DNA of 64,000 nt from contig JAQSWM010000003.1 of assembly GCA_029266635.1 (NCBI GenBank), positions 62,001 through 126,000 of the forward strand. The letters run 5' to 3'. How positions within the stretch are numbered: the first letter of the stretch is position 1; each line of letters begins with the position of its first letter. The position numbers and the translations under genes were made by a program. Below are positions 1 to 64,000 of the stretch, piece after piece. This DNA comes from Sphingobacteriaceae bacterium (GTDB lineage: Bacteria > Bacteroidota > Bacteroidia > Sphingobacteriales > Sphingobacteriaceae). The notes beneath the pieces are model-generated. The model searched no databases. It was not told the origin of the DNA and saw nothing but the letters and a program-made list of their open reading frames with translations.

Positions 1-1108
1 TTTGGATTTCTGAGGTGCCTTCATAAATCTGCGTGATTTTTGCATCTCTCATCAAGCGTTCAACGTGGTATTCCTTCACATATCCGTAGCCGCCATGAAT
101 CTGGACAGCTTCTACCGTAGTTTTCATAGCAACCTGCGATGCAAAAAGCTTGGCCATTGAACTTGCCTGTACATAAGGCTGCCCTTGATCTTTGAGCCAG
201 GCGGCCTTCAGGCAGAGCAGGCGTGCAGCCTCAATTTCCGTTGCCATATCGGCAAGCTTAAATTGGATTGCCTGGTGATCTGCAATAGGTTTGCCAAAGG
301 TCTTGCGCTCCTTGGCATATTGCAGGGCGAGTTCGTAAGCTCCCGATGCAATGCCCAGCGCCTGTGCCGCAATGCCGATGCGCCCGCCTTCCAAAGTCTT
401 CATTGCGAAGGAGAAGCCAAAGCCATCTTCGCCGATGCGGTTTTCTTTCGGCACTTTCACGTCGGTAAACATGAGCGAATGTGTGTCGGAGCCGCGGATG
501 CCTAATTTATTCTCTTTCGGCCCAACAGCAAAGCCGTCCCATTCTCTTTCAACTATAAACGCGTTGATTCCTTTGTGCCGTTTTTCGGGAGCGCATTGGG
601 CGATAACGAGGTAAATTGATGCGGAATTTCCGTTGGTTATCCAGTTCTTCGTGCCGTTGAGGAGGTAGTGGTCGCCCATATCAACGGCGGTAGTGCGCTG
701 GGAAGTAGCGTCCGAGCCGGCTTCGGGCTCTGATAGGCAGAAAGCACCGATCTTCTCGCCCACGGCCAAAGGCTTCAGGTATTTTTCTTTCTGTTCTTCG
801 CTACCGTACTTTTCAATCCCAAAACAAACCAGCGAGTTATTAACCGACATCACCACAGAAGCAGAGGCATCCACCTTGGAAAGTTCCTCCATCGCCAGGA
901 CATAAGAAACGGCATCAAGGCCTGCACCGTTGTATTTCGGATCAACCATCATCCCCAAAAAACCCATCTCGCCCATCATCTTCACCTGCTCTGCGGGAAA
1001 TTTCTGGTGTTCGTCGCGTTCTATTACTCCAGGCTTCAACTCGTTCTGTGCAAAGTCGCGGGCTGCCTGTTGAATTAGTAAATGTTCTTCGGTTAGTTTA
1101 AAATGCAT
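1..1108 (-). CDS. Acyl-CoA dehydrogenase, C-terminus cut by window edge
   Basis: FAD-dependent acyl-CoA dehydrogenase that introduces the alpha,beta double bond in acyl-CoA during beta-oxidation or branched-chain catabolism. The visible part begins MHFKLTEEHLLIQQAARDFA and runs about 369 residues to the window edge. It contains the family signatures CLSEPEAGSDA (flavin/substrate loop), ITNGNSASIYLV, IRGSDTHSL, and near the edge IHGGYGYVKEYHVERLMRDA followed by QIYEGTSEIQ. The Glu in YEGT is the usual catalytic base of short-chain enzymes. Roughly a dozen C-terminal residues are missing compared with the family's length of about 380. Chain-length specificity cannot be read from sequence alone; the layout is closest to butyryl-CoA-type enzymes. 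It is separated from the next leftward gene by 66 bases. Confidence 0.93.
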   Translation of the reverse strand, partial: MHFKLTEEHLLIQQAARDFAQNELKPGVIERDEHQKFPAEQVKMMGEMGFLGMMVDPKYNGAGLDAVSYVLAMEELSKVDASASVVMSVNNSLVCFGIEKYGSEEQKEKYLKPLAVGEKIGAFCLSEPEAGSDATSQRTTAVDMGDHYLLNGTKNWITNGNSASIYLVIAQCAPEKRHKGINAFIVEREWDGFAVGPKENKLGIRGSDTHSLMFTDVKVPKENRIGEDGFGFSFAMKTLEGGRIGIAAQALGIASGAYELALQYAKERKTFGKPIADHQAIQFKLADMATEIEAARLLCLKAAWLKDQGQPYVQASSMAKLFASQVAMKTTVEAVQIHGGYGYVKEYHVERLMRDAKITQIYEGTSEIQ

Positions 1109-1174
1109 CTCAGGGTTTATAGACAAACATATGCATTAATCCGCAAATTGCTATGCATGCATAGCACCTGCTGG

Positions 1175-1672
1175 CTAACTATTTTTAATCTTGTTCTCTA
1201 TAGCTGTTGTAGAATAACCAGAAATGTATTCAACGGTTTTCACTTCTCCACCTCTGGCTAAAACAACATCCGCACCCACAATCTGGTCGATGGAATAATC
1301 AGCACCTTTAACCAAAACATCTGGTTCTATCGAGCTGATAAGATTCAGTGGCGTACTTTCGTCAAAGAGCACAACGGCGCTCACAAAGGATAGGGAAGCA
1401 ATGATGTGGGATCTTGATTTTTGGTCTGTGATAGGCCTGTTTGGGCCTTTAAGGGCAGAGGTTGAGGCATCAGAGTTTAAGCCGATAATTAGCTTTTCGC
1501 CCATGTCGGCAGCTTTGGCGAGGTAATCTATATGGCCTAAGTGCAAAAGATCAAAACATCCGTTTGTAAAAACGATCTTCTTCCCCAAAAATCGCCAGAT
1601 ATGAACAATCGGAGTGAGTTTTTCAAGGGTGAGTATCTTGTTTTCTATTAGATCGAGCTTGGTTTGATGCAT
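1175..1672 (-). CDS. rfaE2: RfaE2-type D-glycero-beta-D-manno-heptose 1-phosphate adenylyltransferase
   Basis: Stand-alone nucleotidyltransferase of 165 residues. It carries the N-terminal signature TNGCFDLLHLGHIDYLAKA with the HxGH nucleotide-binding motif (HLGH), followed by IIGLNSDAST and the family stretch DVLVKGADYSIDQIVGAD. In LPS core synthesis this family activates heptose-1-phosphate to ADP-heptose; E. coli HldE carries the same domain fused to a kinase, whereas many Bacteroidota have it alone. Its ATG overlaps the panC stop codon by one base (TAATG), so the two are translationally coupled. The heptose role is assigned by family; the kinase partner is not in the window. Confidence 0.85.
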   Translation of the reverse strand: MHQTKLDLIENKILTLEKLTPIVHIWRFLGKKIVFTNGCFDLLHLGHIDYLAKAADMGEKLIIGLNSDASTSALKGPNRPITDQKSRSHIIASLSFVSAVVLFDESTPLNLISSIEPDVLVKGADYSIDQIVGADVVLARGGEVKTVEYISGYSTTAIENKIKNS

Positions 1673-2508
1673 TATTGTAGGATTATATTGTCAATAAGCC
1701 TGGTATTGCCAACCCTTGCAGCCAACAAAGCAATGACATGTTTGCTGGTTTTTTCATTAACTACGTCCAGAGTATCCGCATCGCAGATCTGGAAATAATC
1801 AAGTTCTACTCCTTCGCTTCTATTAAGCATTTCTAAAGCCGATTTATTTAGCTCTGCAATGCTGCGGTTTTCAAAATTCTGTTGAACAAACAATAGGGTT
1901 TTCGACAGAGCGAGTGCCTGTTGATGTTCGGCGGGCGAGAGGTGGACATTTCGGGAGCTCATGGCGAGCCCATCGCTTTCGCGGATGATAGGGCACATAA
2001 CGAGCTCAACAGGAAGATGCAACTGCTTCACCATCGAATCTATGATTTTGAATTGCTGGAAGTCTTTTTGTCCGAAAAATGCTTTGTCCGGCTGCACCGC
2101 ATCAAACAGCTTTTTAACTATTTGAGTCACTCCCTGATAATGACCGGGTCGGAAGCGGCCTTCGAGCAGGTATTCGAGCCTCCCCAAGTCAATGTGCCAC
2201 TGCTCGCCGGAAGCATACATCTCGCTCACTTCAGGCATAAACAGCACATCGCAAAGCGGGGTGAGTTTCTCGATATCGTTCTCGATTGGTCGTGGATATC
2301 TTTCAAGATCGGTCGGATCATTAAACTGCGTGGGATTAACGAATATACTGCAGACAACGATGTCGGTGTGTTTTCTGGCTTCATTAACAAGAGACAAATG
2401 CCCGTTGTGCAGAGCGCCCATCGTTGGTACAAGCCCAATCAGCTTGTCGGCATCGCGGAAAGCACTCAGGCGGGAAGCAAGCTGAGCCCGCGTTTTTAGA
2501 ATCTCCAC
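1672..2508 (-). CDS. panC: Pantothenate synthetase
   Basis: Condenses pantoate and beta-alanine with ATP to pantothenate, the last step of vitamin B5 synthesis, in the cytoplasm. The 278-residue protein has the full family length. It shows the opening motif VPTMGALHNGHLSLV with its HxGH nucleotide-binding signature, SIFVNPTQFN, the pantoate-site segment AFFGQKDFQQ, and the C-terminal REsDGLAMSSRNVHLSP segment with the KMSKS-like SSRN. It is the first gene of a leftward pair with rfaE2 and is divergent from the glycogen-synthase-like gene at 2650; this gene order is common in Bacteroidota. No good promoter was found in the 140-base divergent gap for this strand. Confidence 0.96.
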   Translation of the reverse strand: MEILKTRAQLASRLSAFRDADKLIGLVPTMGALHNGHLSLVNEARKHTDIVVCSIFVNPTQFNDPTDLERYPRPIENDIEKLTPLCDVLFMPEVSEMYASGEQWHIDLGRLEYLLEGRFRPGHYQGVTQIVKKLFDAVQPDKAFFGQKDFQQFKIIDSMVKQLHLPVELVMCPIIRESDGLAMSSRNVHLSPAEHQQALALSKTLLFVQQNFENRSIAELNKSALEMLNRSEGVELDYFQICDADTLDVVNEKTSKHVIALLAARVGNTRLIDNIILQ

Positions 2509-2574
2509 TATAAAGGTTTAAACCGCCAAAAGTGGGCAATTGCCTATATAAATGCAATAGCACTTGCAGAATTC

Positions 2575-2605
2575 GTTGATATGTGTTAAATAATGCCTAT
2601 ATTTG
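2575..2605 (+). promoter_or_regulatory. Bacteroidota-type promoter for the glycogen-synthase-like gene
   Basis: GTTG at 2575-2578, a 19-base spacer, and TATATTTG at 2598-2605. This fits the primary-sigma consensus TTTG-N19-TAnnTTTG with one mismatch in the -33 element. Transcription would begin near 2611, giving a leader of about 38 bases before the ATG at 2650. Confidence 0.6.
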
Positions 2606-2649
2606 CATTCCGAATTTTCTTTTCTTAAACTAAAAAAACATTATTGGAG

Positions 2650-3474
2650 ATGGCAAAAACGAAGTTATTGTTTATTACCCACGAGATGTCGCCTTTCCTC
2701 GAGCTTACCAAAATTTCAGAAATTACCCGCCAGCTTCCTCAGGCCATGCAAGACAAAGGATACGAAATCCGCATCCTGATGCCTCGTTTTGGCAACATCA
2801 ACGAGCGCCGTAACCGCTTGCACGAAGTTATCCGTCTTTCGGGAATGAACATAATTATCGATGAAAATGATAATCCGTTGATCATCAAAGTAGCTTCTAT
2901 ACCTTCGGCACGTATGCAGGTGTATTTCCTCGACAATGACGAGTATTTCCAACGCAAGTATGTGTTCAGGGATAATAATAACAAGTTTTATGCAGATAAT
3001 GATGAACGCCTGATCTTCTTCTGCAAAGGAGCATTGGAAACCGTTAAGAAATTAGGATGGGCTCCTGATGTTGTTCATTGTCATGGATGGATGAGTGCAT
3101 TAGTGCCAACTTATCTTAAAACTATCTACAAAGACGATCCGACTTTCAAAAACTCCAAAATAGTTTACTCGTTGTATAACGATGATTTTGAAGAATTTCT
3201 TAATCCTGAATTTGCACGCAAAGCTGTGCTGAATGGGATGAAGCCAGAACAAACTGAGATGTTTGCTTCCGGAACTTGCGAGTCTTTACACCGTGGTGCG
3301 ATAAGCCATTCTGATGCCGTTGTTTTAGGAAGTGCTGATATTGACGCAGGTTTGTTAAATTATGTTAAAACAGCTCAAAAACCGGCTTTAGAATTTGAAG
3401 CGTCTACCGATTACGAAAATTATTACAACCTTTACGAAGAAATTGCAAACGAAGAATTCGTTTCTATAGCTTAA
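2650..3474 (+). CDS. Short glycogen/starch synthase-like protein (GT5 N-terminal domain only)
   Basis: A 274-residue protein starting MAKTKLLFITHEMSPFLELT. It resembles the N-terminal Rossmann domain of GT5 glycogen/starch synthases, with the ADP-glucose loop region degenerate and the family pieces DVVHCHGWMSALVPTYLK and KIVYSLYNDDF. The C-terminal nucleotide-binding half (glycogen synthases are about 480 residues) is absent, so classical synthase activity is doubtful. A protein of this length at this place (panC side, followed by a DUF4270 lipoprotein and glmS) is usual in Sphingobacteriaceae, so it is probably a stable family and not a truncation. The ATG at 2650 is preferred to an in-frame TTG at 2644 because GGAG precedes it. 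A binding or regulatory role is possible. Confidence 0.8.
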   Translation: MAKTKLLFITHEMSPFLELTKISEITRQLPQAMQDKGYEIRILMPRFGNINERRNRLHEVIRLSGMNIIIDENDNPLIIKVASIPSARMQVYFLDNDEYFQRKYVFRDNNNKFYADNDERLIFFCKGALETVKKLGWAPDVVHCHGWMSALVPTYLKTIYKDDPTFKNSKIVYSLYNDDFEEFLNPEFARKAVLNGMKPEQTEMFASGTCESLHRGAISHSDAVVLGSADIDAGLLNYVKTAQKPALEFEASTDYENYYNLYEEIANEEFVSIA

Positions 3475-3489
3475 CAAGGAAATACTTTT

Positions 3490-4902
3490 ATGAAATATAT
3501 TAAACAAGACTTATTGACTCTGTTAATAAGTCTTTTTGTTTTAAGTGCCTGCAATAAGAATGATCAATTAGGGCTTGATGTTTCTTCGGAAGATCAAATA
3601 GAGCTCAAGCTTATTGATACTGCTACCATACGTACAACAACTGTAAAAGAAGATACTGTTATTACTTCTGGCTTAAGTCAGCACCCACTCGGCCTGTTAC
3701 GTGACCCACTAATTGGAGATACAGAATCAAAGCTGGCGATGGCTCTTAATCTGCCCGGAAGCAACACGTATACATTCGGCACCTCTCCCGTTCTGGATTC
3801 TGCCGTTTTGGTATTGAAATATGGCGATGAGTTCTACGGAGACTCTGTTAACAGCCACTACACGGTTGAAGTGAGACAACTCGCTGAGAAATACAACACT
3901 CTTAACAGTTACTCTAATCAAAAAACCTGGTCCGCTAATGCCGCCGTTATCGGAAGCAAAAGCCTAACCAAATTTGCCATTCACGATAGCGTAAAAGTTA
4001 CGCAGATAGTAAAAGGCAAAGGCGATGTAATTAAAAACACTGCACCACATCTGCGTATCCCCATCAGCAATGCTTTTGTAAATTCAAATTTTATTAACGC
4101 GGCCAGTTCTGATCTTGCTAATACAACCGCTTTCCAGAAATTTATCAAGGGGTTATACCTCACGGTGAAAACGCAGGCGGGAGAAAGAGGAGGTATCGCA
4201 TTCTTCAACCTTGCGCAGGCAGATAGCAGCAGGCTTGAAATTTATTACCGAAATGTAAGCACAACAATCGATACAAACGTTGCTAAGTTCGGTGTTACCA
4301 ATGCCACTACAGCTGCAAATATCACACATACGTACACTACTGCCGTGCAAACTCAGCTGAGCAATCCGTCGCAACAGTTTAGTACAGTTTATGCGCAGCC
4401 AATGGCAGGGTTACGCACCAAGGTGATTTTCCCGTATTTGAACAAACTGAAGGAACTTGCCAACATCACTGTAAACAAAGCTCAGCTGATCGTTCAGATT
4501 GAAGGCGGAACTGATGCAGCTCTTCCAGCCGCACCCCGGCTTACCTTATACAGAACGGATATTGCTGGCCAGCGCAGAGAGCTTCCTGATCGTGATCTGG
4601 CTCAGGTTCAGGGAACTTATGGTGATCAACGGTATCTTACTCCGGCAGCGTTTGGCGGCTTTTATGATGCAACTAAGAAGCAGTATGTCTTTACAATCAC
4701 TTCTTATATTCAGGATCTTCTGAGCGGCAGGTCTGTTCAGTATGCAACATACCTTTCTCCGCTAAAGAGTACTGTTTCGAGCAGTCAGAACGATCCTTCG
4801 GATATCATGCCTTCTGCAACAACAGCCGCACGGTCTGTTTTAGGTGGCGGCAGCGGCACATATAAAATGAAGCTAAACATCATTTACACTAAACTAAAGT
4901 AA
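3490..4902 (+). CDS. DUF4270 family lipoprotein
   Basis: A 470-residue exported lipoprotein. The N-terminus MKYIKQDLLTLLISLFVLSACNKN ends in a lipobox (LSAC), so Cys21 would be acylated. The mature part begins with the DUF4270 hallmark of a short Asp/Gly-rich segment (QLGLDVSSED), then repeated beta-rich stretches such as LDSAVLVLKYGDEFYGDS and TVEVRQLAEKYN. It starts 15 bases after the glycogen-synthase-like stop, so the two are likely co-transcribed. The molecular function of DUF4270 is not known. The conserved placement before glmS hints at an envelope role, but that is inference from context only. Confidence 0.88.
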   Translation: MKYIKQDLLTLLISLFVLSACNKNDQLGLDVSSEDQIELKLIDTATIRTTTVKEDTVITSGLSQHPLGLLRDPLIGDTESKLAMALNLPGSNTYTFGTSPVLDSAVLVLKYGDEFYGDSVNSHYTVEVRQLAEKYNTLNSYSNQKTWSANAAVIGSKSLTKFAIHDSVKVTQIVKGKGDVIKNTAPHLRIPISNAFVNSNFINAASSDLANTTAFQKFIKGLYLTVKTQAGERGGIAFFNLAQADSSRLEIYYRNVSTTIDTNVAKFGVTNATTAANITHTYTTAVQTQLSNPSQQFSTVYAQPMAGLRTKVIFPYLNKLKELANITVNKAQLIVQIEGGTDAALPAAPRLTLYRTDIAGQRRELPDRDLAQVQGTYGDQRYLTPAAFGGFYDATKKQYVFTITSYIQDLLSGRSVQYATYLSPLKSTVSSSQNDPSDIMPSATTAARSVLGGGSGTYKMKLNIIYTKLK

Positions 4903-4907
4903 TTGCC

Positions 4908-4947
4908 GGTTGTTCCCAATCAGTTGTTTTAACGTAGATTGGCAACC
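4908..4947 (+). other. Stem-loop in the glmS leader
   Basis: Arms GGTTG (4908-4912) and CCAATC (4916-4921) pair with GATTGG (4937-4942) and CAACC (4943-4947): 11 pairs with a three-base bulge and a 15-base loop. It ends 14 bases before the glmS ATG. It is not followed by a clean T-run, so it may be a weak terminator for DUF4270 or a translation-control hairpin. Confidence 0.5.
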
Positions 4948-4961
4948 TAAAAAATTACTTT

Positions 4962-6800
4962 ATGTGTGGAATTGTTGGTTACATCGGAAATAGAAAAGCC
5001 TGGGATGTTGTTATAAAAGGCTTACACCGGCTTGAGTATCGCGGATACGACAGTGCAGGTGTAGCATTGTTGGATAACGGCAACTTAAATATTTATAAGA
5101 AAGCGGGTAAGGTAAGCACGCTTGAAGAGTTTGCTGCCGATAAAGACCTTTCCGGCACACTCGGCATGGGTCACACCCGCTGGGCCACTCACGGCGCCCC
5201 CTCCGACCGAAATTCCCACCCACACACATCCGGCGACGGCAAGCTTGCTATAATCCACAACGGGATTATTGAAAATTACGGTGCTTTGAAAGAAGCGCTC
5301 GTTTCCAGTGGCCACACTTTTCAAAGCGATACTGACACAGAAGTTCTTATTCACTTCATTGAAGAGATTAAAAATCAGGAAAAAGTAAGTTTACGTGAGG
5401 CAGTACGGATTGCCTTAAATCGGGTTGTGGGCGCATACGCGATTGTTGTGATGAGCCAGGATGAGCCCGATCAGCTGATTGCCGCCCGAAAGGGCAGCCC
5501 GCTGGTAATTGGTATTGGTGAGAAGGAATATTTCATCGCTTCGGATGCATCACCAATAGTAGAATACACCAAGAACGTAGTCTATTTAAAAGATAGCGAG
5601 ATTGCCTTCCTGAGCCGCGAAGATATGCTCATCAAGCATATCGACAATACGGTACAAACTCCATACATACAGGAGCTGGAGATAAAGCTCGACATGTTGG
5701 AAAAGGGCGGCTACGACCACTTCATGCTCAAGGAGATCAATGAGCAGCCGCGTTCCATCAAAGACTCTATGCGTGGGAGGATTTACCCGACAGAAGGGAA
5801 GGTGCAGCTTGGCGGTATCAAAGAATACGCCGAGAAGCTTAAGAATATAGATCGGATTATCATCGTCGCCTGTGGAACATCCTGGCACGCGGGGCTGGTA
5901 GGCGAATATTTGCTTGAAGAATACTCCCGTGTCCCTGTAGAGGTTGAATATGCATCCGAATTCAGGTACAGAAACCCGATAATTTCCGAACGCGATGTGG
6001 TGATTGCCATTTCGCAATCCGGCGAAACCGCCGATACTATGGCAGCCATTACTTTGGCTAAGGAGAAAGGAGCTACCATCTTTGGAATTTGTAACGTTGT
6101 AGGATCCTCCATTCCACGTATTTCACATGCCGGGATTTACACCCACGCCGGCCCGGAAATTGGGGTTGCTTCAACAAAAGCGTTCACTGCTCAGGTAACC
6201 GCTCTGACGTTGCTGGCCTTTTATATGGCTCAGCTTCGTGGAAAAGTAACTCAATCTGAGCTAATAAATCTGTTAACTGAACTTGACGAAATTCCGGCTT
6301 TGGTTACCAAAACGCTTAAGACCAACGACAAGATCAAAGCCATTGCTGAGACGATTAAGGACTCACGTAATTGTCTGTTTTTAGGTCGGGGAAGCGGTTT
6401 CCCGGTTGCGCTGGAGGGTGCGTTGAAGCTGAAAGAGATTTCATACATCCACGCAGAAGGTTATCCTGCGGCAGAAATGAAGCACGGGCCAATCGCTTTG
6501 ATCGATGCAGAAATGCCGGTAATTTTTATCGCGACTAAAAACTCATCTTACGAAAAGGTAATCAGCAATATCCAGGAAGTGAAATCACGAAGCGGGATTG
6601 TGGTGGCGATTGTAACGGAAGGTGATAAGGAAGTTGCTAAGATGGCGGATTACGTAATCGAAATCCCGGATTCAAGCGAAGCTTTCCTGCCGCTTTTAGC
6701 GACTATTCCACTACAGCTTCTTTCTTACCATATCGCTGTTATGCGAGGTTGCAATGTTGACCAGCCCCGTAATCTTGCTAAGTCGGTAACGGTTGAGTAA
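4962..6800 (+). CDS. glmS: Glutamine--fructose-6-phosphate aminotransferase (isomerizing)
   Basis: Makes glucosamine-6-phosphate from fructose-6-phosphate and glutamine, the committed step to UDP-GlcNAc for peptidoglycan and lipid A. The 612-residue protein starts MCGIVGYIG, so Cys2 becomes the N-terminal nucleophile of the glutaminase domain. The glutaminase half includes GHTRWATHG and HNGIIENY. Two SIS isomerase domains follow, with ACGTSWHAG, SQSGETADT and AEGYPAAEMKHGPIALID, and the C-terminal tail PRNLAKSVTVE closes the active site as in E. coli GlmS. All key motifs are intact. oxyR follows on the same strand after 24 bases. Confidence 0.98.
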   Translation: MCGIVGYIGNRKAWDVVIKGLHRLEYRGYDSAGVALLDNGNLNIYKKAGKVSTLEEFAADKDLSGTLGMGHTRWATHGAPSDRNSHPHTSGDGKLAIIHNGIIENYGALKEALVSSGHTFQSDTDTEVLIHFIEEIKNQEKVSLREAVRIALNRVVGAYAIVVMSQDEPDQLIAARKGSPLVIGIGEKEYFIASDASPIVEYTKNVVYLKDSEIAFLSREDMLIKHIDNTVQTPYIQELEIKLDMLEKGGYDHFMLKEINEQPRSIKDSMRGRIYPTEGKVQLGGIKEYAEKLKNIDRIIIVACGTSWHAGLVGEYLLEEYSRVPVEVEYASEFRYRNPIISERDVVIAISQSGETADTMAAITLAKEKGATIFGICNVVGSSIPRISHAGIYTHAGPEIGVASTKAFTAQVTALTLLAFYMAQLRGKVTQSELINLLTELDEIPALVTKTLKTNDKIKAIAETIKDSRNCLFLGRGSGFPVALEGALKLKEISYIHAEGYPAAEMKHGPIALIDAEMPVIFIATKNSSYEKVISNIQEVKSRSGIVVAIVTEGDKEVAKMADYVIEIPDSSEAFLPLLATIPLQLLSYHIAVMRGCNVDQPRNLAKSVTVE

Positions 6801-6812
6801 TGCTGCGCAGCA
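6801..6812. other. 12-bp perfect palindrome between glmS and oxyR
   Basis: TGCTGCGCAGCA is fully self-complementary and sits directly after the glmS stop, 13 bases before the oxyR ATG; GCAGCTGC overlaps its end. It could be a small processing hairpin or operator. No function is proven. Confidence 0.35.
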
Positions 6813-6824
6813 GCTGCTAAGAAC

Positions 6825-7769
6825 ATGACTTTAGTTCAGCTTGAATATGTGGTCGCGGTGGACACGTACCGCAGCTTTGTGATAGCAGCGGAGAAGTGTT
6901 TCGTCACGCAACCAACGCTCAGCATGCAAATCCAAAAGCTGGAGGAAACATTGGGTGTAAAGCTTTTTGACCGTAGCCGTCAGCCTGTGACACCTACCGA
7001 AATTGGCGTCAGGGTTATTGAGCATGCACGAAAAACTTTAGCCGCGAGCCTGGAAATAAAAGAGATTGTAAGCGGACATACCGGTGAAATCAAAGGGGAT
7101 TTGAAGCTGGGCGTTATCCCGACTATTGCTCCATATCTTTTGCCGAAGGTGATCCCGGCTTTCATGGAAAAGTACCCTAAACTTCAATTGCAGGTTTGGG
7201 AACTAACCACCGACCAGATCGTTGCTCAGCTAAAAACAGGCCAGCTTGATTGCGGCTTGCTATCGACGCCGCTTGAAGATCACAACATCGCAGAAATGCC
7301 GCTCTTCTATGAAAACTTTGTAGCGTATGCTGCGGAGGGAAATGCTTTGCTCAAAAGTAAAACGCTGTCAGCAGCAGACATTGACGTGAACGAGCTGTGG
7401 CTTTTAAACGAAGGTCATTGTATGCGCAATCAGGTGATGAATATCTGCCAGCAAAAAAGATCAGGGCACCAGGCCCGAAATTTTGAATACAATACCGGCA
7501 GTGTAGAAACCCTGAAGAGAATGGTAGATGTGAATAACGGTTTTACAATACTGCCGGCGCTAAGCCTTGAAGATTTCACCCCCGCACAGCTTGAGCGAGT
7601 ACGGTATTTCAAATCTCCCGAACCGGCACGCGAAATCAGCGTTGTTACCCATCGAAGCTATGTGAAGCGCAATGCTATTGAAGCGCTGAAAAACCAGGTT
7701 CTTGAAGTTGTTCCGAAGAAGATGCGAAACAACAACAAGAAAGCAGTAATGGAAATCTATTCCGCTTAG
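6825..7769 (+). CDS. oxyR: LysR-family hydrogen peroxide sensor OxyR
   Basis: A 314-residue LysR-type activator of peroxide-defence genes. The N-terminal helix-turn-helix is clear (SFVIAAEKCFVTQPTLSMQIQKLEETLG). The C-terminal regulatory domain holds the OxyR redox signature LNEGHCMRNQVMNICQQ, with two Cys nine residues apart as in E. coli OxyR Cys199/Cys208, which supports the peroxide-sensor assignment over a generic LysR protein. It lies downstream of glmS and is probably read from the same transcript. Superoxide dismutase is encoded convergently nearby, consistent with an oxidative-stress neighbourhood. Its stop codon overlaps the stop of the convergent 56-residue lipoprotein gene. Confidence 0.93.
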   Translation: MTLVQLEYVVAVDTYRSFVIAAEKCFVTQPTLSMQIQKLEETLGVKLFDRSRQPVTPTEIGVRVIEHARKTLAASLEIKEIVSGHTGEIKGDLKLGVIPTIAPYLLPKVIPAFMEKYPKLQLQVWELTTDQIVAQLKTGQLDCGLLSTPLEDHNIAEMPLFYENFVAYAAEGNALLKSKTLSAADIDVNELWLLNEGHCMRNQVMNICQQKRSGHQARNFEYNTGSVETLKRMVDVNNGFTILPALSLEDFTPAQLERVRYFKSPEPAREISVVTHRSYVKRNAIEALKNQVLEVVPKKMRNNNKKAVMEIYSA

Positions 7770-7936
7770 CCGCGGCCTCTGAACTTGGAGATAAGCCAAA
7801 ATACCAAAGCCACAACAATTATTATCCCGATAATAGCAGTGTAAGCTCCTGCTTTAAAAATATCGCCTGCTAACTCGCAACCGCTAAATAGTGTTACTGC
7901 AAAAAGGGCAATAAAGCCGAAAATTCTCTTGTCCAT
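7766..7936 (-). CDS. 56-residue putative membrane lipoprotein
   Basis: A short reading frame starting MDKRIFGFIALFAVTLFSGC. It has a Lys/Arg start, a hydrophobic stretch and a lipobox-like LFSGC, so Cys20 may be acylated. A short ELAGDIFKAGAYT linker follows, then a second hydrophobic segment of about 20 residues and a basic tail KFRGRG. Similar tiny proteins with a C-E-x-A-G-D-I-F-K-A-G core are widespread in Bacteroidota and are sometimes mis-annotated as phosphatidate cytidylyltransferase. Function is unknown. The stop (7766-7768) overlaps the oxyR stop (7767-7769) tail to tail. Confidence 0.78.
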   Translation of the reverse strand: MDKRIFGFIALFAVTLFSGCELAGDIFKAGAYTAIIGIIIVVALVFWLISKFRGRG

Positions 7937-8005
7937 ATTCTTTAAATAAAAAATGTAGTGTACTTTATCAATACACTACATTTCAACAAAAAGTTTTATA
8001 GAGGC

Positions 8006-8617
8006 TTATTTCCTTGCTTTCTGGTATCTGTCAGCAACTGCATCCCAGTTGATCACATTCCAGATAGCTTCAAGATATGCCGGGCGCTTGTTTTGATATT
8101 TCAGGTAATAAGCATGTTCCCAAACATCAATTCCTAAGATCGGGGTGCCTTTTACTTCTGCAACATCCATCAGCGGATTATCCTGGTTTGGTGTGGAGGA
8201 AACTTGAAGTTTGCCATCTGCGCCAACAATTAGCCACGCCCAGCCTGAACCGAAACGAGTAGCTCCCGCTTCAGAAACTTTCTTTTTAAGTTCATCAACA
8301 GAGCCGAAAGCTTCGTTAATTGCTGATGCCAGCTCGCCGCTTGGCTGACCGCCGCCATTTGGCGAAAGGATGGACCAAAACAGGCTATGGTTAAAATGTC
8401 CGCCACCATTGTTCCTTACCGCCGCCGGATATTTTGATATATTCTGGATGATATCTTCAATTTTCAAATTCTCCGCTTCAGTGCCTGCGATAGCTTTATT
8501 CAAGTTATCTACATAAGCCTGATGGTGCTTGCCATGGTGGATTTCCATTGTAAGCTTGTCAATGTGCGGTTCGAGTGCGTCGGTTGCGTAAGGCAACGCT
8601 GGTAATTCAAATGCCAT
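8006..8617 (-). CDS. sodA: Superoxide dismutase, Mn-type
   Basis: Dismutates superoxide to oxygen and hydrogen peroxide. The 203-residue protein starts [20 protein letters not shown], the standard SOD opening; an ATG eight codons upstream gives an atypical extension and is less likely. Metal ligands are visible: His27 in MEIHHGKHH, His77 in [10 protein letters not shown], and the Asp and His of [12 protein letters not shown] before NHSLFW and [10 protein letters not shown], which supplies the active-site Gln, are the Mn-type pattern, though cambialistic use of Fe cannot be excluded. There is no secretion signal, so it is cytoplasmic. It is transcribed from its own promoter. Confidence 0.95.
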
Positions 8618-8651
8618 TATAGTAAATTTTAAGGTGAACAATTAAACGTCG

Positions 8652-8659
8652 CAAATATA
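8652..8659 (-). promoter_or_regulatory. -7 element of the sodA promoter
   Basis: Read leftward this is TATATTTG, a perfect match to TAnnTTTG, about 34 bases before the sodA ATG. No convincing TTTG lies at the -33 position, which may mean an activator is needed. Confidence 0.5.
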
Positions 8660-8691
8660 ACCCCTGCACTAAAAGAATGTTGACATAATAG

Positions 8692-9162
8692 TTAAGTTCT
8701 TTTCCGCTTAAAGAATTCTTTTACAATAATGCTACATTCATTTTCTTTAATGCCGCCAACGATCTCAGTTTTGGGATGAGTGATTTTTTGATTAATGCGC
8801 ATAAAGCCACGCTGCGGATCATGGGCGCCAAAAACAATCCGGCTGATCTGGCACCAGAACGAAGCTCCCGCACACATGATGCACGGTTCCATAGTTACAT
8901 ACAAAGTACATCCCTGCAGATATTTCCCGCCCAGGTGATTGGTTGCCGCGGTGAAGGCCTGCATCTCGGCATGTGCCGTTACATCATTAAGTCTTTCGGT
9001 AAGGTTGTGGCCGCGACCGATGATCCTGCCGTTGCACACAATCACCGCCCCGATAGGCACCTCATCATTCGACAGCGCAAGTTTGGCTTCCTTCAGCGCT
9101 TCGTTCATAAAGAACTCATCAGGAGCCATGCTATTTTCCTCAGAGAAGCTGATGTATCTCAT
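8692..9162 (-). CDS. tadA: tRNA-specific adenosine deaminase
   Basis: Converts wobble adenosine-34 of tRNA-Arg(ACG) to inosine, an essential editing step. The 156-residue protein has the cytidine-deaminase-fold zinc site: His64 and catalytic Glu66 in TAHAEMQAF, and Cys94 and Cys97 in MEPCIMCAGA. NEVPIGAV is replaced by the near-identical DEVPIGAVIV. The start could be the first Met or Met12 (SMAPDEFFMNEAL); the first is kept because the frame sits one base after the csaA stop codon. It is co-directional with csaA and the thiamin-type TonB receptor, so it may receive transcripts from that riboswitch-controlled unit. Confidence 0.95.
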   Translation of the reverse strand: MRYISFSEENSMAPDEFFMNEALKEAKLALSNDEVPIGAVIVCNGRIIGRGHNLTERLNDVTAHAEMQAFTAATNHLGGKYLQGCTLYVTMEPCIMCAGASFWCQISRIVFGAHDPQRGFMRINQKITHPKTEIVGGIKENECSIIVKEFFKRKRT

Positions 9163-9163
9163 G

Positions 9164-9504
9164 TTAGATTAATTTAGATCCGTTTGGTACAGGCTTGTCA
9201 ACTGCTGCAAGAACAATATCGCCGGTCGCATCAGCAAAGCCGGTAACCAGAAACTCAGACATGAACTTGCCGATCTGCTTTGAAGGAAGTTCACCACGCC
9301 TATGATCTGCTTTTGAATAAGTTCCTCTTTCGAATACTGTTTCGTTATTTGTGCGCTGCTCCACTTCAGGCCAAACTCGCCAAAATCAACCTTAAGTTTG
9401 TAAGCAGGCTTTCTGGCTTCAGGGAAATCTAAAACCTCCAGAATGGTGCCGACACGCAGCTCCACTTTCTCAAAGTCTTGCCAGCTAATTTCAGAACTTA
9501 ACAT
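9164..9504 (-). pseudogene. csaA: CsaA-type tRNA-binding protein, interrupted by a frameshift
   Basis: CsaA proteins (about 110 residues) bind tRNA through an OB-fold and have been proposed as export chaperones. The first frame reads [20 protein letters not shown] through IIGVVNF and then diverges into unrelated residues. The second frame continues the family exactly from [19 protein letters not shown] to the normal end [10 protein letters not shown]. The switch is at about 9285: the coding strand has AACTTCCTTCAAAG where one more C (AACTTCCCTTC) restores NFPSKQIG. The restored protein would be about 112 residues, full length for the family. Whether this is a genuine mutation, a programmed site or a short-homopolymer assembly error cannot be told here. 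The start overlaps the receptor's 3' end by 14 bases. Confidence 0.85.
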
Positions 9505-11854
9505 TCAGCGAAAGTAAAAAATTGCGGCCAGCCTGCGGATAGTAGAAGTTTTCGGTTGTGTATTGGCCCCCATACAGATAACTGAAAGTGTAGCCATTGG
9601 TTTCATAGCGTTCTCCGAAAATATTGTTTATAAGCAAGCCTACGCCGATATCTTTGATACTGTTTAAGTGAAAGTTGTGCTGCAGGCGAAGATCGTTCAC
9701 GAAGAACGCGTCAATGCTGCGGGCACTGTTGGATGTGTTGTCTAGAAACTGCCGGCTCACGTATTTGCTGATGAATGCGATTTCTGAATTTGAAAACGGC
9801 ACATATGCAAGCTCGCTGGAGCCGACAAATGATGGCGAAAAGGCAATTACCGGCTTTGTGAAAGTGGTTGCGAGTTGGCCACCCTTGTCATAATCATCAT
9901 CATAAGAAGTGAAGTTCCTGATGCGGTTACGGCTGAGCGCTGCCGTTGCTGCCCACGATAGATTATTTGCCAGCTTCACCTGCCCATCTAATTCAAGCCC
10001 GAGCCTGTTACTCTCAGGCACATTTTGGCGGATATATTCGCCCACATCATTGATCTTTCCTGTAGAGATCAACTGATCTTTGTAAAACATCCCGAATCCA
10101 TTTATCCCAAGCCTAAAGTTGGTTCCGCTTGTGCGATATCCCGTCTCAATGTCCTTCAGGTTTTCAGGACGTGGCGATGATCCTCCGTTTGAATTGATGT
10201 AGTCATCCCGGTTCGGTTCTTTGTTTGCTATAGCAAATGAGGCGTACAGGTTATTCCTTTCATCTAATTGATAGCTTATCCCAACTTTAGGATTGAAAAA
10301 ACTAAGGTCATCCGAGTTGTTTAGCGGCAACCTGTTCTTATCTGTTCCGCTGATCTGATAACCAACGTTCCGATACTGCAAATCTGCAAATGCCGTCGCT
10401 TTTCCGAAGGAATAAGAAGCTTTTCCATACACGTTGAAATCGTTTTTGAACCCGTCGCCATCGTAATAATGTTGTTCGTTATTCCCGTTTGAAGCGTATT
10501 GCGCCCAGATAACCTGACCGAAATGGTTCCCTTTATACTCGTTGTATGCGCCGCCCAATGTGAGATTCAGAACTGAGCTCGGCGTGTAAGCCAAAGAATA
10601 CGTAGCACCATAAAAGTCGTTATCAAGCCAACGGCGGCGGATCAGGTCTGTCTTCGAAATAGTAGTTGAGCCAACAACAACCGGGTTCAAACCGTACGAA
10701 GAAAGTTTTGCACCAGCTTTATATTCCTCATAATATCCATAGCCGTGGGTGTAGTGTAGGGCAGAGTTCCACGAAAGCTTCGGATTGAAAGAATGTGAGT
10801 AAAGTAGCTGATAGTGATCCTGCGTGTAATTGTCGGTTTGATCCGGGTACGTAAACTCATTAAATGTGCGGTCGTTTTCTAGTTTCGCTTCCGGGATGCC
10901 GTTCCACGCCTGGTACGTCTTCTCACTGCCCGAAAATAGATTTGCCCTTAACAAATCTTTTTTGCCGTAATAAGCACCGCTCAGAAAGTATGACGTCAGT
11001 TTTGATGCAGCCCGGTCAATGTAGCCGTCCGACTGAATCCTCGACAGTCTACCATCCACAGTAAATTTGTCCCTGATCATGCCTGTTCCGAAGTTCAGCG
11101 TGTTGCGCCAGGTATCGAAAGAGCCAAAGGTATTGCTCAGCTCTGCATAAGCAGAATCGCGGCGGGTGTTGGTTTGGATGTTGATACTTCCGCCGAACGC
11201 TCCGGCACCGTTTGTAGAAGTTCCAACTCCACGCTGAACCTGAATGTTGTCAACCGAAGAAGCAATATCCGGAATATCCACAAAGTAAGTTCCCTGGCTT
11301 TCTGTGTCGTTATATGGGATGCCGTTGATGGTTACGTTTATCCTTGTTGGGTCGCTTCCGCGGATGCGAATGCCTGTATAGCCAATGCCTGCGCCCGCAT
11401 CCGAAGTGATTACCACCGAAGGTGTGAGGTTGAGCAGGTAAGGCAGATCACGGCCTTGATTGTTCTTTTCGATATCCTCTTTGCTCAGGTTGGTGTAGGT
11501 GGTTGCAGAGTTGACAGAAGCACGTGTTGCGCTCACCAGTACTTCATCAGGAACGTAACTGGCTTGCTCAACTTGGAGGTTGAGCGTTTGGTTTTGCGTA
11601 AGGCGGAGGGGCTGTTCGATTGCTTTGTAACCCACAAAACTTGCCCGAAGCTCATAGCTTCCCTGCTTTAAATTCCTGAACAGAAACTCGCCATTGGCGC
11701 TGGTTTGTGCGGTAGCCTGCCCGATGCTGACTGTGGCTCCAGCTAATGGAAGCCCGGTGGATTTGTCTGTAATTTTACCATCTAAGATGAATTGAGCCGA
11801 TGCCAGCACAGGCAACAGCAGTGCCATGACGGCAGAACAGAAGATTTTTTTCAC
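9491..11854 (-). CDS. TonB-dependent outer-membrane receptor under TPP riboswitch control (probable thiamin importer)
   Basis: A 787-residue outer-membrane receptor. It starts at a GTG (11854), giving [20 protein letters not shown] as signal peptide. A carboxypeptidase-like regulatory domain follows (about residues 22-110, [20 protein letters not shown]), then the plug ([51 protein letters not shown]) and a beta-barrel ending in the aromatic terminus LLSLNVKF. The barrel family alone does not give the substrate, but a TPP riboswitch directly upstream is the pattern described for Bacteroidota thiamin receptors. Thiamin or a precursor is therefore the best guess. No inner-membrane partner such as pnuT is in the window. 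The TBDR, csaA and tadA genes are tightly packed in one direction. Confidence 0.9.
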
Positions 11855-11872
11855 TGAATTGTTTATTGTAGT

Positions 11873-11905
11873 TAAAAAATCTGCATGCGGGGAACGTGCA
11901 GTTCC
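11873..11905 (-). terminator. Candidate riboswitch expression platform: overlapping antiterminator and terminator hairpins
   Basis: On the transcript two mutually exclusive hairpins share bases. GGAAC-TGCAC-GTTCC is the 5-pair hairpin at 11891-11905. CTGCA (11897-11901) can instead pair with TGCAG (11881-11885) and is then followed by ATTTTTT (11874-11880), an intrinsic terminator layout. They lie between the TPP aptamer and the GTG start at 11854. The stems are short, so this is a plausible but unproven switch. Confidence 0.5.
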
Positions 11906-11914
11906 GTTTAACTT

Positions 11915-12084
11915 TACCTCCCTACGCCGGCATTATCCGGATCAGGTGCTGGTAAGGTTGAAGGTGAGAGGCGTAAGGTTGAGGGGCACGTGCACCTTTC
12001 ACCTTTGAGCATAAACCTTTCAACCTTACCATGGGTATATTCTCAGCCTGTTTTTGTGTTTGCAAGAAACAAGGCACCCCTGTT
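11915..12084 (-). ncRNA. TPP riboswitch (THI box) with an extra inserted hairpin
   Basis: Read leftward, the segment contains the conserved TPP-aptamer blocks in order: ACAGGGGTGCC (P1/P2 5' side), a P3 arm, GGCTGAGAATATACCC (thi-box loop and P2 3' side), then ACCTGATCCGGATAATGCCG and GCGTAGGGA (P4/P5 and closing helix). These match the classic blocks CUGAGA, ACCUGAUC, GGAUAAUGCC and GCGUAGGGA. Between the P2 3' strand and ACCTGATC lie about 80 extra bases (11951-12030) that form their own hairpin, which is unusual at this junction. It controls the TonB receptor starting at 11854; bound TPP should lower expression. Confidence 0.95.
11951..12030. repeat. 80-bp palindromic insertion inside the riboswitch
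   Basis: The ends are a perfect 12-bp inverted repeat, GGTAAGGTTGAA (11951-11962) and TTCAACCTTACC (12019-12030). Inside, AAGGTGA (11961-11967) pairs with TCACCTT (11999-12005), and the word GTAAGGTTGA recurs at 11973-11982. The self-complementary GCACGTGC lies near the centre. The element sits where only a few junction bases are expected in a TPP aptamer, so it looks like an inserted mobile palindrome. Confidence 0.8.
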
Positions 12085-12091
12085 GATGGCA

Positions 12092-12124
12092 CAAAAGTAA
12101 GTTTTATTTCGGATTGGGTGCAAG
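12092..12124 (-). promoter_or_regulatory. Promoter of the riboswitch/TonB receptor transcript
   Basis: Read leftward: CTTG (12121-12124), a 21-base spacer and TACTTTTG (12092-12099). This places the transcription start near 12086-12088, just ahead of the first aptamer block, as expected for a riboswitch leader. Confidence 0.55.
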
Positions 12125-12178
12125 GAACAATATTGCAATGCTGTATTTATACTATCTTCAACAAGGAAACCAGTTAAA

Positions 12179-13633
12179 ATGAACCTTGTAAGCCGCAGAA
12201 CACTCTCTTTTGCATTAGCAGGAATTTTATTCTTTGTAGCGTTGCTGTTTAATCCTCTGGGTTTATCCCCTAACGGAGCCAAGGTGCTTTCGGTGGCAGT
12301 TTTGATGATTACCCTGTGGGTGACTGAAGCTTTGTCTATGCCGGTAGTGGCTTTATTTCCTCTGGTCTTATTTCCATTGTTGGGCATTTGTAAGTTAGAC
12401 GAGGCCGCTGCTCCTTACGCTAATCCGATTATTTTCCTTTTCATGGGGGGATTTCTGATCGGGCTTGCCATAGAGAAATGGAATTTGCATAAACGGATTG
12501 CACTGAATATCGTTCAATTTACCGGCACAAGCGGCAACGGAATTATTCTCGGCTTCATCCTCGCGACAGGCTTTTTGAGCATGTGGCTGAGCAACACGGC
12601 TACCACGATGATGATGTATCCGATCGCGATGAGCGTAATTACAGTAATTGAAGCTAATCACAAAAGCGAAGGCAATTTCAAGCACCTGGCAATTTGCCTG
12701 CTGTTGTCCATCGCATACGCCAGCAATTTCGGGGGCATCGCCACCATCATCGGAACGCCGCCAAACGTGGCATTCGTCGCTTTTCTTGAAAAAAAATATC
12801 ATTACACTTTTCAGTTCTCCGACTGGTTGATGCTGTGCATGCCGCTGTCTCTATTGCTGATGTTCGTCCTATACTGGTGCATGACGATGTGGCTTTATCC
12901 CAATAAAATTAAGAAAGATGCTGCTACTGCCGATCTGATCCGAAACGAACTGCAGGGCTTAGGCAGGCTTTCTGCACCCGAAAAAGGAGTGCTATTCGTC
13001 TTCGTCCTCACTGCATTTTTATGGATAACAAAAGATATTTTGAACAAGCAAGAAACTTTGATCAAACTTGATGACAGCATGATTGCAATGGCGGGCGCAA
13101 TATTGTTATTCATTATCCCCAGCCGCCAGGCTGAGGATAAGAGCGCTCAATTGCTTGAATGGCCGGACACCAGGAATATGGCTTGGGGGATTTTGCTGCT
13201 GTTTGGCGGTGGGATTAGCCTGGCTAATCAGCTTGAAAAAGCCGGACTGATTCAACTAATGGGGAACTTTATAGCGCAGTATGCCGGGAGTAATTTGTTC
13301 CTGCTGATCTTTGCGGTTTCGCTGGTCTCGATCTTTATAAGCGAGGTGATGAGCAATGTTGCACAGGTAATAGTTTTTGCCCCCGTGGCTGCGGGAATGG
13401 CCGATGCTCTTCATATCAACCCAATTCTATTAGGCATACCCATGGCTTTGGGAGCATCATGCGCTGGTATGCTACCGATGGGAACGCCGCCAAACGCAAT
13501 TGTATTCGCAAGCGGTCGACTGCGGCTGAACGACATGGTCAAGACGGGCTTTGTAATGAACATCATATCCACCATATTAATAACTTTGTTCAGCTATTAC
13601 TTAATTCCTATTCTTGTCGAGGCGATAAACTAG
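12179..13633 (+). CDS. DASS/SLC13-family sodium-coupled anion transporter
   Basis: A 484-residue inner-membrane protein of the divalent-anion:Na+ symporter family, importing dicarboxylates, sulfate or phosphate with sodium. Hydrophobic helices span nearly its full length. Both family SNT-type substrate loops are visible: WLSNTATTMMMYPIA in the first half, and the second-repeat loop MSNVAQVIVFAPVA with MGTPPNAIVFASG. TIIGTPPNVAFV is the matching element of repeat one. Substrate cannot be fixed; citrate/succinate-type is common for this length. The start ATG lies just after the divergent riboswitch promoter region. Its 3' end overlaps the convergent DUF3810 gene by 26 bases. Confidence 0.9.
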   Translation: MNLVSRRTLSFALAGILFFVALLFNPLGLSPNGAKVLSVAVLMITLWVTEALSMPVVALFPLVLFPLLGICKLDEAAAPYANPIIFLFMGGFLIGLAIEKWNLHKRIALNIVQFTGTSGNGIILGFILATGFLSMWLSNTATTMMMYPIAMSVITVIEANHKSEGNFKHLAICLLLSIAYASNFGGIATIIGTPPNVAFVAFLEKKYHYTFQFSDWLMLCMPLSLLLMFVLYWCMTMWLYPNKIKKDAATADLIRNELQGLGRLSAPEKGVLFVFVLTAFLWITKDILNKQETLIKLDDSMIAMAGAILLFIIPSRQAEDKSAQLLEWPDTRNMAWGILLLFGGGISLANQLEKAGLIQLMGNFIAQYAGSNLFLLIFAVSLVSIFISEVMSNVAQVIVFAPVAAGMADALHINPILLGIPMALGASCAGMLPMGTPPNAIVFASGRLRLNDMVKTGFVMNIISTILITLFSYYLIPILVEAIN

Positions 13634-14735
13634 GATTTGAGGGGCTCAGGCACGGGCTTCTCAAAAGTCCATTTTTCCTGTACCAGCCCAGCAAAAGTTT
13701 GATCATCAGGTTATATCTCCTTAAGCCTTCCGGCTGATTATTGGCTTTCAGATATTTGTCGAAGAACAATCCGGTGGCTGAGCTAATCTGCCCTTGATAT
13801 TTCATCCAATATTGCTGATCAATGCGGTAGTCGTGCATGGCCATTGGAGATATGCGATTTCGAAATGTGTTGTATGTCACTGAATCAAGCCGCCTTAGCG
13901 AATTGAGGCATTCCGCTGCGCCGAGGTAATAGGATGAGTATCTCAGCAGCTTGTCCTTGGAAGAAATCCCGATCACAAATCCTGCAAAGTTTGCTTCATC
14001 CTCCGCTGCAAAGCCCATCTGATGCGCCATCTCGTGGCAGGCGGTGAATGGCTTCAAAAAAACTGGCATCTTGTAGTTCAACTGCGCTTCGGCGGTAAGC
14101 GGATTATAATAGCCGGATGTGCCGGTGTAATTCATCAAAGCCGAAAAAAGAGATTTCTTAATTTCAGGATAATAGCTTGCAAAGCCCTCCGCTCTGAACG
14201 CACGAACCGTTTGCGCCGAGGTTTGCATAATCTTCGAGTCGCTTCTCTGAAAGTCTGATGTGCTCAGTCCTGCTCTCAAAGAGTTCGCACTGTCTATCAT
14301 TATGGAAGTAAGTTCAGTTAGAGCGCTATCGGAGTAGCAGGTATCAGTCAGGTGCAGGCGTTTTGCCGCCGGAGCCCGGAAGTAATTCATCCCCCAGAAA
14401 ATGTAAAACAGCAGGATGAAAAACTCTAAGCCAATTAAGCCCTTCAGCAACAATCGGGCGGCAGCCTTGCCTTGACCGGAGAACACGTATCCCACCAGCT
14501 TTACCGCAACTATTATTGCTAATACGATGATTGCGGCATAAACAATATCCCCAACGCTGAACGGGAAAATGCCATAAAACCACTGAAGAGCTGTGGCGAT
14601 GTAAGGATGCAAGCCTTGAGCGTAATATTTTTCTACGAAATCCGGGAAGTTCTGGAGTGAGAAAATGGCAATAATAAGCAGCGCAAGGGCGGCAGCGAGG
14701 ATCAGCTTATTGCGGGAGCGTTTGGAAACCGGCAT
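13608..14735 (-). CDS. DUF3810 membrane protein with HExxH motif
   Basis: A 375-residue protein with three predicted N-terminal membrane helices: LILAAALALLIIAIFSL, then VGDIVYAAIIVLAIIVAVKL, then LIGLEFFILLFYIFWGMNYF. A large soluble domain follows with CHEMAHQMGFAAEDEANFAG. The HEMAH is an HExxH zinc-peptidase motif and the downstream Glu of EDEANF could be the third ligand, so a membrane-anchored metallopeptidase is a reasonable guess. The family is annotated only as DUF3810 and no substrate is known. The ATG overlaps the upstream cyclo-ligase stop by one base, so both are in one leftward operon. The 3' end overlaps the convergent DASS gene. Confidence 0.85.
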   Translation of the reverse strand: MPVSKRSRNKLILAAALALLIIAIFSLQNFPDFVEKYYAQGLHPYIATALQWFYGIFPFSVGDIVYAAIIVLAIIVAVKLVGYVFSGQGKAAARLLLKGLIGLEFFILLFYIFWGMNYFRAPAAKRLHLTDTCYSDSALTELTSIMIDSANSLRAGLSTSDFQRSDSKIMQTSAQTVRAFRAEGFASYYPEIKKSLFSALMNYTGTSGYYNPLTAEAQLNYKMPVFLKPFTACHEMAHQMGFAAEDEANFAGFVIGISSKDKLLRYSSYYLGAAECLNSLRRLDSVTYNTFRNRISPMAMHDYRIDQQYWMKYQGQISSATGLFFDKYLKANNQPEGLRRYNLMIKLLLGWYRKNGLLRSPCLSPSNPSLSPRQE

Positions 14736-15319
14736 CAGTGCAGATCGCTGTTAAATTTCCAGATAGTTTCGGGCGTAAGGCAAAGGTCAAGTGGGATATC
14801 ATGACCGTCAGTTCCTGTAATTTTCGGCTCTGGACCGAAAAAGGAAAGCCCAACTTTTAAGGCGTCCTCTCGGCACTCCGCCAAAAATCGATCATAAAAA
14901 CCTTTGCCATAACCCAGGCGGTTCCCCTGCATATCGTAAGCGAGCAGTGGAATAATGACCATGTCAAGGTCCTCAGCCTTCACTTCTTTTCCCCAAACTG
15001 GTTCTGTGATTCCCCAGCTGTTTACTGCAAACTCTGTTTCTTCATCCCAAAGAATATGTTGAAGTGAGTGACTTGTTAAGTCGCTTTTTGACAGCACAAG
15101 TTTTATATCAGGCTTGTTCGTTCGCAGCCATTCCGCGATTTTCAGCGAATCAACCTCGTTCTTTCCTGCTATCGGATAAAAAAGATGGATATACTCCACG
15201 CTACTAAAGCTCAGAAACGAGAACTGTTGCGAAATGCGGTCGCTCAGCTCTCCCAATTTATCTGCGTTTAAGCTCCTCCGCTTTTCTAAGTAGATTTTTC
15301 TAAGGGATTGTTTATCCAT
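14735..15319 (-). CDS. 5-formyltetrahydrofolate cyclo-ligase
   Basis: Converts 5-formyl-THF to 5,10-methenyl-THF with ATP, recycling a folate by-product. The 194-residue protein begins MDKQSLRKIYLEKRRSL, the usual basic N-terminal segment. The family's C-terminal signature is present: DMVIIPLLAYDMQGNRLGYGKGFYDRFL, with the Gly-rich ATP/phosphate loop GYGKGFYDR. Length is typical (about 190). It is the first gene of a leftward pair with the DUF3810 gene, and divergent across 171 bases from the BrkB gene. Confidence 0.93.
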   Translation of the reverse strand: MDKQSLRKIYLEKRRSLNADKLGELSDRISQQFSFLSFSSVEYIHLFYPIAGKNEVDSLKIAEWLRTNKPDIKLVLSKSDLTSHSLQHILWDEETEFAVNSWGITEPVWGKEVKAEDLDMVIIPLLAYDMQGNRLGYGKGFYDRFLAECREDALKVGLSFFGPEPKITGTDGHDIPLDLCLTPETIWKFNSDLH

Positions 15320-15490
15320 GTGTGGGCAAAGTAGCGGCCCTAAGATAGGGATTGAAAGGGTTTGATAGGATTATCGATGCGTGTATAAAACAGCTGTAAG
15401 CTATAGGTCAGCTTTGTTCGTCGTTTCTCATGCTAAAAATCCAAACGATGTAATCTAAAGTTTGTTGATTGCTATTGAACAGCGCCAACT

Positions 15491-16468
15491 ATGAAATATT
15501 TGAACAAGAAAGCATTAAAGCAAGATTGGAAAATTCTCTCCGCCAGCTTTACAGGATTTAACGATGACCGGGGGCTCAAACTCAGCGCATCGCTGGCATA
15601 TTACACTGTATTTTCCATTGCGCCCCTTCTCATTATGATGATTTCAATGGCCAGCTTTTTCGCGGGCGCTGAGGCTGTTCAAGGCAAGGTTTTTTCAGAA
15701 ATCAATGGTTTTGTGGGCAATGACGCAGCTAAACAAATTCAGGAGATTATTAAAAATGCTAGCTTAAAGCCAGATACAAAATGGTGGGGACTAGTTGCAG
15801 GCGTAATTACGCTGTTTATTGGTGCCACTACTGTGTTTTTGGAAATTCAGGATTCCATCAACATGATCTGGCGTGTGCGTGCAAAGCCCAAACGCGGCTG
15901 GCTGCAAATGATCAAGAATCGTTTCCTGTCGTTTTCACTGATCATAAGCCTTGGGTTTTTATCGTTGGTTTCGTTGCTGATCAGTGGGCTGGTAAGTGCC
16001 CTGCGGGATTATTTAGTCCGGCACTTCCCTGATGTAACCGTAGTATTGATCGATGCTATAAACTTTGTGATCACCTTCTTGGTGATAGCATTTTTATTCG
16101 GTATAATATTTAAGTTTTTGCCCGATGTAAAAATAAAGTGGAAAGATGTCCGCATCGGTGCCCTTTTTACAGCAGTACTGTTTATTATCGGTAAATACCT
16201 GATCGGGCTTTATATTGAAACCACAGGCACTGCCTCTACCTACGGGGCGGCTGGGTCTATAGTAGTGATCCTCGTGTGGATTTACTATACTTCCGCTATT
16301 TTATACTTCGGTGCCGAGTTTACCCAGGTGTATACTGAATACACTTGCGGCGTAATTGAACCTGCGGACTATGCGGTACACGTTGAACAAGTTGAAAAGG
16401 AGCGTAAGGTAAGCGAGTTGCCTCCTCAAAATCCCGAACTGGCTAACCAGTCCGGGAACTCTGATTAA
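15491..16468 (+). CDS. YihY/BrkB-family inner-membrane protein
   Basis: A 325-residue polytopic membrane protein. The family signature is near the N-terminus (LKLSASLAYYTVFSIAPLLIMM). Six hydrophobic segments follow, including WWGLVAGVITLFIGATTVF, FLSFSLIISLGFLSLVSLLI and the late GSIVVILVWIYYTSAILYFGAEFTQVY typical of the BrkB/YihY family. The last 50 residues are polar and predicted cytosolic. Members were once called RNase BN or virulence factor BrkB in error; the real function is unsettled. The stop overlaps the convergent siderophore receptor by four bases. Confidence 0.9.
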   Translation: MKYLNKKALKQDWKILSASFTGFNDDRGLKLSASLAYYTVFSIAPLLIMMISMASFFAGAEAVQGKVFSEINGFVGNDAAKQIQEIIKNASLKPDTKWWGLVAGVITLFIGATTVFLEIQDSINMIWRVRAKPKRGWLQMIKNRFLSFSLIISLGFLSLVSLLISGLVSALRDYLVRHFPDVTVVLIDAINFVITFLVIAFLFGIIFKFLPDVKIKWKDVRIGALFTAVLFIIGKYLIGLYIETTGTASTYGAAGSIVVILVWIYYTSAILYFGAEFTQVYTEYTCGVIEPADYAVHVEQVEKERKVSELPPQNPELANQSGNSD

Positions 16469-18843
16469 AATTTATAACTCAAGGTGGTGATAAACTGCCT
16501 TGGCGGGATAGGGTTTACGCTATAGTTTTCATGAACGTAATAATTGAGCGTATTGGTGATGTTTGATAATTTGCCGAGTACAGTAAACTTGCCGAAAGCA
16601 TATCCGGCACTTACATCAACAGTAGTAAATCCGCTTACCGGAATAAGCCTGTTGTATTTCTGAGATTGCCCAACCGTGTTGTTCCAGCCCGCGTTACGTT
16701 CGCCTGTGTAAACGGCTGATGCGCCGAGCTTAAGCCCTTTCAACTTGCTTGACGGAACAGTGTAAAAAAGAGCGGCGTTAGCCGTGTGAGCCGGATTATT
16801 AACCAGCCGCTCTCCCACTATGTAACTGCCTGTGCCGCCAGGAGTTTGGGTGTAACGCATAAAGTTATAGCTATATCCGGCAAGAAAATTCAGGCCTTTC
16901 GCAATATTGCCCGTTATATCTGTTTCAATTCCGTCGCTGGTTGTTTGCCCGGAAAATTCTTTTACCTGCGAATCTGTGTTGTCTCCGCCATTACGGTCGT
17001 ATGGTGCCTGTAAAGCTAAATCGTTATTGATAATACGATAAGCTGTTACATTAACTGAAAGCTTCCCAGCAAGAAAATCTCGCTTCACTCCCGCCTCGTA
17101 TTGATCAATCAAAGACGGTTTTAAATTAGCATCGTAAATATCGCGTCCTCTGTTTTCGCTAAAATTATTTGAATAACTTACAAACAATGAAGTTCGGTTA
17201 TTCGGTTGGAAGACCAATCCGAGGCGTGGAGAGAAAGCCTTGTCGACTTTAGTTTTTGTTGTATTAGCAATCCTTTCGTCTGTAACGGCATCAAAGGTTT
17301 TTGCTAGAGCGGCTTTCTGATACGACCATCTTAATCCAGCTAAAACTTTCAGTTTCGGAGAGAGGCTCACCAAATCCTGAACGTAGTATCCTAACCTGTA
17401 AGTGGGAGCTTCTGAGCGGCTCACCGGGGTGGTTGCCGGCTCATCAGTGCGGGGTGTGTATTTGGTTTCGTCGAGGATGTTGATTTTGTCATAAGCACTT
17501 GCGAAACTAAAGGCATTTGAGATATTCATATATCTTTCAGCATCTGTGCCGACCAATACATTATGCTTAACTACACCGGTTGAAAATGCACCGGTTAAGT
17601 TCGCCTGTGCGGTGTAATAATCTTCTTCTGTTTTTGCCCGTGTAAGCGAGCGGCTCCAGTCGCCTTCGTCGTTTGCAGCAATACGTTCCGTAGAAAAGTA
17701 ATTCCTGCCGTACTTTTGATAAGAACCAATCAGGGTGGCTTTCCAGGTGCTGTTAATCTTGTGATTTAAAGTTGCTGATGCCGTGCTTTGGCGGATTTTG
17801 GCATAAGCCCAGGGAGGGTTGAAGGACTGTGCTCTGTCGATGGCTTCGGGGATCTTATTGTCTATGGTACCAATTCCAAAATCGGGAGTGTAGTCATTTT
17901 TCAAATAGTCTCCCTGCACTAACAAGCTCGTTTTAGGATTGAATTTGAACAGCAACGAAGGATTGACATAAGTACGGGAAGAGTTTACGCCTTTTCGGTA
18001 GCTGTTTGCATTTTCGTAAGTGCTCACAATCCGGTAGGCCACTTTTTTATTAACCGGTCCATACAGATCGCCGATAGGTTTTATCAAACCATAACTGCCG
18101 GTCCTGAAAGAAACTTCACCGCCAAATTTGAATTGAGGTTCTTTAGTAACCATATTAATTACTGCACCTCCATCAACGTTACCATAAAGCAAAGCGGCGC
18201 TCCCTTTGAGTACTTCAACTTTCTCCAGGGTACTCGCTTCCGGGATAACCGCAGAGTTGGCACGGGAGCCGTTTTTCATAATATTGTTTGCCCCAAGTCT
18301 ATAGCCGCGGGCAAAAAAGGTTTCAGAGTTTGCCCCCCGCGTATCCGCCAACGAAACTCCGCTGACATTTTTTATTACATCGCTTAAACGTTGAGCCTGC
18401 TGATTCTTAATTGTCTGATTGTTGATCACAACATAACTCTGCGGCAAATCCTTCACAGCTAATCCTGATTTTCCAATCAGTGTGGAGCGTTCATTTTCTG
18501 TAGCAGTTACTGTAACGCCGGCCAGTTTGGCTGTTTCCGGATGGAGTTCCAGATTCACTGTGTTCATTCCACGCGATACCTCGATAACAATTTCTTTCGC
18601 TGTAAAGCCAATATGGGTGGCCTTTAGTTTATAGGTGCCCGCCTTCTCAACCCGGACCATGAACAAGCCATCCTTTTCAGATATGGTAGATTTTCCATCG
18701 ACCTTGACGGTTGCACCTGCTAAGGTTTGTCCTTCGGTAGTGATGATACCTTGTACATATATCTGTTGAGCATTCTGTGCCCTGATTGCTGTCGACGTTA
18801 AGAATAGAGTAAAGAAAAAAGTAAAAGTAAAAAGCCTTTCCAT
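16465..18843 (-). CDS. TonB-dependent siderophore receptor (FhuA/FpvA type)
   Basis: A 792-residue outer-membrane receptor. It has an N-terminal signal (MERLFTFTFFFTLFLTSTAI), a carboxypeptidase-like beta-sandwich (about residues 28-108), then a plug with GLAVKDLPQSYVVINNQTI, LSDVIKNVSGVS, FFARGYRLG and VLKGSAALLYGNVDGGAVIN. These are the hallmarks of siderophore-type receptors. The barrel closes with an aromatic C-terminal strand (QFITTLSYKF). Ferric-hydroxamate or similar siderophores are likely substrates, but the exact one is not readable. Two Fur-like boxes surround its promoter, which supports iron control. No siderophore synthesis or periplasmic transport genes are beside it. Confidence 0.92.
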   Translation of the reverse strand: MERLFTFTFFFTLFLTSTAIRAQNAQQIYVQGIITTEGQTLAGATVKVDGKSTISEKDGLFMVRVEKAGTYKLKATHIGFTAKEIVIEVSRGMNTVNLELHPETAKLAGVTVTATENERSTLIGKSGLAVKDLPQSYVVINNQTIKNQQAQRLSDVIKNVSGVSLADTRGANSETFFARGYRLGANNIMKNGSRANSAVIPEASTLEKVEVLKGSAALLYGNVDGGAVINMVTKEPQFKFGGEVSFRTGSYGLIKPIGDLYGPVNKKVAYRIVSTYENANSYRKGVNSSRTYVNPSLLFKFNPKTSLLVQGDYLKNDYTPDFGIGTIDNKIPEAIDRAQSFNPPWAYAKIRQSTASATLNHKINSTWKATLIGSYQKYGRNYFSTERIAANDEGDWSRSLTRAKTEEDYYTAQANLTGAFSTGVVKHNVLVGTDAERYMNISNAFSFASAYDKINILDETKYTPRTDEPATTPVSRSEAPTYRLGYYVQDLVSLSPKLKVLAGLRWSYQKAALAKTFDAVTDERIANTTKTKVDKAFSPRLGLVFQPNNRTSLFVSYSNNFSENRGRDIYDANLKPSLIDQYEAGVKRDFLAGKLSVNVTAYRIINNDLALQAPYDRNGGDNTDSQVKEFSGQTTSDGIETDITGNIAKGLNFLAGYSYNFMRYTQTPGGTGSYIVGERLVNNPAHTANAALFYTVPSSKLKGLKLGASAVYTGERNAGWNNTVGQSQKYNRLIPVSGFTTVDVSAGYAFGKFTVLGKLSNITNTLNYYVHENYSVNPIPPRQFITTLSYKF

Positions 18844-18847
18844 ATTT

Positions 18848-18866
18848 ATTTAGACTGTTTCTAAGT
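18848..18866 (-). promoter_or_regulatory. Proximal Fur-like operator at the siderophore receptor start site
   Basis: Read leftward, ACTTAGAAACAGTCTAAAT: inverted half-sites TTAGA and TCTAA separated by five bases. It lies between the -7 element and the ATG, overlapping the predicted transcription start, where a repressor would block initiation. Confidence 0.55.
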
Positions 18867-18870
18867 AGCG

Positions 18871-18901
18871 CAAAGATAGAAACGACTCTCTGTTTCACAA
18901 G
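18871..18901 (-). promoter_or_regulatory. Promoter of the siderophore receptor
   Basis: Read leftward: CTTG (18898-18901), 19 bases, TATCTTTG (18871-18878). The -7 element is perfect, with one mismatch in -33. It is bracketed by the two Fur-like boxes. Confidence 0.6.
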
Positions 18902-18905
18902 AATT

Positions 18906-18924
18906 ATTTAGAACAATTTTAAAT
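18906..18924 (-). promoter_or_regulatory. Distal Fur-like operator upstream of the siderophore receptor promoter
   Basis: Read leftward, ATTTAAAATTGTTCTAAAT. It shares the TCTAAAT half and the A-TTA-AA half with the proximal box at the same spacing, and sits just upstream of the -33 element. Confidence 0.5.
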
Positions 18925-18990
18925 AGAGGCAACTATTGTGTTGTTAAGCTCTCCCAAATACCTTAAATTGCCTTGATTATAGATCGACTG

Positions 18991-20232
18991 ATGCTTAAGC
19001 GATTAAATATTTTTTTAGTGTTGTTGCTTGGGCTTACCTTATTGCTGCGGCATGAGCCTGCCTGTAGCCAGGCACTCTCTATGGGTAAAAGAAAGCGGGA
19101 GATGATAGAGTTTAAGAACATCAAGAATCTCATAATCATTCCTCTGTTTATAAATAACAAGGGGCCGTTCAATTTTGTGGTGGACACAGGCGTTGGCCTG
19201 TTCCTGATCACAGACCCTGCATTAAAAGATTCGGTAAACGCAGATATTTTGCGGAGTATTAAAATCAGTGGGTTTGGAGAGGGAGAGGAACTTACAGCCT
19301 ATGTAACGCCAGCACTTAACATCTCAATCGGAAATAACATTACCGGAATTGTCCCGGCGGCTATCCTGACAAAGGATGCCTTCAATCTATCCAGCTATGC
19401 CGGAATTCCTATACACGGGTTAATTGGGTATGAGTTTTTCAGCAGCTTCATAGTGAGGATCAACTACTTCACCAATGTTTTAACAGCATACAGGCCAGAA
19501 GGGGGATACATCTTGAAAAAAGGATTTAGAGTACCGATCACGATTGAAGAACGTAAGCCCTACCTGGTTTCTGAAATAGCGATAAGTCCGGGCAAAAAGG
19601 CTAAATCAAAGCTGATTATCGATACCGGGGCTGGTCATCCGCTATCGCTGGAAACAGATGATGGCAAGCCGTTCAACATTGATGAAAAATATATTGCTGC
19701 AAACTTAGGTGTTGGGCTCGCCGGTAATATCAAGGGCTATTTAGGAAGGATTAACTCGCTTAAAATAGGCAGGTATGAGTTGAAAGATGTTATTTCGGCT
19801 TTCCCAAATTATGATGAAGCAGCCGGCAAGGCATTATCGGTTAATCGGAATGGAAACATCGGAAACAGCGTACTCAAGCATTTTAATGTTGTTTTTGATT
19901 ACAGCCGAAAACTAATGTATTTGCGACCTTCGCTCAAGTATAACGAACCATTTGAACATGATATGTCGGGCATGGAGTTAGTAGCTGCCGGAAAGGAACT
20001 TGACCACATCATGATCGCACGTATTGAAAAAGGATCGGCTGCTGACGATGTGGGGCTTGAAGAAGGTGACGAGATAGTAGCGGTAAACTTCAAACCTGTC
20101 AAACAGATGAATCTTCAGGAAATGGATGAAGTGTTCCGCTCAAGGGATGGCCGAGGTATTGTGATTGAAGTATTGCCAAAAGGCGAGAAGAACACAGATC
20201 GTGTGATACTCACCCTCAAAAGAAGAATATAG
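18991..20232 (+). CDS. Retropepsin-like aspartic protease with C-terminal PDZ domain
   Basis: A 413-residue exported protein. The ATG at 18991 gives MLKRLNIFLVLLLGLTLLLR as signal; a TTG six codons upstream is less likely. Two aspartyl-protease half-domains each have the catalytic triad DTG: FVVDTGVGLFLI near residue 60 and LIIDTGAGHPLS near residue 210. A PDZ domain follows (about residues 335-412: MIARIEKGSAADDVGLEEGDEIVAVN). This two-DTG plus PDZ layout is common in Bacteroidota as periplasmic or surface proteases of unknown substrate. The DTG motifs are intact, so activity is expected. It precedes the cyanophycinase gene by 79 bases, which has its own promoter. Confidence 0.88.
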   Translation: MLKRLNIFLVLLLGLTLLLRHEPACSQALSMGKRKREMIEFKNIKNLIIIPLFINNKGPFNFVVDTGVGLFLITDPALKDSVNADILRSIKISGFGEGEELTAYVTPALNISIGNNITGIVPAAILTKDAFNLSSYAGIPIHGLIGYEFFSSFIVRINYFTNVLTAYRPEGGYILKKGFRVPITIEERKPYLVSEIAISPGKKAKSKLIIDTGAGHPLSLETDDGKPFNIDEKYIAANLGVGLAGNIKGYLGRINSLKIGRYELKDVISAFPNYDEAAGKALSVNRNGNIGNSVLKHFNVVFDYSRKLMYLRPSLKYNEPFEHDMSGMELVAAGKELDHIMIARIEKGSAADDVGLEEGDEIVAVNFKPVKQMNLQEMDEVFRSRDGRGIVIEVLPKGEKNTDRVILTLKRRI

Positions 20233-20258
20233 TACTGCCACAAAAATCCGATTTGGCT

Positions 20259-20288
20259 GTTGAAACTTCAGGAAGCATGATATATTTG
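20259..20288 (+). promoter_or_regulatory. Promoter of the cyanophycinase operon
   Basis: GTTG (20259-20262), an 18-base spacer and TATATTTG (20281-20288). Predicted start is near 20294, some 18 bases before the ATG at 20312. Confidence 0.5.
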
Positions 20289-20311
20289 AAGCTTTCACCA
20301 AAAGAAAAGAA

Positions 20312-21220
20312 ATGGGGCCAAAAGGGAAGCTTGTAATTATTGGGGGTGCTGTAGATTTAGGAACTTCCCTGAATTACAATGAGAATATAAGTCATCCTAA
20401 TTATATAAAATTCTTTGAGCGAGGCATTTTAAGTCGGATCATCAATGAATCTGCCCAAGGGCTGAAGTCCGTGGTAGAGGTAATTACCACAGCATCCCAA
20501 ATCCCGGATATTGTTGGCGCTGAATACATCAAATCCTTCAAACAGCTTCGGCTGGAAAATGTGCACACACTGGATATCAGGAGCCGTGAAGATGCAAATC
20601 GAAAAGATTTTATAGATCGGGTCAGCAAAGCGGATGTAGTTATGTTTACCGGTGGCGACCAGCTCCGCCTGAGCGCAATTTTTGGTGGAACTGAATTTCT
20701 GAAAGTGCTCAAGAGCCGCTATCAAGATGATAGCTTTCTGATTGCCGGAACTTCTGCGGGTGCGGCAGCAGCTTCTAACAATATGATCTATCGCGGCAGC
20801 AGCAGTGAAGCATTAATTAAAGGCGAAGTTCAAATTACCGCAGGCCTTGGCTTTATTAACGATGTGATTGTTGACACCCATTTCGTGCAGCGGGGCCGTA
20901 TTGGTAGGCTCTTGTACGCAGTGGCCAGCAACCCGGGCATGCTCGGCATCGGCCTTGGCGAAGACGCGGGGCTCCTGCTTACCGAAGGCAATTCCATGGA
21001 AGCAATCGGCTCGGGGCTAACCATTTTGGTTGACGGACGGCACATCACCCAAACCAGCATTTATGATGTAGAGATTGGTGCGCCCGTATCCATCGATAAT
21101 CTTACGCTGCATGTAATGTCAATTTCCGACAAATACGATCTGCAAAAACATAAACTTATCATCAGCAAGGCTGTTAAGGTGGAAGGAGAATCTTACCTGA
21201 ACATTAAAGACTACGATTAG
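20312..21220 (+). CDS. cphB: Cyanophycinase
   Basis: Serine peptidase (S51 family) that cuts cyanophycin, the multi-Arg-poly-Asp storage polymer, into beta-Asp-Arg dipeptides. The 302-residue protein begins with KGKLVIIGGAVDLG. The nucleophile Ser148 lies in the elbow IAGTSAGAAAAS, the VMFTGGDQLRL motif precedes it, and VDTHFVQRGRIGRL is the family segment contributing to the active site. There is no signal peptide, so it is intracellular. The isoaspartyl peptidase gene follows 33 bases later, forming a two-step degradation pair. Cyanophycin synthetase is not in the window. Confidence 0.92.
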   Translation: MGPKGKLVIIGGAVDLGTSLNYNENISHPNYIKFFERGILSRIINESAQGLKSVVEVITTASQIPDIVGAEYIKSFKQLRLENVHTLDIRSREDANRKDFIDRVSKADVVMFTGGDQLRLSAIFGGTEFLKVLKSRYQDDSFLIAGTSAGAAAASNNMIYRGSSSEALIKGEVQITAGLGFINDVIVDTHFVQRGRIGRLLYAVASNPGMLGIGLGEDAGLLLTEGNSMEAIGSGLTILVDGRHITQTSIYDVEIGAPVSIDNLTLHVMSISDKYDLQKHKLIISKAVKVEGESYLNIKDYD

Positions 21221-21253
21221 GTTCGGCTTATCTCCGCCAAATATTGCCGCCTT

Positions 21254-22099
21254 ATGCCATCTAAACTCATAATCCACGGAGGATTTTTTAGCGAATCGGG
21301 AACTAATCACGAAATAAGGACCGCCAAGCAACAGGCCTTGAAAGACATTGCAACCAAAGCGCATGGTTTTCTTTTGAAACACACTGCGGTGGAAACGGTT
21401 GCCTACGCTGTTTCTCTGCTTGAATCGTGCGAGTTGTTCAATGCCGGGCTCGGTTCTCAGATCCAAAGCGACGGCAAAATTCGGATGAGCGCATCCCTGA
21501 TGGACGGCCTTACGCAGAAATTCTCTGGCGTTATAAATATTGAAGATGTTGAACATCCCATCCACGTGGCGAAAAAGCTGATGGAGTTTGAAGATAGTGT
21601 GTTGGGCGGGCCTTGCGCAACTTCTTTTGCACGGGAACATGGTTTCGATTACTTCTACGCAGAAATCCCGCAGCGCCGAAAAGAATTTCAGGAGAAACTG
21701 GAAAAAACCCGGACAGGAACAGTGGGTTGCGTTGCATTGGACGGCGAGGGCCGTTTAGCGGCGGCTACTTCTACAGGTGGAAAAGGTTTTGAAATGCCCG
21801 GGCGAATAAGCGACTCTGCAACTGTTGCCGGCAATTACGCGAACAGGTTTGCGGCGGTTTCGTGTACGGGCGTGGGTGAGGACATCGTAAGCGGGGCTCT
21901 GGCTGCAAAAATAGTAACCCGGACCACAGACGGGCTATCACTTAGAGAGGCAATGGAAAGGTCTTTTGGTGAACTGAAGCCGTTCGATGGTTTCGCGGGA
22001 GCTATCGCGATCTCCGCTAATGGCGATATCTGGCACCAAGATTCGCACCCCTACATGGTCTGGGCTTCCTTTGATTCGGAAGTAAATGTTTTCGATTAA
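21254..22099 (+). CDS. iaaA: Isoaspartyl peptidase / L-asparaginase (plant-type, Ntn hydrolase)
   Basis: Splits beta-aspartyl dipeptides, here most likely the beta-Asp-Arg released by the preceding cyanophycinase. The 281-residue precursor self-cleaves before Thr156 in KTRTGTVGCVALDGEG, which becomes the N-terminal nucleophile of the beta subunit. Downstream TSTGGKGFEMPGRISDSAT and ANRFAAVSCTGVGED are the substrate-binding segments of the family. Length is slightly short of the usual 310-320. No signal peptide, so cytoplasmic. It is co-transcribed with cphB. Confidence 0.9.
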   Translation: MPSKLIIHGGFFSESGTNHEIRTAKQQALKDIATKAHGFLLKHTAVETVAYAVSLLESCELFNAGLGSQIQSDGKIRMSASLMDGLTQKFSGVINIEDVEHPIHVAKKLMEFEDSVLGGPCATSFAREHGFDYFYAEIPQRRKEFQEKLEKTRTGTVGCVALDGEGRLAAATSTGGKGFEMPGRISDSATVAGNYANRFAAVSCTGVGEDIVSGALAAKIVTRTTDGLSLREAMERSFGELKPFDGFAGAIAISANGDIWHQDSHPYMVWASFDSEVNVFD

Positions 22100-22222
22100 G
22101 CAAAAAAGTGTTCTGATTTGAGGGCACTTTCCTCCGGGAGAATCTGCTTGGGCTTTGTGTTTATCTTCTAAAAGCCATTTCTCTTCATTGGCAAAGCATT
22201 TGCACTTGCTTATGCAAGAACA

Positions 22223-23161
22223 ATGGACATGAACAGATTCTCACTATATAACCTGATTTTCTTTTTCTTCGCTGCAACGGGATTTGCTTCGGCAGCAGCC
22301 GATCAAACTGATACCCTTGCTGCAACTGAACATACATACATCAAGCCTTTAAAATCTGACTACGCATTTGGCCTTGATGAAATTGCCAAATCTGCTGCCT
22401 TATACCGGGCGGTTGAAGAAGCGGCTTCGTTCAAAGCTATGGCTGATGCAGCATCTCAAAAATCTCTTTCGAAAGCCGCCGACAACTATTTAAAAGCACT
22501 TGTGAAACTGAAAAACTTTAGGTTCAGCAAGCAATACGCCGACATGGCTTTTAGCCTTTCTGAGGTTTACATGAAGCAGAAAAAATATGATGATGCTGCG
22601 AACTATCTGTTGAAGTGTTCAATAAGCTACGATACTATTGGGCTGAAGACAGTTGCGGGCAAAACTTACATTAAGTTGGCTACCATCAAGCTAAATCAGA
22701 AAAAATACAAAGAAGCTGAGGCACTTATCCTCAAAAAGGGCTATCCACTCTGCGGTCCTGCAGATAATCTTGCCTGCTACAATGTCCTTGCAAGGACTTA
22801 CAAGGAACAAAACCGCTTTTCGGAAGCTAAATGGTACTACCTGCAAGCCAATAGCCTTTCCCGAAAGGTTCAGGATACAAGCAATATTATAAACTCTCTG
22901 ACAGAATTGGGTCGGGTAAAAATGGCTATAAAAGAGTATTCGTTGGCGATGAAAGATTTGGATGAAGCAGAAGAACTGGCTCAGGCGGAAGCCTATGCAA
23001 AGCTCCTGCCGGAGATCAAGTCGGCACAGCAAGCTTTGCAAGCTAAAGCGCCAAAATTATTTGCTGCCAGAGTTGCCGCCGTCCGCGTTGAGGAGAAAAA
23101 ATACGATGCGCCTTTGCAAGCTTCTTCGGTGCTCGCATCTAAATCATCCTCAGATAAATAG
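22223..23161 (+). CDS. Exported TPR protein, first of three paralogs
   Basis: A 312-residue protein with a signal peptide (MDMNRFSLYNLIFFFFAATG, then FASAAADQ) and about five tetratricopeptide-like helices pairs from residue 80 to 270. It shares the segments KYKEAEALILKKGYPL and NRFSEAKWYYLQAN with the next two genes, at matching positions, so the three are tandem duplicates. The last 45 residues are Ala/Lys/Ser-rich. There is no catalytic domain. In Bacteroidota this TPR pattern usually forms the sensory half of TPR-type histidine kinases, so these look like kinase-less relatives. The role is unknown. A 5-bp hairpin (22205-22218) lies just before the ATG. Confidence 0.8.
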   Translation: MDMNRFSLYNLIFFFFAATGFASAAADQTDTLAATEHTYIKPLKSDYAFGLDEIAKSAALYRAVEEAASFKAMADAASQKSLSKAADNYLKALVKLKNFRFSKQYADMAFSLSEVYMKQKKYDDAANYLLKCSISYDTIGLKTVAGKTYIKLATIKLNQKKYKEAEALILKKGYPLCGPADNLACYNVLARTYKEQNRFSEAKWYYLQANSLSRKVQDTSNIINSLTELGRVKMAIKEYSLAMKDLDEAEELAQAEAYAKLLPEIKSAQQALQAKAPKLFAARVAAVRVEEKKYDAPLQASSVLASKSSSDK

Positions 23162-23230
23162 AAGATTTTTCGTAAATTTCGCCCCCCGCACAGTTTTGTC
23201 TCGGCATTTAGCCTTTGTGGGGATTGAACC

Positions 23231-24370
23231 TTGAGGCGATTTCTAGCAATCGTAATCTTATTATGCTCGTTTCAGGCGAGAGCTGCCCGATATCAGGATT
23301 CTGTTTCTGCGCCGGATAGCACCCTCATCAGAGCGGCTCTTACAAAAGCCAACGCCAGCGTTAAAAATGCGCAGCAGCAATTTCTCGCGGGTCATCCTGA
23401 CAAGGCTTTTACTCATCTTAATTCAGCAGACGAGCTTTATAAAGAGGCTGGTAACAGCACAGGCCAAGCCTTTGTACACCAGCTTTTTGGTGATTACTAT
23501 TTTTCAAATTACGTGTGGGATAAGGCACAGAACGACTATGAATTGGCTCTGAAGCTGGCGAACGAAAGTGATTACGAGTTAAAAGGAAACGTTTCTTCCC
23601 GTCTGGGGATGGCGTATATGCAACAGAAAAAAAATGAGAGCGCCGCTAAATATTTTTCTAATGCCATTGAGGTATTCGACAGTGCAGATCTGAATGCAAA
23701 ATCAGCGAAAAACTATGTGAATCTCGCCAATGTGCGCAGGCTGCAACAACGTTTTTCAGATGCTGAATTTATGATAATAAGGCGTGCTTTGCCTCTTTAT
23801 CGCTCGGCGGGCTATGTTCCGGGGCGCATTGGCTGTTTTGATGCGTTGGGTCACATTTATCACGATCAAAAGCGCTATTCAGAAGCAAAATGGTACTTTC
23901 TTCAGGCCAATACACTTGCCCGCACGTTAAAAGACACTGTTGCTATTGCTGAATCGCTAATCAATACCGGGCGTGTGAAGACGAGCATCTCAGATTATAA
24001 ACTGGCTTTGAAAGATTTCCGTGAGGCTGAGCGACTGGCACAAAAACATAAGTACCTTAAGCAGTTGCGTGATGTAAATGATGCATTCGCGGAGCTTTAT
24101 TCTAAGACAGGGAACAAGGATGCTTCCTTTGCTTCACTTCGCATGTATGGGCAACTCAAAGACTCTATGCATGCGCTTGAACAGGAAAAAATAGCAGTGG
24201 CAAAAAATGTCAAGCCTCTAATTATTGCGCCTAAGCCAGTAAAAAAGCGGGCGGTGATTCTGCCTAAACCACAGATTTCTTATATTTGGTTTTATTGTGC
24301 TGGGTTAGGTCTTTTGAGCCTTGTTCTTTTCTTTTATATCAGGAGCAGAAGGGCTTTGCAACAGATATAA
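23231..24370 (+). CDS. Exported TPR protein with C-terminal membrane anchor, second of three paralogs
   Basis: A 379-residue protein starting at TTG (23231): MRRFLAIVILLCSFQARA is a good signal peptide and no upstream ATG fits. TPR-like repeats fill residues 30-300, including FSDAEFMIIRRALPLY and RYSEAKWYFLQANTLAR, matching its neighbours. A single membrane helix follows near the end (ISYIWFYCAGLGLLSLVLFF) with a short basic tail YIRSRRALQQI. This is the layout of a TPR sensor kinase that stops right after the membrane helix, without HisKA/HATPase or a DNA-binding domain. A partner protein may supply the output. Function is unknown. Confidence 0.8.
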   Translation: MRRFLAIVILLCSFQARAARYQDSVSAPDSTLIRAALTKANASVKNAQQQFLAGHPDKAFTHLNSADELYKEAGNSTGQAFVHQLFGDYYFSNYVWDKAQNDYELALKLANESDYELKGNVSSRLGMAYMQQKKNESAAKYFSNAIEVFDSADLNAKSAKNYVNLANVRRLQQRFSDAEFMIIRRALPLYRSAGYVPGRIGCFDALGHIYHDQKRYSEAKWYFLQANTLARTLKDTVAIAESLINTGRVKTSISDYKLALKDFREAERLAQKHKYLKQLRDVNDAFAELYSKTGNKDASFASLRMYGQLKDSMHALEQEKIAVAKNVKPLIIAPKPVKKRAVILPKPQISYIWFYCAGLGLLSLVLFFYIRSRRALQQI

Positions 24371-24388
24371 TTTTCTAAGCGGCAATTT

Positions 24389-24420
24389 TTTGCATACTAT
24401 CCCGTTTCATGTTACTTTTG
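24389..24420 (+). promoter_or_regulatory. Promoter of the third TPR gene; decides its start codon
   Basis: TTTG (24389-24392), 20 bases, TACTTTTG (24413-24420). The -7 element overlaps the first in-frame ATG (24409), so translation must begin at the next one, 24436, about ten bases after the predicted transcription start. Confidence 0.6.
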
Positions 24421-24435
24421 AATAACATCTTGTTT

Positions 24436-25521
24436 ATGGGAAAAACGCTCTCGCTTCTTGCTGCATCGCTGCTACTCTTTACTTCCGTTTATGCCGACGA
24501 CCATTCTAAGGCAGACACATTATCTCAATCCTTAAAAGAAAAGTTCCTGAAGCCGGCGAAAGTTGGTCCGGAAAATTACTATTTGCCCGTTCTGCCTGTC
24601 ATTAGTCCGGAAGAGCAAAAGAAGCTTGCGATAGATGAGCGCTATAAGCAAAAAGCCGTAGAAGCACCTGGCATCAAACAATACCAGGCCACACAACTTC
24701 TGGCGAATCTGCTGTCCAATACTGGCTTGTATCCGGCTCCAGTTGAGCAAAATGCAAACTCTCTCATTTCTCTTCTTAATTCATTCAGATATGCTGAAGA
24801 CCTGAAAAACCAGGTTTTAGTATTGAACACCCTGGGCGTTTTTTATGTGCGTTCGGGCGAGCCTGAAAAATCAATCGGGTATTTCCTGCAGTCGCTACAG
24901 CTGATGGAGCAACTGAAAGACAGACGTTCAATTGCATATTTAGCTCACAACCTGGCGGGTGTGTTTAAGTTAATGGGGAATTACGGACAGGCTCTTACCT
25001 ATTATGAATACTCTCAAACAACAAACCGGGAACTTAAAAACTACGAAGAAGCAGCTTCAGCCTACATAGATATTGCCACGGTGAAAGGGCTGCAGAAAAA
25101 GTACACGGAAGCAGAACAGATCATCTTCAAGAAAGCTTTGCCACTGTCTAAATGGAGCAAGCCAAATCGCATGAGAAGCTTCTCTGCCCTTGCCGAACTT
25201 TACATGGCTCAGAAAAGATATTCTGAAGCAAAATGGTATTATCTGCAGGAAAGCAAGGTAGCGGACTTCCTGAATGATCAGCAAACAAAAATTGCATCGC
25301 TGATTAACATAGCTCAGGTAAAAACTACACTTGGAGATCAGGTACAAGCCTTAAACGATTACAAAGAAGCCGAACGCATTGCGTCACAGAATAGGTATTT
25401 CAGCAGCTTAATTGAAATCAAAGGTAACATGGGAGACATATACCTGCAGCAGGGCGATTACGCTTCGGCGGGAACAGCAATTGATGAATACCGAAAGCTC
25501 AAAGATTCCTATTTTAAATAA
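24436..25521 (+). CDS. Exported TPR protein, third of three paralogs
   Basis: A 361-residue protein starting MGKTLSLLAASLLLFTSVYA, a clear signal peptide; the ATG nine codons upstream lies inside the promoter and was rejected. TPR repeats from about residue 80 to the end include YFLQSLQLMEQLKD, KYTEAEQIIFKKALPLS and RYSEAKWYYLQESKVA. The last two correspond to the shared motifs of the two preceding genes. Unlike the second paralog it lacks a C-terminal membrane helix, so it is predicted periplasmic. It has its own promoter and a strong terminator (25593-25625), so it can be expressed separately from the other two. No enzymatic domain. Confidence 0.8.
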   Translation: MGKTLSLLAASLLLFTSVYADDHSKADTLSQSLKEKFLKPAKVGPENYYLPVLPVISPEEQKKLAIDERYKQKAVEAPGIKQYQATQLLANLLSNTGLYPAPVEQNANSLISLLNSFRYAEDLKNQVLVLNTLGVFYVRSGEPEKSIGYFLQSLQLMEQLKDRRSIAYLAHNLAGVFKLMGNYGQALTYYEYSQTTNRELKNYEEAASAYIDIATVKGLQKKYTEAEQIIFKKALPLSKWSKPNRMRSFSALAELYMAQKRYSEAKWYYLQESKVADFLNDQQTKIASLINIAQVKTTLGDQVQALNDYKEAERIASQNRYFSSLIEIKGNMGDIYLQQGDYASAGTAIDEYRKLKDSYFK

Positions 25522-25592
25522 GCTGAAAGCATCTTTCGTGTGAAAGAATGTTTTTTGATTGTAAAAACACTAATTTTAATAAGTTTTGTTAC

Positions 25593-25625
25593 AAAAGAGG
25601 CAGCAATTAAACTGCCTCTTTTTTG
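25593..25625 (+). terminator. Intrinsic terminator after the third TPR gene
   Basis: AAAAGAGGCAG / CTGCCTCTTTT stem of 11 pairs with an 8-base loop, ending in a T-run. Confidence 0.85.
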
Positions 25626-25669
25626 TTTATTTATAAATTGGCGTCCGCAAAAGATGCACTATAATTCTA

Positions 25670-27856
25670 ATGGATTTTAAAACATTTAAAGAAATGCTTA
25701 AAAATATATTTCTGGGCTTATTTGTTGTTGCAGCTCTGTCCTGCAAAGCCGGTCATCGGGTGGATGTGACAGTAGATGGCTCAAATAATCTGCAACCGGA
25801 GCCGCTCCAGGAAGTAGTTGCTAAACAACTTGTTTCGCTGTTTGAGAACTATCATTATAAAAAAGTCAGCGTGAATGATTCGCTGTCTTCCGTAATCTTT
25901 GACAGATACATCAAGAGCCTTGATCCCGGTCACACCTATTTTCTTGCAAGCGATATTCAGGATTTCAATCAATATCGCACATCTTTAGATGATGATTTGC
26001 GTAAGGGAGATTTAAGCGCCTTCTTTAAGATATTCAATACTTTTCAAAAGAGATATGACGAAAGGATTAAGTACTCGCTATCGCAGGTAAACTCAAACTA
26101 TACATTTACCGGAAACGATACTTACACATACGACCGGAGCAAGATGCCTTGGCTTTCATCTGTTACGGAAGCAAATAAATTGTGGTCAGACCGGGTAAAA
26201 TATGACTTGCTAAACCTTAAAATTACCGGTACCGAAAGCACAAAAAACTCTGAAACGTTAAAGAAACGTTACGAGAACCTGCTGTCGCAGTCGGCTAAGA
26301 CTAACAGCTCTGATGCTTTTCAGGTGATGATGGATGCATTTACCGAGTCTATCGACCCGCACACAAACTACTTTGTGCCAATCAGAGCGCAGGAGTTTAA
26401 CGAAGAGATGGCCCGTTCTTTTGAGGGGATCGGCGCCAGGCTTCAGGTTGAGAATGAGGTTGTGAAGGTGGCTGAAATCATCCCGGGAGGTCCGGCCTTT
26501 AAGGCTAAGACACTGAATGTTGATGATAAGATCATCGGTGTTGCACAGGGCCACAGCGGAGAGTTTGTGGATGTGATTGGCTGGAGGATTGATAATACCG
26601 TTTCAAAGATCAAAGGCCCGAAAGGAACGATTGTAAGACTGAAAATTATTCCTGCGGGACAGGAGCTTACATCCACTCCGAAAATTGTTGAGCTTGTACG
26701 CGACAAAATCGTGCTTGCCGAAACTTCAGCAAAAAAGACTATCAAAACAATAACATCTGGTGGCAAAAGCTACAGAATTGGCGTAATTGATGTTCCTGGA
26801 TTTTACCTTGACAGCCGTGCTGCACAAGCCGGAGATCCTAGCTACAAAAGCATTTCAAAAGACGTAAAACTTATTTTAGACACACTTAGGCAGCAAAAGG
26901 TTGATGCTGTGATGCTTGACCTTCGCTCGAATGGAGGAGGCTCGCTGACCGAAGCTATAAACCTGACAGGTTTGTTTATCAAAACCGGACCGGTAGTGCA
27001 GGCAAAATATGTGCGCAAAAACGTGGAGGTAGATGAGGATGAAGATCCGGGCGTTGCATGGGACGGACCGCTTGGTGTAGTGGTAGACCGCTTTAGCGCA
27101 TCAGCGTCGGAGATTTTCGCGGCAGCCATTCAGGACTATGGCCGAGGCATTATCCTGGGTACGCAAACCTATGGAAAGGGTACAATCCAGTCTGCAATTG
27201 ATATGTCGAATGTTTTGACGGCCGCAGACAAGTTCACATTGATGGCAGCCCGGATCAAGGACAAGAACACCAAGAAAACTCCGGATGGAAGAGATATCGC
27301 CACAGCCGATAACGATTATGGCCAGATCAATCTTACCACCGGCAAGTTCTACCGCATCAACGGCAGTAGCACGCAGCACAAAGGCGTAATGCCAGACATT
27401 CAGTTCCCGATGATTTACCCAGCCGACAAATACGGCGAGAGTTCTGAACCATCTGCACTGCCTTTTGATATGATCAAGCCGAGCAACTATGCGCCTGTTG
27501 CAAATTTATCTCCGGTTACAGCCAGGCTTAGTGCACTGCATCAGCAAAGGATGAAAGCATCTGAAGAATATAAGTTTCTGCTGGAAGACATAGATCAACT
27601 CCGGAAACGTGATTCAGAAACTAACGTGCCATTGAATGAAGAGAAACTGAAAAAAGAACGGGAAGAGCAAGCTGCCAAAAGCCTTGCCCGCGATAATAAG
27701 CGACGTGCATTGAAAGGATTGCCACCCTTGGCCAAAAACGAACCAAGGCCTAAAAATGATGTTGACTTTATTCAGGATGAAAGCCTGAAAGTAATGGCCG
27801 ATTTCATTTCTCTTGGCAGAGGGAACCAGATTACACTTCAGCAGAAAACGCAGTAG
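25670..27856 (+). CDS. prc: Tail-specific protease (S41 C-terminal processing peptidase)
   Basis: A 728-residue periplasmic protease that degrades or trims proteins from their C-terminus. A hydrophobic N-terminal export segment (FLGLFVVAALSCKAG) ends in a Cys, but the lipobox is weak. Then come an N-terminal helical domain, a PDZ domain (about residues 255-345, with GIGARLQVENEVVKVAEIIP and GGPAFKA) and the S41 catalytic domain. The Ser/Lys dyad region is visible as RFSASASEIFAAA (residues 475-487) and TYGKGTIQSA. The C-terminal DUF3340-type segment is Lys/Glu-rich. Length and layout match E. coli Prc/Tsp (682). It is monocistronic between two terminators. Confidence 0.93.
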   Translation: MDFKTFKEMLKNIFLGLFVVAALSCKAGHRVDVTVDGSNNLQPEPLQEVVAKQLVSLFENYHYKKVSVNDSLSSVIFDRYIKSLDPGHTYFLASDIQDFNQYRTSLDDDLRKGDLSAFFKIFNTFQKRYDERIKYSLSQVNSNYTFTGNDTYTYDRSKMPWLSSVTEANKLWSDRVKYDLLNLKITGTESTKNSETLKKRYENLLSQSAKTNSSDAFQVMMDAFTESIDPHTNYFVPIRAQEFNEEMARSFEGIGARLQVENEVVKVAEIIPGGPAFKAKTLNVDDKIIGVAQGHSGEFVDVIGWRIDNTVSKIKGPKGTIVRLKIIPAGQELTSTPKIVELVRDKIVLAETSAKKTIKTITSGGKSYRIGVIDVPGFYLDSRAAQAGDPSYKSISKDVKLILDTLRQQKVDAVMLDLRSNGGGSLTEAINLTGLFIKTGPVVQAKYVRKNVEVDEDEDPGVAWDGPLGVVVDRFSASASEIFAAAIQDYGRGIILGTQTYGKGTIQSAIDMSNVLTAADKFTLMAARIKDKNTKKTPDGRDIATADNDYGQINLTTGKFYRINGSSTQHKGVMPDIQFPMIYPADKYGESSEPSALPFDMIKPSNYAPVANLSPVTARLSALHQQRMKASEEYKFLLEDIDQLRKRDSETNVPLNEEKLKKEREEQAAKSLARDNKRRALKGLPPLAKNEPRPKNDVDFIQDESLKVMADFISLGRGNQITLQQKTQ

Positions 27857-27875
27857 GAAAACGTTATTAAAAAGG

Positions 27876-27899
27876 AAGCCGGCCAAGTGCCGGCTTTTT
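27876..27899 (+). terminator. Intrinsic terminator after the tail-specific protease
   Basis: AAGCCGGC / GCCGGCTT stem (8 pairs) with a 5-base loop, followed by TTT. Confidence 0.85.
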
Positions 27900-27946
27900 G
27901 TTTCCATATCTTTTTTGTTTCGGAACAACCCACCTTCTGTAAACTT

Positions 27947-27977
27947 TTTTCATCAAATTTAGAAGCCGATATTTTTG
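27947..27977 (+). promoter_or_regulatory. Promoter of the six-hairpin protein gene
   Basis: TTTT (27947-27950), 19 bases, TATTTTTG (27970-27977); the leader to the ATG at 27994 would be only about 11 bases. Confidence 0.5.
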
Positions 27978-27993
27978 AATTCGGCGAGCTGCA

Positions 27994-30945
27994 ATGAAGA
28001 AATTGTTTACGTACCTGATCCTGGCGATCCCTTTAACCGTTTTTGCATCGGGTGCAAAGCTTATTGATCCTGTTTCCAGGATCGACATCACTGGGAACTG
28101 GCAGGACGGGAGCTTCAAACCCGTAATTCAAACCCGCGAACCCGAGCTCAAGTCAGGTGAGGCAAAAACCTTTTCTCAGGAAATCAAACTGCCAAAGGGA
28201 AACTATACTATTCTGTTCGAATACGAACCTACTTACGACCGTACTGTGGGCGGGCTTCTTAAAAACAACTTCGACAAGTTCAATGGTTTCAAGATAAATG
28301 GGCTTGTAAAAACACTTGTTTTTACTCCGGTCAACACAAGAAAGGAAATCTATACCGCACAAGCACATTTTGCAGTTGAGAATTCCTCATTGCCAATACA
28401 CCTCGAGCTTTCTATTCACAACACTCGCGTAATTCGCACCTGGCTGCAGGGGAGCTCATTACAAACTAATAACAAGAGCTATTTTGCTGTAAGCCCCCGG
28501 GCTGGAAACGAATATCTACTCATCCATCAAATCCCTTTTCTGGTGCGCAAAACAGACAATATGCAATACGGAATCGGGATGAGCGGGAAACACCCTACAG
28601 AAACTGCGGATCGTGGAGCGTTGCAAAATGCAAAAGGAAAAATGGCTTTTGAACTTGGCGGCACTAAGGTGAACAAACTTCACTTCCTTGGGATGATCCA
28701 CAAGATTGATGTTTCTAACGGTGCCTGGTATGCACCTAAAGGCGACAACGGCTATGCTCATTTCATTGGCGATAAGGCCGGCGAAATCGTGCTAACTTAC
28801 CAAAACAATAAAACCGCTATTATCCCACTAATATTTGGCTTCAATATTTGGTTCGGGCGTCCCTGGGATATGCTTTGGTTTCACTATCCGAAAGGTTCTA
28901 CTGAGCTGGTTGATCGCGAAAATTTTGATGCCGGCCTGTTCAGTGGCGACCCGGAGCCGAGAACACTCATTGAGAACACAGTGGCGCTTTCCGACGGCAC
29001 ACGGCAAATTGGCTCCAGAAGCAGCAATACGCGTTTTATCTTTTCCATAGATGCCGGAAACCAGCCGATTAAATCTGTCGAGATAAAAGGTGTGGATGAT
29101 ATGTATGGCTACCCACTTGTAACGGGTATCACTGTGGAAACAGCAGCTCCATCGCCCGTGCTCAAGCCACTTCCAGATCTTGGCCAGCCGAAGCCGGCTA
29201 TCAACCCGGTTACAGTCCAGTACATTGTTGACGGCAAGTACAAACCGGGTATTGAGAAATTGAAGAGAGCGATTTACTCGTTCAAAGATGAACTTCCTAA
29301 GCTAAAAGAGCCTGAAATCCCGGAAGGCTATTTCGGTCCCCGATACGATTTTAAAGGAACCCAGGAAGCTGTTTACGCAGCAACTTACCTGTTCAGGAAC
29401 GGACCGGAATGCGGTGCTAAAATCGCCGATGATGGCACCACCTGCTCGTCAACCCTGGCACGTTCACGAACCTTGCGCTACATGTTGGGCACAGGAATAT
29501 GGATCGGGATAGAACCCTTATTCGGGGACATCCAAAACTGGTTTACACTTTATAAAACAAGAGAACCCGGACAGCTGCCCGGTGCTGGGAACGCCTGGAG
29601 CCGCGGAATTGGTGAGCTGGTGCGAGAAGCCATGAGTTTTGGCTATGGCAAGTTCATCAACTCATATACAAGTTGGCTTGACAGCACATTACTTCATGAA
29701 GCCAGTCCGCCGCACTGGATCAGGATTGCGGGTAAACGCAAGGAATCGGGAGCGTGGAAGGAGCGCAAAGTTGGAGATATAATCGAAACAGGCAATCGCG
29801 AAAACGACGGGCACGGCATCTGCATGATGGGCCGTTACATGGCTTATCATTGGCAAGGGCATCCGGAAGAGTGGAACCGCGAACACTGGCAAGCAACCAA
29901 AGCAGCAGTTGACTGGATCAAGTGGCAGCTTGAAACAGATACAATTTTTCCGGGCAAACGAATTGACCTGCTTTATACCGAAAGCGAGAGCGGCAGTTAT
30001 GAATTTTACAGCTCTTACAATTGCCTTCATGGCTTGCAGCTCTCTATTAAAATGGCTCAGGAACTTGGGAAAGCCGCCGAAGTTGAGGAGTGGACAACGC
30101 TCTATAACCGTTTGCAAAAGGGCATTTTAGATCACGCTGTTCGAAAAAGCGAGTTCGGTCCAATCTGGTACACAAACTCAGAGCATTGGATGGACGAAGC
30201 GCAGAAATTAGCACACATACAGCTTGCTACCGACGGTATTACATATACTCCGCTTCAGGATTATGCAACTGGAGATGAGATGCAGAAGAAATATCTCGAA
30301 ATAGATAAGAATACGTACAAGTATGTGATGCGGGATAAGAATTATAACTGCCTGCGGATGTATGGCTACGGGCAGGGCATGATGGTGCAGTCGGCTTTGT
30401 TGATGGACCAGATGTATGATGCCGAGCGGTTCATCAATGTGATGGTTGATCATTGTTATCTTCCAAAAATGGAGGGGTGGGCTGCGCCCGAAGGTATTAT
30501 GTTGCACAAAAGTGGTGAGTACTGGATGCCGATTTGCGGATATCTTGGTCAGGATTCGCACCTTGCCGACAGCCAGAAGGGGCTTCGTGTGATGTTGGGA
30601 GTGGATGACAACAACCCGGATTACCTGCGGCTGGTGCCGAGATTTCCAGCGTCGTGGAACCAAGCCGGCATCAGCGATTTTCCTGTGCTGATTGGCAGGG
30701 AAAGGAAAAATTTATCGTACTCCTACAATCGTACTGAAGGAGGGCAGGATTTTAGTTTTAACCTGGATACATCTGTGAATAAAATGAGCCTGCGGCTGGG
30801 TCCGATTCCGAATGGAAAAGAAGTATCTGCGGTAACTCTAAATGGGGGGAAGGTTGATTTTGAAAAGCTTGCCTCCGGCGATAGCCATTGGATTTGGGTA
30901 CACGGGCTGAGCGGGAAAGCCGGGCAAGTGCAGCTAAAATATTAG
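27994..30945 (+). CDS. Large exported six-hairpin-glycosidase-like protein
   Basis: A 983-residue protein with signal peptide MKKLFTYLILAIPLTVFA. Residues 20-400 look beta-rich, with sandwich-like strands. From about residue 430 to 870 the sequence is helix-rich with many aromatic/acidic clusters, e.g. WIGIEPLFGDIQNWF, NRENDGHGICMMGRYMAYHW and LLYTESESGSYEFYSSYNC. This is the look of an (alpha/alpha)6 six-hairpin glycosidase domain. A small C-terminal beta domain follows (SFNLDTSVNKMSLRLGPIPN). I do not recognise a specific GH family, so substrate and catalytic residues are not assigned; several Asp/Glu are candidates. It stands alone between terminators, with no SusC/SusD pair nearby. Confidence 0.7.
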   Translation: MKKLFTYLILAIPLTVFASGAKLIDPVSRIDITGNWQDGSFKPVIQTREPELKSGEAKTFSQEIKLPKGNYTILFEYEPTYDRTVGGLLKNNFDKFNGFKINGLVKTLVFTPVNTRKEIYTAQAHFAVENSSLPIHLELSIHNTRVIRTWLQGSSLQTNNKSYFAVSPRAGNEYLLIHQIPFLVRKTDNMQYGIGMSGKHPTETADRGALQNAKGKMAFELGGTKVNKLHFLGMIHKIDVSNGAWYAPKGDNGYAHFIGDKAGEIVLTYQNNKTAIIPLIFGFNIWFGRPWDMLWFHYPKGSTELVDRENFDAGLFSGDPEPRTLIENTVALSDGTRQIGSRSSNTRFIFSIDAGNQPIKSVEIKGVDDMYGYPLVTGITVETAAPSPVLKPLPDLGQPKPAINPVTVQYIVDGKYKPGIEKLKRAIYSFKDELPKLKEPEIPEGYFGPRYDFKGTQEAVYAATYLFRNGPECGAKIADDGTTCSSTLARSRTLRYMLGTGIWIGIEPLFGDIQNWFTLYKTREPGQLPGAGNAWSRGIGELVREAMSFGYGKFINSYTSWLDSTLLHEASPPHWIRIAGKRKESGAWKERKVGDIIETGNRENDGHGICMMGRYMAYHWQGHPEEWNREHWQATKAAVDWIKWQLETDTIFPGKRIDLLYTESESGSYEFYSSYNCLHGLQLSIKMAQELGKAAEVEEWTTLYNRLQKGILDHAVRKSEFGPIWYTNSEHWMDEAQKLAHIQLATDGITYTPLQDYATGDEMQKKYLEIDKNTYKYVMRDKNYNCLRMYGYGQGMMVQSALLMDQMYDAERFINVMVDHCYLPKMEGWAAPEGIMLHKSGEYWMPICGYLGQDSHLADSQKGLRVMLGVDDNNPDYLRLVPRFPASWNQAGISDFPVLIGRERKNLSYSYNRTEGGQDFSFNLDTSVNKMSLRLGPIPNGKEVSAVTLNGGKVDFEKLASGDSHWIWVHGLSGKAGQVQLKY

Positions 30946-30963
30946 GAAAATCCTAAAGCAGTC

Positions 30964-30996
30964 AAAATGCCCCAGAATTACTCTCGAGGGCATTTT
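30964..30996. terminator. Bidirectional terminator hairpin in a convergent gap
   Basis: AAAATGCCC (30964-30972) pairs with GGGCATTTT (30988-30996); A- and T-runs on the two sides suit both the rightward six-hairpin gene and the leftward small exported proteins. Confidence 0.75.
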
Positions 30997-31016
30997 ATAG
31001 CGTTTTATCTCTCCCG

Positions 31017-31601
31017 TTATTGCAGGAGGTTGTTGATATCCGCTAGTGGCAGCTTTTGTGCGGCGGCGATTAATTCAGTGTCTGTCACCCCATTCTCGCC
31101 TTCAAGGCTGATGAGCGTATTGCCCATTGGTATTTGCAACTGATAGTTATAACCTGTATCTGAGCTGCTCTTTTGCAGTAGCGCTTTATACCCTGAAATT
31201 CTCACCAGCTTCTGGTCCGCTCCGCCAAGAAACGCCGAGGCTCCAAGCATGGCATTGATGGATGGCACTAGCGGAGAGTTTGTAATGGTCCTGATCTCAA
31301 TTTCTTTATCTCCGATTTTGTAGCTGCGTATAATGTTCACGCCAAAGGATGCGCTGCTGCCGTTTACGTTTCCCGCGTCAGACGCTTTGAAGCCTGCCAG
31401 CTCAGCCGGATAAGCCTTCAACACTTCCTGCCCCGCTTTTTCATCAATCTGCTGCATCATTTGCTGCATGGAAAAACGAGCTTCGGCTAACTTGCCGGCG
31501 TTGTAGTTGGTTTTAGCTTCAGCTAAAGTGGCTTTAAAATCCTGCGCTTTGGCTGTGTATATCGCGGTCAGCGTGCATGCTGTTAGTATTAGTCTTTTCA
31601 T
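31017..31601 (-). CDS. Exported protein of unknown function, paralog of the upstream gene
   Basis: A 194-residue protein if translation starts at 31601 (MKRLILTACTLTAIYTAKA, a good signal peptide); a Met four codons earlier would overlap the previous stop. The mature part has a helical segment (LAEARFSMQQMMQQIDEKAG), then a beta-rich region ending IPMGNTLISLEGENG. The same order appears in the gene just upstream: LGEARLSLQQAMLGVEMQIG, then VPLGQSTIVLVQGVN. The two are therefore tandem paralogs in one operon. I do not recognise the family. Predicted soluble and periplasmic. Confidence 0.75.
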   Translation of the reverse strand: MKRLILTACTLTAIYTAKAQDFKATLAEAKTNYNAGKLAEARFSMQQMMQQIDEKAGQEVLKAYPAELAGFKASDAGNVNGSSASFGVNIIRSYKIGDKEIEIRTITNSPLVPSINAMLGASAFLGGADQKLVRISGYKALLQKSSSDTGYNYQLQIPMGNTLISLEGENGVTDTELIAAAQKLPLADINNLLQ

Positions 31602-31602
31602 G

Positions 31603-32427
31603 TTATTTCTCATCTAAACTTTTTTTGATCATATCAAGGTCTATGGCATTAGTAGCATTCATCAGATCCTGCTCATTTGCATAATTCACTCCCTGCACCA
31701 GAACGATTGTGCTTTGTCCGAGGGGAACGCTCAGCTTGTAGCCATCGTTATCGGAATACTCAAGTATCGCACGCTTATTCTTCACCTTCACCTGCTTCAT
31801 ATTCGGTGTGTTTTGAGCGGCGTAAGCATTGCCGCCAAGGAACGTGTTGTACGCCGCTGCGATGCTGTTGCTGTTCACGATGTTAATGGTTAAAGCTTTA
31901 TCATTTTTCTGGTAAACTTTGGTGAGTGCAAGCCCCTGCCAGCCCCAGCCCGAGCTTACCACTTTCTCCTGATCTTTGTCGGAATCTAAACCATCTATCT
32001 GATTAGGAAGCTTGGCCAACAGATCTTTCCCGATCTGCATCTCCACGCCCAACATCGCCTGCTGAAGGCTCAAGCGAGCCTCTCCAAGTGTGTTGGAATT
32101 GAACGCTTTTTCGCTTTCATCAAGATTCTTCAAAACATCGGGTGGAGTGCTCACCAATCCGGCGCCACCTTTATTCCGAATGCCTGAGTAATTTCCGTCT
32201 GTGGCGGATGGCATGCCCATACCAGATTGATAGTCGCCGCCCTGGCTATCGCTACCGGAACCTGAGGTATTCTTTTTCCCGTTTAGCAGTTCATCAGTTT
32301 TCTTATCGATGGCTTTATCTGCCACCTGCTCTGCTTTGTCTTTTAGCTTTTTCAGCAGCCCTTGCGCCTGTGTGCCGCTTACAGTGGCAAACACGCATAC
32401 AAGAGCGAGTGTAAGTTTGATCTTCAT
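31603..32427 (-). CDS. Exported protein of unknown function, first of a paralogous pair
   Basis: A 274-residue protein with signal peptide MKIKLTLALVCVFATVSGTQA. A Lys-rich amphipathic stretch follows (LLKKLKDKAEQVADKAIDKK), then a Gly/Ser/Gln-rich linker (about residues 50-90). The C-terminal 170 residues match the neighbouring 194-residue protein. In it, KVKNKRAILEYSDNDGYKLS corresponds to RISGYKALLQKSSSDTGYNY of the paralog. One base separates its stop from the paralog's ATG. No enzyme motif is visible; function unknown. The 186 bases upstream of this gene contain no further gene. Confidence 0.75.
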   Translation of the reverse strand: MKIKLTLALVCVFATVSGTQAQGLLKKLKDKAEQVADKAIDKKTDELLNGKKNTSGSGSDSQGGDYQSGMGMPSATDGNYSGIRNKGGAGLVSTPPDVLKNLDESEKAFNSNTLGEARLSLQQAMLGVEMQIGKDLLAKLPNQIDGLDSDKDQEKVVSSGWGWQGLALTKVYQKNDKALTINIVNSNSIAAAYNTFLGGNAYAAQNTPNMKQVKVKNKRAILEYSDNDGYKLSVPLGQSTIVLVQGVNYANEQDLMNATNAIDLDMIKKSLDEK

Positions 32428-32603
32428 GTTTAATAATTCAGTTTGATTGGGAAATAAGACGCTGAAAAGCTGAAACCGTTACAGCGTATCACAACATGGC
32501 ATCAGGATAGGACCTAATGAGGTGGAATTGGCAACCGGTAAAAATTTTCGCCGACCATACTGTCACCTTTACCGAAAACCTGCGTCTTTATACCAGAATC
32601 CTG

Positions 32604-32634
32604 TTTCGGAGCTTTGATACTGAGCCTACTTTTG
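32604..32634 (+). promoter_or_regulatory. Promoter of the three-repeat exported peptide gene
   Basis: TTTC (32604-32607), 19 bases, TACTTTTG (32627-32634); predicted leader about 34 bases before the ATG at 32674. Confidence 0.55.
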
Positions 32635-32673
32635 ATTCAACAACACGGAACAACGAATTTAAAATATAGAATT

Positions 32674-33015
32674 ATGAAAACTTTATTACTTACAGCAGCA
32701 GCATTCTTAACACTAACATTTAGCAGCAAAGCTGATGAGAGGAATAAAAACAATACATCAGCAGGAACAACTATCGCTTCTAAAATAATGGGCAGCCCCG
32801 ATGAACAAGCACCAGAAGAACTGGCTCATTTGTTAGCTAAACCGGCAATTGTTGCACCAGCGCCAATGGCTATCGGAAATGCAAACGAAGAAGCGCCGGT
32901 CGAATTGAAAAATGTTCCAGCTCATTCAATTCAATTACATGTAGCACCACTCGTTATCGGCAATGCTGATGAAGAAGCGCCTATCGAGCTGAGCAGCATG
33001 CTCGCCCATATCTAA
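32674..33015 (+). CDS. Small exported protein with three 28-residue repeats
   Basis: A 113-residue protein whose start at 32674 gives a clean signal peptide (MKTLLLTAAAFLTLTFSSKA); an earlier in-frame ATG (32614) precedes the promoter and was rejected. The mature part holds three units spaced exactly 28 residues apart: GSPDEQAPEEL, GNANEEAPVEL and GNADEEAPIEL, each trailed by an Ala/His/Pro-containing spacer. The units differ at DNA level, so the pattern is kept by selection on protein and not by recent copying. I do not recognise the family. It could be a secreted adaptor, a metal- or ligand-binding repeat, or a peptide precursor; no modifying enzyme lies next to it. It ends with a strong terminator. 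Confidence 0.8.
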   Translation: MKTLLLTAAAFLTLTFSSKADERNKNNTSAGTTIASKIMGSPDEQAPEELAHLLAKPAIVAPAPMAIGNANEEAPVELKNVPAHSIQLHVAPLVIGNADEEAPIELSSMLAHI

Positions 33016-33070
33016 CCTTTGACCCATCACTCGAGGGAGCGGTCCCCATCAACATATATAATTTAAGCTG

Positions 33071-33098
33071 TGAAGCGGGCGAAAGCCCGCTTTTCTTT
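33071..33098 (+). terminator. Intrinsic terminator after the three-repeat peptide gene
   Basis: AAGCGGGC-GAAA-GCCCGCTT, an eight-pair stem with a GAAA tetraloop and a T-rich tail. Confidence 0.92.
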
Positions 33099-33136
33099 TT
33101 GACCAACTTTTTATAACAGATGGGTGTTAAACCAAA

Positions 33137-33562
33137 ATGAATTCAGCGAATCTCAACCGTTTTCTTGAAGCACAAAAACATACGTTTGACACCGCCTGCA
33201 AGGAGGTAAAAGCCGGTCGGAAGCAGAGCCATTGGATGTGGTTCATCTTTCCGCAAATACGTGGTCTCGGGTATAGCGAGATGGCTAATAGATATGGCAT
33301 CGCAAACCTAAAGGAGGCTGAAGATTACCTGAACCATCCGGTATTGGGCGAGAGGCTCATTAGCATTAGCAAACTGCTCCTGGAAATCAAAGGCAAGAGC
33401 GCTTACGAAATATTTGGGAGCCCCGACGACATGAAGCTGCGATCAAGCATGACACTATTTGCATCTGTAGCCAATGCCGATCCAGTCTTTCAACAAGTAC
33501 TGAACATTTACTTTAGCGGAGAAAAGGATGAAAGGACAATTGCATTGCTTGCCCTTTCATAA
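33137..33562 (+). CDS. DUF1810 family protein
   Basis: A 141-residue cytosolic protein with the family's diagnostic core: NRFLEAQKHTFDTACKEVKA, then SHWMWFIFPQIRGLG, then MANRYGIANLKEAEDYL and PDDMKLRSSMTLFA. The family (sometimes labelled calpastatin without basis) is widespread and small, with solved folds but no agreed function. It is one gene on its own, with a terminator before it, and converges on the Gly-rich protein gene 13 bases away. Confidence 0.92.
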   Translation: MNSANLNRFLEAQKHTFDTACKEVKAGRKQSHWMWFIFPQIRGLGYSEMANRYGIANLKEAEDYLNHPVLGERLISISKLLLEIKGKSAYEIFGSPDDMKLRSSMTLFASVANADPVFQQVLNIYFSGEKDERTIALLALS

Positions 33563-33575
33563 CCTCAGCATTAAG

Positions 33576-34562
33576 CTATAAGTCGATATTGATGTTAATT
33601 CCGCTCAGTCGCTGGCTCGTTAAGCTACGCTGGGCTTCGAGTGCATTAATGTTGTTCTGCAATTCATAGATCAAAGCCTCGCGTCGCTGGATTTCCTGAT
33701 TGCTCAGCGTTGGCCTGTAAAGAGTTAAATTGCTGCGGATGCCCAACAGTTTCTCTGCCGCATATCGTAACAGCGCTTCACTATACGACATGGTTTCCCA
33801 GGTTTGCTCATACGTGTTATAAACTGATTGGCGTGCTTCAATATAGTTTGGAGTCCATCTATCTGAGTAGTTTACGTTACACCCGCCCATATTATCGCCA
33901 TGGTTCATGTGAGCCTGAACGGCATGTTCTGAGACATTAATCGTAACCGGATATTCCCCGCTGGTGCGATGGCATATAGTTACTTTCTTGCCATTTCCCG
34001 GACGTCTCCGTTCAGTATATCTGTCAAATCCCCAGTCCACATTGTCGTTCCATCCTTCTATCCTTTCCTGGTGATGCTTTCCGTGAGTATTGCGGTTCTT
34101 GGTAACGTTGCCTTGATTGCCGTGCATATTTCCATGCTCAGCCTTTCCAGATACTGAGTTACCATGATTGCGATTGTCTTTATTTCCGTGCTGGGCATTT
34201 CCGCTGTTTTCCTGATTTCCATGGTCCTGCTTCCCGGAATTCCCTTTTGACACATTGCCCTTGCCCTGCGAACGCTCATCGCTCCGATCTTTGCCCCCGC
34301 CGTTACCATTCCCTTGAGACTGACTATTGTCTTTATGTCCCTGCGAATGTCCGCCGTTGCTCTGGTCTTTTCCCCCTCCGTTGCCGTGCGAAGAGCCACC
34401 GCTTTGTTGCCTATTGTCTTTCCCACCCTTATTATCGTTCCCACCACTATGGCCTTGTTGTCCGTGACCTTTGTCCTGTTTTCCTTCTAGCGGAAAACCT
34501 GTGAACCCAAGCATCGCCACAGCCAAAAGTGGCATAACGGCTATTTTAACTATCTTTTTCAT
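33576..34562 (-). CDS. Exported Gly/His/Asn-rich protein with a conserved C-H-H-C motif
   Basis: A 328-residue protein. The start at 34562 yields signal peptide MKKIVKIAVMPLLAVAMLGF; an in-frame Met 16 codons earlier overlaps the preceding gene. Residues about 30-170 are low-complexity, made almost entirely of G, H, N, K, Q, S and D. A compact segment follows: KVTICHRTSGEYPVTINVSE, then AVQAHMNHGDNMGGC, with two Cys and several His placed as in a motif seen in many secreted bacterial proteins. It may bind metal. The C-terminal 100 residues are helical with a coiled-coil-like end (RREALIYELQNNINALEAQR). Four bases separate it from the upstream small lipoprotein gene. Function unknown. Confidence 0.78.
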   Translation of the reverse strand: MKKIVKIAVMPLLAVAMLGFTGFPLEGKQDKGHGQQGHSGGNDNKGGKDNRQQSGGSSHGNGGGKDQSNGGHSQGHKDNSQSQGNGNGGGKDRSDERSQGKGNVSKGNSGKQDHGNQENSGNAQHGNKDNRNHGNSVSGKAEHGNMHGNQGNVTKNRNTHGKHHQERIEGWNDNVDWGFDRYTERRRPGNGKKVTICHRTSGEYPVTINVSEHAVQAHMNHGDNMGGCNVNYSDRWTPNYIEARQSVYNTYEQTWETMSYSEALLRYAAEKLLGIRSNLTLYRPTLSNQEIQRREALIYELQNNINALEAQRSLTSQRLSGININIDL

Positions 34563-34566
34563 AATT

Positions 34567-34779
34567 CTATTTCGCTGAGTCTTTTTCAATTTTCTCCAAT
34601 GAAGCTTCAAGCTTTTTAACCCGTTCTTCCAGTTCTCTGTTAGATTTCTCCAGATCCTTAGAGACAGAATCCATGTGTTTTACTTCAGGATCTGCGGATT
34701 TTGAAGTGTTATTTGAACATGACGCAAGCAGCATAGCTGCGGCGAAGATCATATACAAGTGTGGGCAAGCCTTTTTCAT
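34567..34779 (-). CDS. Small coiled-coil lipoprotein
   Basis: A 70-residue protein with lipobox MLLASC, so the Cys at residue 21 would be acylated and the protein held on a membrane. After a short polar linker, residues 35-70 form a heptad-like charged helix (KDLEKSNRELEERVKKLEAS), reminiscent of Lpp-like or spacer lipoproteins. It lies four bases before the Gly/His-rich protein gene, so the two are probably made together. Function unknown. Confidence 0.75.
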   Translation of the reverse strand: MKKACPHLYMIFAAAMLLASCSNNTSKSADPEVKHMDSVSKDLEKSNRELEERVKKLEASLEKIEKDSAK

Positions 34780-34850
34780 TGGTTATCATCTATTTAGGTA
34801 ATAGCTGGAACAGTATTTAACAACAAAATGTTTGCAAGGTTATCTGGAAG

Positions 34851-35894
34851 CTAATAAGTTCTGCCAATTGCATCGTTAGCTGCTTTGATTAAAGAGCTAT
34901 TGTCGTTCGTATCAAAATAAAACTCCCAGAACATAATGCCATTTGCACGGCTTTTTGCCAGAATCGCTTTTTTCTTAACCGTCTCCGTGCCGTTGTAATA
35001 GTATAGCTGACCCGCAACTGTAGCAGAATCTTTAGCAGCCAACGCTCCGCCCCTGATCAGATCGCGGTAGCTCCTGGACATATTCAACGCATTTTTGCCG
35101 TAAGTAGGGATTCCGAGTACCGTCTTTTCTCTGGGCATTCTTTTGCTTGTTTGCCAGATATCCAGGCTCCTGATGGCCATGTTGGTAGATGCATGCTGCT
35201 TAGGTTCAGTATTGTCCCAGCCTAAACCGTCATAAACCATAATGTTAAAAAAATCAACGTAGCCAAAAACTTCGGGTCTAACACCATCCCTTGCGGAGCC
35301 CGAAAACACGGCGGGAGTAATAGCGGCGCTAAAATATTTGTTCTTCCTGTGCAATGAATCGGAAAGCTCTTTAACAAGTAAAACGTAGGTTGAATCTGTA
35401 CCTCTGCCTGTACGTGGATATTCCCAGTCGAGGTCAACACCATCAAGATTATTCCCGACGGTGAAGTTCACCACGTTCCTCACTAGTGCTGTGCGGGAGG
35501 CCGCATCCGAAGCCAGAACGCTGAAAATGCTATCGTGTGCAGAAACGGAAATACCAACCTTTACGCCATTGGCCCTTGCTGTTGATATAACCTTGTTAAA
35601 GCGTGACTGCTGCTCCAGGGTTCGCAGGCTGCCATCTTTGTTCGGAACAAAGAAAGCGTAGTACAGGTGGGTTATCATCTTGTATTTAGATGCAGCAACC
35701 GAATCTGGATTGCGATAAGATGGAAAATAGGCTACTATCTTGAAACTATTGTCAGGTGTATAATTTACCGGTGGGGGCGCAGGAACAGTAGGAGGCGTTG
35801 GCAGAGTTACAACCGGCGGTGGAGTGGGGGGCATAACGGTTTTACAAGCCGCTATAACCAAAACCAGGGTGAAGAGTTTTAATATCGATTTCAT
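34851..35894 (-). CDS. GH18 family glycosidase (chitinase-like) lipoprotein
   Basis: A 347-residue lipoprotein starting MKSILKLFTLVLVIAACKTV (lipobox VIAAC), with a Pro-rich linker (residues 20-45) and a GH18 TIM barrel. The catalytic signature DGVDLDWEYP (DxxDxDxE, Glu as proton donor) is intact, and the barrel strands KIVAYFPSYRN, ITHLYYAFF, VKVGISVSAH and FFNIMVYDGLGWD are all recognisable. It likely cuts beta-1,4-GlcNAc-containing polymers such as chitin or peptidoglycan fragments at the cell surface. The start at 35894 is preferred over the upstream Met because it gives the signal. It is divergent from the metallopeptidase-like gene. Confidence 0.93.
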   Translation of the reverse strand: MKSILKLFTLVLVIAACKTVMPPTPPPVVTLPTPPTVPAPPPVNYTPDNSFKIVAYFPSYRNPDSVAASKYKMITHLYYAFFVPNKDGSLRTLEQQSRFNKVISTARANGVKVGISVSAHDSIFSVLASDAASRTALVRNVVNFTVGNNLDGVDLDWEYPRTGRGTDSTYVLLVKELSDSLHRKNKYFSAAITPAVFSGSARDGVRPEVFGYVDFFNIMVYDGLGWDNTEPKQHASTNMAIRSLDIWQTSKRMPREKTVLGIPTYGKNALNMSRSYRDLIRGGALAAKDSATVAGQLYYYNGTETVKKKAILAKSRANGIMFWEFYFDTNDNSSLIKAANDAIGRTY

Positions 35895-35912
35895 TACTTG
35901 ATACCGTACGTT

Positions 35913-35956
35913 AAGATACGGCATGATAACGGATAAGCTTGCCGAATGTTCGGCAA
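35913..35956. promoter_or_regulatory. Pair of inverted repeats in the chitinase/metallopeptidase divergent region
   Basis: CCGTA-N8-TACGG (35913-35930) and TTGCCGAA-TG-TTCGGCAA (35939-35956, perfect 8+2+8). They lie in the 127-base gap between divergent starts, with no T-run, so an operator is more likely than a terminator. Confidence 0.4.
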
Positions 35957-36021
35957 TGTGAGGCTGATCCGGCAACTTCAATCAACATCAACTAAACAGC
36001 GTCATTTTCGTTAATAACTCA

Positions 36022-36684
36022 ATGCGAATCTTATTTCTGCTCATGACCTTAGCACAATTAACCACGTCCGCAACCGAACTTCCGCCCGATCTTTTAAGAT
36101 TTAAGCACAACAAAAGAATCCCGAAGATTATTGAGCAAAATGTTTTGATTGCTTTATCGCATTATCCCGAGCTGGAGCATACCCCTATTCGGTTCGTATT
36201 CAAGAAAAACCTGAAGAGCAACATTATGCAGGCCCAGCCGCGGGTTGCATCGTTTTTTAAAGGTAGGGAAGAGCGTGGCTACCAGATAAACATTTCTTCA
36301 ATGCTGAGGCTGATGCACTCGGCAATTCCTATTCATCAACTTCCAGACAACATTATGATTGGGTGGATCGGGCATGAGCTCGGTCATGTTATGGACTACG
36401 AGCAAAGGGGTAAGCTGGGGCTGATCAGTTTTGGGTTTACCTATCTCCTTTCAAAAAAGCATCGTATCGAGGGCGAAACCGTCGCAGATACTTTTGCGGT
36501 AAACCACGGATTGGGAAAATATATTATCGACACCAAACGGTTTATCCTCAGCCATGCCGAGCTTCCTCAGGCTTATAAGGATAAAATCGCCAGACTCTAC
36601 CTTTCTCCCGATGCCATTGTAGAACAGGTACGCAAATTGGAGGACAAGAAAGTAAAGGCTCAGCTAAAGGCTTTACAGAAGTGA
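36022..36684 (+). CDS. Exported metallopeptidase-like protein with HELGH motif
   Basis: A 220-residue protein with signal peptide MRILFLLMTLAQLTTSA. Zinc-peptidase motif IGWIGHELGHVMDYEQRG (HExxH) is followed about 30 residues later by RIEGETVADTFAVNHG, whose Glu fits as the third zinc ligand. It is therefore a gluzincin-type candidate, periplasmic. I do not recognise a named family. It may process a cell-wall or secreted protein; the neighbouring chitinase is divergent and may share regulation. Its end overlaps the convergent GH3 gene by 12 bases. Confidence 0.8.
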   Translation: MRILFLLMTLAQLTTSATELPPDLLRFKHNKRIPKIIEQNVLIALSHYPELEHTPIRFVFKKNLKSNIMQAQPRVASFFKGREERGYQINISSMLRLMHSAIPIHQLPDNIMIGWIGHELGHVMDYEQRGKLGLISFGFTYLLSKKHRIEGETVADTFAVNHGLGKYIIDTKRFILSHAELPQAYKDKIARLYLSPDAIVEQVRKLEDKKVKAQLKALQK

Positions 36685-38193
36685 TCGCAGGTATTTCTCA
36701 AATTCAATAAAATCATCTTCTTTCATTACCCGCGGTATCTTGGTCTGGCCGCCCAGCTTTTTGAATTCTTCACTCCAGCGATAAATGTTTTCGTTCTTCA
36801 CAAACTCCACTTTAATTCCCCGCAGCGCCTTGGATCGGGCTACTTTATAGTTCTTATTGTTTTCCTGCAGGTTGTTGTCGATAAATATAGCCGCTTGTTC
36901 AACGTCAGCAGATTTCTCTGTTCCGATGACCCATTTGATGAAATATTCCTCGCTATTCAGGATAGTTGCTGCTACGAATTCTTTAATGTTCAAGTCAAAA
37001 TGCTGATCAAGCGCTTTGATAGCATTGTTCATCTGGTGAACAGACAGCTGCTCGCCAACAACATTCAGGTAATGTTTAGTACGACCAGTAATCCTGATTT
37101 CCGCCCGCTTTTTGTCAGTGATCACCACGGTATCGCCAATCATGTATCTCCAGGCGCCCGATACAGTTGAGATCAGCAGCACATAATCGCAGTTTTCTTC
37201 CACGTCCTCGATCGTAAGACATGGCGCATCGAGCTTAACTTTGCCATCCTCGTCTACGTTTCCATCGCCGAAAGGCACAAACTCAAAAAATATTCCGTTG
37301 TCTGTGTTCAGTGCCATCGAAGTTGTGTCGGGGCGTTTTTGCGTAGCGATGTAACCTTCGGAAGCTAAATAAGTATCGATGTAAATTAAAGGTTTTCCCA
37401 CCAGCTTGTCGAAGCTTTTCTTGTAAGGCTCGTAGGCAACTCCGCCGGATGTGTAAACTTGCAGATTAGGCCAGATTTCATGAATGTTGTTGAGCTTGTT
37501 GTGCGCAATGACTTCCTTAAGCATCATTTCTATCCAGGAAGGTATACCGCTCAGCCCACAAATGTCCCATTTCGGCGCTTCTTCAGCTATGCGGCGTACT
37601 TTCTCATCCCAGTCCTTGATCGCGGCAATTTCTACACCCGGCTTGTAATATCCTCTAAACCACAGAGGGATATTGCTGGCGCTGATGCCGCTGATCTCGC
37701 CTTCTTCATGATCGTCTTTCTTGATCAAATCTGTTGAACTGCCCAGCATAAGTACGTCTTTACCGAAAAAATCCGCGGGCAAGTTGAAATTTTTAAGGCT
37801 CAAAACCTGCCCGATGGCTGCTTTGCGAATGGCTTCTACCATATCATCCGTTACCGGGATGTATTTGCTGTTGCTGGTGGTACCGCTGCTCAGGGCGAAG
37901 TATTTCTGCCCACCTGGCCAGGTTACATTCTGATGCCCTTCCAGCAGATAATGCCACCAGTCGCTGAACATCTTATCATAATCATGAACAGGTACCTGAT
38001 CCTGAAATGCTCTTAAGAAACTTTCGCTTTCTAATATTTCAGAAAATCTATATCTCTTTCCGAAAGCCGTCAAACTGGCTTTCTTGATCATATTTTTTAA
38101 TACCTGTTTCTGAGCTTTTGCCGGATCGGGCTGAGTGCTGATAATGCCATACACATCGATGGCTTTTTTGATAAACTCTCCAAATGCCGCCAT
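36673..38193 (-). CDS. GH3 auxin-responsive-promoter family (acyl-acid amido synthetase-like)
   Basis: A 506-residue adenylate-forming protein of the GH3 family. The N-terminal adenylation domain carries the ATP loop LSSGTTSNSKYIPVT. The middle shows YTSGGVAYEPYKKSFD and TYLASEGYIATQ, and the C-terminal part has YMIGDTVVITD and ITGRTKHYLNVVGEQLSV, as in plant GH3 enzymes. Plant members conjugate amino acids to hormone acids; bacterial substrates are mostly unknown, and some relatives join amino acids to fatty or aromatic acids. No signal peptide. Its ATG directly abuts the DUF1003 stop codon, so they form one leftward operon. Confidence 0.9.
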   Translation of the reverse strand: MAAFGEFIKKAIDVYGIISTQPDPAKAQKQVLKNMIKKASLTAFGKRYRFSEILESESFLRAFQDQVPVHDYDKMFSDWWHYLLEGHQNVTWPGGQKYFALSSGTTSNSKYIPVTDDMVEAIRKAAIGQVLSLKNFNLPADFFGKDVLMLGSSTDLIKKDDHEEGEISGISASNIPLWFRGYYKPGVEIAAIKDWDEKVRRIAEEAPKWDICGLSGIPSWIEMMLKEVIAHNKLNNIHEIWPNLQVYTSGGVAYEPYKKSFDKLVGKPLIYIDTYLASEGYIATQKRPDTTSMALNTDNGIFFEFVPFGDGNVDEDGKVKLDAPCLTIEDVEENCDYVLLISTVSGAWRYMIGDTVVITDKKRAEIRITGRTKHYLNVVGEQLSVHQMNNAIKALDQHFDLNIKEFVAATILNSEEYFIKWVIGTEKSADVEQAAIFIDNNLQENNKNYKVARSKALRGIKVEFVKNENIYRWSEEFKKLGGQTKIPRVMKEDDFIEFEKYLRSLL

Positions 38194-38721
38194 CTATTTC
38201 TCGTTTTTGAGAGTGTCTATTTTATCCAGTACTTTTTCCGGTTTTACGTCTTTCAAAAGATCGTGCAACTCAGGCATCTCTTCATTGCTGATGCCAAGTT
38301 TCTTTGCAACAGATACTACAACACCGAGCACGCGTGTAATTTCATGTTCCGCCAGGAGGCTTACTTGCAAATCGAGCTCGGCTCGTTTGTCGGCAAGAGC
38401 GTTTGACCGGTTTTGGCTGATGAGCACGAAAGTAGATAGGAAAATCGCCTCTACAGAGGCTTCCATAGCCAGGATCACAAATGATGGATCGAACGGTTTT
38501 AATCCTAAAAGGCCCATATTCCAGCATATCCAGATACCAAATAGTACCAGATGGATGTAAACAAACAACATACTTCCTGTAAAGCGGGTAACAGTATCAG
38601 CAATTTTATCCTGGAAACTTTTGTTACGCTCCTCGTGCGAACGCTTTTCTACAAGGGCTTTAATGTTGCGCTCCACAATATGCGCCATTTCTGTTCCCAG
38701 CTTTTCCTTCTGACTTTTCAT
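38194..38721 (-). CDS. DUF1003 membrane protein
   Basis: A 175-residue protein with the DUF1003 core: two membrane helices (SMLFVYIHLVLFGIWICWN and SFVILAMEASVEAIFLSTFVLIS) joined by LGLKPFDP, then the conserved NRQNALA-like SQNRSNALADKRAELDLQVS. The last 50 residues are a soluble helical tail. Function unknown; it is co-transcribed with the GH3-family gene, whose start follows directly. Confidence 0.9.
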   Translation of the reverse strand: MKSQKEKLGTEMAHIVERNIKALVEKRSHEERNKSFQDKIADTVTRFTGSMLFVYIHLVLFGIWICWNMGLLGLKPFDPSFVILAMEASVEAIFLSTFVLISQNRSNALADKRAELDLQVSLLAEHEITRVLGVVVSVAKKLGISNEEMPELHDLLKDVKPEKVLDKIDTLKNEK

Positions 38722-38780
38722 AAAAATATCTATGGATATACAGCAGGAGGGTAGAGATGTTTGCCGCTGGCGAGCTTTTC

Positions 38781-39185
38781 TTATCCCACAGAGCCGAGCC
38801 GCAAAGCTATGTCATGGAGTGAATCTATCTCCAGAGGCTTGGGCAATATCCCTTTGATGGAGGGGTAGCGTTTTGCTCTTTGTCGTTCGTAATAATCTAT
38901 AGTAGCGGATAAAATAAAGATTTCTACATTCTTCGCCAGGAAATGCATGATATCTTCAAACCTGTCAAGGAATTGCCAGCCATCCATCAGGGGCATATCG
39001 AGGTCGAGCAAGATCACATCGGGCAACAAAGCCTCATTGTTCATGTGAATGGTGAGATAGTTTAAAGCTTCTTCGGCATCCAGATAGGTTGAAATCTTAT
39101 CAAAAAACCCGTGTTTCTTGATAAACATCTCTCCAATCTTAAGATTGATTGGATAATCATCGACTATAAAAATGCTCCTGCTCAT
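38781..39185 (-). CDS. Single-domain response regulator receiver protein
   Basis: A 134-residue stand-alone receiver (CheY-like). The acidic pair Asp9/Asp10 lies in IFIVDDYPIN, the phospho-acceptor Asp61 in VILLDLDMPLMDGW, the Ser of FILSATI and the Lys of ILPKPLEI complete the active site. There is no output domain, so it likely works by protein contact or in a phosphorelay. No histidine kinase is adjacent; the kinase at 46144 is a possible but unproven partner. Confidence 0.92.
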   Translation of the reverse strand: MSRSIFIVDDYPINLKIGEMFIKKHGFFDKISTYLDAEEALNYLTIHMNNEALLPDVILLDLDMPLMDGWQFLDRFEDIMHFLAKNVEIFILSATIDYYERQRAKRYPSIKGILPKPLEIDSLHDIALRLGSVG

Positions 39186-39320
39186 GTCCGTCTTCTCTGT
39201 TCTAACACAATGTTTACTAATATTATGCCAAAGAAAGTTGCTTGGTTAAATTTCCGAAAATGGGCTATTAAGCAGGGGCTTTGCGCCCAAACTTTATGTT
39301 AGCGGCTTCGTTAATAAAAA

Positions 39321-40745
39321 ATGCCGCAAAGAGAATATAGCTTGTTGGAAGGGCCCATTATCAAGTCGCTTCTTCGGCTTGCCATACCCATCATTATTGC
39401 CAATATCTTTCAATCTGCATATCTGCTAATTGATGCTTTCTGGGTAGGAAGATTGGGAGGAGCCGCTGTGGCAGCCGTGTCTGTAAGTACCCCTATAAGC
39501 TTTCTTACCATCTCTCTGGGCGCTGGGTTGGCGATTGCCGGTTCTACCTTAATTGCCCAATACGTTGGTGCAAAAAACCAGCAGATGGTGAACCATGTTG
39601 CTGCGCAAACTTTGCTGATGGTGATTCTGGTTTCAGTTGTGTTAGGCATCGCCGGATACATTGCCGCTCCGTACATTCTGGGCCTAATGGGTGTTTCACC
39701 CGAAGTTTATGCAGGTGCGTTGGGGTTCATGCGCATCTCTTTCATTGGCCTCGTATTCAATTTCACATTTTTTGTTTTTCAATCCATTATGCGGGGCATT
39801 GGCAATGCGTCTTTACCTGTTTACATTGTTTTTGGAACTGTGGTATTGAACTTCCTGCTGGACCCTTTTTTCATTTTCGGCTGGGGGCCGATACCGCCGC
39901 TCGGCGTGAAGGGTGCAGCCCTGGCCACCTTAGCAACTCAAAGCCTGGCCGCTATCGTCGGGCTGGTGATATTGTTCCGTGGCAAGCATCTCATCCACAT
40001 CCGCAAAAAAGACCTGATGCCCGATCCTGCTTACATCAAACGGGCATTCCTTATCGGCTTTCCTGCATCCATTGAACAATCCATGCGAGCGTTGGGCATA
40101 ACCGTGATGACTTTTTTGATCGCAAGTTTCGGTACGCTGGCTGTAGCCTCTTACGGCGTGGGCTCAAATGTGTTGCAGGTGGTAATAATCCCGGCTATGG
40201 GCCTTTCTATGTCTATTTCTACTCTGGTGGGGCAAAATATTGGAGCAGGGCAAATTGACCGGGCCGCACGCATTGGTCGGCTTGGCGCTACCCCCGGTTT
40301 TTGGATATTGAGCGGGATTGGCGTAATTGTGTTCCTCTTTGCTCCCCACATCATTGCCTTTTTTGTTCCGGAAGATCAAAACGTGATAAGAGAAGGCGCT
40401 ATTTTTTTAAGGACGATGTCACTTGCCTGGGGATTTATCGGCATACAGCTTTGTTTAACGGGAGTGCTGCGGGCATCGGGGAATATGGTTATCGCTATGG
40501 TGCTAACCCTTGTATCGCAATGGGGTTTACAATTTCCGCTGGCCTATGTGCTGGGGCGCCATACCGACATGCATATGCGTGGACTATGGTGGGCTTTCCC
40601 GATTTCAAACGTGATTATTGCATTGATTACAATGGGCGTTTTCGCCAAAGGCGACTGGAAGAAGAACCGTTTGACTGACGAAGAGGATGCTCTGGCAGTG
40701 AAAGTTTCCGAGGACATCTTTGCTGAAGAACAGCCGAGGCGATAA
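39321..40745 (+). CDS. MATE family multidrug/Na+ antiporter
   Basis: A 474-residue inner-membrane exporter with about 12 helices in two similar halves. Signatures include IIKSLLRLAIPIIIANIFQS, DAFWVGRLGGAAVAAVSVST and the second-half equivalent RAFLIGFPASIEQSMRALGI. It is predicted to pump cationic or organic compounds out using a Na+ or H+ gradient. Substrate unknown. It is a single gene, divergent from the receiver gene with a 135-base gap. Confidence 0.93.
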   Translation: MPQREYSLLEGPIIKSLLRLAIPIIIANIFQSAYLLIDAFWVGRLGGAAVAAVSVSTPISFLTISLGAGLAIAGSTLIAQYVGAKNQQMVNHVAAQTLLMVILVSVVLGIAGYIAAPYILGLMGVSPEVYAGALGFMRISFIGLVFNFTFFVFQSIMRGIGNASLPVYIVFGTVVLNFLLDPFFIFGWGPIPPLGVKGAALATLATQSLAAIVGLVILFRGKHLIHIRKKDLMPDPAYIKRAFLIGFPASIEQSMRALGITVMTFLIASFGTLAVASYGVGSNVLQVVIIPAMGLSMSISTLVGQNIGAGQIDRAARIGRLGATPGFWILSGIGVIVFLFAPHIIAFFVPEDQNVIREGAIFLRTMSLAWGFIGIQLCLTGVLRASGNMVIAMVLTLVSQWGLQFPLAYVLGRHTDMHMRGLWWAFPISNVIIALITMGVFAKGDWKKNRLTDEEDALAVKVSEDIFAEEQPRR

Positions 40746-40857
40746 TTGAGCCTTAGATCTTAGTCGCTGTTATCAGCCAAGAAAAATCGCATCAATTAAC
40801 ACAAATTTTACAGGAGTCGTAAAGTTTAATGGCCAACTTCGCTTTACAGCAAATCGC

Positions 40858-42870
40858 ATGACATATAAAACGAACAGGCTAGTCAGGGTTTTAATTTTTT
40901 GTGGATCCATTTTGCTGCCAATGGCGCTGAACGCACAAAACGGTAACTACACCAACAACAAAGCTCCCTTAAAAGCTAATCCCTATATTCAACTTCCACT
41001 CGGCTCGATACAAGCAGATGGTTGGCTGAAAGAGCAACTTATACGCCAGAAAAATGGGCTTACCGGGAAGCTGGATGAGTTCTATCCGGCAGTAGTAGGC
41101 AAGCGAAATGGCTGGCTGGGTGGCGACGGGGATGTCTGGGAACGCGGCCCGTACTGGATTGATGGGTTGTTGCCCTTGGCTTACATCCTGAATGATGCGC
41201 CGCTCAAAGTAAAAGCTCAACAGTGGATAGAATGGTCGATCAAAAACCAGGATGCCTCCGGCTATTTCGGGCCCATACCTCCGGCGGAAGAACCAAAGAA
41301 CGAAGAAGGCCTGCAACGCGGGCGTGCCCGCGACTGGTGGCCCAAAATGGTGATGCTGAAGGTTTTTCAGCAATATTATGAAGCTACACAAGACAAGCGT
41401 GCGCTTAACCTGTTAACACGTTATTTTAAATATCAACTTGCCGAACTTCCCAAAACCAAAGTAGATTATTACTCCTGGTGGGGCGCACAACGAGCCGGCG
41501 ACAACCTCCTGGTAGTTTACTGGTTATACAACATTACCGGCGATAAATTTTTGCTAGATCTTGCCGAGCTTATCCACAAACAATCGTTCGACTGGACAGG
41601 CACTTTGCAGAGTGACAACATTTTCGAAGGTCTGTTCGGGATGCATGGGGTGAATGTGGCGCAGGGAATGAAGGAGCCCCTTATCTACTACCAACAGCAT
41701 CCGGAGCAGAAATATTACGATGCGGTAAATAACGGTTTCAGAGAACTGAACCTATTTCACGGTCAGCCGCAGGGTTTATTTGGAGCAGATGAATGGCTCC
41801 ATGGCAAAAGCGCCACGCAGGGCTCTGAACTTTGTACTGCGGTTGAAATGATGTATTCGCTTGAGAATATGTTACAGATCACTGGCAGCCGTTCCTTTGC
41901 AGATCACATCGAAAAAATCGCGTTTAACGCTTTGCCAACACAATCAACCGATGATTACATGGCAAGGCAATATTATCAGCAGCCAAATCAGGTGATGATA
42001 ACCCGGCAGAAACGAAACTTCCTAACAGATTATCAGGGCACCGAACAAGTGCTTGGAATACTAACCGGATTCCCGTGCTGCACGGCTAACATGCACCAGG
42101 GATGGCCTAAGTTCACACAAAATTTATGGTACGCTTCCGCGGATGGGGGGATTGCAGCGATGCTGTATGCGCCTTCAACTGTGAACGCTAAGGTTGCAAA
42201 TCAGGTTCCTGTAAGCATTAAAGAGGAAACGAACTATCCGTTTTCCGACATCATCCGGTTCACCGTACAAACAAAGAAAGCAACGGAATTTCCATTCCTG
42301 CTACGCATACCATCCTGGTGCAAATCGCCAAAAATCACCGTTAATGGACACACTTTTCCGTTAAATCAGGCAGACAGTGTCGCCCGCGTAACCCGAACCT
42401 GGAGCAATGGCGATGTACTGGAACTACAGTTGCCGATGGAAATAACCAAATCAAAGTGGCAGGAAAACGCCATAGCGGTTGAACGCGGCCCCTTGGTTTA
42501 TGCGCTTAAGATCGAAGAAGATTGGAAGAAGGTAAAAAGCAAAGACAAGTACGGCGATTACTACGAGGTTCGCCCGCTTTCTCCATGGAACTACGGGATT
42601 TTAAATGTCAAGGACGAAGAACTGCAAAGCAGGTTCAAGGTTTCGATAAAAAACTCTGTACCCAGCTATCCCTGGACAATCAAGGATGCTCCGGTAGAAA
42701 TCAAAGTTCCTGCAAAGGTTTTAGAACACTGGCAGTTGTACCAGGAAGCTGCCGGCCCATTGCCCTACAGCATCCAGGGAACTACAAAGAAACTGCCGGT
42801 TCAGGAGATCACGCTTGTGCCCTATGGTTGCACAACGTTGCGGATTTCTGAGTTCCCCGAGGTACGATAA
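40858..42870 (+). CDS. GH127 family enzyme (beta-L-arabinofuranosidase-like)
   Basis: A 670-residue exported glycosidase with signal MTYKTNRLVRVLIFCGSILL, then PMALNAQ. It matches the former DUF1680 group: LGSIQADGWLKEQL, GERGPYW-like WERGPYWIDGLLPLAYIL, and the metal-Cys centre. Glu324 and Cys326 in QGSELCTAVEMM, and Cys407/Cys408 in LTGFPCCTANMHQGWPKF, correspond to the zinc-bound residues and catalytic Cys known for GH127 HypBA1. It likely releases L-arabinofuranose or a related sugar from plant polymers. The adjacent sulfatase suggests a sulfated or complex substrate. A hairpin terminator follows. Confidence 0.92.
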   Translation: MTYKTNRLVRVLIFCGSILLPMALNAQNGNYTNNKAPLKANPYIQLPLGSIQADGWLKEQLIRQKNGLTGKLDEFYPAVVGKRNGWLGGDGDVWERGPYWIDGLLPLAYILNDAPLKVKAQQWIEWSIKNQDASGYFGPIPPAEEPKNEEGLQRGRARDWWPKMVMLKVFQQYYEATQDKRALNLLTRYFKYQLAELPKTKVDYYSWWGAQRAGDNLLVVYWLYNITGDKFLLDLAELIHKQSFDWTGTLQSDNIFEGLFGMHGVNVAQGMKEPLIYYQQHPEQKYYDAVNNGFRELNLFHGQPQGLFGADEWLHGKSATQGSELCTAVEMMYSLENMLQITGSRSFADHIEKIAFNALPTQSTDDYMARQYYQQPNQVMITRQKRNFLTDYQGTEQVLGILTGFPCCTANMHQGWPKFTQNLWYASADGGIAAMLYAPSTVNAKVANQVPVSIKEETNYPFSDIIRFTVQTKKATEFPFLLRIPSWCKSPKITVNGHTFPLNQADSVARVTRTWSNGDVLELQLPMEITKSKWQENAIAVERGPLVYALKIEEDWKKVKSKDKYGDYYEVRPLSPWNYGILNVKDEELQSRFKVSIKNSVPSYPWTIKDAPVEIKVPAKVLEHWQLYQEAAGPLPYSIQGTTKKLPVQEITLVPYGCTTLRISEFPEVR

Positions 42871-42876
42871 AACGCA

Positions 42877-42900
42877 TTGCTTTCAGCAAAGCAAATTTTT
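42877..42900 (+). terminator. Intrinsic terminator between the GH127 and sulfatase genes
   Basis: TTGCTTT-CAGC-AAAGCAA (7 pairs) followed by ATTTTT. The stem is AT-rich, so termination may be partial and allow some read-through to the sulfatase. Confidence 0.65.
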
Positions 42901-42930
42901 GATCAGATTTTTAACTAACAATCATTGAAT

Positions 42931-44337
42931 ATGTACATCTCCAAATCAAAGGGTTGGCCCGGCCTGCTTCTCGCTGCCTGCGTGATGGTATCTGCCTGCA
43001 AAACACCGGCCTCCTTACCAAATTCATCTGCTAATGTGCAATCGGCCTCTAAGCCCAACATCATCATCATTCTCACCGATGACATGGGCTTTAGCGACAT
43101 TGGAACTTTCGGTGGCAACTTTGTGCCTACGCCAAACATAGACAGGCTGGCTAAAAGCGGCTTGAAAATAACGCATTACTACAGCGCTGCACCGATCTGT
43201 TCTCCATCACGCACAGGGCTGCTAACAGGAATGTATCCCGCCAGGTGGAATTTTTCGACGTATCTCGATAACAAGCAACATAATAAAGATGCAGAACAGG
43301 CAGATTTCCTTGATCCGTCTGCGCCAACCATGGCGAAATTCTTTAAAAGCGCCGGCTACGCAACCGGGCATTTCGGGAAATGGCATATGGGCGGTGGCCG
43401 AGACGTCACGAATGCGCCGGGCTTTGAAAAATACGGCTTTGATGAACATGTAAGCACATACGAAAGCCCCGATCCTGAGCCGGCTCTTACTGCTACAGAC
43501 TGGATCTGGTCGTACGAAGATAGCGTCCAGCGCTGGGACCGCAGCCGCTACTTTGTAGATAAAACACTAGACTTCATGCAACGGCACAAGGGGCAGCCAT
43601 GCTTTGTAAATCTCTGGCCTGATGATGTGCATACACCGTGGGTACCAAGGCACGGAACCGAATTTGAAGGAAAGTTCCCAATGAACCCACAGGAGGAGGA
43701 AGCCTTCAAGTTAGTGCTACAAGAGTATGACAAGCAAATAGGGCGTTTGCTCGACGGGCTGAAAGCAACAGGGCTGGACAAGAACACTATTGTGATTTTT
43801 ACCAGCGACAACGGTCCGCTGCCAAGCTTCAGGGGCAGCCGTGCGGCAGGAATGCGGGGTTCTAAATTATCGCTTTATGAAGGCGGTACCCGGATGCCAT
43901 TCGCCGTTACATGGCCGGGGCATATTGCAGCCGGAACAACAGATGATCAATCTGTGCTTACCGGAGTAGATATGCTGCCCACTCTCACCAAAATAGCAGG
44001 CATAAACTTGCCGGCGAGCTATCATGGCGATGGTATCGACAGAAGCAGCGTGTTTTTGGGAACACCTTCTCCACGTGGAAAAGACATGTTCTGGGAGTAT
44101 GGCAGAAATGATATCGCATTCAAATATCCCAAAGGCCGCGACAAAAGCCCGAATCTGGCAGTACGTTCCGGCAACTGGAAGCTGTTGATGAATAACGATG
44201 GTACGAAGGTGCAGCTATTTAACATCGCGACAGATAAGAACGAGACTAAAGACGTTGCAGCCGCTAATCCGCAGGTGGTAGCAACCTTGAAACCAAAGCT
44301 GATGGCATGGTGGAAAGAAATGCCGAGGTTGAAATAA
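42931..44337 (+). CDS. Type I (formylglycine) sulfatase, lipoprotein
   Basis: A 468-residue lipoprotein (GLLLAACVMVSACKTP; Cys23 after VSA). It is an arylsulfatase-fold enzyme: metal site ILTDDMGFSDIGTFGG, the modification motif CSPSRTGLLTG with Cys90 to be converted to formylglycine, and GHFGKWHMGGG with further active-site residues. The C-terminal NLAVRSGNWKLLMNNDGTKV is the usual small domain. It removes sulfate esters from a glycan or other substrate at the surface. A Cys-type motif needs an FGE or anaerobic maturase, which is not in the window. The ATG at 42931 is preferred over the TTG two codons earlier. Confidence 0.94.
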   Translation: MYISKSKGWPGLLLAACVMVSACKTPASLPNSSANVQSASKPNIIIILTDDMGFSDIGTFGGNFVPTPNIDRLAKSGLKITHYYSAAPICSPSRTGLLTGMYPARWNFSTYLDNKQHNKDAEQADFLDPSAPTMAKFFKSAGYATGHFGKWHMGGGRDVTNAPGFEKYGFDEHVSTYESPDPEPALTATDWIWSYEDSVQRWDRSRYFVDKTLDFMQRHKGQPCFVNLWPDDVHTPWVPRHGTEFEGKFPMNPQEEEAFKLVLQEYDKQIGRLLDGLKATGLDKNTIVIFTSDNGPLPSFRGSRAAGMRGSKLSLYEGGTRMPFAVTWPGHIAAGTTDDQSVLTGVDMLPTLTKIAGINLPASYHGDGIDRSSVFLGTPSPRGKDMFWEYGRNDIAFKYPKGRDKSPNLAVRSGNWKLLMNNDGTKVQLFNIATDKNETKDVAAANPQVVATLKPKLMAWWKEMPRLK

Positions 44338-44359
44338 GGTCGCTTTCCTTTTTGGAATC

Positions 44360-44407
44360 TAGGTATATGCTTTACGGGCGGCAAGCGCCCCCTAAAGCAT
44401 ATACCTA
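44360..44407. repeat. 48-base perfect hairpin touching the PiT stop codon
   Basis: TAGGTATATGCTTTA (44360-44374) is the exact inverse of TAAAGCATATACCTA (44393-44407); inside, GGGCG pairs with CGCCC. The right arm contains the phosphate transporter's stop codon (44405-44407), and TAAAGCAT recurs at 44411-44418. There is no T-run on either side. It may be a terminator of unusual form or an inserted palindromic repeat. Confidence 0.7.
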
Positions 44408-45415
44408 TCTTAAAGCATTAATCAGAAGATAAATTCCGGCTGCAAGAACAGCAGAAACGGGTATTGTGAGTATCCACGCCCAAACGAGGTTGATGGTTAC
44501 GCCCCAACGCACAGCCGAAATGCGCTTAGTCATCCCCACGCCAATAATCGCTCCGGTAATGGTGTGTGTGGTAGAAACCGGTATCCCAAAATGCTCGGTT
44601 ATACCCAGCGTAACGGCTCCCGCACTCTCCGCTCCAACGCCTTCTAATGCAGTTACTTTTGTAATCCTGGAACCCATCGTTTTCACAATCCTCCAGCCAC
44701 CGGTTAAGGTTCCTCCCGAAATAGCAATATAGCAAACCAGCGGGATCCATTCAGGCATCGTGCCTTCTGCCGGAACTACCTTTGCGGAAATCATCGCCAC
44801 ATAGATAATTCCCATCACTTTCTGGGCATCGTTTCCGCCGTGCGTAAAGCTCAGTGCAGCCGACGACAAAAGCTGCAATTTTCTGAACCATTTCTCAGCA
44901 GTAGAGGGCCTTGCCCAGCGGGAAAGATTGATAATTATCAGGGTTATTATCACCGAAATAACCGATCCGATAACCGGCGCCAATACAATAAAGGCTACAA
45001 TCTTTATCACGTACCCTGAATTGATCGCGTCCAGCGGATGTGCGCCCATGAGCAGGGCATTTGTAATTCCCGCACCGGCAAATCCGCCTATAAGCGTGTG
45101 CGACGAACTCGAAGGAATCCCATAATACCAGGTCATCAAGTTCCAGCAGATGGCCGCTATAAGCCCCGCTAAGATTACGTGGAGCGTGATAAAATTCTCC
45201 GTTACGGTCTTTGCAACCGTGTTTGCAACCTTATGGTCTGTAAAATAGAAGTAAGCAGCAAAATTGAATATCGCCGCCCACATTACTGCCTGAAACGGCG
45301 AGAGTACTTTGGTTGAAACAATGGTAGCAATAGAATTTGCCGCATCATGGAAACCGTTTATATAATCGAACGCAACTGCGAGAACAATCACAATTACTAA
45401 CAGGGAAGTAACCAT
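44405..45415 (-). CDS. PiT family low-affinity inorganic phosphate transporter
   Basis: A 336-residue inner-membrane symporter importing metal-phosphate or phosphate with a proton. Both inverted-repeat signatures are present: FDYINGFHDAANSIATIVSTKVL near the start (GxhDAANxIA) and FTHGGNDAQKVMG in the middle, then the second AGAVTLGITEHFGIPVSTTHTI. About ten hydrophobic segments. It follows the DUF47 gene by 18 bases in the same operon, the standard PiT-PhoU-like arrangement. A PHO-box-like repeat upstream of DUF47 suggests induction under phosphate shortage. Confidence 0.95.
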   Translation of the reverse strand: MVTSLLVIVIVLAVAFDYINGFHDAANSIATIVSTKVLSPFQAVMWAAIFNFAAYFYFTDHKVANTVAKTVTENFITLHVILAGLIAAICWNLMTWYYGIPSSSSHTLIGGFAGAGITNALLMGAHPLDAINSGYVIKIVAFIVLAPVIGSVISVIITLIIINLSRWARPSTAEKWFRKLQLLSSAALSFTHGGNDAQKVMGIIYVAMISAKVVPAEGTMPEWIPLVCYIAISGGTLTGGWRIVKTMGSRITKVTALEGVGAESAGAVTLGITEHFGIPVSTTHTITGAIIGVGMTKRISAVRWGVTINLVWAWILTIPVSAVLAAGIYLLINALR

Positions 45416-45433
45416 TCCTTTGTATAGTTTAGT

Positions 45434-46081
45434 TTATGCGTTCTTAACCAGGATCGTTTCCAGCACGTTGGCAACATCTTCGCACTTGTCTGTAGCCGTT
45501 TCGAGAGCTGCAAGTATTTCCTTGTACTTGATGATCTCTTTTGCATCGGTTTCAAACTCAAAAAGATGGGCAACAGCCCGGTCGAAGATATAATCTGCCT
45601 GATTTTCCATGCTGTTGATGCGCACACAAGAATCAGTGATTATGCGGATGTTTTTTAGGTTTTTAAGCTCTCGGACCGCCTTATCAACATCAATACAGCC
45701 TTGCACAATGAGTTCTGTAATTTTGATAATAGGATCACTCATCTCCGTTACTTTGTATAAAGACATCCGGTTGGCAGAGCCATGGATGTAATCGGCAACA
45801 TCATCAATAGCCGAAGCTAATTGGTGGATGTCTTCACGATCAAAAGGAGTGATAAAGTTTTTGCCGAGCTCAAGATAAAGCTGGTGAGTGATGTCGTCAC
45901 CTTTGTGCTCAAGGTCTTCAATGTGTTTGAAAAGCTCGATTCGGCGACTGTTGTCTTTTGTATTAACTGCCTCTTGTAATGCTTCAGCTAACTTGATGAG
46001 GTTATTGCTTCCTTGTTCAAACAGCGGAAAGAACACGCGGTCTTTCGGGACGAAGTATTGGAAAATATTATTTAGTGCCAT
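45434..46081 (-). CDS. DUF47 / PhoU-like phosphate transport accessory protein
   Basis: A 215-residue all-helical protein that pairs with PiT transporters. It has the family segments FFPLFEQGSNNLIKLAEALQ, EDLEHKGDDITHQLYLEL (metal-binding acidic/His residues) and FDREDIHQLASAIDDVADYI. It probably tunes PiT activity or phosphate signalling. It is the first gene of the DUF47-PiT operon, whose promoter region holds a PHO-box-like repeat. Confidence 0.94.
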   Translation of the reverse strand: MALNNIFQYFVPKDRVFFPLFEQGSNNLIKLAEALQEAVNTKDNSRRIELFKHIEDLEHKGDDITHQLYLELGKNFITPFDREDIHQLASAIDDVADYIHGSANRMSLYKVTEMSDPIIKITELIVQGCIDVDKAVRELKNLKNIRIITDSCVRINSMENQADYIFDRAVAHLFEFETDAKEIIKYKEILAALETATDKCEDVANVLETILVKNA

Positions 46082-46098
46082 GTTTTTGTACTTAGGCG

Positions 46099-46132
46099 CA
46101 AAGCTACGTCCGCAATGTTAAGTTACTGTTAA
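46099..46132 (-). promoter_or_regulatory. Promoter with PHO-box-like direct repeat for the DUF47-PiT operon
   Basis: Read leftward: TTAACA (46127-46132), five bases, TTAACA (46116-46121), nine bases, then TAGCTTTG (46099-46106), a perfect -7 element. The 11-base period and TTAACA-N5-TTAACA words are those known for PhoP/PhoB boxes (best described in Bacillus). There is no TTTG -33 element, as expected for an activator-dependent promoter. Confidence 0.6.
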
Positions 46133-46143
46133 GCTTTTTTGTT

Positions 46144-47193
46144 TTATTCTATCGGGATAAAGTTGTTCTTGACCTGCTCAAGCGTGAAGCCAAAAGTTGA
46201 CCCCAACCCTTCTGTGCTCCGAACGCTGATTGTTTGCTGATGCGCTTCTACAATATGCTTCACGATTGCAAGCCCGAGGCCAGAGCCACCGATCTGCCGT
46301 GAGCGGCTTTTGTCTGTGCGATAGAACCGCTCGAACAGCCTCGGCAAATACTTTTCTTCTATACCAGAACCGTCGTCGGTAACTTCCACTAAAATCTGAT
46401 CGTGCAGTTCAAAAGTCTTGATTGCTGTGATCCCGTTCTCTTTGCCGTATTTGAAAGAATTATCTATCAGGTTCACCAGCACCTGCCTGATTTTCTCGCG
46501 GTCGGCGTTCACAATCAGCTCAGAATCATACTTATCTTTGAAAACCAGGTGTATCTTGTATTCGCTGGCTTTCAGTTCAAGCGAATCTACAACTTCGTGG
46601 ATGAGTGCTGTAAGGTCGAATTTTTCATAGTTGATTGGTACTTCACCACTCTCCAGTTTCGAAATAGCATCAAGGTCTTTGATCAGGAAGCTAAGGCGGT
46701 CCAGATTCTTTGATGCCTTGCCCAAAAATTGTTTTCCGAGTTCTATATCTGAAAAGCCATCTTCCTGCACCGCTTCAATATATCCCTGTATGGCGAAAAG
46801 CGGCGTCTTAAATTCGTGAGAAATGTTTGAAAGGAACTCTCTTCTAAATTCCTCCTGCTTTTTTAGTGTATCAATTTCAGATTTCTTGTCGCGGGCCCAC
46901 TCTTTTACCTCAATTTCCACATCGTACAAAGGATCACTGCTTATCACATATTCACCAAGCGCATCTTTGAGGTCTTTGCCGAGCTTGAGGTTATGGATAA
47001 GCTTATAAATCAGCTTGATCTTACTGTAAACGTATTTTTCAATCAGTAAATAAAAAATAATAAAACTGATAATAAGGGTAAAGCCAAACGTAATCAGAAG
47101 GTAATACCAGTCATGCTGAAAGTAAAAATTGATAATCCCCAACGACAGAGCTACGGCCAGGGAGTTTATAAAAACCAGTACCGAAAGTTTCAT
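46144..47193 (-). CDS. PhoR-like membrane sensor histidine kinase
   Basis: A 349-residue kinase with two N-terminal membrane helices (LSVLVFINSLAVALSLGIINFYF and LITFGFTLIISFIIFYLLI) and almost no periplasmic loop. A juxtamembrane coil follows, then HisKA (SNISHEFKTPLFAIQGYIEAV) and HATPase: N-box LVNLIDNSFKYG, then VTDDGSGIEEKYL and GGSGLGLAIVKHIVEAHQ. Lack of a periplasmic sensor domain and the PiT-DUF47 operon beside it suggest phosphate-state sensing through a transporter contact. The usual adjacent PhoB-type regulator is missing. It begins 20 bases after the FAD oxidoreductase stop of the polyketide operon, so it may be transcribed with it. Confidence 0.9.
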   Translation of the reverse strand: MKLSVLVFINSLAVALSLGIINFYFQHDWYYLLITFGFTLIISFIIFYLLIEKYVYSKIKLIYKLIHNLKLGKDLKDALGEYVISSDPLYDVEIEVKEWARDKKSEIDTLKKQEEFRREFLSNISHEFKTPLFAIQGYIEAVQEDGFSDIELGKQFLGKASKNLDRLSFLIKDLDAISKLESGEVPINYEKFDLTALIHEVVDSLELKASEYKIHLVFKDKYDSELIVNADREKIRQVLVNLIDNSFKYGKENGITAIKTFELHDQILVEVTDDGSGIEEKYLPRLFERFYRTDKSRSRQIGGSGLGLAIVKHIVEAHQQTISVRSTEGLGSTFGFTLEQVKNNFIPIE

Positions 47194-47213
47194 AACAGTG
47201 CGAAAAAAGCAAG

Positions 47214-48341
47214 TTACAAATTAAAAGGTTTGCCGTGCGTATTCCTGATCAGCAAGCCGCCAAGACCGGGCACTGTTTTGAGGGTAGAAATAGCAAGCTC
47301 TGAAACAAAGGCATTGCCAAACAGGCGCTGAATGGCTCTGCCGGTTTTAAGGCGGCTGGCGAATTGGGCTTTCCACATTCTTTCCCACTCCTGCTCAATA
47401 GCCGCTCTCTGCCCCGCCTCTTTGAAAATCGGCTGCCGCGAAATAATGTCGCTGAGCAGTTTTGCCGAGTGCATAGCCATTGCCATTCCGTTACCGCACA
47501 AAGGCGTGATCATCCCGGCAGCGTCGCCGCAAAAAAGAATGTGGTTTTCGACAAGCGATTTCTGTTCAAATGAGATTTCATTTATCACTTCTGGCCTATC
47601 AAACAGGAACTCAGATTCTGCAAAATGACGCTTGAGCGATGGGTTTCTGTGCAGGACGTTTTGCTCAATAGCTTGGATGCTTCCATGTTTTTTTAACAAC
47701 CGATTTTCAGCGAGATAGCAGAGGCAGAATTTGTCGCCTTCTATTTTCTCGATCCCGCAATAGCCGCCCTCAAAATTGTCGAGCTGGATTGTGTCGGCAG
47801 GGAAATCTGTGCGGATGTGATACTTCACACCAATGTATGGACTGCGTTTGTAGAAAAAGTCGCGTGACAGCTTTTGGTCGAGATTGGAGCGTTTGCCATG
47901 GCTGGCGATGACTAAACCTGCCTGGAGTTTAATGTTATTTGAAAGTGTAACCTCGAACTGATTGTCAGCAAATGCAACATCGTTCGCCTTCTCTCCAAGG
48001 GAAAACTCAACACCTTCCGAGAGAGCTTTCCGGTACAGCAAAGTATCAAATTCAAATCGGCTTAAGCCAAAGCCGCCGAGCTCAAGCTTGTGATGAAAGC
48101 CTTTTCCTTTCGGCGATGTTACCGTCAGTTTGGAAATGTGCGATGGGCCACACTCTTCTACATCAATGTTAAGTGATTGCAGAAACGACATCACTTCGTT
48201 CGACACATACTCCCCGCACACCCTGTGAAAAGGATATTGCTTTTTCTCAACCACCGTGACTTCGAAACCGGCTTTTGCCAGCAATATGGAGGATGTGAGC
48301 CCGGCAATCCCGCCGCCGATGATGATAATTCTGGCTTTCAT
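47214..48341 (-). CDS. FAD-dependent oxidoreductase (geranylgeranyl-reductase/monooxygenase family) of the type III PKS operon
   Basis: A 375-residue flavoprotein. It has the N-terminal dinucleotide-binding motif IIIGGGIAGLTSSILLAKAGF, the conserved VCGEYVSNEV segment, and the second FAD motif ILFCGDAAGMITPLCGNGMAMAM. This family covers aromatic hydroxylases and prenyl-chain reductases. As it is locked to a type III PKS (four-base ATGA overlap with the methyltransferase gene) it may hydroxylate the phenolic product to a quinol, like SrsC of Streptomyces, or reduce a prenyl chain. The sequence alone does not decide between the two. Confidence 0.87.
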   Translation of the reverse strand: MKARIIIIGGGIAGLTSSILLAKAGFEVTVVEKKQYPFHRVCGEYVSNEVMSFLQSLNIDVEECGPSHISKLTVTSPKGKGFHHKLELGGFGLSRFEFDTLLYRKALSEGVEFSLGEKANDVAFADNQFEVTLSNNIKLQAGLVIASHGKRSNLDQKLSRDFFYKRSPYIGVKYHIRTDFPADTIQLDNFEGGYCGIEKIEGDKFCLCYLAENRLLKKHGSIQAIEQNVLHRNPSLKRHFAESEFLFDRPEVINEISFEQKSLVENHILFCGDAAGMITPLCGNGMAMAMHSAKLLSDIISRQPIFKEAGQRAAIEQEWERMWKAQFASRLKTGRAIQRLFGNAFVSELAISTLKTVPGLGGLLIRNTHGKPFNL

Positions 48342-49033
48342 TTATAAATGATCACCTGCCATCGGAATGCCCACATCCATCGGATACTATAATTTTTTAA
48401 TCCGGCTTTCAACAACATTGCTTCCAGTTCTTCCCGCCTGAAGCTCCTGAGCACAGAAACCTTCGAATCATGTTTCACCATCTCAGAACGGGAAAAGACC
48501 TTTGTCAAAACGCCGATGGAATGGTAAGCGAACCAGTGCCGGTGGAGGTCGTTTATCACTACTGCCTTTGTGCCGCATTCAGCCATTTTAGCGACCAAGT
48601 TTATCCAGGCTTCATCCTGAAAATGGTGGCTGAAGAGGCTGGAAATCACAACATCAAATTGCCCCGGCTTCAACTCACCGCTCAGAACATCGGCGTGGAT
48701 AAAGCTTATTTCGGGGTAGAGCGACGCCTTTGTGCGGGCGTATTCCACCGCAGAAGCGGTGGCATCTACGCCCACTAAGCTGATACGCAGATTTCTCTTT
48801 CTCGCCCACTTTGCAATCACCCGCAGCGAGTCACCGCCGCCGCAGCCCCAGTCGGAAATGGTCATCCCATCTTTAATCCCAATCCGTTTAAAAGCATCAA
48901 AGAACACAGTATATCCTCCCAAAAGCTTGTTCACCACCTCCAGCTCATCCATAATCGGATCAATAACTTCAGCTCCGAGGCTGAAATCATCCATCATTTC
49001 GTCTTCGGTACTTCTTTTGGAAAAATTAGGCAT
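48338..49033 (-). CDS. SAM-dependent methyltransferase of the type III PKS operon
   Basis: A 231-residue class I methyltransferase. SAM motif I is ISDWGCGGGDSLRV, motif II LVGVDATASAVEYAR, then GQFDVVISSLFSHHF. No signal peptide. It sits between the PKS (one base after its stop) and the FAD gene (four-base overlap), so it is surely part of the same pathway, likely an O- or C-methyl transfer onto the polyketide-derived phenol. Exact position of methylation cannot be told. Confidence 0.9.
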   Translation of the reverse strand: MPNFSKRSTEDEMMDDFSLGAEVIDPIMDELEVVNKLLGGYTVFFDAFKRIGIKDGMTISDWGCGGGDSLRVIAKWARKRNLRISLVGVDATASAVEYARTKASLYPEISFIHADVLSGELKPGQFDVVISSLFSHHFQDEAWINLVAKMAECGTKAVVINDLHRHWFAYHSIGVLTKVFSRSEMVKHDSKVSVLRSFRREELEAMLLKAGLKNYSIRWMWAFRWQVIIYK

Positions 49034-49034
49034 A

Positions 49035-50132
49035 TCAGGCGGCTTGTAGTATCATGCTCTCAAAAGTCAGGCCCGGGCCAAAGGCAAAGCTCAGGAGGTT
49101 TTCACCCGATTTCACTTCTTTTAAGAATCGCTTTAGCACAAACAGAACTGTAACGGATGACATATTCCCAAACTCCCTCAGCACATCGAAAGAGTGTTTC
49201 ATACAAAGGGTTGAATTAAAGGCTTCATCGCACACCTCCAGGATCCGCCTGCCTCCGGGATGTACGGCAAGATGATGAATATCCCGAATGTTCATCCTGG
49301 CTTTTGCCACCAGCTTTTCAGTTACAGCATCAATTTTGCTGCTGATGTTCTTAGCAATTTTAGACGAAAGCTTCATTTCAAAACCCGTATCGCCAATGCG
49401 CCAGCCCATATTATCCTTGGCTTCTGTGACGAGTTCATTGTAAAAAGAGTGCATCCGAAACCCATTCTCAGATGACCGGCTACTCTCCGGCTCAACCAGC
49501 ACAGCCGCAGCGCCATCGCTAAAAAGCGAATTGGAAACCCAGTTTTCAAGCGTGCTTGCTTTCTGAAAATGCAGCGTGCACAGCTCCACATCCACAATCA
49601 AAACCTTGGCACCGGCATCCGCACGACAAATATAATCCGCCATTTTTAAGGCATTGAAAGCGCCGTAACAGCCCATGAAATTGATACAAGTACGTTCAAT
49701 AGATTTGTTCAGGCCAAGAGATAGGACTAAGTCAATATCCAGTCCGGGAGCATACATGCCGGTGCAGCTAACGGTGATGAGGTGGGTGATGTGTTGTGGT
49801 TTTAGGTCGGGAATTTGCCGGAACAAATCTTCGCTAGCTGTATGTGCAACCTTTTTCGCGTATTCCTCATAAACCAGACTGCGTTGCCGTGTAGTTGGGA
49901 AAGGTGCAAGCCCCGCTTCATTTCCAAAAAAAGTGTAATCGCCGGAAGCGCTTCCAAAATCTTCAAGTACAGAATACCGATTGTTGATCCCGGAAAGTTC
50001 GTACAGGGTTTTCAGTCGTGCCGCATCATTATCGTTCAACCGGTGCGCTTTCGTCATGAACTGCAATATCTGGTTTTGTTCAAAGCAATGCTGCGGGTTT
50101 GCAGTGCCGATAGCCGAAATAATGCTGTTCAT
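49035..50132 (-). CDS. Type III polyketide synthase
   Basis: A 365-residue chalcone/stilbene-synthase-fold enzyme that extends an acyl-CoA starter with malonyl-CoA to a pyrone, resorcinol or related phenol. The catalytic triad is intact: Cys155 in CINFMGCYGAFNALK, His291 in HHLAVHPGGRRILEV, and Asn323 in REFGNMSSVTVLFVL. Length is normal (350-400). It begins the leftward operon PKS-methyltransferase-FAD oxidoreductase and is divergent from the UbiA gene across 52 bases. Starter and number of extensions cannot be read directly; long-chain acyl starters are typical in bacteria with this gene set. Confidence 0.95.
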   Translation of the reverse strand: MNSIISAIGTANPQHCFEQNQILQFMTKAHRLNDNDAARLKTLYELSGINNRYSVLEDFGSASGDYTFFGNEAGLAPFPTTRQRSLVYEEYAKKVAHTASEDLFRQIPDLKPQHITHLITVSCTGMYAPGLDIDLVLSLGLNKSIERTCINFMGCYGAFNALKMADYICRADAGAKVLIVDVELCTLHFQKASTLENWVSNSLFSDGAAAVLVEPESSRSSENGFRMHSFYNELVTEAKDNMGWRIGDTGFEMKLSSKIAKNISSKIDAVTEKLVAKARMNIRDIHHLAVHPGGRRILEVCDEAFNSTLCMKHSFDVLREFGNMSSVTVLFVLKRFLKEVKSGENLLSFAFGPGLTFESMILQAA

Positions 50133-50184
50133 CAGTTATTTTTTCTAAGTTTATGAAACGGTTGCGCCCCTTAAAGGTTTTGTA

Positions 50185-51063
50185 ATGAATTTTATGCCTT
50201 CTAAATCTTCCTGGCTGCACCTTCGCTTTGCATTTTCACTCTTCCTTCTGCCGGTATTTATTTTCGCTGTAAGCCAGGCTCCACATCCAGATACGGTAAA
50301 ATGCTGGATTGCGTTCTTTTCATGGCACTTTTTTATCTACCCGGCAAGCAATGGCTACAATAGCTATTTTGACAAAGACGAAGGAAGTATTGCTTTGCTC
50401 AAATCTCCGCCGAAAGTAGATAAAAGCCTCTACTGGCTCTCGCTAACCTTAGATCTCGTTGGCATTTTGCTGGCTTTCTTTGTGAGCCTCGAGTTTGTGC
50501 TGGCGGTGATTGTTTATGGTTTGCTTTCAAAGCTGTACAGCCACCCGGCTACGCGGCTGAAGAAATACCCGGTGGTAAGCTTCCTCGTGGTTTTCTTTTT
50601 CCAGGGTGCTTTTGTGTATTACACCAGCTATTCGGCGGTTTCGCAGGTTAGCCTTGGATTGTTGCTGAGCGATAGCCCATTCCTTATCGCCGGACTGATC
50701 TGCTCCTGTTTGATTGGGGCATCGTACCCGCTCACACAGGTTTATCAGCATGAGGAGGACCGCCAAAGAGGCGATGAAACTTTAAGTATGATGCTGGGGA
50801 TAAGAGGATCGTTTTGGTTTGCCGGAACTCTTTTTATTGCTGCCATACTGCTGCAATATCATTACTGGAGCGAGGCAAGTAGGCTATCTATGTTTTACCT
50901 CTTCCTTACCTTTGGTGCGCCAGTGTTTGGGATGTTTGTTTATTGGTTCGCGAAGGTGTGGCAGGATGAGCGAAATGCCAATTTTAAGCTGATGAGCAGG
51001 ATGACTTTTCTCAGCGGAACTATGATGCTGCTGTATTTTGTTGTGGTTTGGATTTCGAAGTAA
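50185..51063 (+). CDS. UbiA-family prenyltransferase beside the type III PKS operon
   Basis: A 292-residue membrane prenyltransferase with about eight helices. The first Asp-rich motif is NGYNSYFDKDEGSIA and the second HEEDRQRGDETLSMMLGIRG, which together bind the Mg-diphosphate of the prenyl donor. UbiA enzymes attach prenyl chains to aromatic acceptors; the divergent type III PKS operon 52 bases away would provide a suitable acceptor. It could instead make a carotenoid- or quinone-related product. No other quinone genes are in the window. Confidence 0.9.
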   Translation: MNFMPSKSSWLHLRFAFSLFLLPVFIFAVSQAPHPDTVKCWIAFFSWHFFIYPASNGYNSYFDKDEGSIALLKSPPKVDKSLYWLSLTLDLVGILLAFFVSLEFVLAVIVYGLLSKLYSHPATRLKKYPVVSFLVVFFFQGAFVYYTSYSAVSQVSLGLLLSDSPFLIAGLICSCLIGASYPLTQVYQHEEDRQRGDETLSMMLGIRGSFWFAGTLFIAAILLQYHYWSEASRLSMFYLFLTFGAPVFGMFVYWFAKVWQDERNANFKLMSRMTFLSGTMMLLYFVVVWISK

Positions 51064-51073
51064 CTGTCACTTA

Positions 51074-51733
51074 CTACATCTCCCCATTCCACTCACCGTA
51101 AAACTGCACTAAATACCTCTCCATAAACTCATGCCGCTTCGCGGCGATCTGCTTTCCGGTTTCAGTATTCATCTTATCCTTGAGGAGTAGAAGCTTTTCG
51201 TAAAAATGGTTGATGGTTGGTGCGCTGCTGGATTTATATTCCTCTTTGCTCATGTTGAGGTTGGGAGCAATCCCGGGATTGTACAATTCCCTGTTTTTGA
51301 ACCCGCCGTACGTAAATGCCCGGGCAATGCCGATGGCGCCAATCGCGTCCAGCCGGTCCGCATCCTGAACCACTTCCAGTTCTTTTGAAGAAAAGCTCAC
51401 AGTCCCAAGACTGGCTTTGAACGACATGTTCCTGATGATCTGCTCCACATGAAACACAACATCTTCATCAACCCCCAGGCTTCTCAGAAATTTGCCCGCA
51501 GTTTTCGGCCCGATCTCCTCATCTCCGTTATGAAACTTGCTATCAGCGATATCATGGAGCAATGCAGCGAGCTCTACAACAATCATATCAACTTGTTCCT
51601 GACTGCCGATGAGTTTGGCATTATTCCAGACACGAAGAATGTGCCACCAGTCATGCCCGGCTTCAGCATTTTGAAGTGTCTGCTGAACATACGCTCGAGT
51701 TTGTTCAATAATAATTTGGTTGTCCGATGCCAT
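51074..51733 (-). CDS. HD-domain hydrolase
   Basis: A 219-residue metal-dependent phosphohydrolase-like protein. Its HD signature is seen as GHDWWHILRVWNNAKLI (first His), ELAALLHDIADSKFHNGDEE (His-Asp pair) and a later VVQDADRLDAIGAIGIARAF. This pattern is the YedJ/uncharacterised HD subgroup found in many bacteria, and resembles nucleotide or phosphate-ester hydrolases. Its ATG overlaps the nucleoside phosphorylase stop by one base, so both probably act on nucleosides or nucleotides, though this is inference. Confidence 0.88.
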   Translation of the reverse strand: MASDNQIIIEQTRAYVQQTLQNAEAGHDWWHILRVWNNAKLIGSQEQVDMIVVELAALLHDIADSKFHNGDEEIGPKTAGKFLRSLGVDEDVVFHVEQIIRNMSFKASLGTVSFSSKELEVVQDADRLDAIGAIGIARAFTYGGFKNRELYNPGIAPNLNMSKEEYKSSSAPTINHFYEKLLLLKDKMNTETGKQIAAKRHEFMERYLVQFYGEWNGEM

Positions 51734-52605
51734 TATATCTTCTCAATAATTTCCAGCGATTCTGTGATCAGCCGCTCGATCAAAGCTTTGGCATCCCTGG
51801 TAAACTCGCCCGTGATACGGTTAGCCAGGATAGCGTTCAGGCTCAGCGCTTCGTGCCCCAGCACTTTGCTGAGCCCGTAAATGCCGGCTGTTTCCATTTC
51901 AAAATTGCTGATGCGGTGATCTCCGGAGCGGAAGTTGGTAATCGCATCAAACATCCCCGGCTGGCTTAAGGCTGCACGCAACACCCGTCCCTGCGGCGCA
52001 TAAAATCCCGGGCAGGTAACCGTAATACCCTGATGAAAATGATTGAAGTGAGAGAGCAAACGGCGGCTTCCGGAACTGATGTACGGTTTTGAAAACCCAC
52101 TTCCGAGATTCATATGTGTTGAGAACGCATCTAAAATCCCGATCTCTTCGTCTGTATCCTGGTGAATGTAAAAGTTTAGCAGGTTGTCTATTCCCAGCCC
52201 AAAAGTGGAGGCAAGCAGGCTGTCGACAGGTATTTCCTTTTGCAATGATCCCGATGTGCCGATGCGGATGATTTGGAGTTGGGTGTGAACGGCTTTAGGG
52301 AGCCGGGTATCGAAATCGATGTTCACAAGTGCATCAAGTTCGTTCAGGACGATGTCGATATTATCGGTGCCAATCCCGGTAGAGACAACGCTCAGCCGTT
52401 TCTTTCCCACATATCCGCAATGCGTAACAAACTCCCGATGCCTGAATTCGCCGTCAATGCTATCAAAGTGCCGGCTTACTTCGCCAACCCGATCCGGATC
52501 GCCTACCAGGATAATGTTGTGGGATATTTCTTCCGGGCGTATATTTAGGTGATAGGCACCGCCCCGTTCGTTGATTATCAGTTCAGACTCAGCTATGTTG
52601 TTCAT
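51733..52605 (-). CDS. Nucleoside phosphorylase (uridine phosphorylase-like)
   Basis: A 290-residue PNP/UDP-family enzyme that splits nucleosides with phosphate to base and ribose-1-phosphate. Visible motifs are ILVGDPDRVGEVSRHFD (phosphate-binding Arg), VVSTGIGTDNIDIVLNEL, IIRIGTSGSLQKEIPVDSL and the late FEMETAGIYGLSKVLGHEA. These are the hallmarks of the NP-I family. Uridine specificity is the closest match, not certain. It forms an operon with the HD hydrolase. Confidence 0.88.
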   Translation of the reverse strand: MNNIAESELIINERGGAYHLNIRPEEISHNIILVGDPDRVGEVSRHFDSIDGEFRHREFVTHCGYVGKKRLSVVSTGIGTDNIDIVLNELDALVNIDFDTRLPKAVHTQLQIIRIGTSGSLQKEIPVDSLLASTFGLGIDNLLNFYIHQDTDEEIGILDAFSTHMNLGSGFSKPYISSGSRRLLSHFNHFHQGITVTCPGFYAPQGRVLRAALSQPGMFDAITNFRSGDHRISNFEMETAGIYGLSKVLGHEALSLNAILANRITGEFTRDAKALIERLITESLEIIEKI

Positions 52606-52680
52606 CGCAAAATTTGCTCAAAACTACACAGATTAAATCAGCCGCACAGCTATAAATCCAATCTTGGAATTAGTTGGAAA

Positions 52681-53355
52681 TCACTCCCCAGCCTTAAATA
52701 TCACCTCGACTTTCGCACGGTAAGTTTGCCCTGACAGAGCCGGATTCCACTTCGGGCCTTCTTTGACCAGACGGATCGCCTCTTCATCACAATAAGCATT
52801 GACTCCATTTTCTACTTTAATCGTAACCGGGTTGCCCCGATCATCCACAGAAAAGCTGAGGCTTACGCTTGCCGGTGCGCTTAGCCCTGCGCCGGAATTT
52901 CTTGTGTTTTGTGCCAGATATTCCCGATATTTTTCCCAACCTATCTGCGGGGAATCCTTTGCTGTGGATTGTCCGGCTTTGTTTATCCCCCGATTTAGTT
53001 CCACATCCACACGCTTCGTTCCAGGTTGCGCAGGCACATCCCGTTTATGGCTGTTCATCCAAAATAAAATACAAGCTGCAATAAACATAAGCCCCGCAGT
53101 GGCGGCAACACTGAGCCGCTGCCACGTAAAGTTGAACAGGTTTTTGTTCTCGTGCTTAATTGCGATCCGCTCCTCCAACTGACGCTGCAGAATGCTCAAA
53201 TGGCTTACCGGATTATGGATATTTGCGAAGCCTTCCAGCGCATCGGCCAGGAACGGATCCTCAAGTGCGTGCTTTTCAAGTTCATGCATCTGTTTGGGAT
53301 CCAACTGCCCATCCAGGTACTGCTGTATCAAAAGTATATCTGTGTTATTTTCCAC
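52681..53355 (-). CDS. Anti-sigma-like membrane protein fused to a TonB C-terminal domain
   Basis: A 224-residue protein in three parts. Residues 1-60 are cytosolic (LLIQQYLDGQLDPKQMHELE, then KHALEDPFLADALEGF), the anti-sigma-like opening common in Bacteroidota. One membrane helix follows (SVAATAGLMFIAACILFWM), then a periplasmic part ending in a TonB-C-like domain (VSLSFSVDDRGNPVTIKVEN, with EEAIRLVKEGPKWNPA). It overlaps the upstream ECF sigma gene by 11 bases, so the pair is a sigma/anti-sigma unit. The TonB-C end could bind the cell wall, a TonB receptor or act as the sensor. Confidence 0.85.
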   Translation of the reverse strand: MENNTDILLIQQYLDGQLDPKQMHELEKHALEDPFLADALEGFANIHNPVSHLSILQRQLEERIAIKHENKNLFNFTWQRLSVAATAGLMFIAACILFWMNSHKRDVPAQPGTKRVDVELNRGINKAGQSTAKDSPQIGWEKYREYLAQNTRNSGAGLSAPASVSLSFSVDDRGNPVTIKVENGVNAYCDEEAIRLVKEGPKWNPALSGQTYRAKVEVIFKAGE

Positions 53356-53923
53356 CGTTCTTCTCCATACAAATTTTGAGGTTCCGCTTGCCGTTTTGAA
53401 TATAACTCTTCACCTTGTTTATATCGTATCCGGTAAGGTCAGCCACCTCCCTATAACATTTTTGTTCCAGGTAAAACAGCTCGATGCTTTTGCGCTGCTC
53501 CTCCGGCAGTTTCTCAATGCATCGTTCCATCAACGTCAGCTCACCCTCGTGTAGTTCCCCTTCCTGCGAATCCGAACTGCCTTGAACTTCAACAAATGAA
53601 TCATCCAGGCTAACGGTCTGGTGCTTGCCCGAATCACGCAGCTCCATCAGGCAATAATTTCTGGCCAGCGTATATAGCCAGCTTTTAAAATTTATCACCT
53701 GGTGAATTCGAAGCTTTTCTACCAATTGTTCAAAGATCTGCATCACAGCATCTTTGCTCTGCGCTTCGTCTTTCAGATATTTAACGCATAAACCAAAAAC
53801 AAGCGGCATATACGGCTCATACAACCTGCCTAAAATATCAAGCGAACCACTTTGCCGGTATTCGGCCAAGAGGGCAGCTTCATTTCTGTCGCCTGCAGCT
53901 GAAGGATGCTTAACAAATTTCAA
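53345..53923 (-). CDS. ECF-type RNA polymerase sigma factor
   Basis: A sigma-70 region-2/region-4 protein of about 192 residues. Region 2 is LYEPYMPLVFGLCVKYLKDE and SKDAVMQIFEQLVEKLRIH, with NFKSWLYTLARNYCLMEL; region 4 is CIEKLPEEQRKSIELFYLEQ and YREVADLTGYDINKVKSYI (helix-turn-helix). I place the start at TTG 53923 (giving MKFVKHPSAAGDRNEAALLA) because that matches the usual length; the frame stays open to another TTG at 53974. It is followed directly by its anti-sigma partner. Target genes are unknown. Confidence 0.87.
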   Translation of the reverse strand: MKFVKHPSAAGDRNEAALLAEYRQSGSLDILGRLYEPYMPLVFGLCVKYLKDEAQSKDAVMQIFEQLVEKLRIHQVINFKSWLYTLARNYCLMELRDSGKHQTVSLDDSFVEVQGSSDSQEGELHEGELTLMERCIEKLPEEQRKSIELFYLEQKCYREVADLTGYDINKVKSYIQNGKRNLKICMEKNGGK

Positions 53924-54055
53924 GTCAGTTCTCCGTGTAGATAGGATGCCAAAATGCACCAAATTCCATAACAAGTATAAAGTTTTTTAGGTGCCTGTGA
54001 ATGTACGCCCGATAATAAAACCTGCTCCAAACAGTTAACTTTAGCAAAAAATTCC

Positions 54056-54796
54056 ATGAAGTATATTTCCGTTGTTGCGATTTTTCTGGTGATGAGTGCC
54101 ACTGATGTTCATGCGCAACTTAAACTTGGCAAAGTAGGCGATGCCATCAAACAAGCGGCAAGCGGAACAAGTGCAAGCCCATCGACTACCGAGATTGCGG
54201 CAGGCTTGAAGGAGGCGCTTGAAAAAGGAGTTTCCGCCAGTGCCGACAGGCTTTCTGTTGCGGATGGTTTTATGGGCAATGCTGCCGTAAAGCTGCTCTT
54301 CCCACCCGAAGCACAAAAGATTGAAAAGGCAGTTCGCGGGCTTGGGATGAATAAGTTGTGCGATGATTTCGTGCTCAGCCTGAACCGTGCCGCCGAGGAT
54401 GCAGCCAAAGAAGCAAAGCCGATTTTTGTGTCGGCGTTAAAGCAGATGAGCATTGCCGATGCATCGAATATTTTACTTGGTGGCAAACAGGATGCAGCCA
54501 CACAATACTTTAAGGCAACAACTACAGACCAGTTAAAAGGTGCATTTGCGCCGGTTATTAAAAACAGCCTCGACAAAGTTGGCGCAACCAAATACTGGAC
54601 AGACATAGCCGCTGCTTACAACAAGGTTCCTCTAACTTCTAAGGTGAATACTGATCTTACTGCTTACGCCACCCAAAAGTCTGTAGACGGGCTGTTTTTT
54701 GAGATAGCCCGGGAAGAACTTAAAATCCGCAGCAACTCCTCACTACGCGGCTCCCCACTGCTGCAAAAGGTTTTTGGCTACGCTGATAAGAAATAA
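54056..54796 (+). CDS. DUF4197 exported protein, first copy
   Basis: A 246-residue periplasmic protein with signal peptide MKYISVVAIFLVMSATDVHA. The rest is the DUF4197 domain: EIAAGLKEALEKGVSASADR, KLLFPPEAQKIEKAVRGLGM, LNRAAEDAAKEAKPIFVSAL, KYWTDIAAAYNKVPL and the closing SPLLQKVFGYADKK. It is mostly helical. The function of DUF4197 is unknown. A second copy (55151-55894) lies 354 bases downstream, with a reversed DUF5808 gene between. This copy lacks the lipobox seen in the second. Confidence 0.9.
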   Translation: MKYISVVAIFLVMSATDVHAQLKLGKVGDAIKQAASGTSASPSTTEIAAGLKEALEKGVSASADRLSVADGFMGNAAVKLLFPPEAQKIEKAVRGLGMNKLCDDFVLSLNRAAEDAAKEAKPIFVSALKQMSIADASNILLGGKQDAATQYFKATTTDQLKGAFAPVIKNSLDKVGATKYWTDIAAAYNKVPLTSKVNTDLTAYATQKSVDGLFFEIAREELKIRSNSSLRGSPLLQKVFGYADKK

Positions 54797-54804
54797 GGCT
54801 GGTT

Positions 54805-55050
54805 TCAACTTAGCAACTCAATAATTAAGAAGCTAAAAAGGAGAATAGCAGGTGTTAGAAAGAGAAGAACATAGGCCGTTTTATGAGCAAAGTTTACAGT
54901 CCAGCCCAGCCCGCTTCTCTTCTCTACTATAATTTCAGGATCATTGGGATTATAATAGAGAATACCCCACTTCCACAAGCTGTCATTCTGTTTATCGAAT
55001 TCGTTCACGGTTAAATTTAAGAACAATCGGCGAATTTGATGTTCGTTCAC
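54805..55050 (-). CDS. Small DUF5808-type membrane protein
   Basis: An 81-residue protein with the DUF5808 core WKWGILYYNPNDPEIIVEKR, then SGLGWTVNFAHKTAYVL, followed by one C-terminal membrane helix (LLFLTPAILLFSFLIIELL). The N-terminus is polar and cytosolic. It is placed leftward between two rightward DUF4197 copies, so it was probably inserted between them or the copies duplicated around it. Function unknown. Confidence 0.78.
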   Translation of the reverse strand: MNEHQIRRLFLNLTVNEFDKQNDSLWKWGILYYNPNDPEIIVEKRSGLGWTVNFAHKTAYVLLFLTPAILLFSFLIIELLS

Positions 55051-55101
55051 GGACCTCGTCCAATCCAGCCAGATTCTAAAGGCAAACTAAAAAGCCTTAA
55101 A

Positions 55102-55150
55102 AGGAGTTATAACTTTTACATCGCAATAGCGAGATGTAAATTATACTCCT
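55102..55150 (+). other. Long imperfect hairpin in the leader of the second DUF4197 gene
   Basis: AGGAGT (55102-55107) pairs with ACTCCT (55145-55150) and TTTACATC (55115-55122) with GATGTAAA (55133-55140), with A/T pairs between and a few bulges. The right arm ends exactly at the ATG (55151), so folding would hide the start site. Confidence 0.55.
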
Positions 55151-55894
55151 ATGAAAAAATTAATAATAGCAAGTTTTGCCACTTGTACTATTCTGCTGGC
55201 AAGCTGCGATACATTGAACCAGGCTGCTCAGGTGTTAAATCAATCCGGCATCGGCATCCCCGGCGTGAGCCCTACATCTTCAGAGGTTTCTTTGGGCTTA
55301 AAACAGGCATTGGAATTCGGTACAACTATGAGCGCTGAGCGGCTTTCTGCCCGCGACGGCTTTCTCGGCAACCTCGCCATCAAACTGCTTTTCCCACCCG
55401 AAGCTCAAAAGGTTGAACGGACACTTCGCGGGCTTGGCTTTAACCAGCTTTGCGATAATGTGGTCATGAGCCTGAACCGGGCTGCTGAAGATGCCGCAGC
55501 TAAGGCAAAGCCGATATTCGTTTCTGCGATTAAGCAGATGACCATCAATGATGCCATGAACATTTTGCTTGGCAATCAGAGCGATGCTGCTACTCAATAT
55601 TTCAAACGTGTAACAACATCGCAGTTGATGTCTGCTTTCAGTCCGGTTATACAAAATAGCCTCGGCAAAGTCGGAGCAACAAAATATTGGGGCGATGTCA
55701 CCAACACCTACAACAAACTCCCGCTCGTTACCAAGATCAATCCTGATCTGACTGGATATGTAACCGAAAGGGCTATAGAAGGCTTATTCTTCGAAATTGC
55801 CAAGGAAGAGCTGCGGATCAGGAGCAACGTTTCTGCCCGCACTACGCCATTGCTACAGAAGGTATTTGGATACGCGGATCAGAACAGAGGATAA
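55151..55894 (+). CDS. DUF4197 lipoprotein, second copy
   Basis: A 247-residue lipoprotein: MKKLIIASFATCTILLASCDT with lipobox LLASC. Its DUF4197 domain matches the first copy along its full length (EVSLGLKQALEFGTTMSAER, KLLFPPEAQKVERTLRGLGF, LNRAAEDAAAKAKPIFVSAI, TPLLQKVFGYADQNRG). The main difference is lipid anchoring versus the soluble first copy, so they may work at two places of the envelope. Ends in a very strong bidirectional terminator. Confidence 0.92.
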   Translation: MKKLIIASFATCTILLASCDTLNQAAQVLNQSGIGIPGVSPTSSEVSLGLKQALEFGTTMSAERLSARDGFLGNLAIKLLFPPEAQKVERTLRGLGFNQLCDNVVMSLNRAAEDAAAKAKPIFVSAIKQMTINDAMNILLGNQSDAATQYFKRVTTSQLMSAFSPVIQNSLGKVGATKYWGDVTNTYNKLPLVTKINPDLTGYVTERAIEGLFFEIAKEELRIRSNVSARTTPLLQKVFGYADQNRG

Positions 55895-55907
55895 TTGTCC
55901 GCTAAAC

Positions 55908-55942
55908 AAAAAAGCCCATCAGCATTGCTGATGGGCTTTTTT
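55908..55942. terminator. Bidirectional intrinsic terminator between DUF4197 and efp
   Basis: AAAAAAGCCCATCAGCA pairs with TGCTGATGGGCTTTTTT: long perfect stem with A-run on one side and T-run on the other, suited to both converging genes. Confidence 0.95.
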
Positions 55943-55960
55943 GTACTACTAAGTTCTAAT

Positions 55961-56521
55961 TTATTTTACACGCTCAATATAGTCTCCGGTGCGGGTATCA
56001 ACTTTGATCTTATCGCCAAGGTTGATGAACATTGGCACCTTGATCTCTACGCCTGTTTCAACTGTGGCGCTTTTCAGAGCGTTGGTAGAAGTATCGCCTT
56101 TTACAGCAGGCTCGGTGTATGTAACTTCAAGCTCCACGCTGGCAGGTGCCTGGGCCATGATCGGCTCATCGCTTTCAAATGCTATGATCACATTCATACC
56201 GTCCTTTAAAAAACGTGCGCTATTTCCAAATAAAGGCTTCGGAATATTGAACTGCTCATATGTGTTGTTATCCATCACCACAAAAAAATCGCCATCATCA
56301 TACAGATATTGGTAATCGCTGGTTTCAACCCTGCAAATCTCAACCTCTTCGTCGGTGCGGAAACGATATTCAACCAGTTTTCCCGACTTTACATTCCGCA
56401 TTCTAGCCTGGTAAAACGCACGAAGATTTCCCGGAGTGCGGTGAATAAATTCCTCTACCGCTACCAGTTCGCCGTTGAAGCGTAAAATGTTACCGTTCTT
56501 TATTTCTGATGCCTTTGCCAT
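55961..56521 (-). CDS. efp: Translation elongation factor P with Asn at the tip
   Basis: A 186-residue EF-P that rescues ribosomes stalled at polyproline. Three beta-barrel domains are recognisable: MAKASEIKNGNILRFNGELV with the domain I loop FIHRTPGNLRAFYQARMRN, the domain II region YLYDDGDFFVVMDNNTYEQF, and the terminal GDKIKVDTRTGDYIERVK. The loop that reaches the peptidyl centre reads TPGN (Asn32) where E. coli has PGK (modified Lys34), so lysine modification by EpmA is not possible here. Lengths and all domains are otherwise normal. A -7-like TACTTTTG lies just upstream of its ATG on the leftward strand. Confidence 0.97.
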   Translation of the reverse strand: MAKASEIKNGNILRFNGELVAVEEFIHRTPGNLRAFYQARMRNVKSGKLVEYRFRTDEEVEICRVETSDYQYLYDDGDFFVVMDNNTYEQFNIPKPLFGNSARFLKDGMNVIIAFESDEPIMAQAPASVELEVTYTEPAVKGDTSTNALKSATVETGVEIKVPMFINLGDKIKVDTRTGDYIERVK

Positions 56522-56580
56522 TTTATCACATTATTTAAGGAGCGCAAAAGTATTAACATATTGCAAATATTATTACATAG

Positions 56581-56620
56581 AGCCGAAATTCCCGAGCCCT
56601 AAAGCCCGGGAAAACGCCGG
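56581..56620. other. Nested inverted repeat between efp and the M16 peptidase gene
   Basis: AGCCG/CGGCT outside and TTCCCG/CGGGAA inside, ending at the M16 stop. There is no T-run, so this is at best a weak terminator for the peptidase gene. Confidence 0.4.
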
Positions 56621-59476
56621 CTACGATTTTGGATTTCCGTCAGCATCAAGTTCCACAATTGGGTACCCAAGTTTTTGCAGCCCGGGCAAAATGCTTTTTT
56701 TATCGCCCACTACCACAATCACCATTTTGTTCAGATCAAGGTACTTTTTTGCAAGCGCATCAATATCAGATTTGCTGATGCTGTTGCGGATTTTGCCTTG
56801 TTCGTCCACATATGTCGGCTTCAAATCATACTCGAGGATACGCGACAGGAAACTTGCTTTTTGGGAGTTTGTCTCATAGTTGCGGGCGGTGCTCTGGTTG
56901 ATTGAAGATCGCATGAAGCTTAGCTCATCGTCTTTGATGCCATCCTTTGCATAATTCTGGATTTCTTTGATAAACTCCACAACTGAACTGTCGGTCGCTG
57001 AGGCTCTCACGCCAGCCGAAGCTGTAAAGTTGCCACCGTATTTTCCAGATGAAAATCCTGAACGGGCGCCATAGGTCCAGCCTTTATCTTCTCTCAGGTT
57101 CAGGTTGATGCGGCTGGTAAAGGCTGCACCCAGATTGTAGTTCATCAGCCCAAGACGATAGTACTCGCCGGTTGCATCATAGTTTAGCCCTGTTAAGTTC
57201 CCGATCCTGATCTCAGATTGAGCAGCTTTAGGCACATCTATAAGGTAGATGGTGGTTTCGTTAAACGTTTTGCCCGGAGCAGGAGCCGGAACGCTGATTT
57301 TCTTACCTGACCACTTGTTCAGGAACGCAAGTTTGCTTTTGATGTCTGCTTCCTTCACATCGCCAACTACCACAACAGAGCTCAACGACGGCGACAAATA
57401 GTTGCCGTAAAATGCCTGAACATCGGCAAGAGTGATGTTAGGGATTGTTTTTTCAGTGCCTGATGCGGCGATGGTGCGAACGTTATCTGCCCCGTAAAGA
57501 ATCTTATTGTACACATCAGAAGCAATTGATGCGGGCTGAGTTTTTGCTCTTTTTAGACCAATGATTGTTTGCTGCTTGATGCGGTCGAGCGATTCCTGGG
57601 TAAACTTTGGATGCATCATTCGCTCTTCGAGGAGCTTAAGAGTTTTGTCGAGGTTTTTGGTCAGGGATGAAACCGAGTAAGAAAAACCATCGCCTGAAGC
57701 AAACACAAAAATCGAACTTCCAAGTTTCTGCAATTCTGCGCTGAATGCCTCCGATGTGTAGTTCTGTGTATCTTCGTTCAACATGCGGCCTACAATGCCG
57801 GCAATACCGGCTTTTGATGGATCTTTCGCCTCAAACAAGCCGCCGCCATCAATATTTATCGCGAGAGAAACAGATGGAATTTCTGTGTTTTCTGTTCCAA
57901 TCATTCTGATGCCGTTAGCTGTTTTAGCAGTCCAGAACTTCGGAACCGATACTGAAACGGGGTTTGTTCCTGTAGCAGGAATTGCTTTTCGGCTGAATTT
58001 ATCCTGTGCTTTCACATATTTCAGGCCATCGTATCCATAGTTTGGAGCCTTATATCCGGAAGTGTCGATTGTATAATTATCAGCAGCCAGGCGCATATCG
58101 CCTTTGCCTTTTGGCAGCACGCTCAGCACAACTGCATTTTTGTTCTTCACATACGTATTGTAAACACGCATTACGTCTTCTTTGGCGACGTTTTGAATAG
58201 CCTTGAGACGGTTTTGAATCTGGTTCGGATTTCCTGTAAACGTTTGTGCAGCAGCAAGCGACGACACTTTGCCGGATACGCTTGAAAGTGCGTTAATGAA
58301 CTGAGCTTCGGATGCGCCTTTGATACGGGTAAGATCCTCGTCGGAAACACCCTTCGCTTCAAATTCTTTTAGCGACTGCTGGATGATTGCATACACATCC
58401 TGCAGCGACTCGCCCGGCGCAGGGTAAGCGCTAATGCTGATCTCTCCGGCTAATTCAGAACCGTAAGATGACATGCTTGCCTGGCTTGCCTTCCTGGTTT
58501 TTACCAGATTCTTATACAATATTGAGTTGTTGCCACGGCCGATGATGCTGGTTAGCACGTTGAGCGCCGCCTCGTCTTTATCATAGTTTGGAACTCCGGG
58601 ATAGGTAATATCAAGTAAAGGCTGCTGCGCATAGTTGTCTTCGTAAGACACATAGCGAGTTTTGTTCAGAACCGGAGCCGGATATTTCACGTTTTTAACT
58701 TCAGGACCACGAGGGATGGAGCCGAAATATTTTTCTATCCAAGCCAGTGTTTGTCGGCTGTTGATGTCTCCACCGATGGTGATTGTTGAGTTATTCGGAC
58801 CATACCAGCGGAGGAAGAAGTTCTTTAAATCGTTTACATTAACCCGGTTCAGGTCTTCAATGTAACCAATGGTAAGCCAGGAATATGGATGCCCGTAAGG
58901 GTAAAGCGTCTTGGCTGCGTATTGGCCAGCCAGTCCATAGGGGCGGTTATCGTAGTTCTGTCCACGCTCGTTCTTTACCGTTGCACGTTGAATTTCAAAC
59001 TTCTGCTGTGTTACCGCATCCATCAAAAATCCCATCCTGTCAGCTTCCAGCCAGATCATCTTTTCAACCTGGTTGCTCGGAACAGTTTCGTAATAATTGG
59101 TTCGATCCTGATTAGTGGAACCATTTAGTGTTCCGCCGCTCTCAGTTACAATTTTGAAATGCTCATCATCTTTTACGTTATCAGATCCCTGGAACATCAT
59201 GTGCTCAAAGAAATGCGCAAAGCCGGATTTACCGATCTCTTCGCGGGCCGAGCCAACGTGGTAGGTAACATCTACGTGTGCCACCGGATCAGAATGATCT
59301 TCGTGGAGGATCACGGTGAGCCCGTTTGGCAAAACATACTTCTCATAAGGAATGACAATCTCATTCCCTTTCTTAACAACTTTTTCTACAAGCTTTGCCT
59401 GCGACTGTACTACCTGTGCCTGAGCAAAAGGAAGATATCCAATGCCGAGTGCAACGATGAGTAATTTCTTTTTCAT
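56621..59476 (-). CDS. M16 (insulinase family) zinc peptidase, two-unit
   Basis: A 951-residue periplasmic peptidase with signal peptide MKKKLLIVALGIGYLPFAQA. The N-terminal half has the inverted zinc motif GFAHFFEHMMFQGSDNV (HxxEH), with the third ligand Glu about 75 residues on in ERGQNYDNRPYG-like context. The C-terminal half repeats the fold without the zinc site, as in two-domain M16 proteins of Bacteroidota. It probably degrades peptides or signal remnants in the periplasm. It follows the ABC ATPase by 44 bases in the same direction; its promoter is unclear. Confidence 0.93.
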   Translation of the reverse strand: MKKKLLIVALGIGYLPFAQAQVVQSQAKLVEKVVKKGNEIVIPYEKYVLPNGLTVILHEDHSDPVAHVDVTYHVGSAREEIGKSGFAHFFEHMMFQGSDNVKDDEHFKIVTESGGTLNGSTNQDRTNYYETVPSNQVEKMIWLEADRMGFLMDAVTQQKFEIQRATVKNERGQNYDNRPYGLAGQYAAKTLYPYGHPYSWLTIGYIEDLNRVNVNDLKNFFLRWYGPNNSTITIGGDINSRQTLAWIEKYFGSIPRGPEVKNVKYPAPVLNKTRYVSYEDNYAQQPLLDITYPGVPNYDKDEAALNVLTSIIGRGNNSILYKNLVKTRKASQASMSSYGSELAGEISISAYPAPGESLQDVYAIIQQSLKEFEAKGVSDEDLTRIKGASEAQFINALSSVSGKVSSLAAAQTFTGNPNQIQNRLKAIQNVAKEDVMRVYNTYVKNKNAVVLSVLPKGKGDMRLAADNYTIDTSGYKAPNYGYDGLKYVKAQDKFSRKAIPATGTNPVSVSVPKFWTAKTANGIRMIGTENTEIPSVSLAINIDGGGLFEAKDPSKAGIAGIVGRMLNEDTQNYTSEAFSAELQKLGSSIFVFASGDGFSYSVSSLTKNLDKTLKLLEERMMHPKFTQESLDRIKQQTIIGLKRAKTQPASIASDVYNKILYGADNVRTIAASGTEKTIPNITLADVQAFYGNYLSPSLSSVVVVGDVKEADIKSKLAFLNKWSGKKISVPAPAPGKTFNETTIYLIDVPKAAQSEIRIGNLTGLNYDATGEYYRLGLMNYNLGAAFTSRINLNLREDKGWTYGARSGFSSGKYGGNFTASAGVRASATDSSVVEFIKEIQNYAKDGIKDDELSFMRSSINQSTARNYETNSQKASFLSRILEYDLKPTYVDEQGKIRNSISKSDIDALAKKYLDLNKMVIVVVGDKKSILPGLQKLGYPIVELDADGNPKS

Positions 59477-59520
59477 ACTGGATTGATAATAATGACAATC
59501 TCAATATTACTCAAAAAAAT

Positions 59521-60144
59521 CTATAGCTGCTTGTAGTCAGTGATGTTGATGAAGTTTTTACAAAAGGAATATTCGTTCTCCTGATTGGAACAAATGATGA
59601 GAAGGCGATCGGCTGAAAATTGCTCAACCAGTTGGCGATACCAGGAAATCCCGGTCGTGTCGAGGTTTGAGGCGGGTTCATCGAGGAGCAGTATGGGGCT
59701 GTTTGAGCAAAAAGCCAGCGTGAGCTTCAGGCGCTGTTTCATTCCCGAGGAGAAATGCTTGATTAGCTTATTTGCTGATTTCCCCAAACCGGAAAGCTCC
59801 AAAGCTTGCTTTGCATCCAGCCCATCGCGGTAGCTCTTAAACTTGAAATGAAACTCTAGTTGTTCCTGTAGAGTAAATTCTTCTATGAGCTCCAAGTAAG
59901 GCGCAGCAATGCTGATGTGATTGAAAGCGGCTTCAATATCCAGAGTTTTTCCATTCTGCTGATAGGAAATTGAGCCGGCGGATGGAGTAAGGCTGCCTGA
60001 GATTACCTGAAGTAAAGTTGATTTACCCGAGCCATTCGGCCCAAGCACAGCATACGACTCTCCTGTTTCGAAGGTATAGTTTACATCCCTGAAAATCCAT
60101 TCGCGGTTAAACCTGCGCCCAATATTCTCAAGGATGATTTCCAA
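59521..60144 (-). CDS. ABC transporter ATP-binding protein
   Basis: A 207-residue cytosolic ATPase subunit. Walker A is VLGPNGSGKSTLLQVI, the signature is HFSSGMKQRLKLTLAFCSNSP with Walker B ILLLDEPASNLDT, and the H-loop region follows. The family is the short CcmA/lipid-type class, and no permease gene lies beside it, so the substrate is unknown. It is the last but one gene of a leftward run after lpxA (23 bases away), which makes an envelope-related role possible but unproven. Confidence 0.92.
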   Translation of the reverse strand: MEIILENIGRRFNREWIFRDVNYTFETGESYAVLGPNGSGKSTLLQVISGSLTPSAGSISYQQNGKTLDIEAAFNHISIAAPYLELIEEFTLQEQLEFHFKFKSYRDGLDAKQALELSGLGKSANKLIKHFSSGMKQRLKLTLAFCSNSPILLLDEPASNLDTTGISWYRQLVEQFSADRLLIICSNQENEYSFCKNFINITDYKQL

Positions 60145-60167
60145 TGTGATGCTACTTAAGGCAGGAG

Positions 60168-60950
60168 CTAAGCGCTTCCAAATCCTTTCATGATGCCGCG
60201 GTTTGAATTCCGGATAAAATCTAAAATCTCATCCCGAATTTCCGTTGGCTGACGCTCTGCTTCAATGATATCAAGAGCCGTACTATTATTAAACTTTTTA
60301 ACGAAGATGGTACGGTAAATATCTTGTATTTCATTGATCTGCTCAGAACTAAAGCCCCTGCGGCGCAAGCCAACAGAGTTGATGCCCACGTAAGAAAGTG
60401 GCTCGCGGGCTGCTTTTACGTAAGGTGGTACATCCTTCCGCACAAGCGAACCACCTGTTACGAATGCATGCTGCCCAACTTTGACGAACTGGTGGATTGC
60501 TACCATTCCCGCAAGAACTACATTATCACCAATCGTTACGTGCCCAGCAAGTGTGGTGTTATTTGAAAAGATGCAATTGTTTCCAACTTCACAGTCATGC
60601 GCCACGTGGCAGTATGCCATTATCAGGCAATTCTGACCAATAACGGTTTTCCAGCGATCCCTGGTACCGCGGTTTATGGTTACGCACTCGCGGATGGTAG
60701 TGTTATCGCCAATTTCGGCAGTGGTTTTTTCGTCCTCGAACTTCAAGTCCTGTGGAATGCCGGAGATCACAGCGCCTGGAAAGATTTTGCAATTCTTTCC
60801 GATTCTCGCACCATCCATAATGGTTACGTTCGGGCCTATCCAAGTGCCTTCGCCAATCACAACATCTTTGTTGATGGTCACGAACGGCTCAATCACTACA
60901 TTTTGTGCGATTTTTGCGTCCGGATGGATATAAGCTAAAGGCTGGATCAT
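60168..60950 (-). CDS. lpxA: UDP-N-acetylglucosamine acyltransferase
   Basis: First step of lipid A synthesis: transfers a 3-hydroxyacyl chain from ACP to UDP-GlcNAc. The 260-residue protein is a left-handed beta-helix of hexapeptide repeats (IHPDAKIAQNVVIEPFVTIN and on). The catalytic His sits in MAYCHVAHDCEVGNN. The C-terminal helical part is QINEIQDIYRTIFVKKFN. Its ATG overlaps the lpxC-fabZ stop by four bases (ATGA), so it is in one operon with lpxD and lpxC-fabZ. Confidence 0.97.
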   Translation of the reverse strand: MIQPLAYIHPDAKIAQNVVIEPFVTINKDVVIGEGTWIGPNVTIMDGARIGKNCKIFPGAVISGIPQDLKFEDEKTTAEIGDNTTIRECVTINRGTRDRWKTVIGQNCLIMAYCHVAHDCEVGNNCIFSNNTTLAGHVTIGDNVVLAGMVAIHQFVKVGQHAFVTGGSLVRKDVPPYVKAAREPLSYVGINSVGLRRRGFSSEQINEIQDIYRTIFVKKFNNSTALDIIEAERQPTEIRDEILDFIRNSNRGIMKGFGSA

Positions 60951-62353
60951 GCGTCGTTGCCCTTCACTTTAACAATTTGAGCCATCAGTTCGGCCTCCAC
61001 AACAACCCGCTCTCCAACCATTCCAACACCTTTCATTTGGGCAATTCCGCGGCGGATTGGGGCGAGCAGATCGCAACGGAAAATCAATGTATCTCCCGGA
61101 AGTACTTTGTCCTTGAAACGTGCATTTTCTATTTTCAGGAAGAGCGTGAGCCAGTTCTCCGGGTCAGGAACGGTGTTCAGGACCAAAATTCCCCCTGTTT
61201 GAGCCATGGCTTCGATTTGTAAAACGCCGGGCATAACGGGAGCGCCGGGAAAGTGGCCGATGAAAAACGGCTCATTCATGGTTACGCTCTTTAATCCTAC
61301 CACGTGCATTTTGGTTAGCTCCAGAATCTTGTCTACCAGCAGCATCGGCGGCCTGTGCGGCAGGATGTTCATGATCTGAACTGTGTCGTAAACCGGGGTT
61401 ACGTGCGGATCATAAACGTGAATGTGCTTTTTGCTACGCTCTTTTTTGATCTGAGCTTTAATCTTTTTCGCGAAAGCAACGTTTGCTGCATGTCCGGGGC
61501 GGGCAGCCATGATGTGGCCTTTGAGCGGAGTGCCCACCAATGCCAGATCACCGATCATATCTAAAAGCTTGTGGCGGGCAGGCTCGTTCTGGTGGCGTAA
61601 CTCAATGTTATTCAGAATGCCTTCCTTAGCTACATCAATATCATCACGCTGGAACAGCTTGGCTAGTTTCTTCAGCTCGTCTTTTTCTACGTGCTTATCA
61701 ACCACAACAATTGCGTTGTTCAGGTCTCCGCCCTTGATCAGGTCATTCTCAACCAACATTTCCAGCTCATGCAAAAAGCAGAACGTGCGACTGGAAGCGA
61801 TTTCCTTCTTAAATTCAGAAAGTGTGGTTATTGCTGCGTGCTGACTACCTAAAACAGGTGAATTGTAGTCGATCATGCAGGTAAACCTGTAATCATCCAA
61901 CGGCATGGCCACCATCTCAACTTTGCGATCAGGCTCCGAGTAGTGGATGTTATAAGGTATGCTGTAATACTCGCGGGTTGCTTCCTGTTCGACATACCCG
62001 CCTTTTTCCAAGGCTTCAATAAAATGGATGGAACTGCCATCCATAATAGGAGTTTCTGGTCCGTCGAGCTCAATTAACACGTTATCTATCTCCAGGCCCA
62101 CCAAAGCCGCCAACACATGCTCAACTGTATTTACTGTTGCGCCGTTTTGTGAAATAGTAGTTCCGCGGGAGGTATCAGTAACATTGTCAACATCGGCTTC
62201 CACAACAGGGCGGCCTTCTATGTCTATCCGTTGAAATTTGTATCCGTGGTTTTCCGGGGCGGGCTTGAAAGTCATCGTAACAGGCTTGCCGGTGTGAAGG
62301 CCGTTGCCGGAAACGGTTACATCAGATTTGATGGTTCTTTGTTTTACATCCAT
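60947..62353 (-). CDS. lpxC-fabZ: Bifunctional UDP-3-O-acyl-GlcNAc deacetylase / 3-hydroxyacyl-ACP dehydratase
   Basis: A 468-residue fusion. The N-terminal 310 residues are LpxC, the zinc deacetylase of lipid A synthesis (VSGNGLHTGKPVTMTFKPA, VEHVLAALVGLEIDNVLIEL, DGPETPIMDGSS, and KLLDMIGDLALVG with HIMAARPGHAANVAF). The C-terminal 145 residues are FabZ, the hot-dog dehydratase of fatty acid synthesis (NILPHRPPMLLVDKI, NEPFFIGHFPGAPVMPGVLQ, with the His and Glu catalytic pair). Such fusions are typical of Bacteroidota. It lies between lpxD (3 bases) and lpxA (4-base overlap). Confidence 0.97.
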   Translation of the reverse strand: MDVKQRTIKSDVTVSGNGLHTGKPVTMTFKPAPENHGYKFQRIDIEGRPVVEADVDNVTDTSRGTTISQNGATVNTVEHVLAALVGLEIDNVLIELDGPETPIMDGSSIHFIEALEKGGYVEQEATREYYSIPYNIHYSEPDRKVEMVAMPLDDYRFTCMIDYNSPVLGSQHAAITTLSEFKKEIASSRTFCFLHELEMLVENDLIKGGDLNNAIVVVDKHVEKDELKKLAKLFQRDDIDVAKEGILNNIELRHQNEPARHKLLDMIGDLALVGTPLKGHIMAARPGHAANVAFAKKIKAQIKKERSKKHIHVYDPHVTPVYDTVQIMNILPHRPPMLLVDKILELTKMHVVGLKSVTMNEPFFIGHFPGAPVMPGVLQIEAMAQTGGILVLNTVPDPENWLTLFLKIENARFKDKVLPGDTLIFRCDLLAPIRRGIAQMKGVGMVGERVVVEAELMAQIVKVKGNDA

Positions 62354-62356
62354 GTA

Positions 62357-63403
62357 TCAGCTGTTCTCTGATTTATTATTTTCTTTGAGTTTACGCTCGA
62401 GTTCTTCGATTTTTCGCTCCAGTTCTGGCAAGCGCTGCAGCACAACCTGTGCTCGCATATGGTTGTTATAGGTGGTGGCAGGAGCTCCAGCCCATTTCTT
62501 TCCTTCTTCTTCTATTGAGCGGTTTATGCCTGATTTTGCCTGGATCTGTGTGCCCTTGGCGATGCTGATATGGCCTACAATCCCAACCTGGCCACCAACT
62601 ATTACGTTTTCGCCAATCTTAGTACTACCAGACACGCCGGTTTGGGAAGCTATGACGGTATTTGCGCCAATCTCTGCATTATGTGCTATCTGGATCAGAT
62701 TATCCAGCTTTACGCCTTTGCGGATAATTGTTGAACCAATCGTCGCCCGGTCGATGCAGGTATTTGCGCCAATTTCTACATCATCCTCAACCAAAACATT
62801 CCCGATCTGGCTGATCTTATTGTAGCTTCCATCGGCTTGCGGAGCAAAGCCGAAGCCGTCGCTGCCTATAACAGAATTGGAGTGAATAATTACGCGGTTC
62901 CCAATTACAGTGTCGAAATACAGCTTAACGCCCGCGAAGAAAGTGCAGTTATCGCCAACTTTTACGTTGTCGCTGATGTATGTGTGCGGGTAGATTTTGC
63001 AGTTATCACCAATAACAGCGTTTGGACCGATATAGGCGAAAGCGCCGATGTAAACATCTTTTCCGACGGTTGCGGAAGGGTGGATAAAGCAGGGTTGTTC
63101 AATGCCGCTCTTGTCTAGTTTTATAGTATTGTACTTCTCCAGCAGCACAGAAAAGCTACTGTACGCATCTTTAACGCGGACCAATGTAGCCTTGACGGGA
63201 TGATCAAGCTGAAACTCGTTGTTGAGAATAACAACGGAAGCGTTTGTGGTGTATAAAAAAGCTTCGTACTTGGGATTAGCAAGGAAAGAAAGCGATCCTT
63301 CCTCTGCTTCTTCAATTTTAGCCAGCTTGCTTACTGTAGCATCAGGATTTCCCTCAACGGTACCGTTTAACAAAACCCCAATCTGGTGTGCAGTAAATTG
63401 CAT
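62357..63403 (-). CDS. lpxD: UDP-3-O-(3-hydroxyacyl)glucosamine N-acyltransferase
   Basis: Third step of lipid A synthesis, N-acylating the deacetylated sugar. The 348-residue protein has the N-terminal uridine-binding domain (about 1-100, SLSFLANPKYEAFLYTTNAS), a hexapeptide beta-helix (CFIHPSATVGKDVYIGAFAY and on) and the catalytic His in DNLIQIAHNAEIGANTVIAS. The C-terminal coil has QRLPELERKIEELERKLKEN. The ATG is the fourth base after a -7 promoter element, so the mRNA may be nearly leaderless. It is the first gene of the lpxD-lpxC/fabZ-lpxA run. Confidence 0.97.
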   Translation of the reverse strand: MQFTAHQIGVLLNGTVEGNPDATVSKLAKIEEAEEGSLSFLANPKYEAFLYTTNASVVILNNEFQLDHPVKATLVRVKDAYSSFSVLLEKYNTIKLDKSGIEQPCFIHPSATVGKDVYIGAFAYIGPNAVIGDNCKIYPHTYISDNVKVGDNCTFFAGVKLYFDTVIGNRVIIHSNSVIGSDGFGFAPQADGSYNKISQIGNVLVEDDVEIGANTCIDRATIGSTIIRKGVKLDNLIQIAHNAEIGANTVIASQTGVSGSTKIGENVIVGGQVGIVGHISIAKGTQIQAKSGINRSIEEEGKKWAGAPATTYNNHMRAQVVLQRLPELERKIEELERKLKENNKSENS

Positions 63404-63407
63404 CCCG

Positions 63408-63438
63408 CAAATTTATGTGATATTACTTAACGAACAAA
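63408..63438 (-). promoter_or_regulatory. Consensus promoter of the lpxD-lpxC/fabZ-lpxA operon
   Basis: Read leftward: TTTG (63435-63438), exactly 19 bases, TAAATTTG (63408-63415), a perfect match to the Bacteroidota consensus in both elements. The lpxD ATG lies only four bases after the -7 box, so the start of transcription should fall at or just ahead of the start codon. Confidence 0.8.
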
Positions 63439-63474
63439 TGTATTAGCCTCATAAATGTGTGGCTTTAATACATT

Positions 63475-64000
63475 CTAACGTAAAACTCTCAGCGACTTAT
63501 CAAAGCACAGGATGTACTTTTCCACCGTTTTGGTAAGAGCTTCGAGGTTTGAGGTATCAGATGCGGTGGTGATATCCTGGAGTGAGCCATCTTTCATCAG
63601 CAGGTTTATGCTTCCTTTTCCTACACTGTACGCATTGTTTTTTACGGTATCAGTAAACACAAAGTACGATGCATCATCTTCCTCAAGATCGTACTTAAGA
63701 ATGGCTGCATCAACTAACTGATCAATCTTTTCGTCCGCAGGCGCATCGTTTGTAATCTCTACTTTGTACAAATCTCTGCCCGTTAAATGTTGGCAAAGAG
63801 TTGAAAGTATTAGGTCATCGTCATCCTCCCAAACCTTTACGGAAGTATAGATATCGTAGTCATCGAGTTTTGAAAAGCATTCAAGATGTTCGGGATCATT
63901 CTTGAAATCTTCGCGGCTTATCGAATTGTATAAAAAGTGAGCAAAGTGGGGAGTAGCAAATAGCTTTTTTCCGCTAAGAGCCAATTCACGAGCCCGTTCA
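63475..64000 (-). CDS. C-terminal part of an HD-domain phosphohydrolase (SAMHD1/dGTPase-like), cut by window edge
   Basis: An open frame of 174 residues reaching the right edge; the start lies outside. The visible portion is helix-rich with ARELALSGKKLFATPHFAHF, then PEHLECFSKLDDYDIYTSVK, which matches the C-terminal half of HD-domain phosphohydrolases that are often found beside lpxD in Sphingobacteriaceae. The HD catalytic motif would be in the missing N-terminal part, so the assignment rests on context and on the FSKLDDYDI segment. It is 71 bases from lpxD, which has its own promoter in the gap. Confidence 0.7.
   Translation of the reverse strand, partial: ERARELALSGKKLFATPHFAHFLYNSISREDFKNDPEHLECFSKLDDYDIYTSVKVWEDDDDLILSTLCQHLTGRDLYKVEITNDAPADEKIDQLVDAAILKYDLEEDDASYFVFTDTVKNNAYSVGKGSINLLMKDGSLQDITTASDTSNLEALTKTVEKYILCFDKSLRVLR

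Follow-up and report, generated by a model that had tools for sequence, protein, structure and literature searches.

Typically, membrane prenylation, SAM-dependent methylation and FAD-dependent hydroxylation of an aromatic ring are brought together in the ubiquinone pathway, through the trio UbiA, UbiG and UbiH, and in tocopherol-type pathways, where the ring derives from chorismate or tyrosine and not from a polyketide synthase (PKS). In the cannabinoid pathway of plants, the phenol made by a type III PKS is prenylated by a membrane UbiA enzyme using a short geranyl donor, and that pathway has no equivalent of the methyltransferase (MT) and FAD enzyme operon described here.

Among bacteria, the Streptomyces srsABC operon joins a type III PKS to an adjacent methyltransferase and a flavoprotein, with neither UbiA nor YceI, and its SrsB is a relative of isoprenylcysteine carboxyl methyltransferase (ICMT) (PMC6669644). 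The pks10 operon of Mycobacterium smegmatis is homologous to srs; as described in PMC5916927, which cites Anand 2015, a type III PKS resorcinol becomes a membrane quinone by O-methylation and oxidation, its long alkyl tail comes from the starter and no prenyltransferase is mentioned. In the losA locus of Micromonospora endolithica (loseolamycins), genes for a type III PKS, a UbiA protein and a methyltransferase lie close together, with an acyl-CoA dehydrogenase in place of the FAD enzyme seen here; only losA was activated, and the products were unprenylated alkylresorcinols (PMC7587189).

Layout of the locus and its polyketide synthase

The locus lies within a 64,000-nucleotide stretch of a Sphingobacteriaceae genome (the window). 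Three genes on the reverse strand form a single operon: a type III PKS (49035..50132, 365 aa), a class I SAM-dependent methyltransferase (48338..49033, 231 aa) and an FAD-dependent oxidoreductase, probably an aromatic hydroxylase (47214..48341, 375 aa). A gene for a predicted UbiA-superfamily membrane prenyltransferase (50185..51063, forward strand, 292 aa) diverges from the PKS gene, and the 52 bp between them (50133..50184) presumably hold both promoters. Phosphate genes follow the operon. The ORF coordinates bear out the layout given in the original prediction, namely a gap of 1 base from PKS to MT, an overlap of 4 bases between MT and FAD genes and a divergent spacing of 52 bases, and the PKS triad it read as intact (Cys155, His291, Asn323) aligns with the catalytic C175, H313 and N346 of PKS18 and is invariant across the 80 aligned relatives.

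With Pfam Chal_sti_synt_N and Chal_sti_synt_C both matched over their cut-offs, and Steely1 and PKS18 among its relatives of solved PDB structure, the first enzyme is by sequence a type III PKS of the chalcone/stilbene synthase superfamily, with the thiolase-type, KAS III-like fold and a Cys-His-Asn triad. Identity with DpgA was rejected, as the score was 148 bits against an equivalog cut-off of 425 (NCBIfam NF042429). Deep forks of the PKS tree are weakly supported and carry no conclusion.

The residues around the active site bear on a reading that we consider unlikely, in which a fatty acyl starter leads, as in srs and pks10, to an alkylresorcinol or alkylquinone that is methylated and oxidised and is the operon's sole product, UbiA being an often-present companion that modifies a small part of it or acts on another acceptor. 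In ArsC and ArsB, the pair Gly284 (ArsB Trp281) to Met293 steers resorcinol against pyrone formation (PMC6274091). The invariant Trp244 of the present PKS stands nine residues before Met253, a spacing equal to that pair and in favour of such a product, the correspondence being read from spacing; PKS11, annotated as a pyrone synthase, likewise has Trp in this stretch. Against an alkyl product, Phe189 and His188 occupy the positions of PKS18 A209 and N208 and may narrow the acyl tunnel. These tunnel positions differ from PKS18 and allow more than one reading, and the sequence gives no product class.

Conservation of the gene set and its relatives without UbiA

The synteny search across Bacteroidota that had been proposed for this locus found the four-gene arrangement recurring at about 40-64% identity, far beyond chance, in many genera, among them ones common in soil and fresh water, such as Pedobacter (for instance P. 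glucosidilyticus) and Mucilaginibacter (for instance M. lappiensis). The divergent layout without an inserted YceI gene is found in 46 of 80 loci, and in other families UbiA and PKS are same-strand neighbours with 12-20 bp between the matches (G149, G237, G260). Genome searches returned identical sets of genomes for PKS and UbiA, both among the relatives (34 of 120) and in the phylum sample (19 of 247), the PKS cut of the latter having been set after the UbiA set was seen; across classes, PKS scores there fall from 421 to 401 bits with no clear break, although such a break does separate the scores within the class (421 to 214) and among the relatives. The co-occurrence holds where a long distance separates the two genes (G256, G276) and where they lie on separate contigs (G186, G268, G300, G019, G054, G111), and members of three genera (g2, g20, g21) carry both or neither. 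FAD and MT genes follow the same set, with one genome (G300) lacking MT. Synteny and genome-wide co-occurrence thus give good support to the view that the four genes share one pathway, and the exact pairing of PKS and UbiA in both samples, even when unlinked, argues against an alkylresorcinol as sole product.

Separation of UbiA from PKS in relatives had been named beforehand as evidence against a common pathway, and it does occur in 9 of 79 informative loci (4 with UbiA at another place in the genome, 5 with none). The five lacking it are genomes of one Mucilaginibacter group (L075, L091, L093, L094, L096) that keep PKS, FAD, MT and YceI, with no such UbiA anywhere in the genome. The set can therefore do without UbiA, and prenylation may be an optional step, a point on the side of the alkylresorcinol reading.

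That reading also draws on a UbiA-free Bacteroidota variant (L122-L125), whose FAD-MT-PKS genes are accompanied by genes for FabA-like, KS, ACP and PPTase proteins, suggesting an acyl starter. Its FAD (about 380-490 bits) and MT belong to the same families as ours and adjoin a type III PKS, whereas that PKS (about 180-213 bits) falls in a different clade, PKS11 being its closest solved structure, and dedicated acyl genes stand in place of UbiA. Retention of FAD and MT where FabA-like, KS and ACP genes replace UbiA suggests that both enzymes act on the ring, and the comparison of gene contents suggests that UbiA and the acyl genes could be alternative suppliers of a hydrophobic tail.

A YceI lipocalin gene (PF04264) lies just upstream of PKS in 26 loci, and in L137, a locus of a different bacterial family, one lies downstream of UbiA. 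Members of the YceI family are known carriers of polyisoprenoid quinones, and their structures contain octaprenylphenol or ubiquinone-8 (PMC9113575); in many relatives YceI probably serves as periplasmic carrier of the finished lipid. The window's own cluster has no YceI; five copies are present in the genome, the nearest of them unlinked.

Predicted tailoring and prenylation enzymes

The methyltransferase matches Pfam Methyltransf_25, its nearest NCBIfam model is PRK06202 (148 bits, below the cut-off of 243) and the Pfam search gave no ICMT match. Since SrsB is of ICMT type, the locus is not a member of the srsABC group, and the analogy with srs drawn in the original prediction stands as logic (PKS, methyltransferase and flavoprotein) and fails as family. 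Likewise, UbiA, MT and FAD enzyme reach none of the cut-offs of the ubiquinone and tocopherol-type families.

FAD_binding_3 is among the Pfam families matched by the FAD enzyme, and the nearest folds to its AlphaFold model (pLDDT 89) are 3-hydroxybenzoate 6-hydroxylase and phenol/pyrrole halogenases (Z 35-37). The match to 4bk3 (Z 35.8, rmsd 2.9, 365 residues) spans the whole chain and places the model in the fold group of flavin aromatic hydroxylases (3HB6H/UbiH/PHBH), a fold common to aromatic hydroxylases, halogenases and geranylgeranyl (GG) reductases that for this reason leaves the function unfixed. A halogenase role was rejected: solved halogenases are near relatives, but the stretch 'GGYCGIEKIEGDKF' is without WxWxIP, which we take to be the flavin halogenase signature. 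The enzyme could instead be of geranylgeranyl reductase type, acting on the UbiA-attached tail to saturate it, given that the GG-red superfamily (TIGR02032; 106.9 bits, below the cut-off of 158.8) is its top NCBIfam match and that the GG-reductase-like 3oz2 is among its fold matches (Z 32.6). We hold this to be improbable, as the nearest folds are the hydroxylases and halogenases, though all are of one superfamily, and orthologous FAD enzymes of the UbiA-free clusters nest in the tree among those associated with UbiA. Kept in such relatives and nested in this manner, the FAD enzyme most likely acts on the ring.

The fourth protein matches PF01040 at 73 bits (cut-off 34), and its model (pLDDT 94.6) is nearest in fold to archaeal UbiA and DGGGP synthase, aligning with solved UbiA prenyltransferases over 260-271 residues at Z 22-23 (4tq4: Z 22.8, 271 residues, rmsd 3.4). 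Pfam match and predicted membrane fold together place it in the UbiA superfamily. The original prediction credited it with both Asp motifs, correctly as to position; the canonical NDxxDxxxD and DxxxDxxxD are replaced by N59-S-x-x-D63-x-D65, where the usual last Asp is not a fixed residue, and T184-Q185-x-Y187-Q188-x-x-E191-D192-xxx-G196-D197, with most positions invariant in 81-82 relatives. Such near-invariant alteration would fit a protein that is not a simple prenyltransferase and serves some other reaction on the PKS product, for instance cyclisation or use of a different phosphorylated donor; several acidic residues nevertheless remain at the motif sites and DMAPP- and GPP-bound UbiA prenyltransferases are among the fold matches, and we regard this as very improbable.

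A menaquinone, heme or carotenoid role for UbiA was also rejected. In the NCBIfam search it reached no equivalog cut-off of heme O synthase, MqnP or MenA and none of a carotenoid model, and heme O and menaquinone-type prenylation are covered by other paralogs of the same genome, a CtaB (heme O synthase) over its cut-off and an MqnP-like protein over that of UbiA_other. The grouping with heme or menaquinone enzymes that would have spoken against the pathway did not occur: in the tree, in which very long branches lead to the relatives from outside the group, UbiA stands apart from these own-genome paralogs.

Proposed product and its significance

Overall, we favour, with some reserve, the reading that the gene set makes a meroterpenoid lipid, a prenylated phenol or quinone of the membrane with a polyketide origin. 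The type III PKS would condense a starter with malonyl-CoA and close a probably resorcinol-type aromatic ring; MT would move a SAM methyl group onto an O or C of that ring; the FAD enzyme would hydroxylate the ring to a hydroquinone that can oxidise to the quinone; and UbiA, acting in the membrane, would attach a polyprenyl chain donated by a prenyl diphosphate. From the gene set, its conservation and co-occurrence, the predicted folds and the active-site residues we infer these reactions and their order. The original prediction, a phenol methylated and hydroxylated and then prenylated, is supported in part: synteny and co-occurrence speak well for one pathway for all four genes, and UbiA would prenylate the PKS product. 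It knew of no characterised Bacteroidota product of this set, and none was found for the four genes in the open literature searched.

More speculatively, and with considerable doubt, the locus could belong to a new class of isoprenoid quinones in many Bacteroidota membranes, the ring coming from a type III PKS and not from chorismate, the lipid being ferried by a YceI lipocalin, and UbiA and a FAS-like gene set being interchangeable suppliers of a tail for the same ring. Should the product prove to be a prenyl quinone or phenol of polyketide origin, these bacteria would possess a lipid for respiration or antioxidant defence that lies apart from the quinones derived from chorismate, and the UbiA and acyl-building versions of the cluster would constitute a natural test of the role of each tail.

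Architecture and conservation of the four-gene locus

Domain searches matched the gene names given in the original prediction. In the window, which belongs to a genome of 3.6 Mb, a type III PKS (49035-50132, minus strand) is followed after a 1-base gap by a methyltransferase (MT; 48338-49033, minus), which overlaps the FAD enzyme (47214-48341, minus) by 4 bases, and a UbiA-family gene (50185-51063) runs in the opposite direction to the PKS, 52 bases from its start. The closest named relatives of the PKS are from Sphingobacteriaceae. Two similar adjacent ORFs of 246 and 247 aa (54056-54796 and 55151-55894, plus strand) have the appearance of a tandem duplication.

Of 80 named loci collected from Pedobacter, Mucilaginibacter, Daejeonella, Arcticibacter, Hufsiella, Desertivirga, Roseivirga, Hymenobacter, Rufibacter and others, 76 have the MT and 71 the FAD gene on the PKS strand, and 70 include UbiA (69 by ORF clustering, plus L040). 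UbiA and the PKS run in the same orientation in other families, where 12-20 bases separate the matches in three genomes (G149, G237, G260) and the ORFs overlap at two loci (L128, L129).

Comparison of whole genomes revealed that PKS and UbiA travel together. Across 120 relatives this PKS was present in 34 (E <= 1.2e-69) and this UbiA in the identical 34 (E <= 3.5e-87), with a clear score gap beneath both cuts; both occur in 27 of the 72 genomes of the window's own family, and genera g2, g20 and g21 contain some members with both and others with neither. The two sets, 19 genomes each, also coincide in a phylum sample of 247, for which the PKS cut was fixed after the fact, scores running from 421 to 401 bits across classes without a clear gap (in the 'same class' genomes the next PKS reached at most 214 bits). 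In eight co-occurring genomes the two genes are unlinked, being far apart on one contig (G256, G276) or on separate contigs (G186, G268, G300, G019, G054, G111), and this co-occurrence even when unlinked is the strongest evidence that PKS and UbiA work jointly. The four-gene pathway is real and widely co-inherited.

Among loci with flanking DNA, nine have no UbiA nearby. Whole-genome search located it at another site in four genomes, those of Hymenobacter sp. BT18, Rufibacter roseus, Arcticibacter eurypsychrophilus and A. svalbardensis, and found no such UbiA anywhere in the other five, all Mucilaginibacter, where PKS, FAD, MT and the lipocalin gene YceI (PF04264) are retained. Loss of UbiA is therefore possible, with the PKS-MT-FAD core persisting in its absence. 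In two of these Mucilaginibacter loci (L075, L094), a putative carotenoid-desaturase gene, judged by its first residues, and glycosyl-/acyltransferase-like genes lie upstream of the YceI-PKS operon.

Predicted chemistry and sister arrangements

The PKS residues Cys155, His291 and Asn323 correspond in alignment to the PKS18 triad and show no variation across the compared relatives. The tunnel differs from that of PKS18 (A209 to Phe189, N208 to His188, L266 to Trp244), and these changes may restrict long starters. Trp244 and Met253 are spaced like ArsC Gly284 and Met293, the pair that governs ring type (PMC6274091), which is a weak hint of a resorcinol-type ring.

UbiA had been credited with both Asp motifs; the acidic motifs are correctly placed but altered from the canonical Asp-rich pattern. 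Asn59, Ser60, Asp63, Asp65, Gln185, Tyr187, Gln188 and Asp192 are invariant in 81-82 sequences, and Glu191 and Asp197 almost so. Its model (pLDDT 94.6) matches archaeal UbiA homologues, some with bound DMAPP or GPP, at Z 22-23, and prenylation is a probable step of the predicted pathway. Elsewhere in the same genome, an ORF (L004, G000:C1:279496-280086) fuses flavodoxin/NAD(P)H-oxidoreductase-like and UbiA-like domains, the UbiA match being interrupted by a stop codon.

The nearest solved relatives of the MT are distant, so it may methylate either oxygen or carbon. For the FAD enzyme (model pLDDT 89), the top Foldseek matches are 3-hydroxybenzoate 6-hydroxylase structures, and VIA-align 2 gave Z 35-37 to these and to phenol/pyrrole halogenases, and 32.6 to a GG-reductase-like protein. 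Because all fold matches share one superfamily, the sister arrangement weighs more than the fold for a hydroxylation role.

In other Bacteroidota, FAD-MT-PKS is accompanied by a FabA-like dehydratase and a ketosynthase, several clusters adding ACP, phosphopantetheinyl transferase or SDR, and no UbiA of the window kind was found in these clusters. Their FADs score ~380-490 bits with the window-type profile and nest among UbiA-associated FADs in the tree; their PKSs form another clade. Such clusters at L122-L125 probably encode a separate uncharacterised phenolic-lipid pathway. A third kind, from another class (L116-L118), is PKS-MT-UbiH-like FAD. We infer that in all arrangements MT and FAD would modify the ring, the hydrophobic tail being supplied by either UbiA or acyl genes.

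Streptomyces srsABC follows the same logic, but with a different methyltransferase family and without UbiA (PMC6669644), as does the mycobacterial polyketide-quinone operon (PMC5916927). The losA locus also has a UbiA gene nearby, though there only the PKS was activated (PMC7587189), and a cyanobacterial cluster of hierridin type that includes a prenyltransferase has been described as unique (PMC8086630). The open literature, with few subscription journals or cluster databases among the sources, yielded no product for the four-gene set; within that literature the set holds as uncharacterised, a previously unreported version of the phenolic-lipid operon built on a type III PKS.

Lipocalin and phosphate-gene neighbours

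In 26 of the 80 loci YceI immediately precedes the PKS, on the strand they share; in L137, from a distant family, it follows UbiA, separated by a single gene, and FAD, MT and PKS are divergent. The YceI barrel holds octaprenylphosphate, octaprenylphenol or ubiquinone-8, and one YceI purified from periplasmic extract carried ubiquinone-8 (PMC9113575). The association fits a prenylated product without proving it. The window cluster has no YceI gene; its genome has five, one of which (G000:C10:173624-174118) resembles the cluster type as closely as the L137 gene does.

Beyond the FAD gene, on the same strand, come a PhoR/PnpS-like histidine kinase gene, which starts after 20 bases, and then genes for a DUF47/PhoU-like protein and a Pit-like phosphate transporter (44405-47193, minus). 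Since the kinase trails the operon in 54 of the 80 loci, the PKS pathway may be transcribed jointly with phosphate genes, and its product is perhaps a phosphorus-free membrane lipid.
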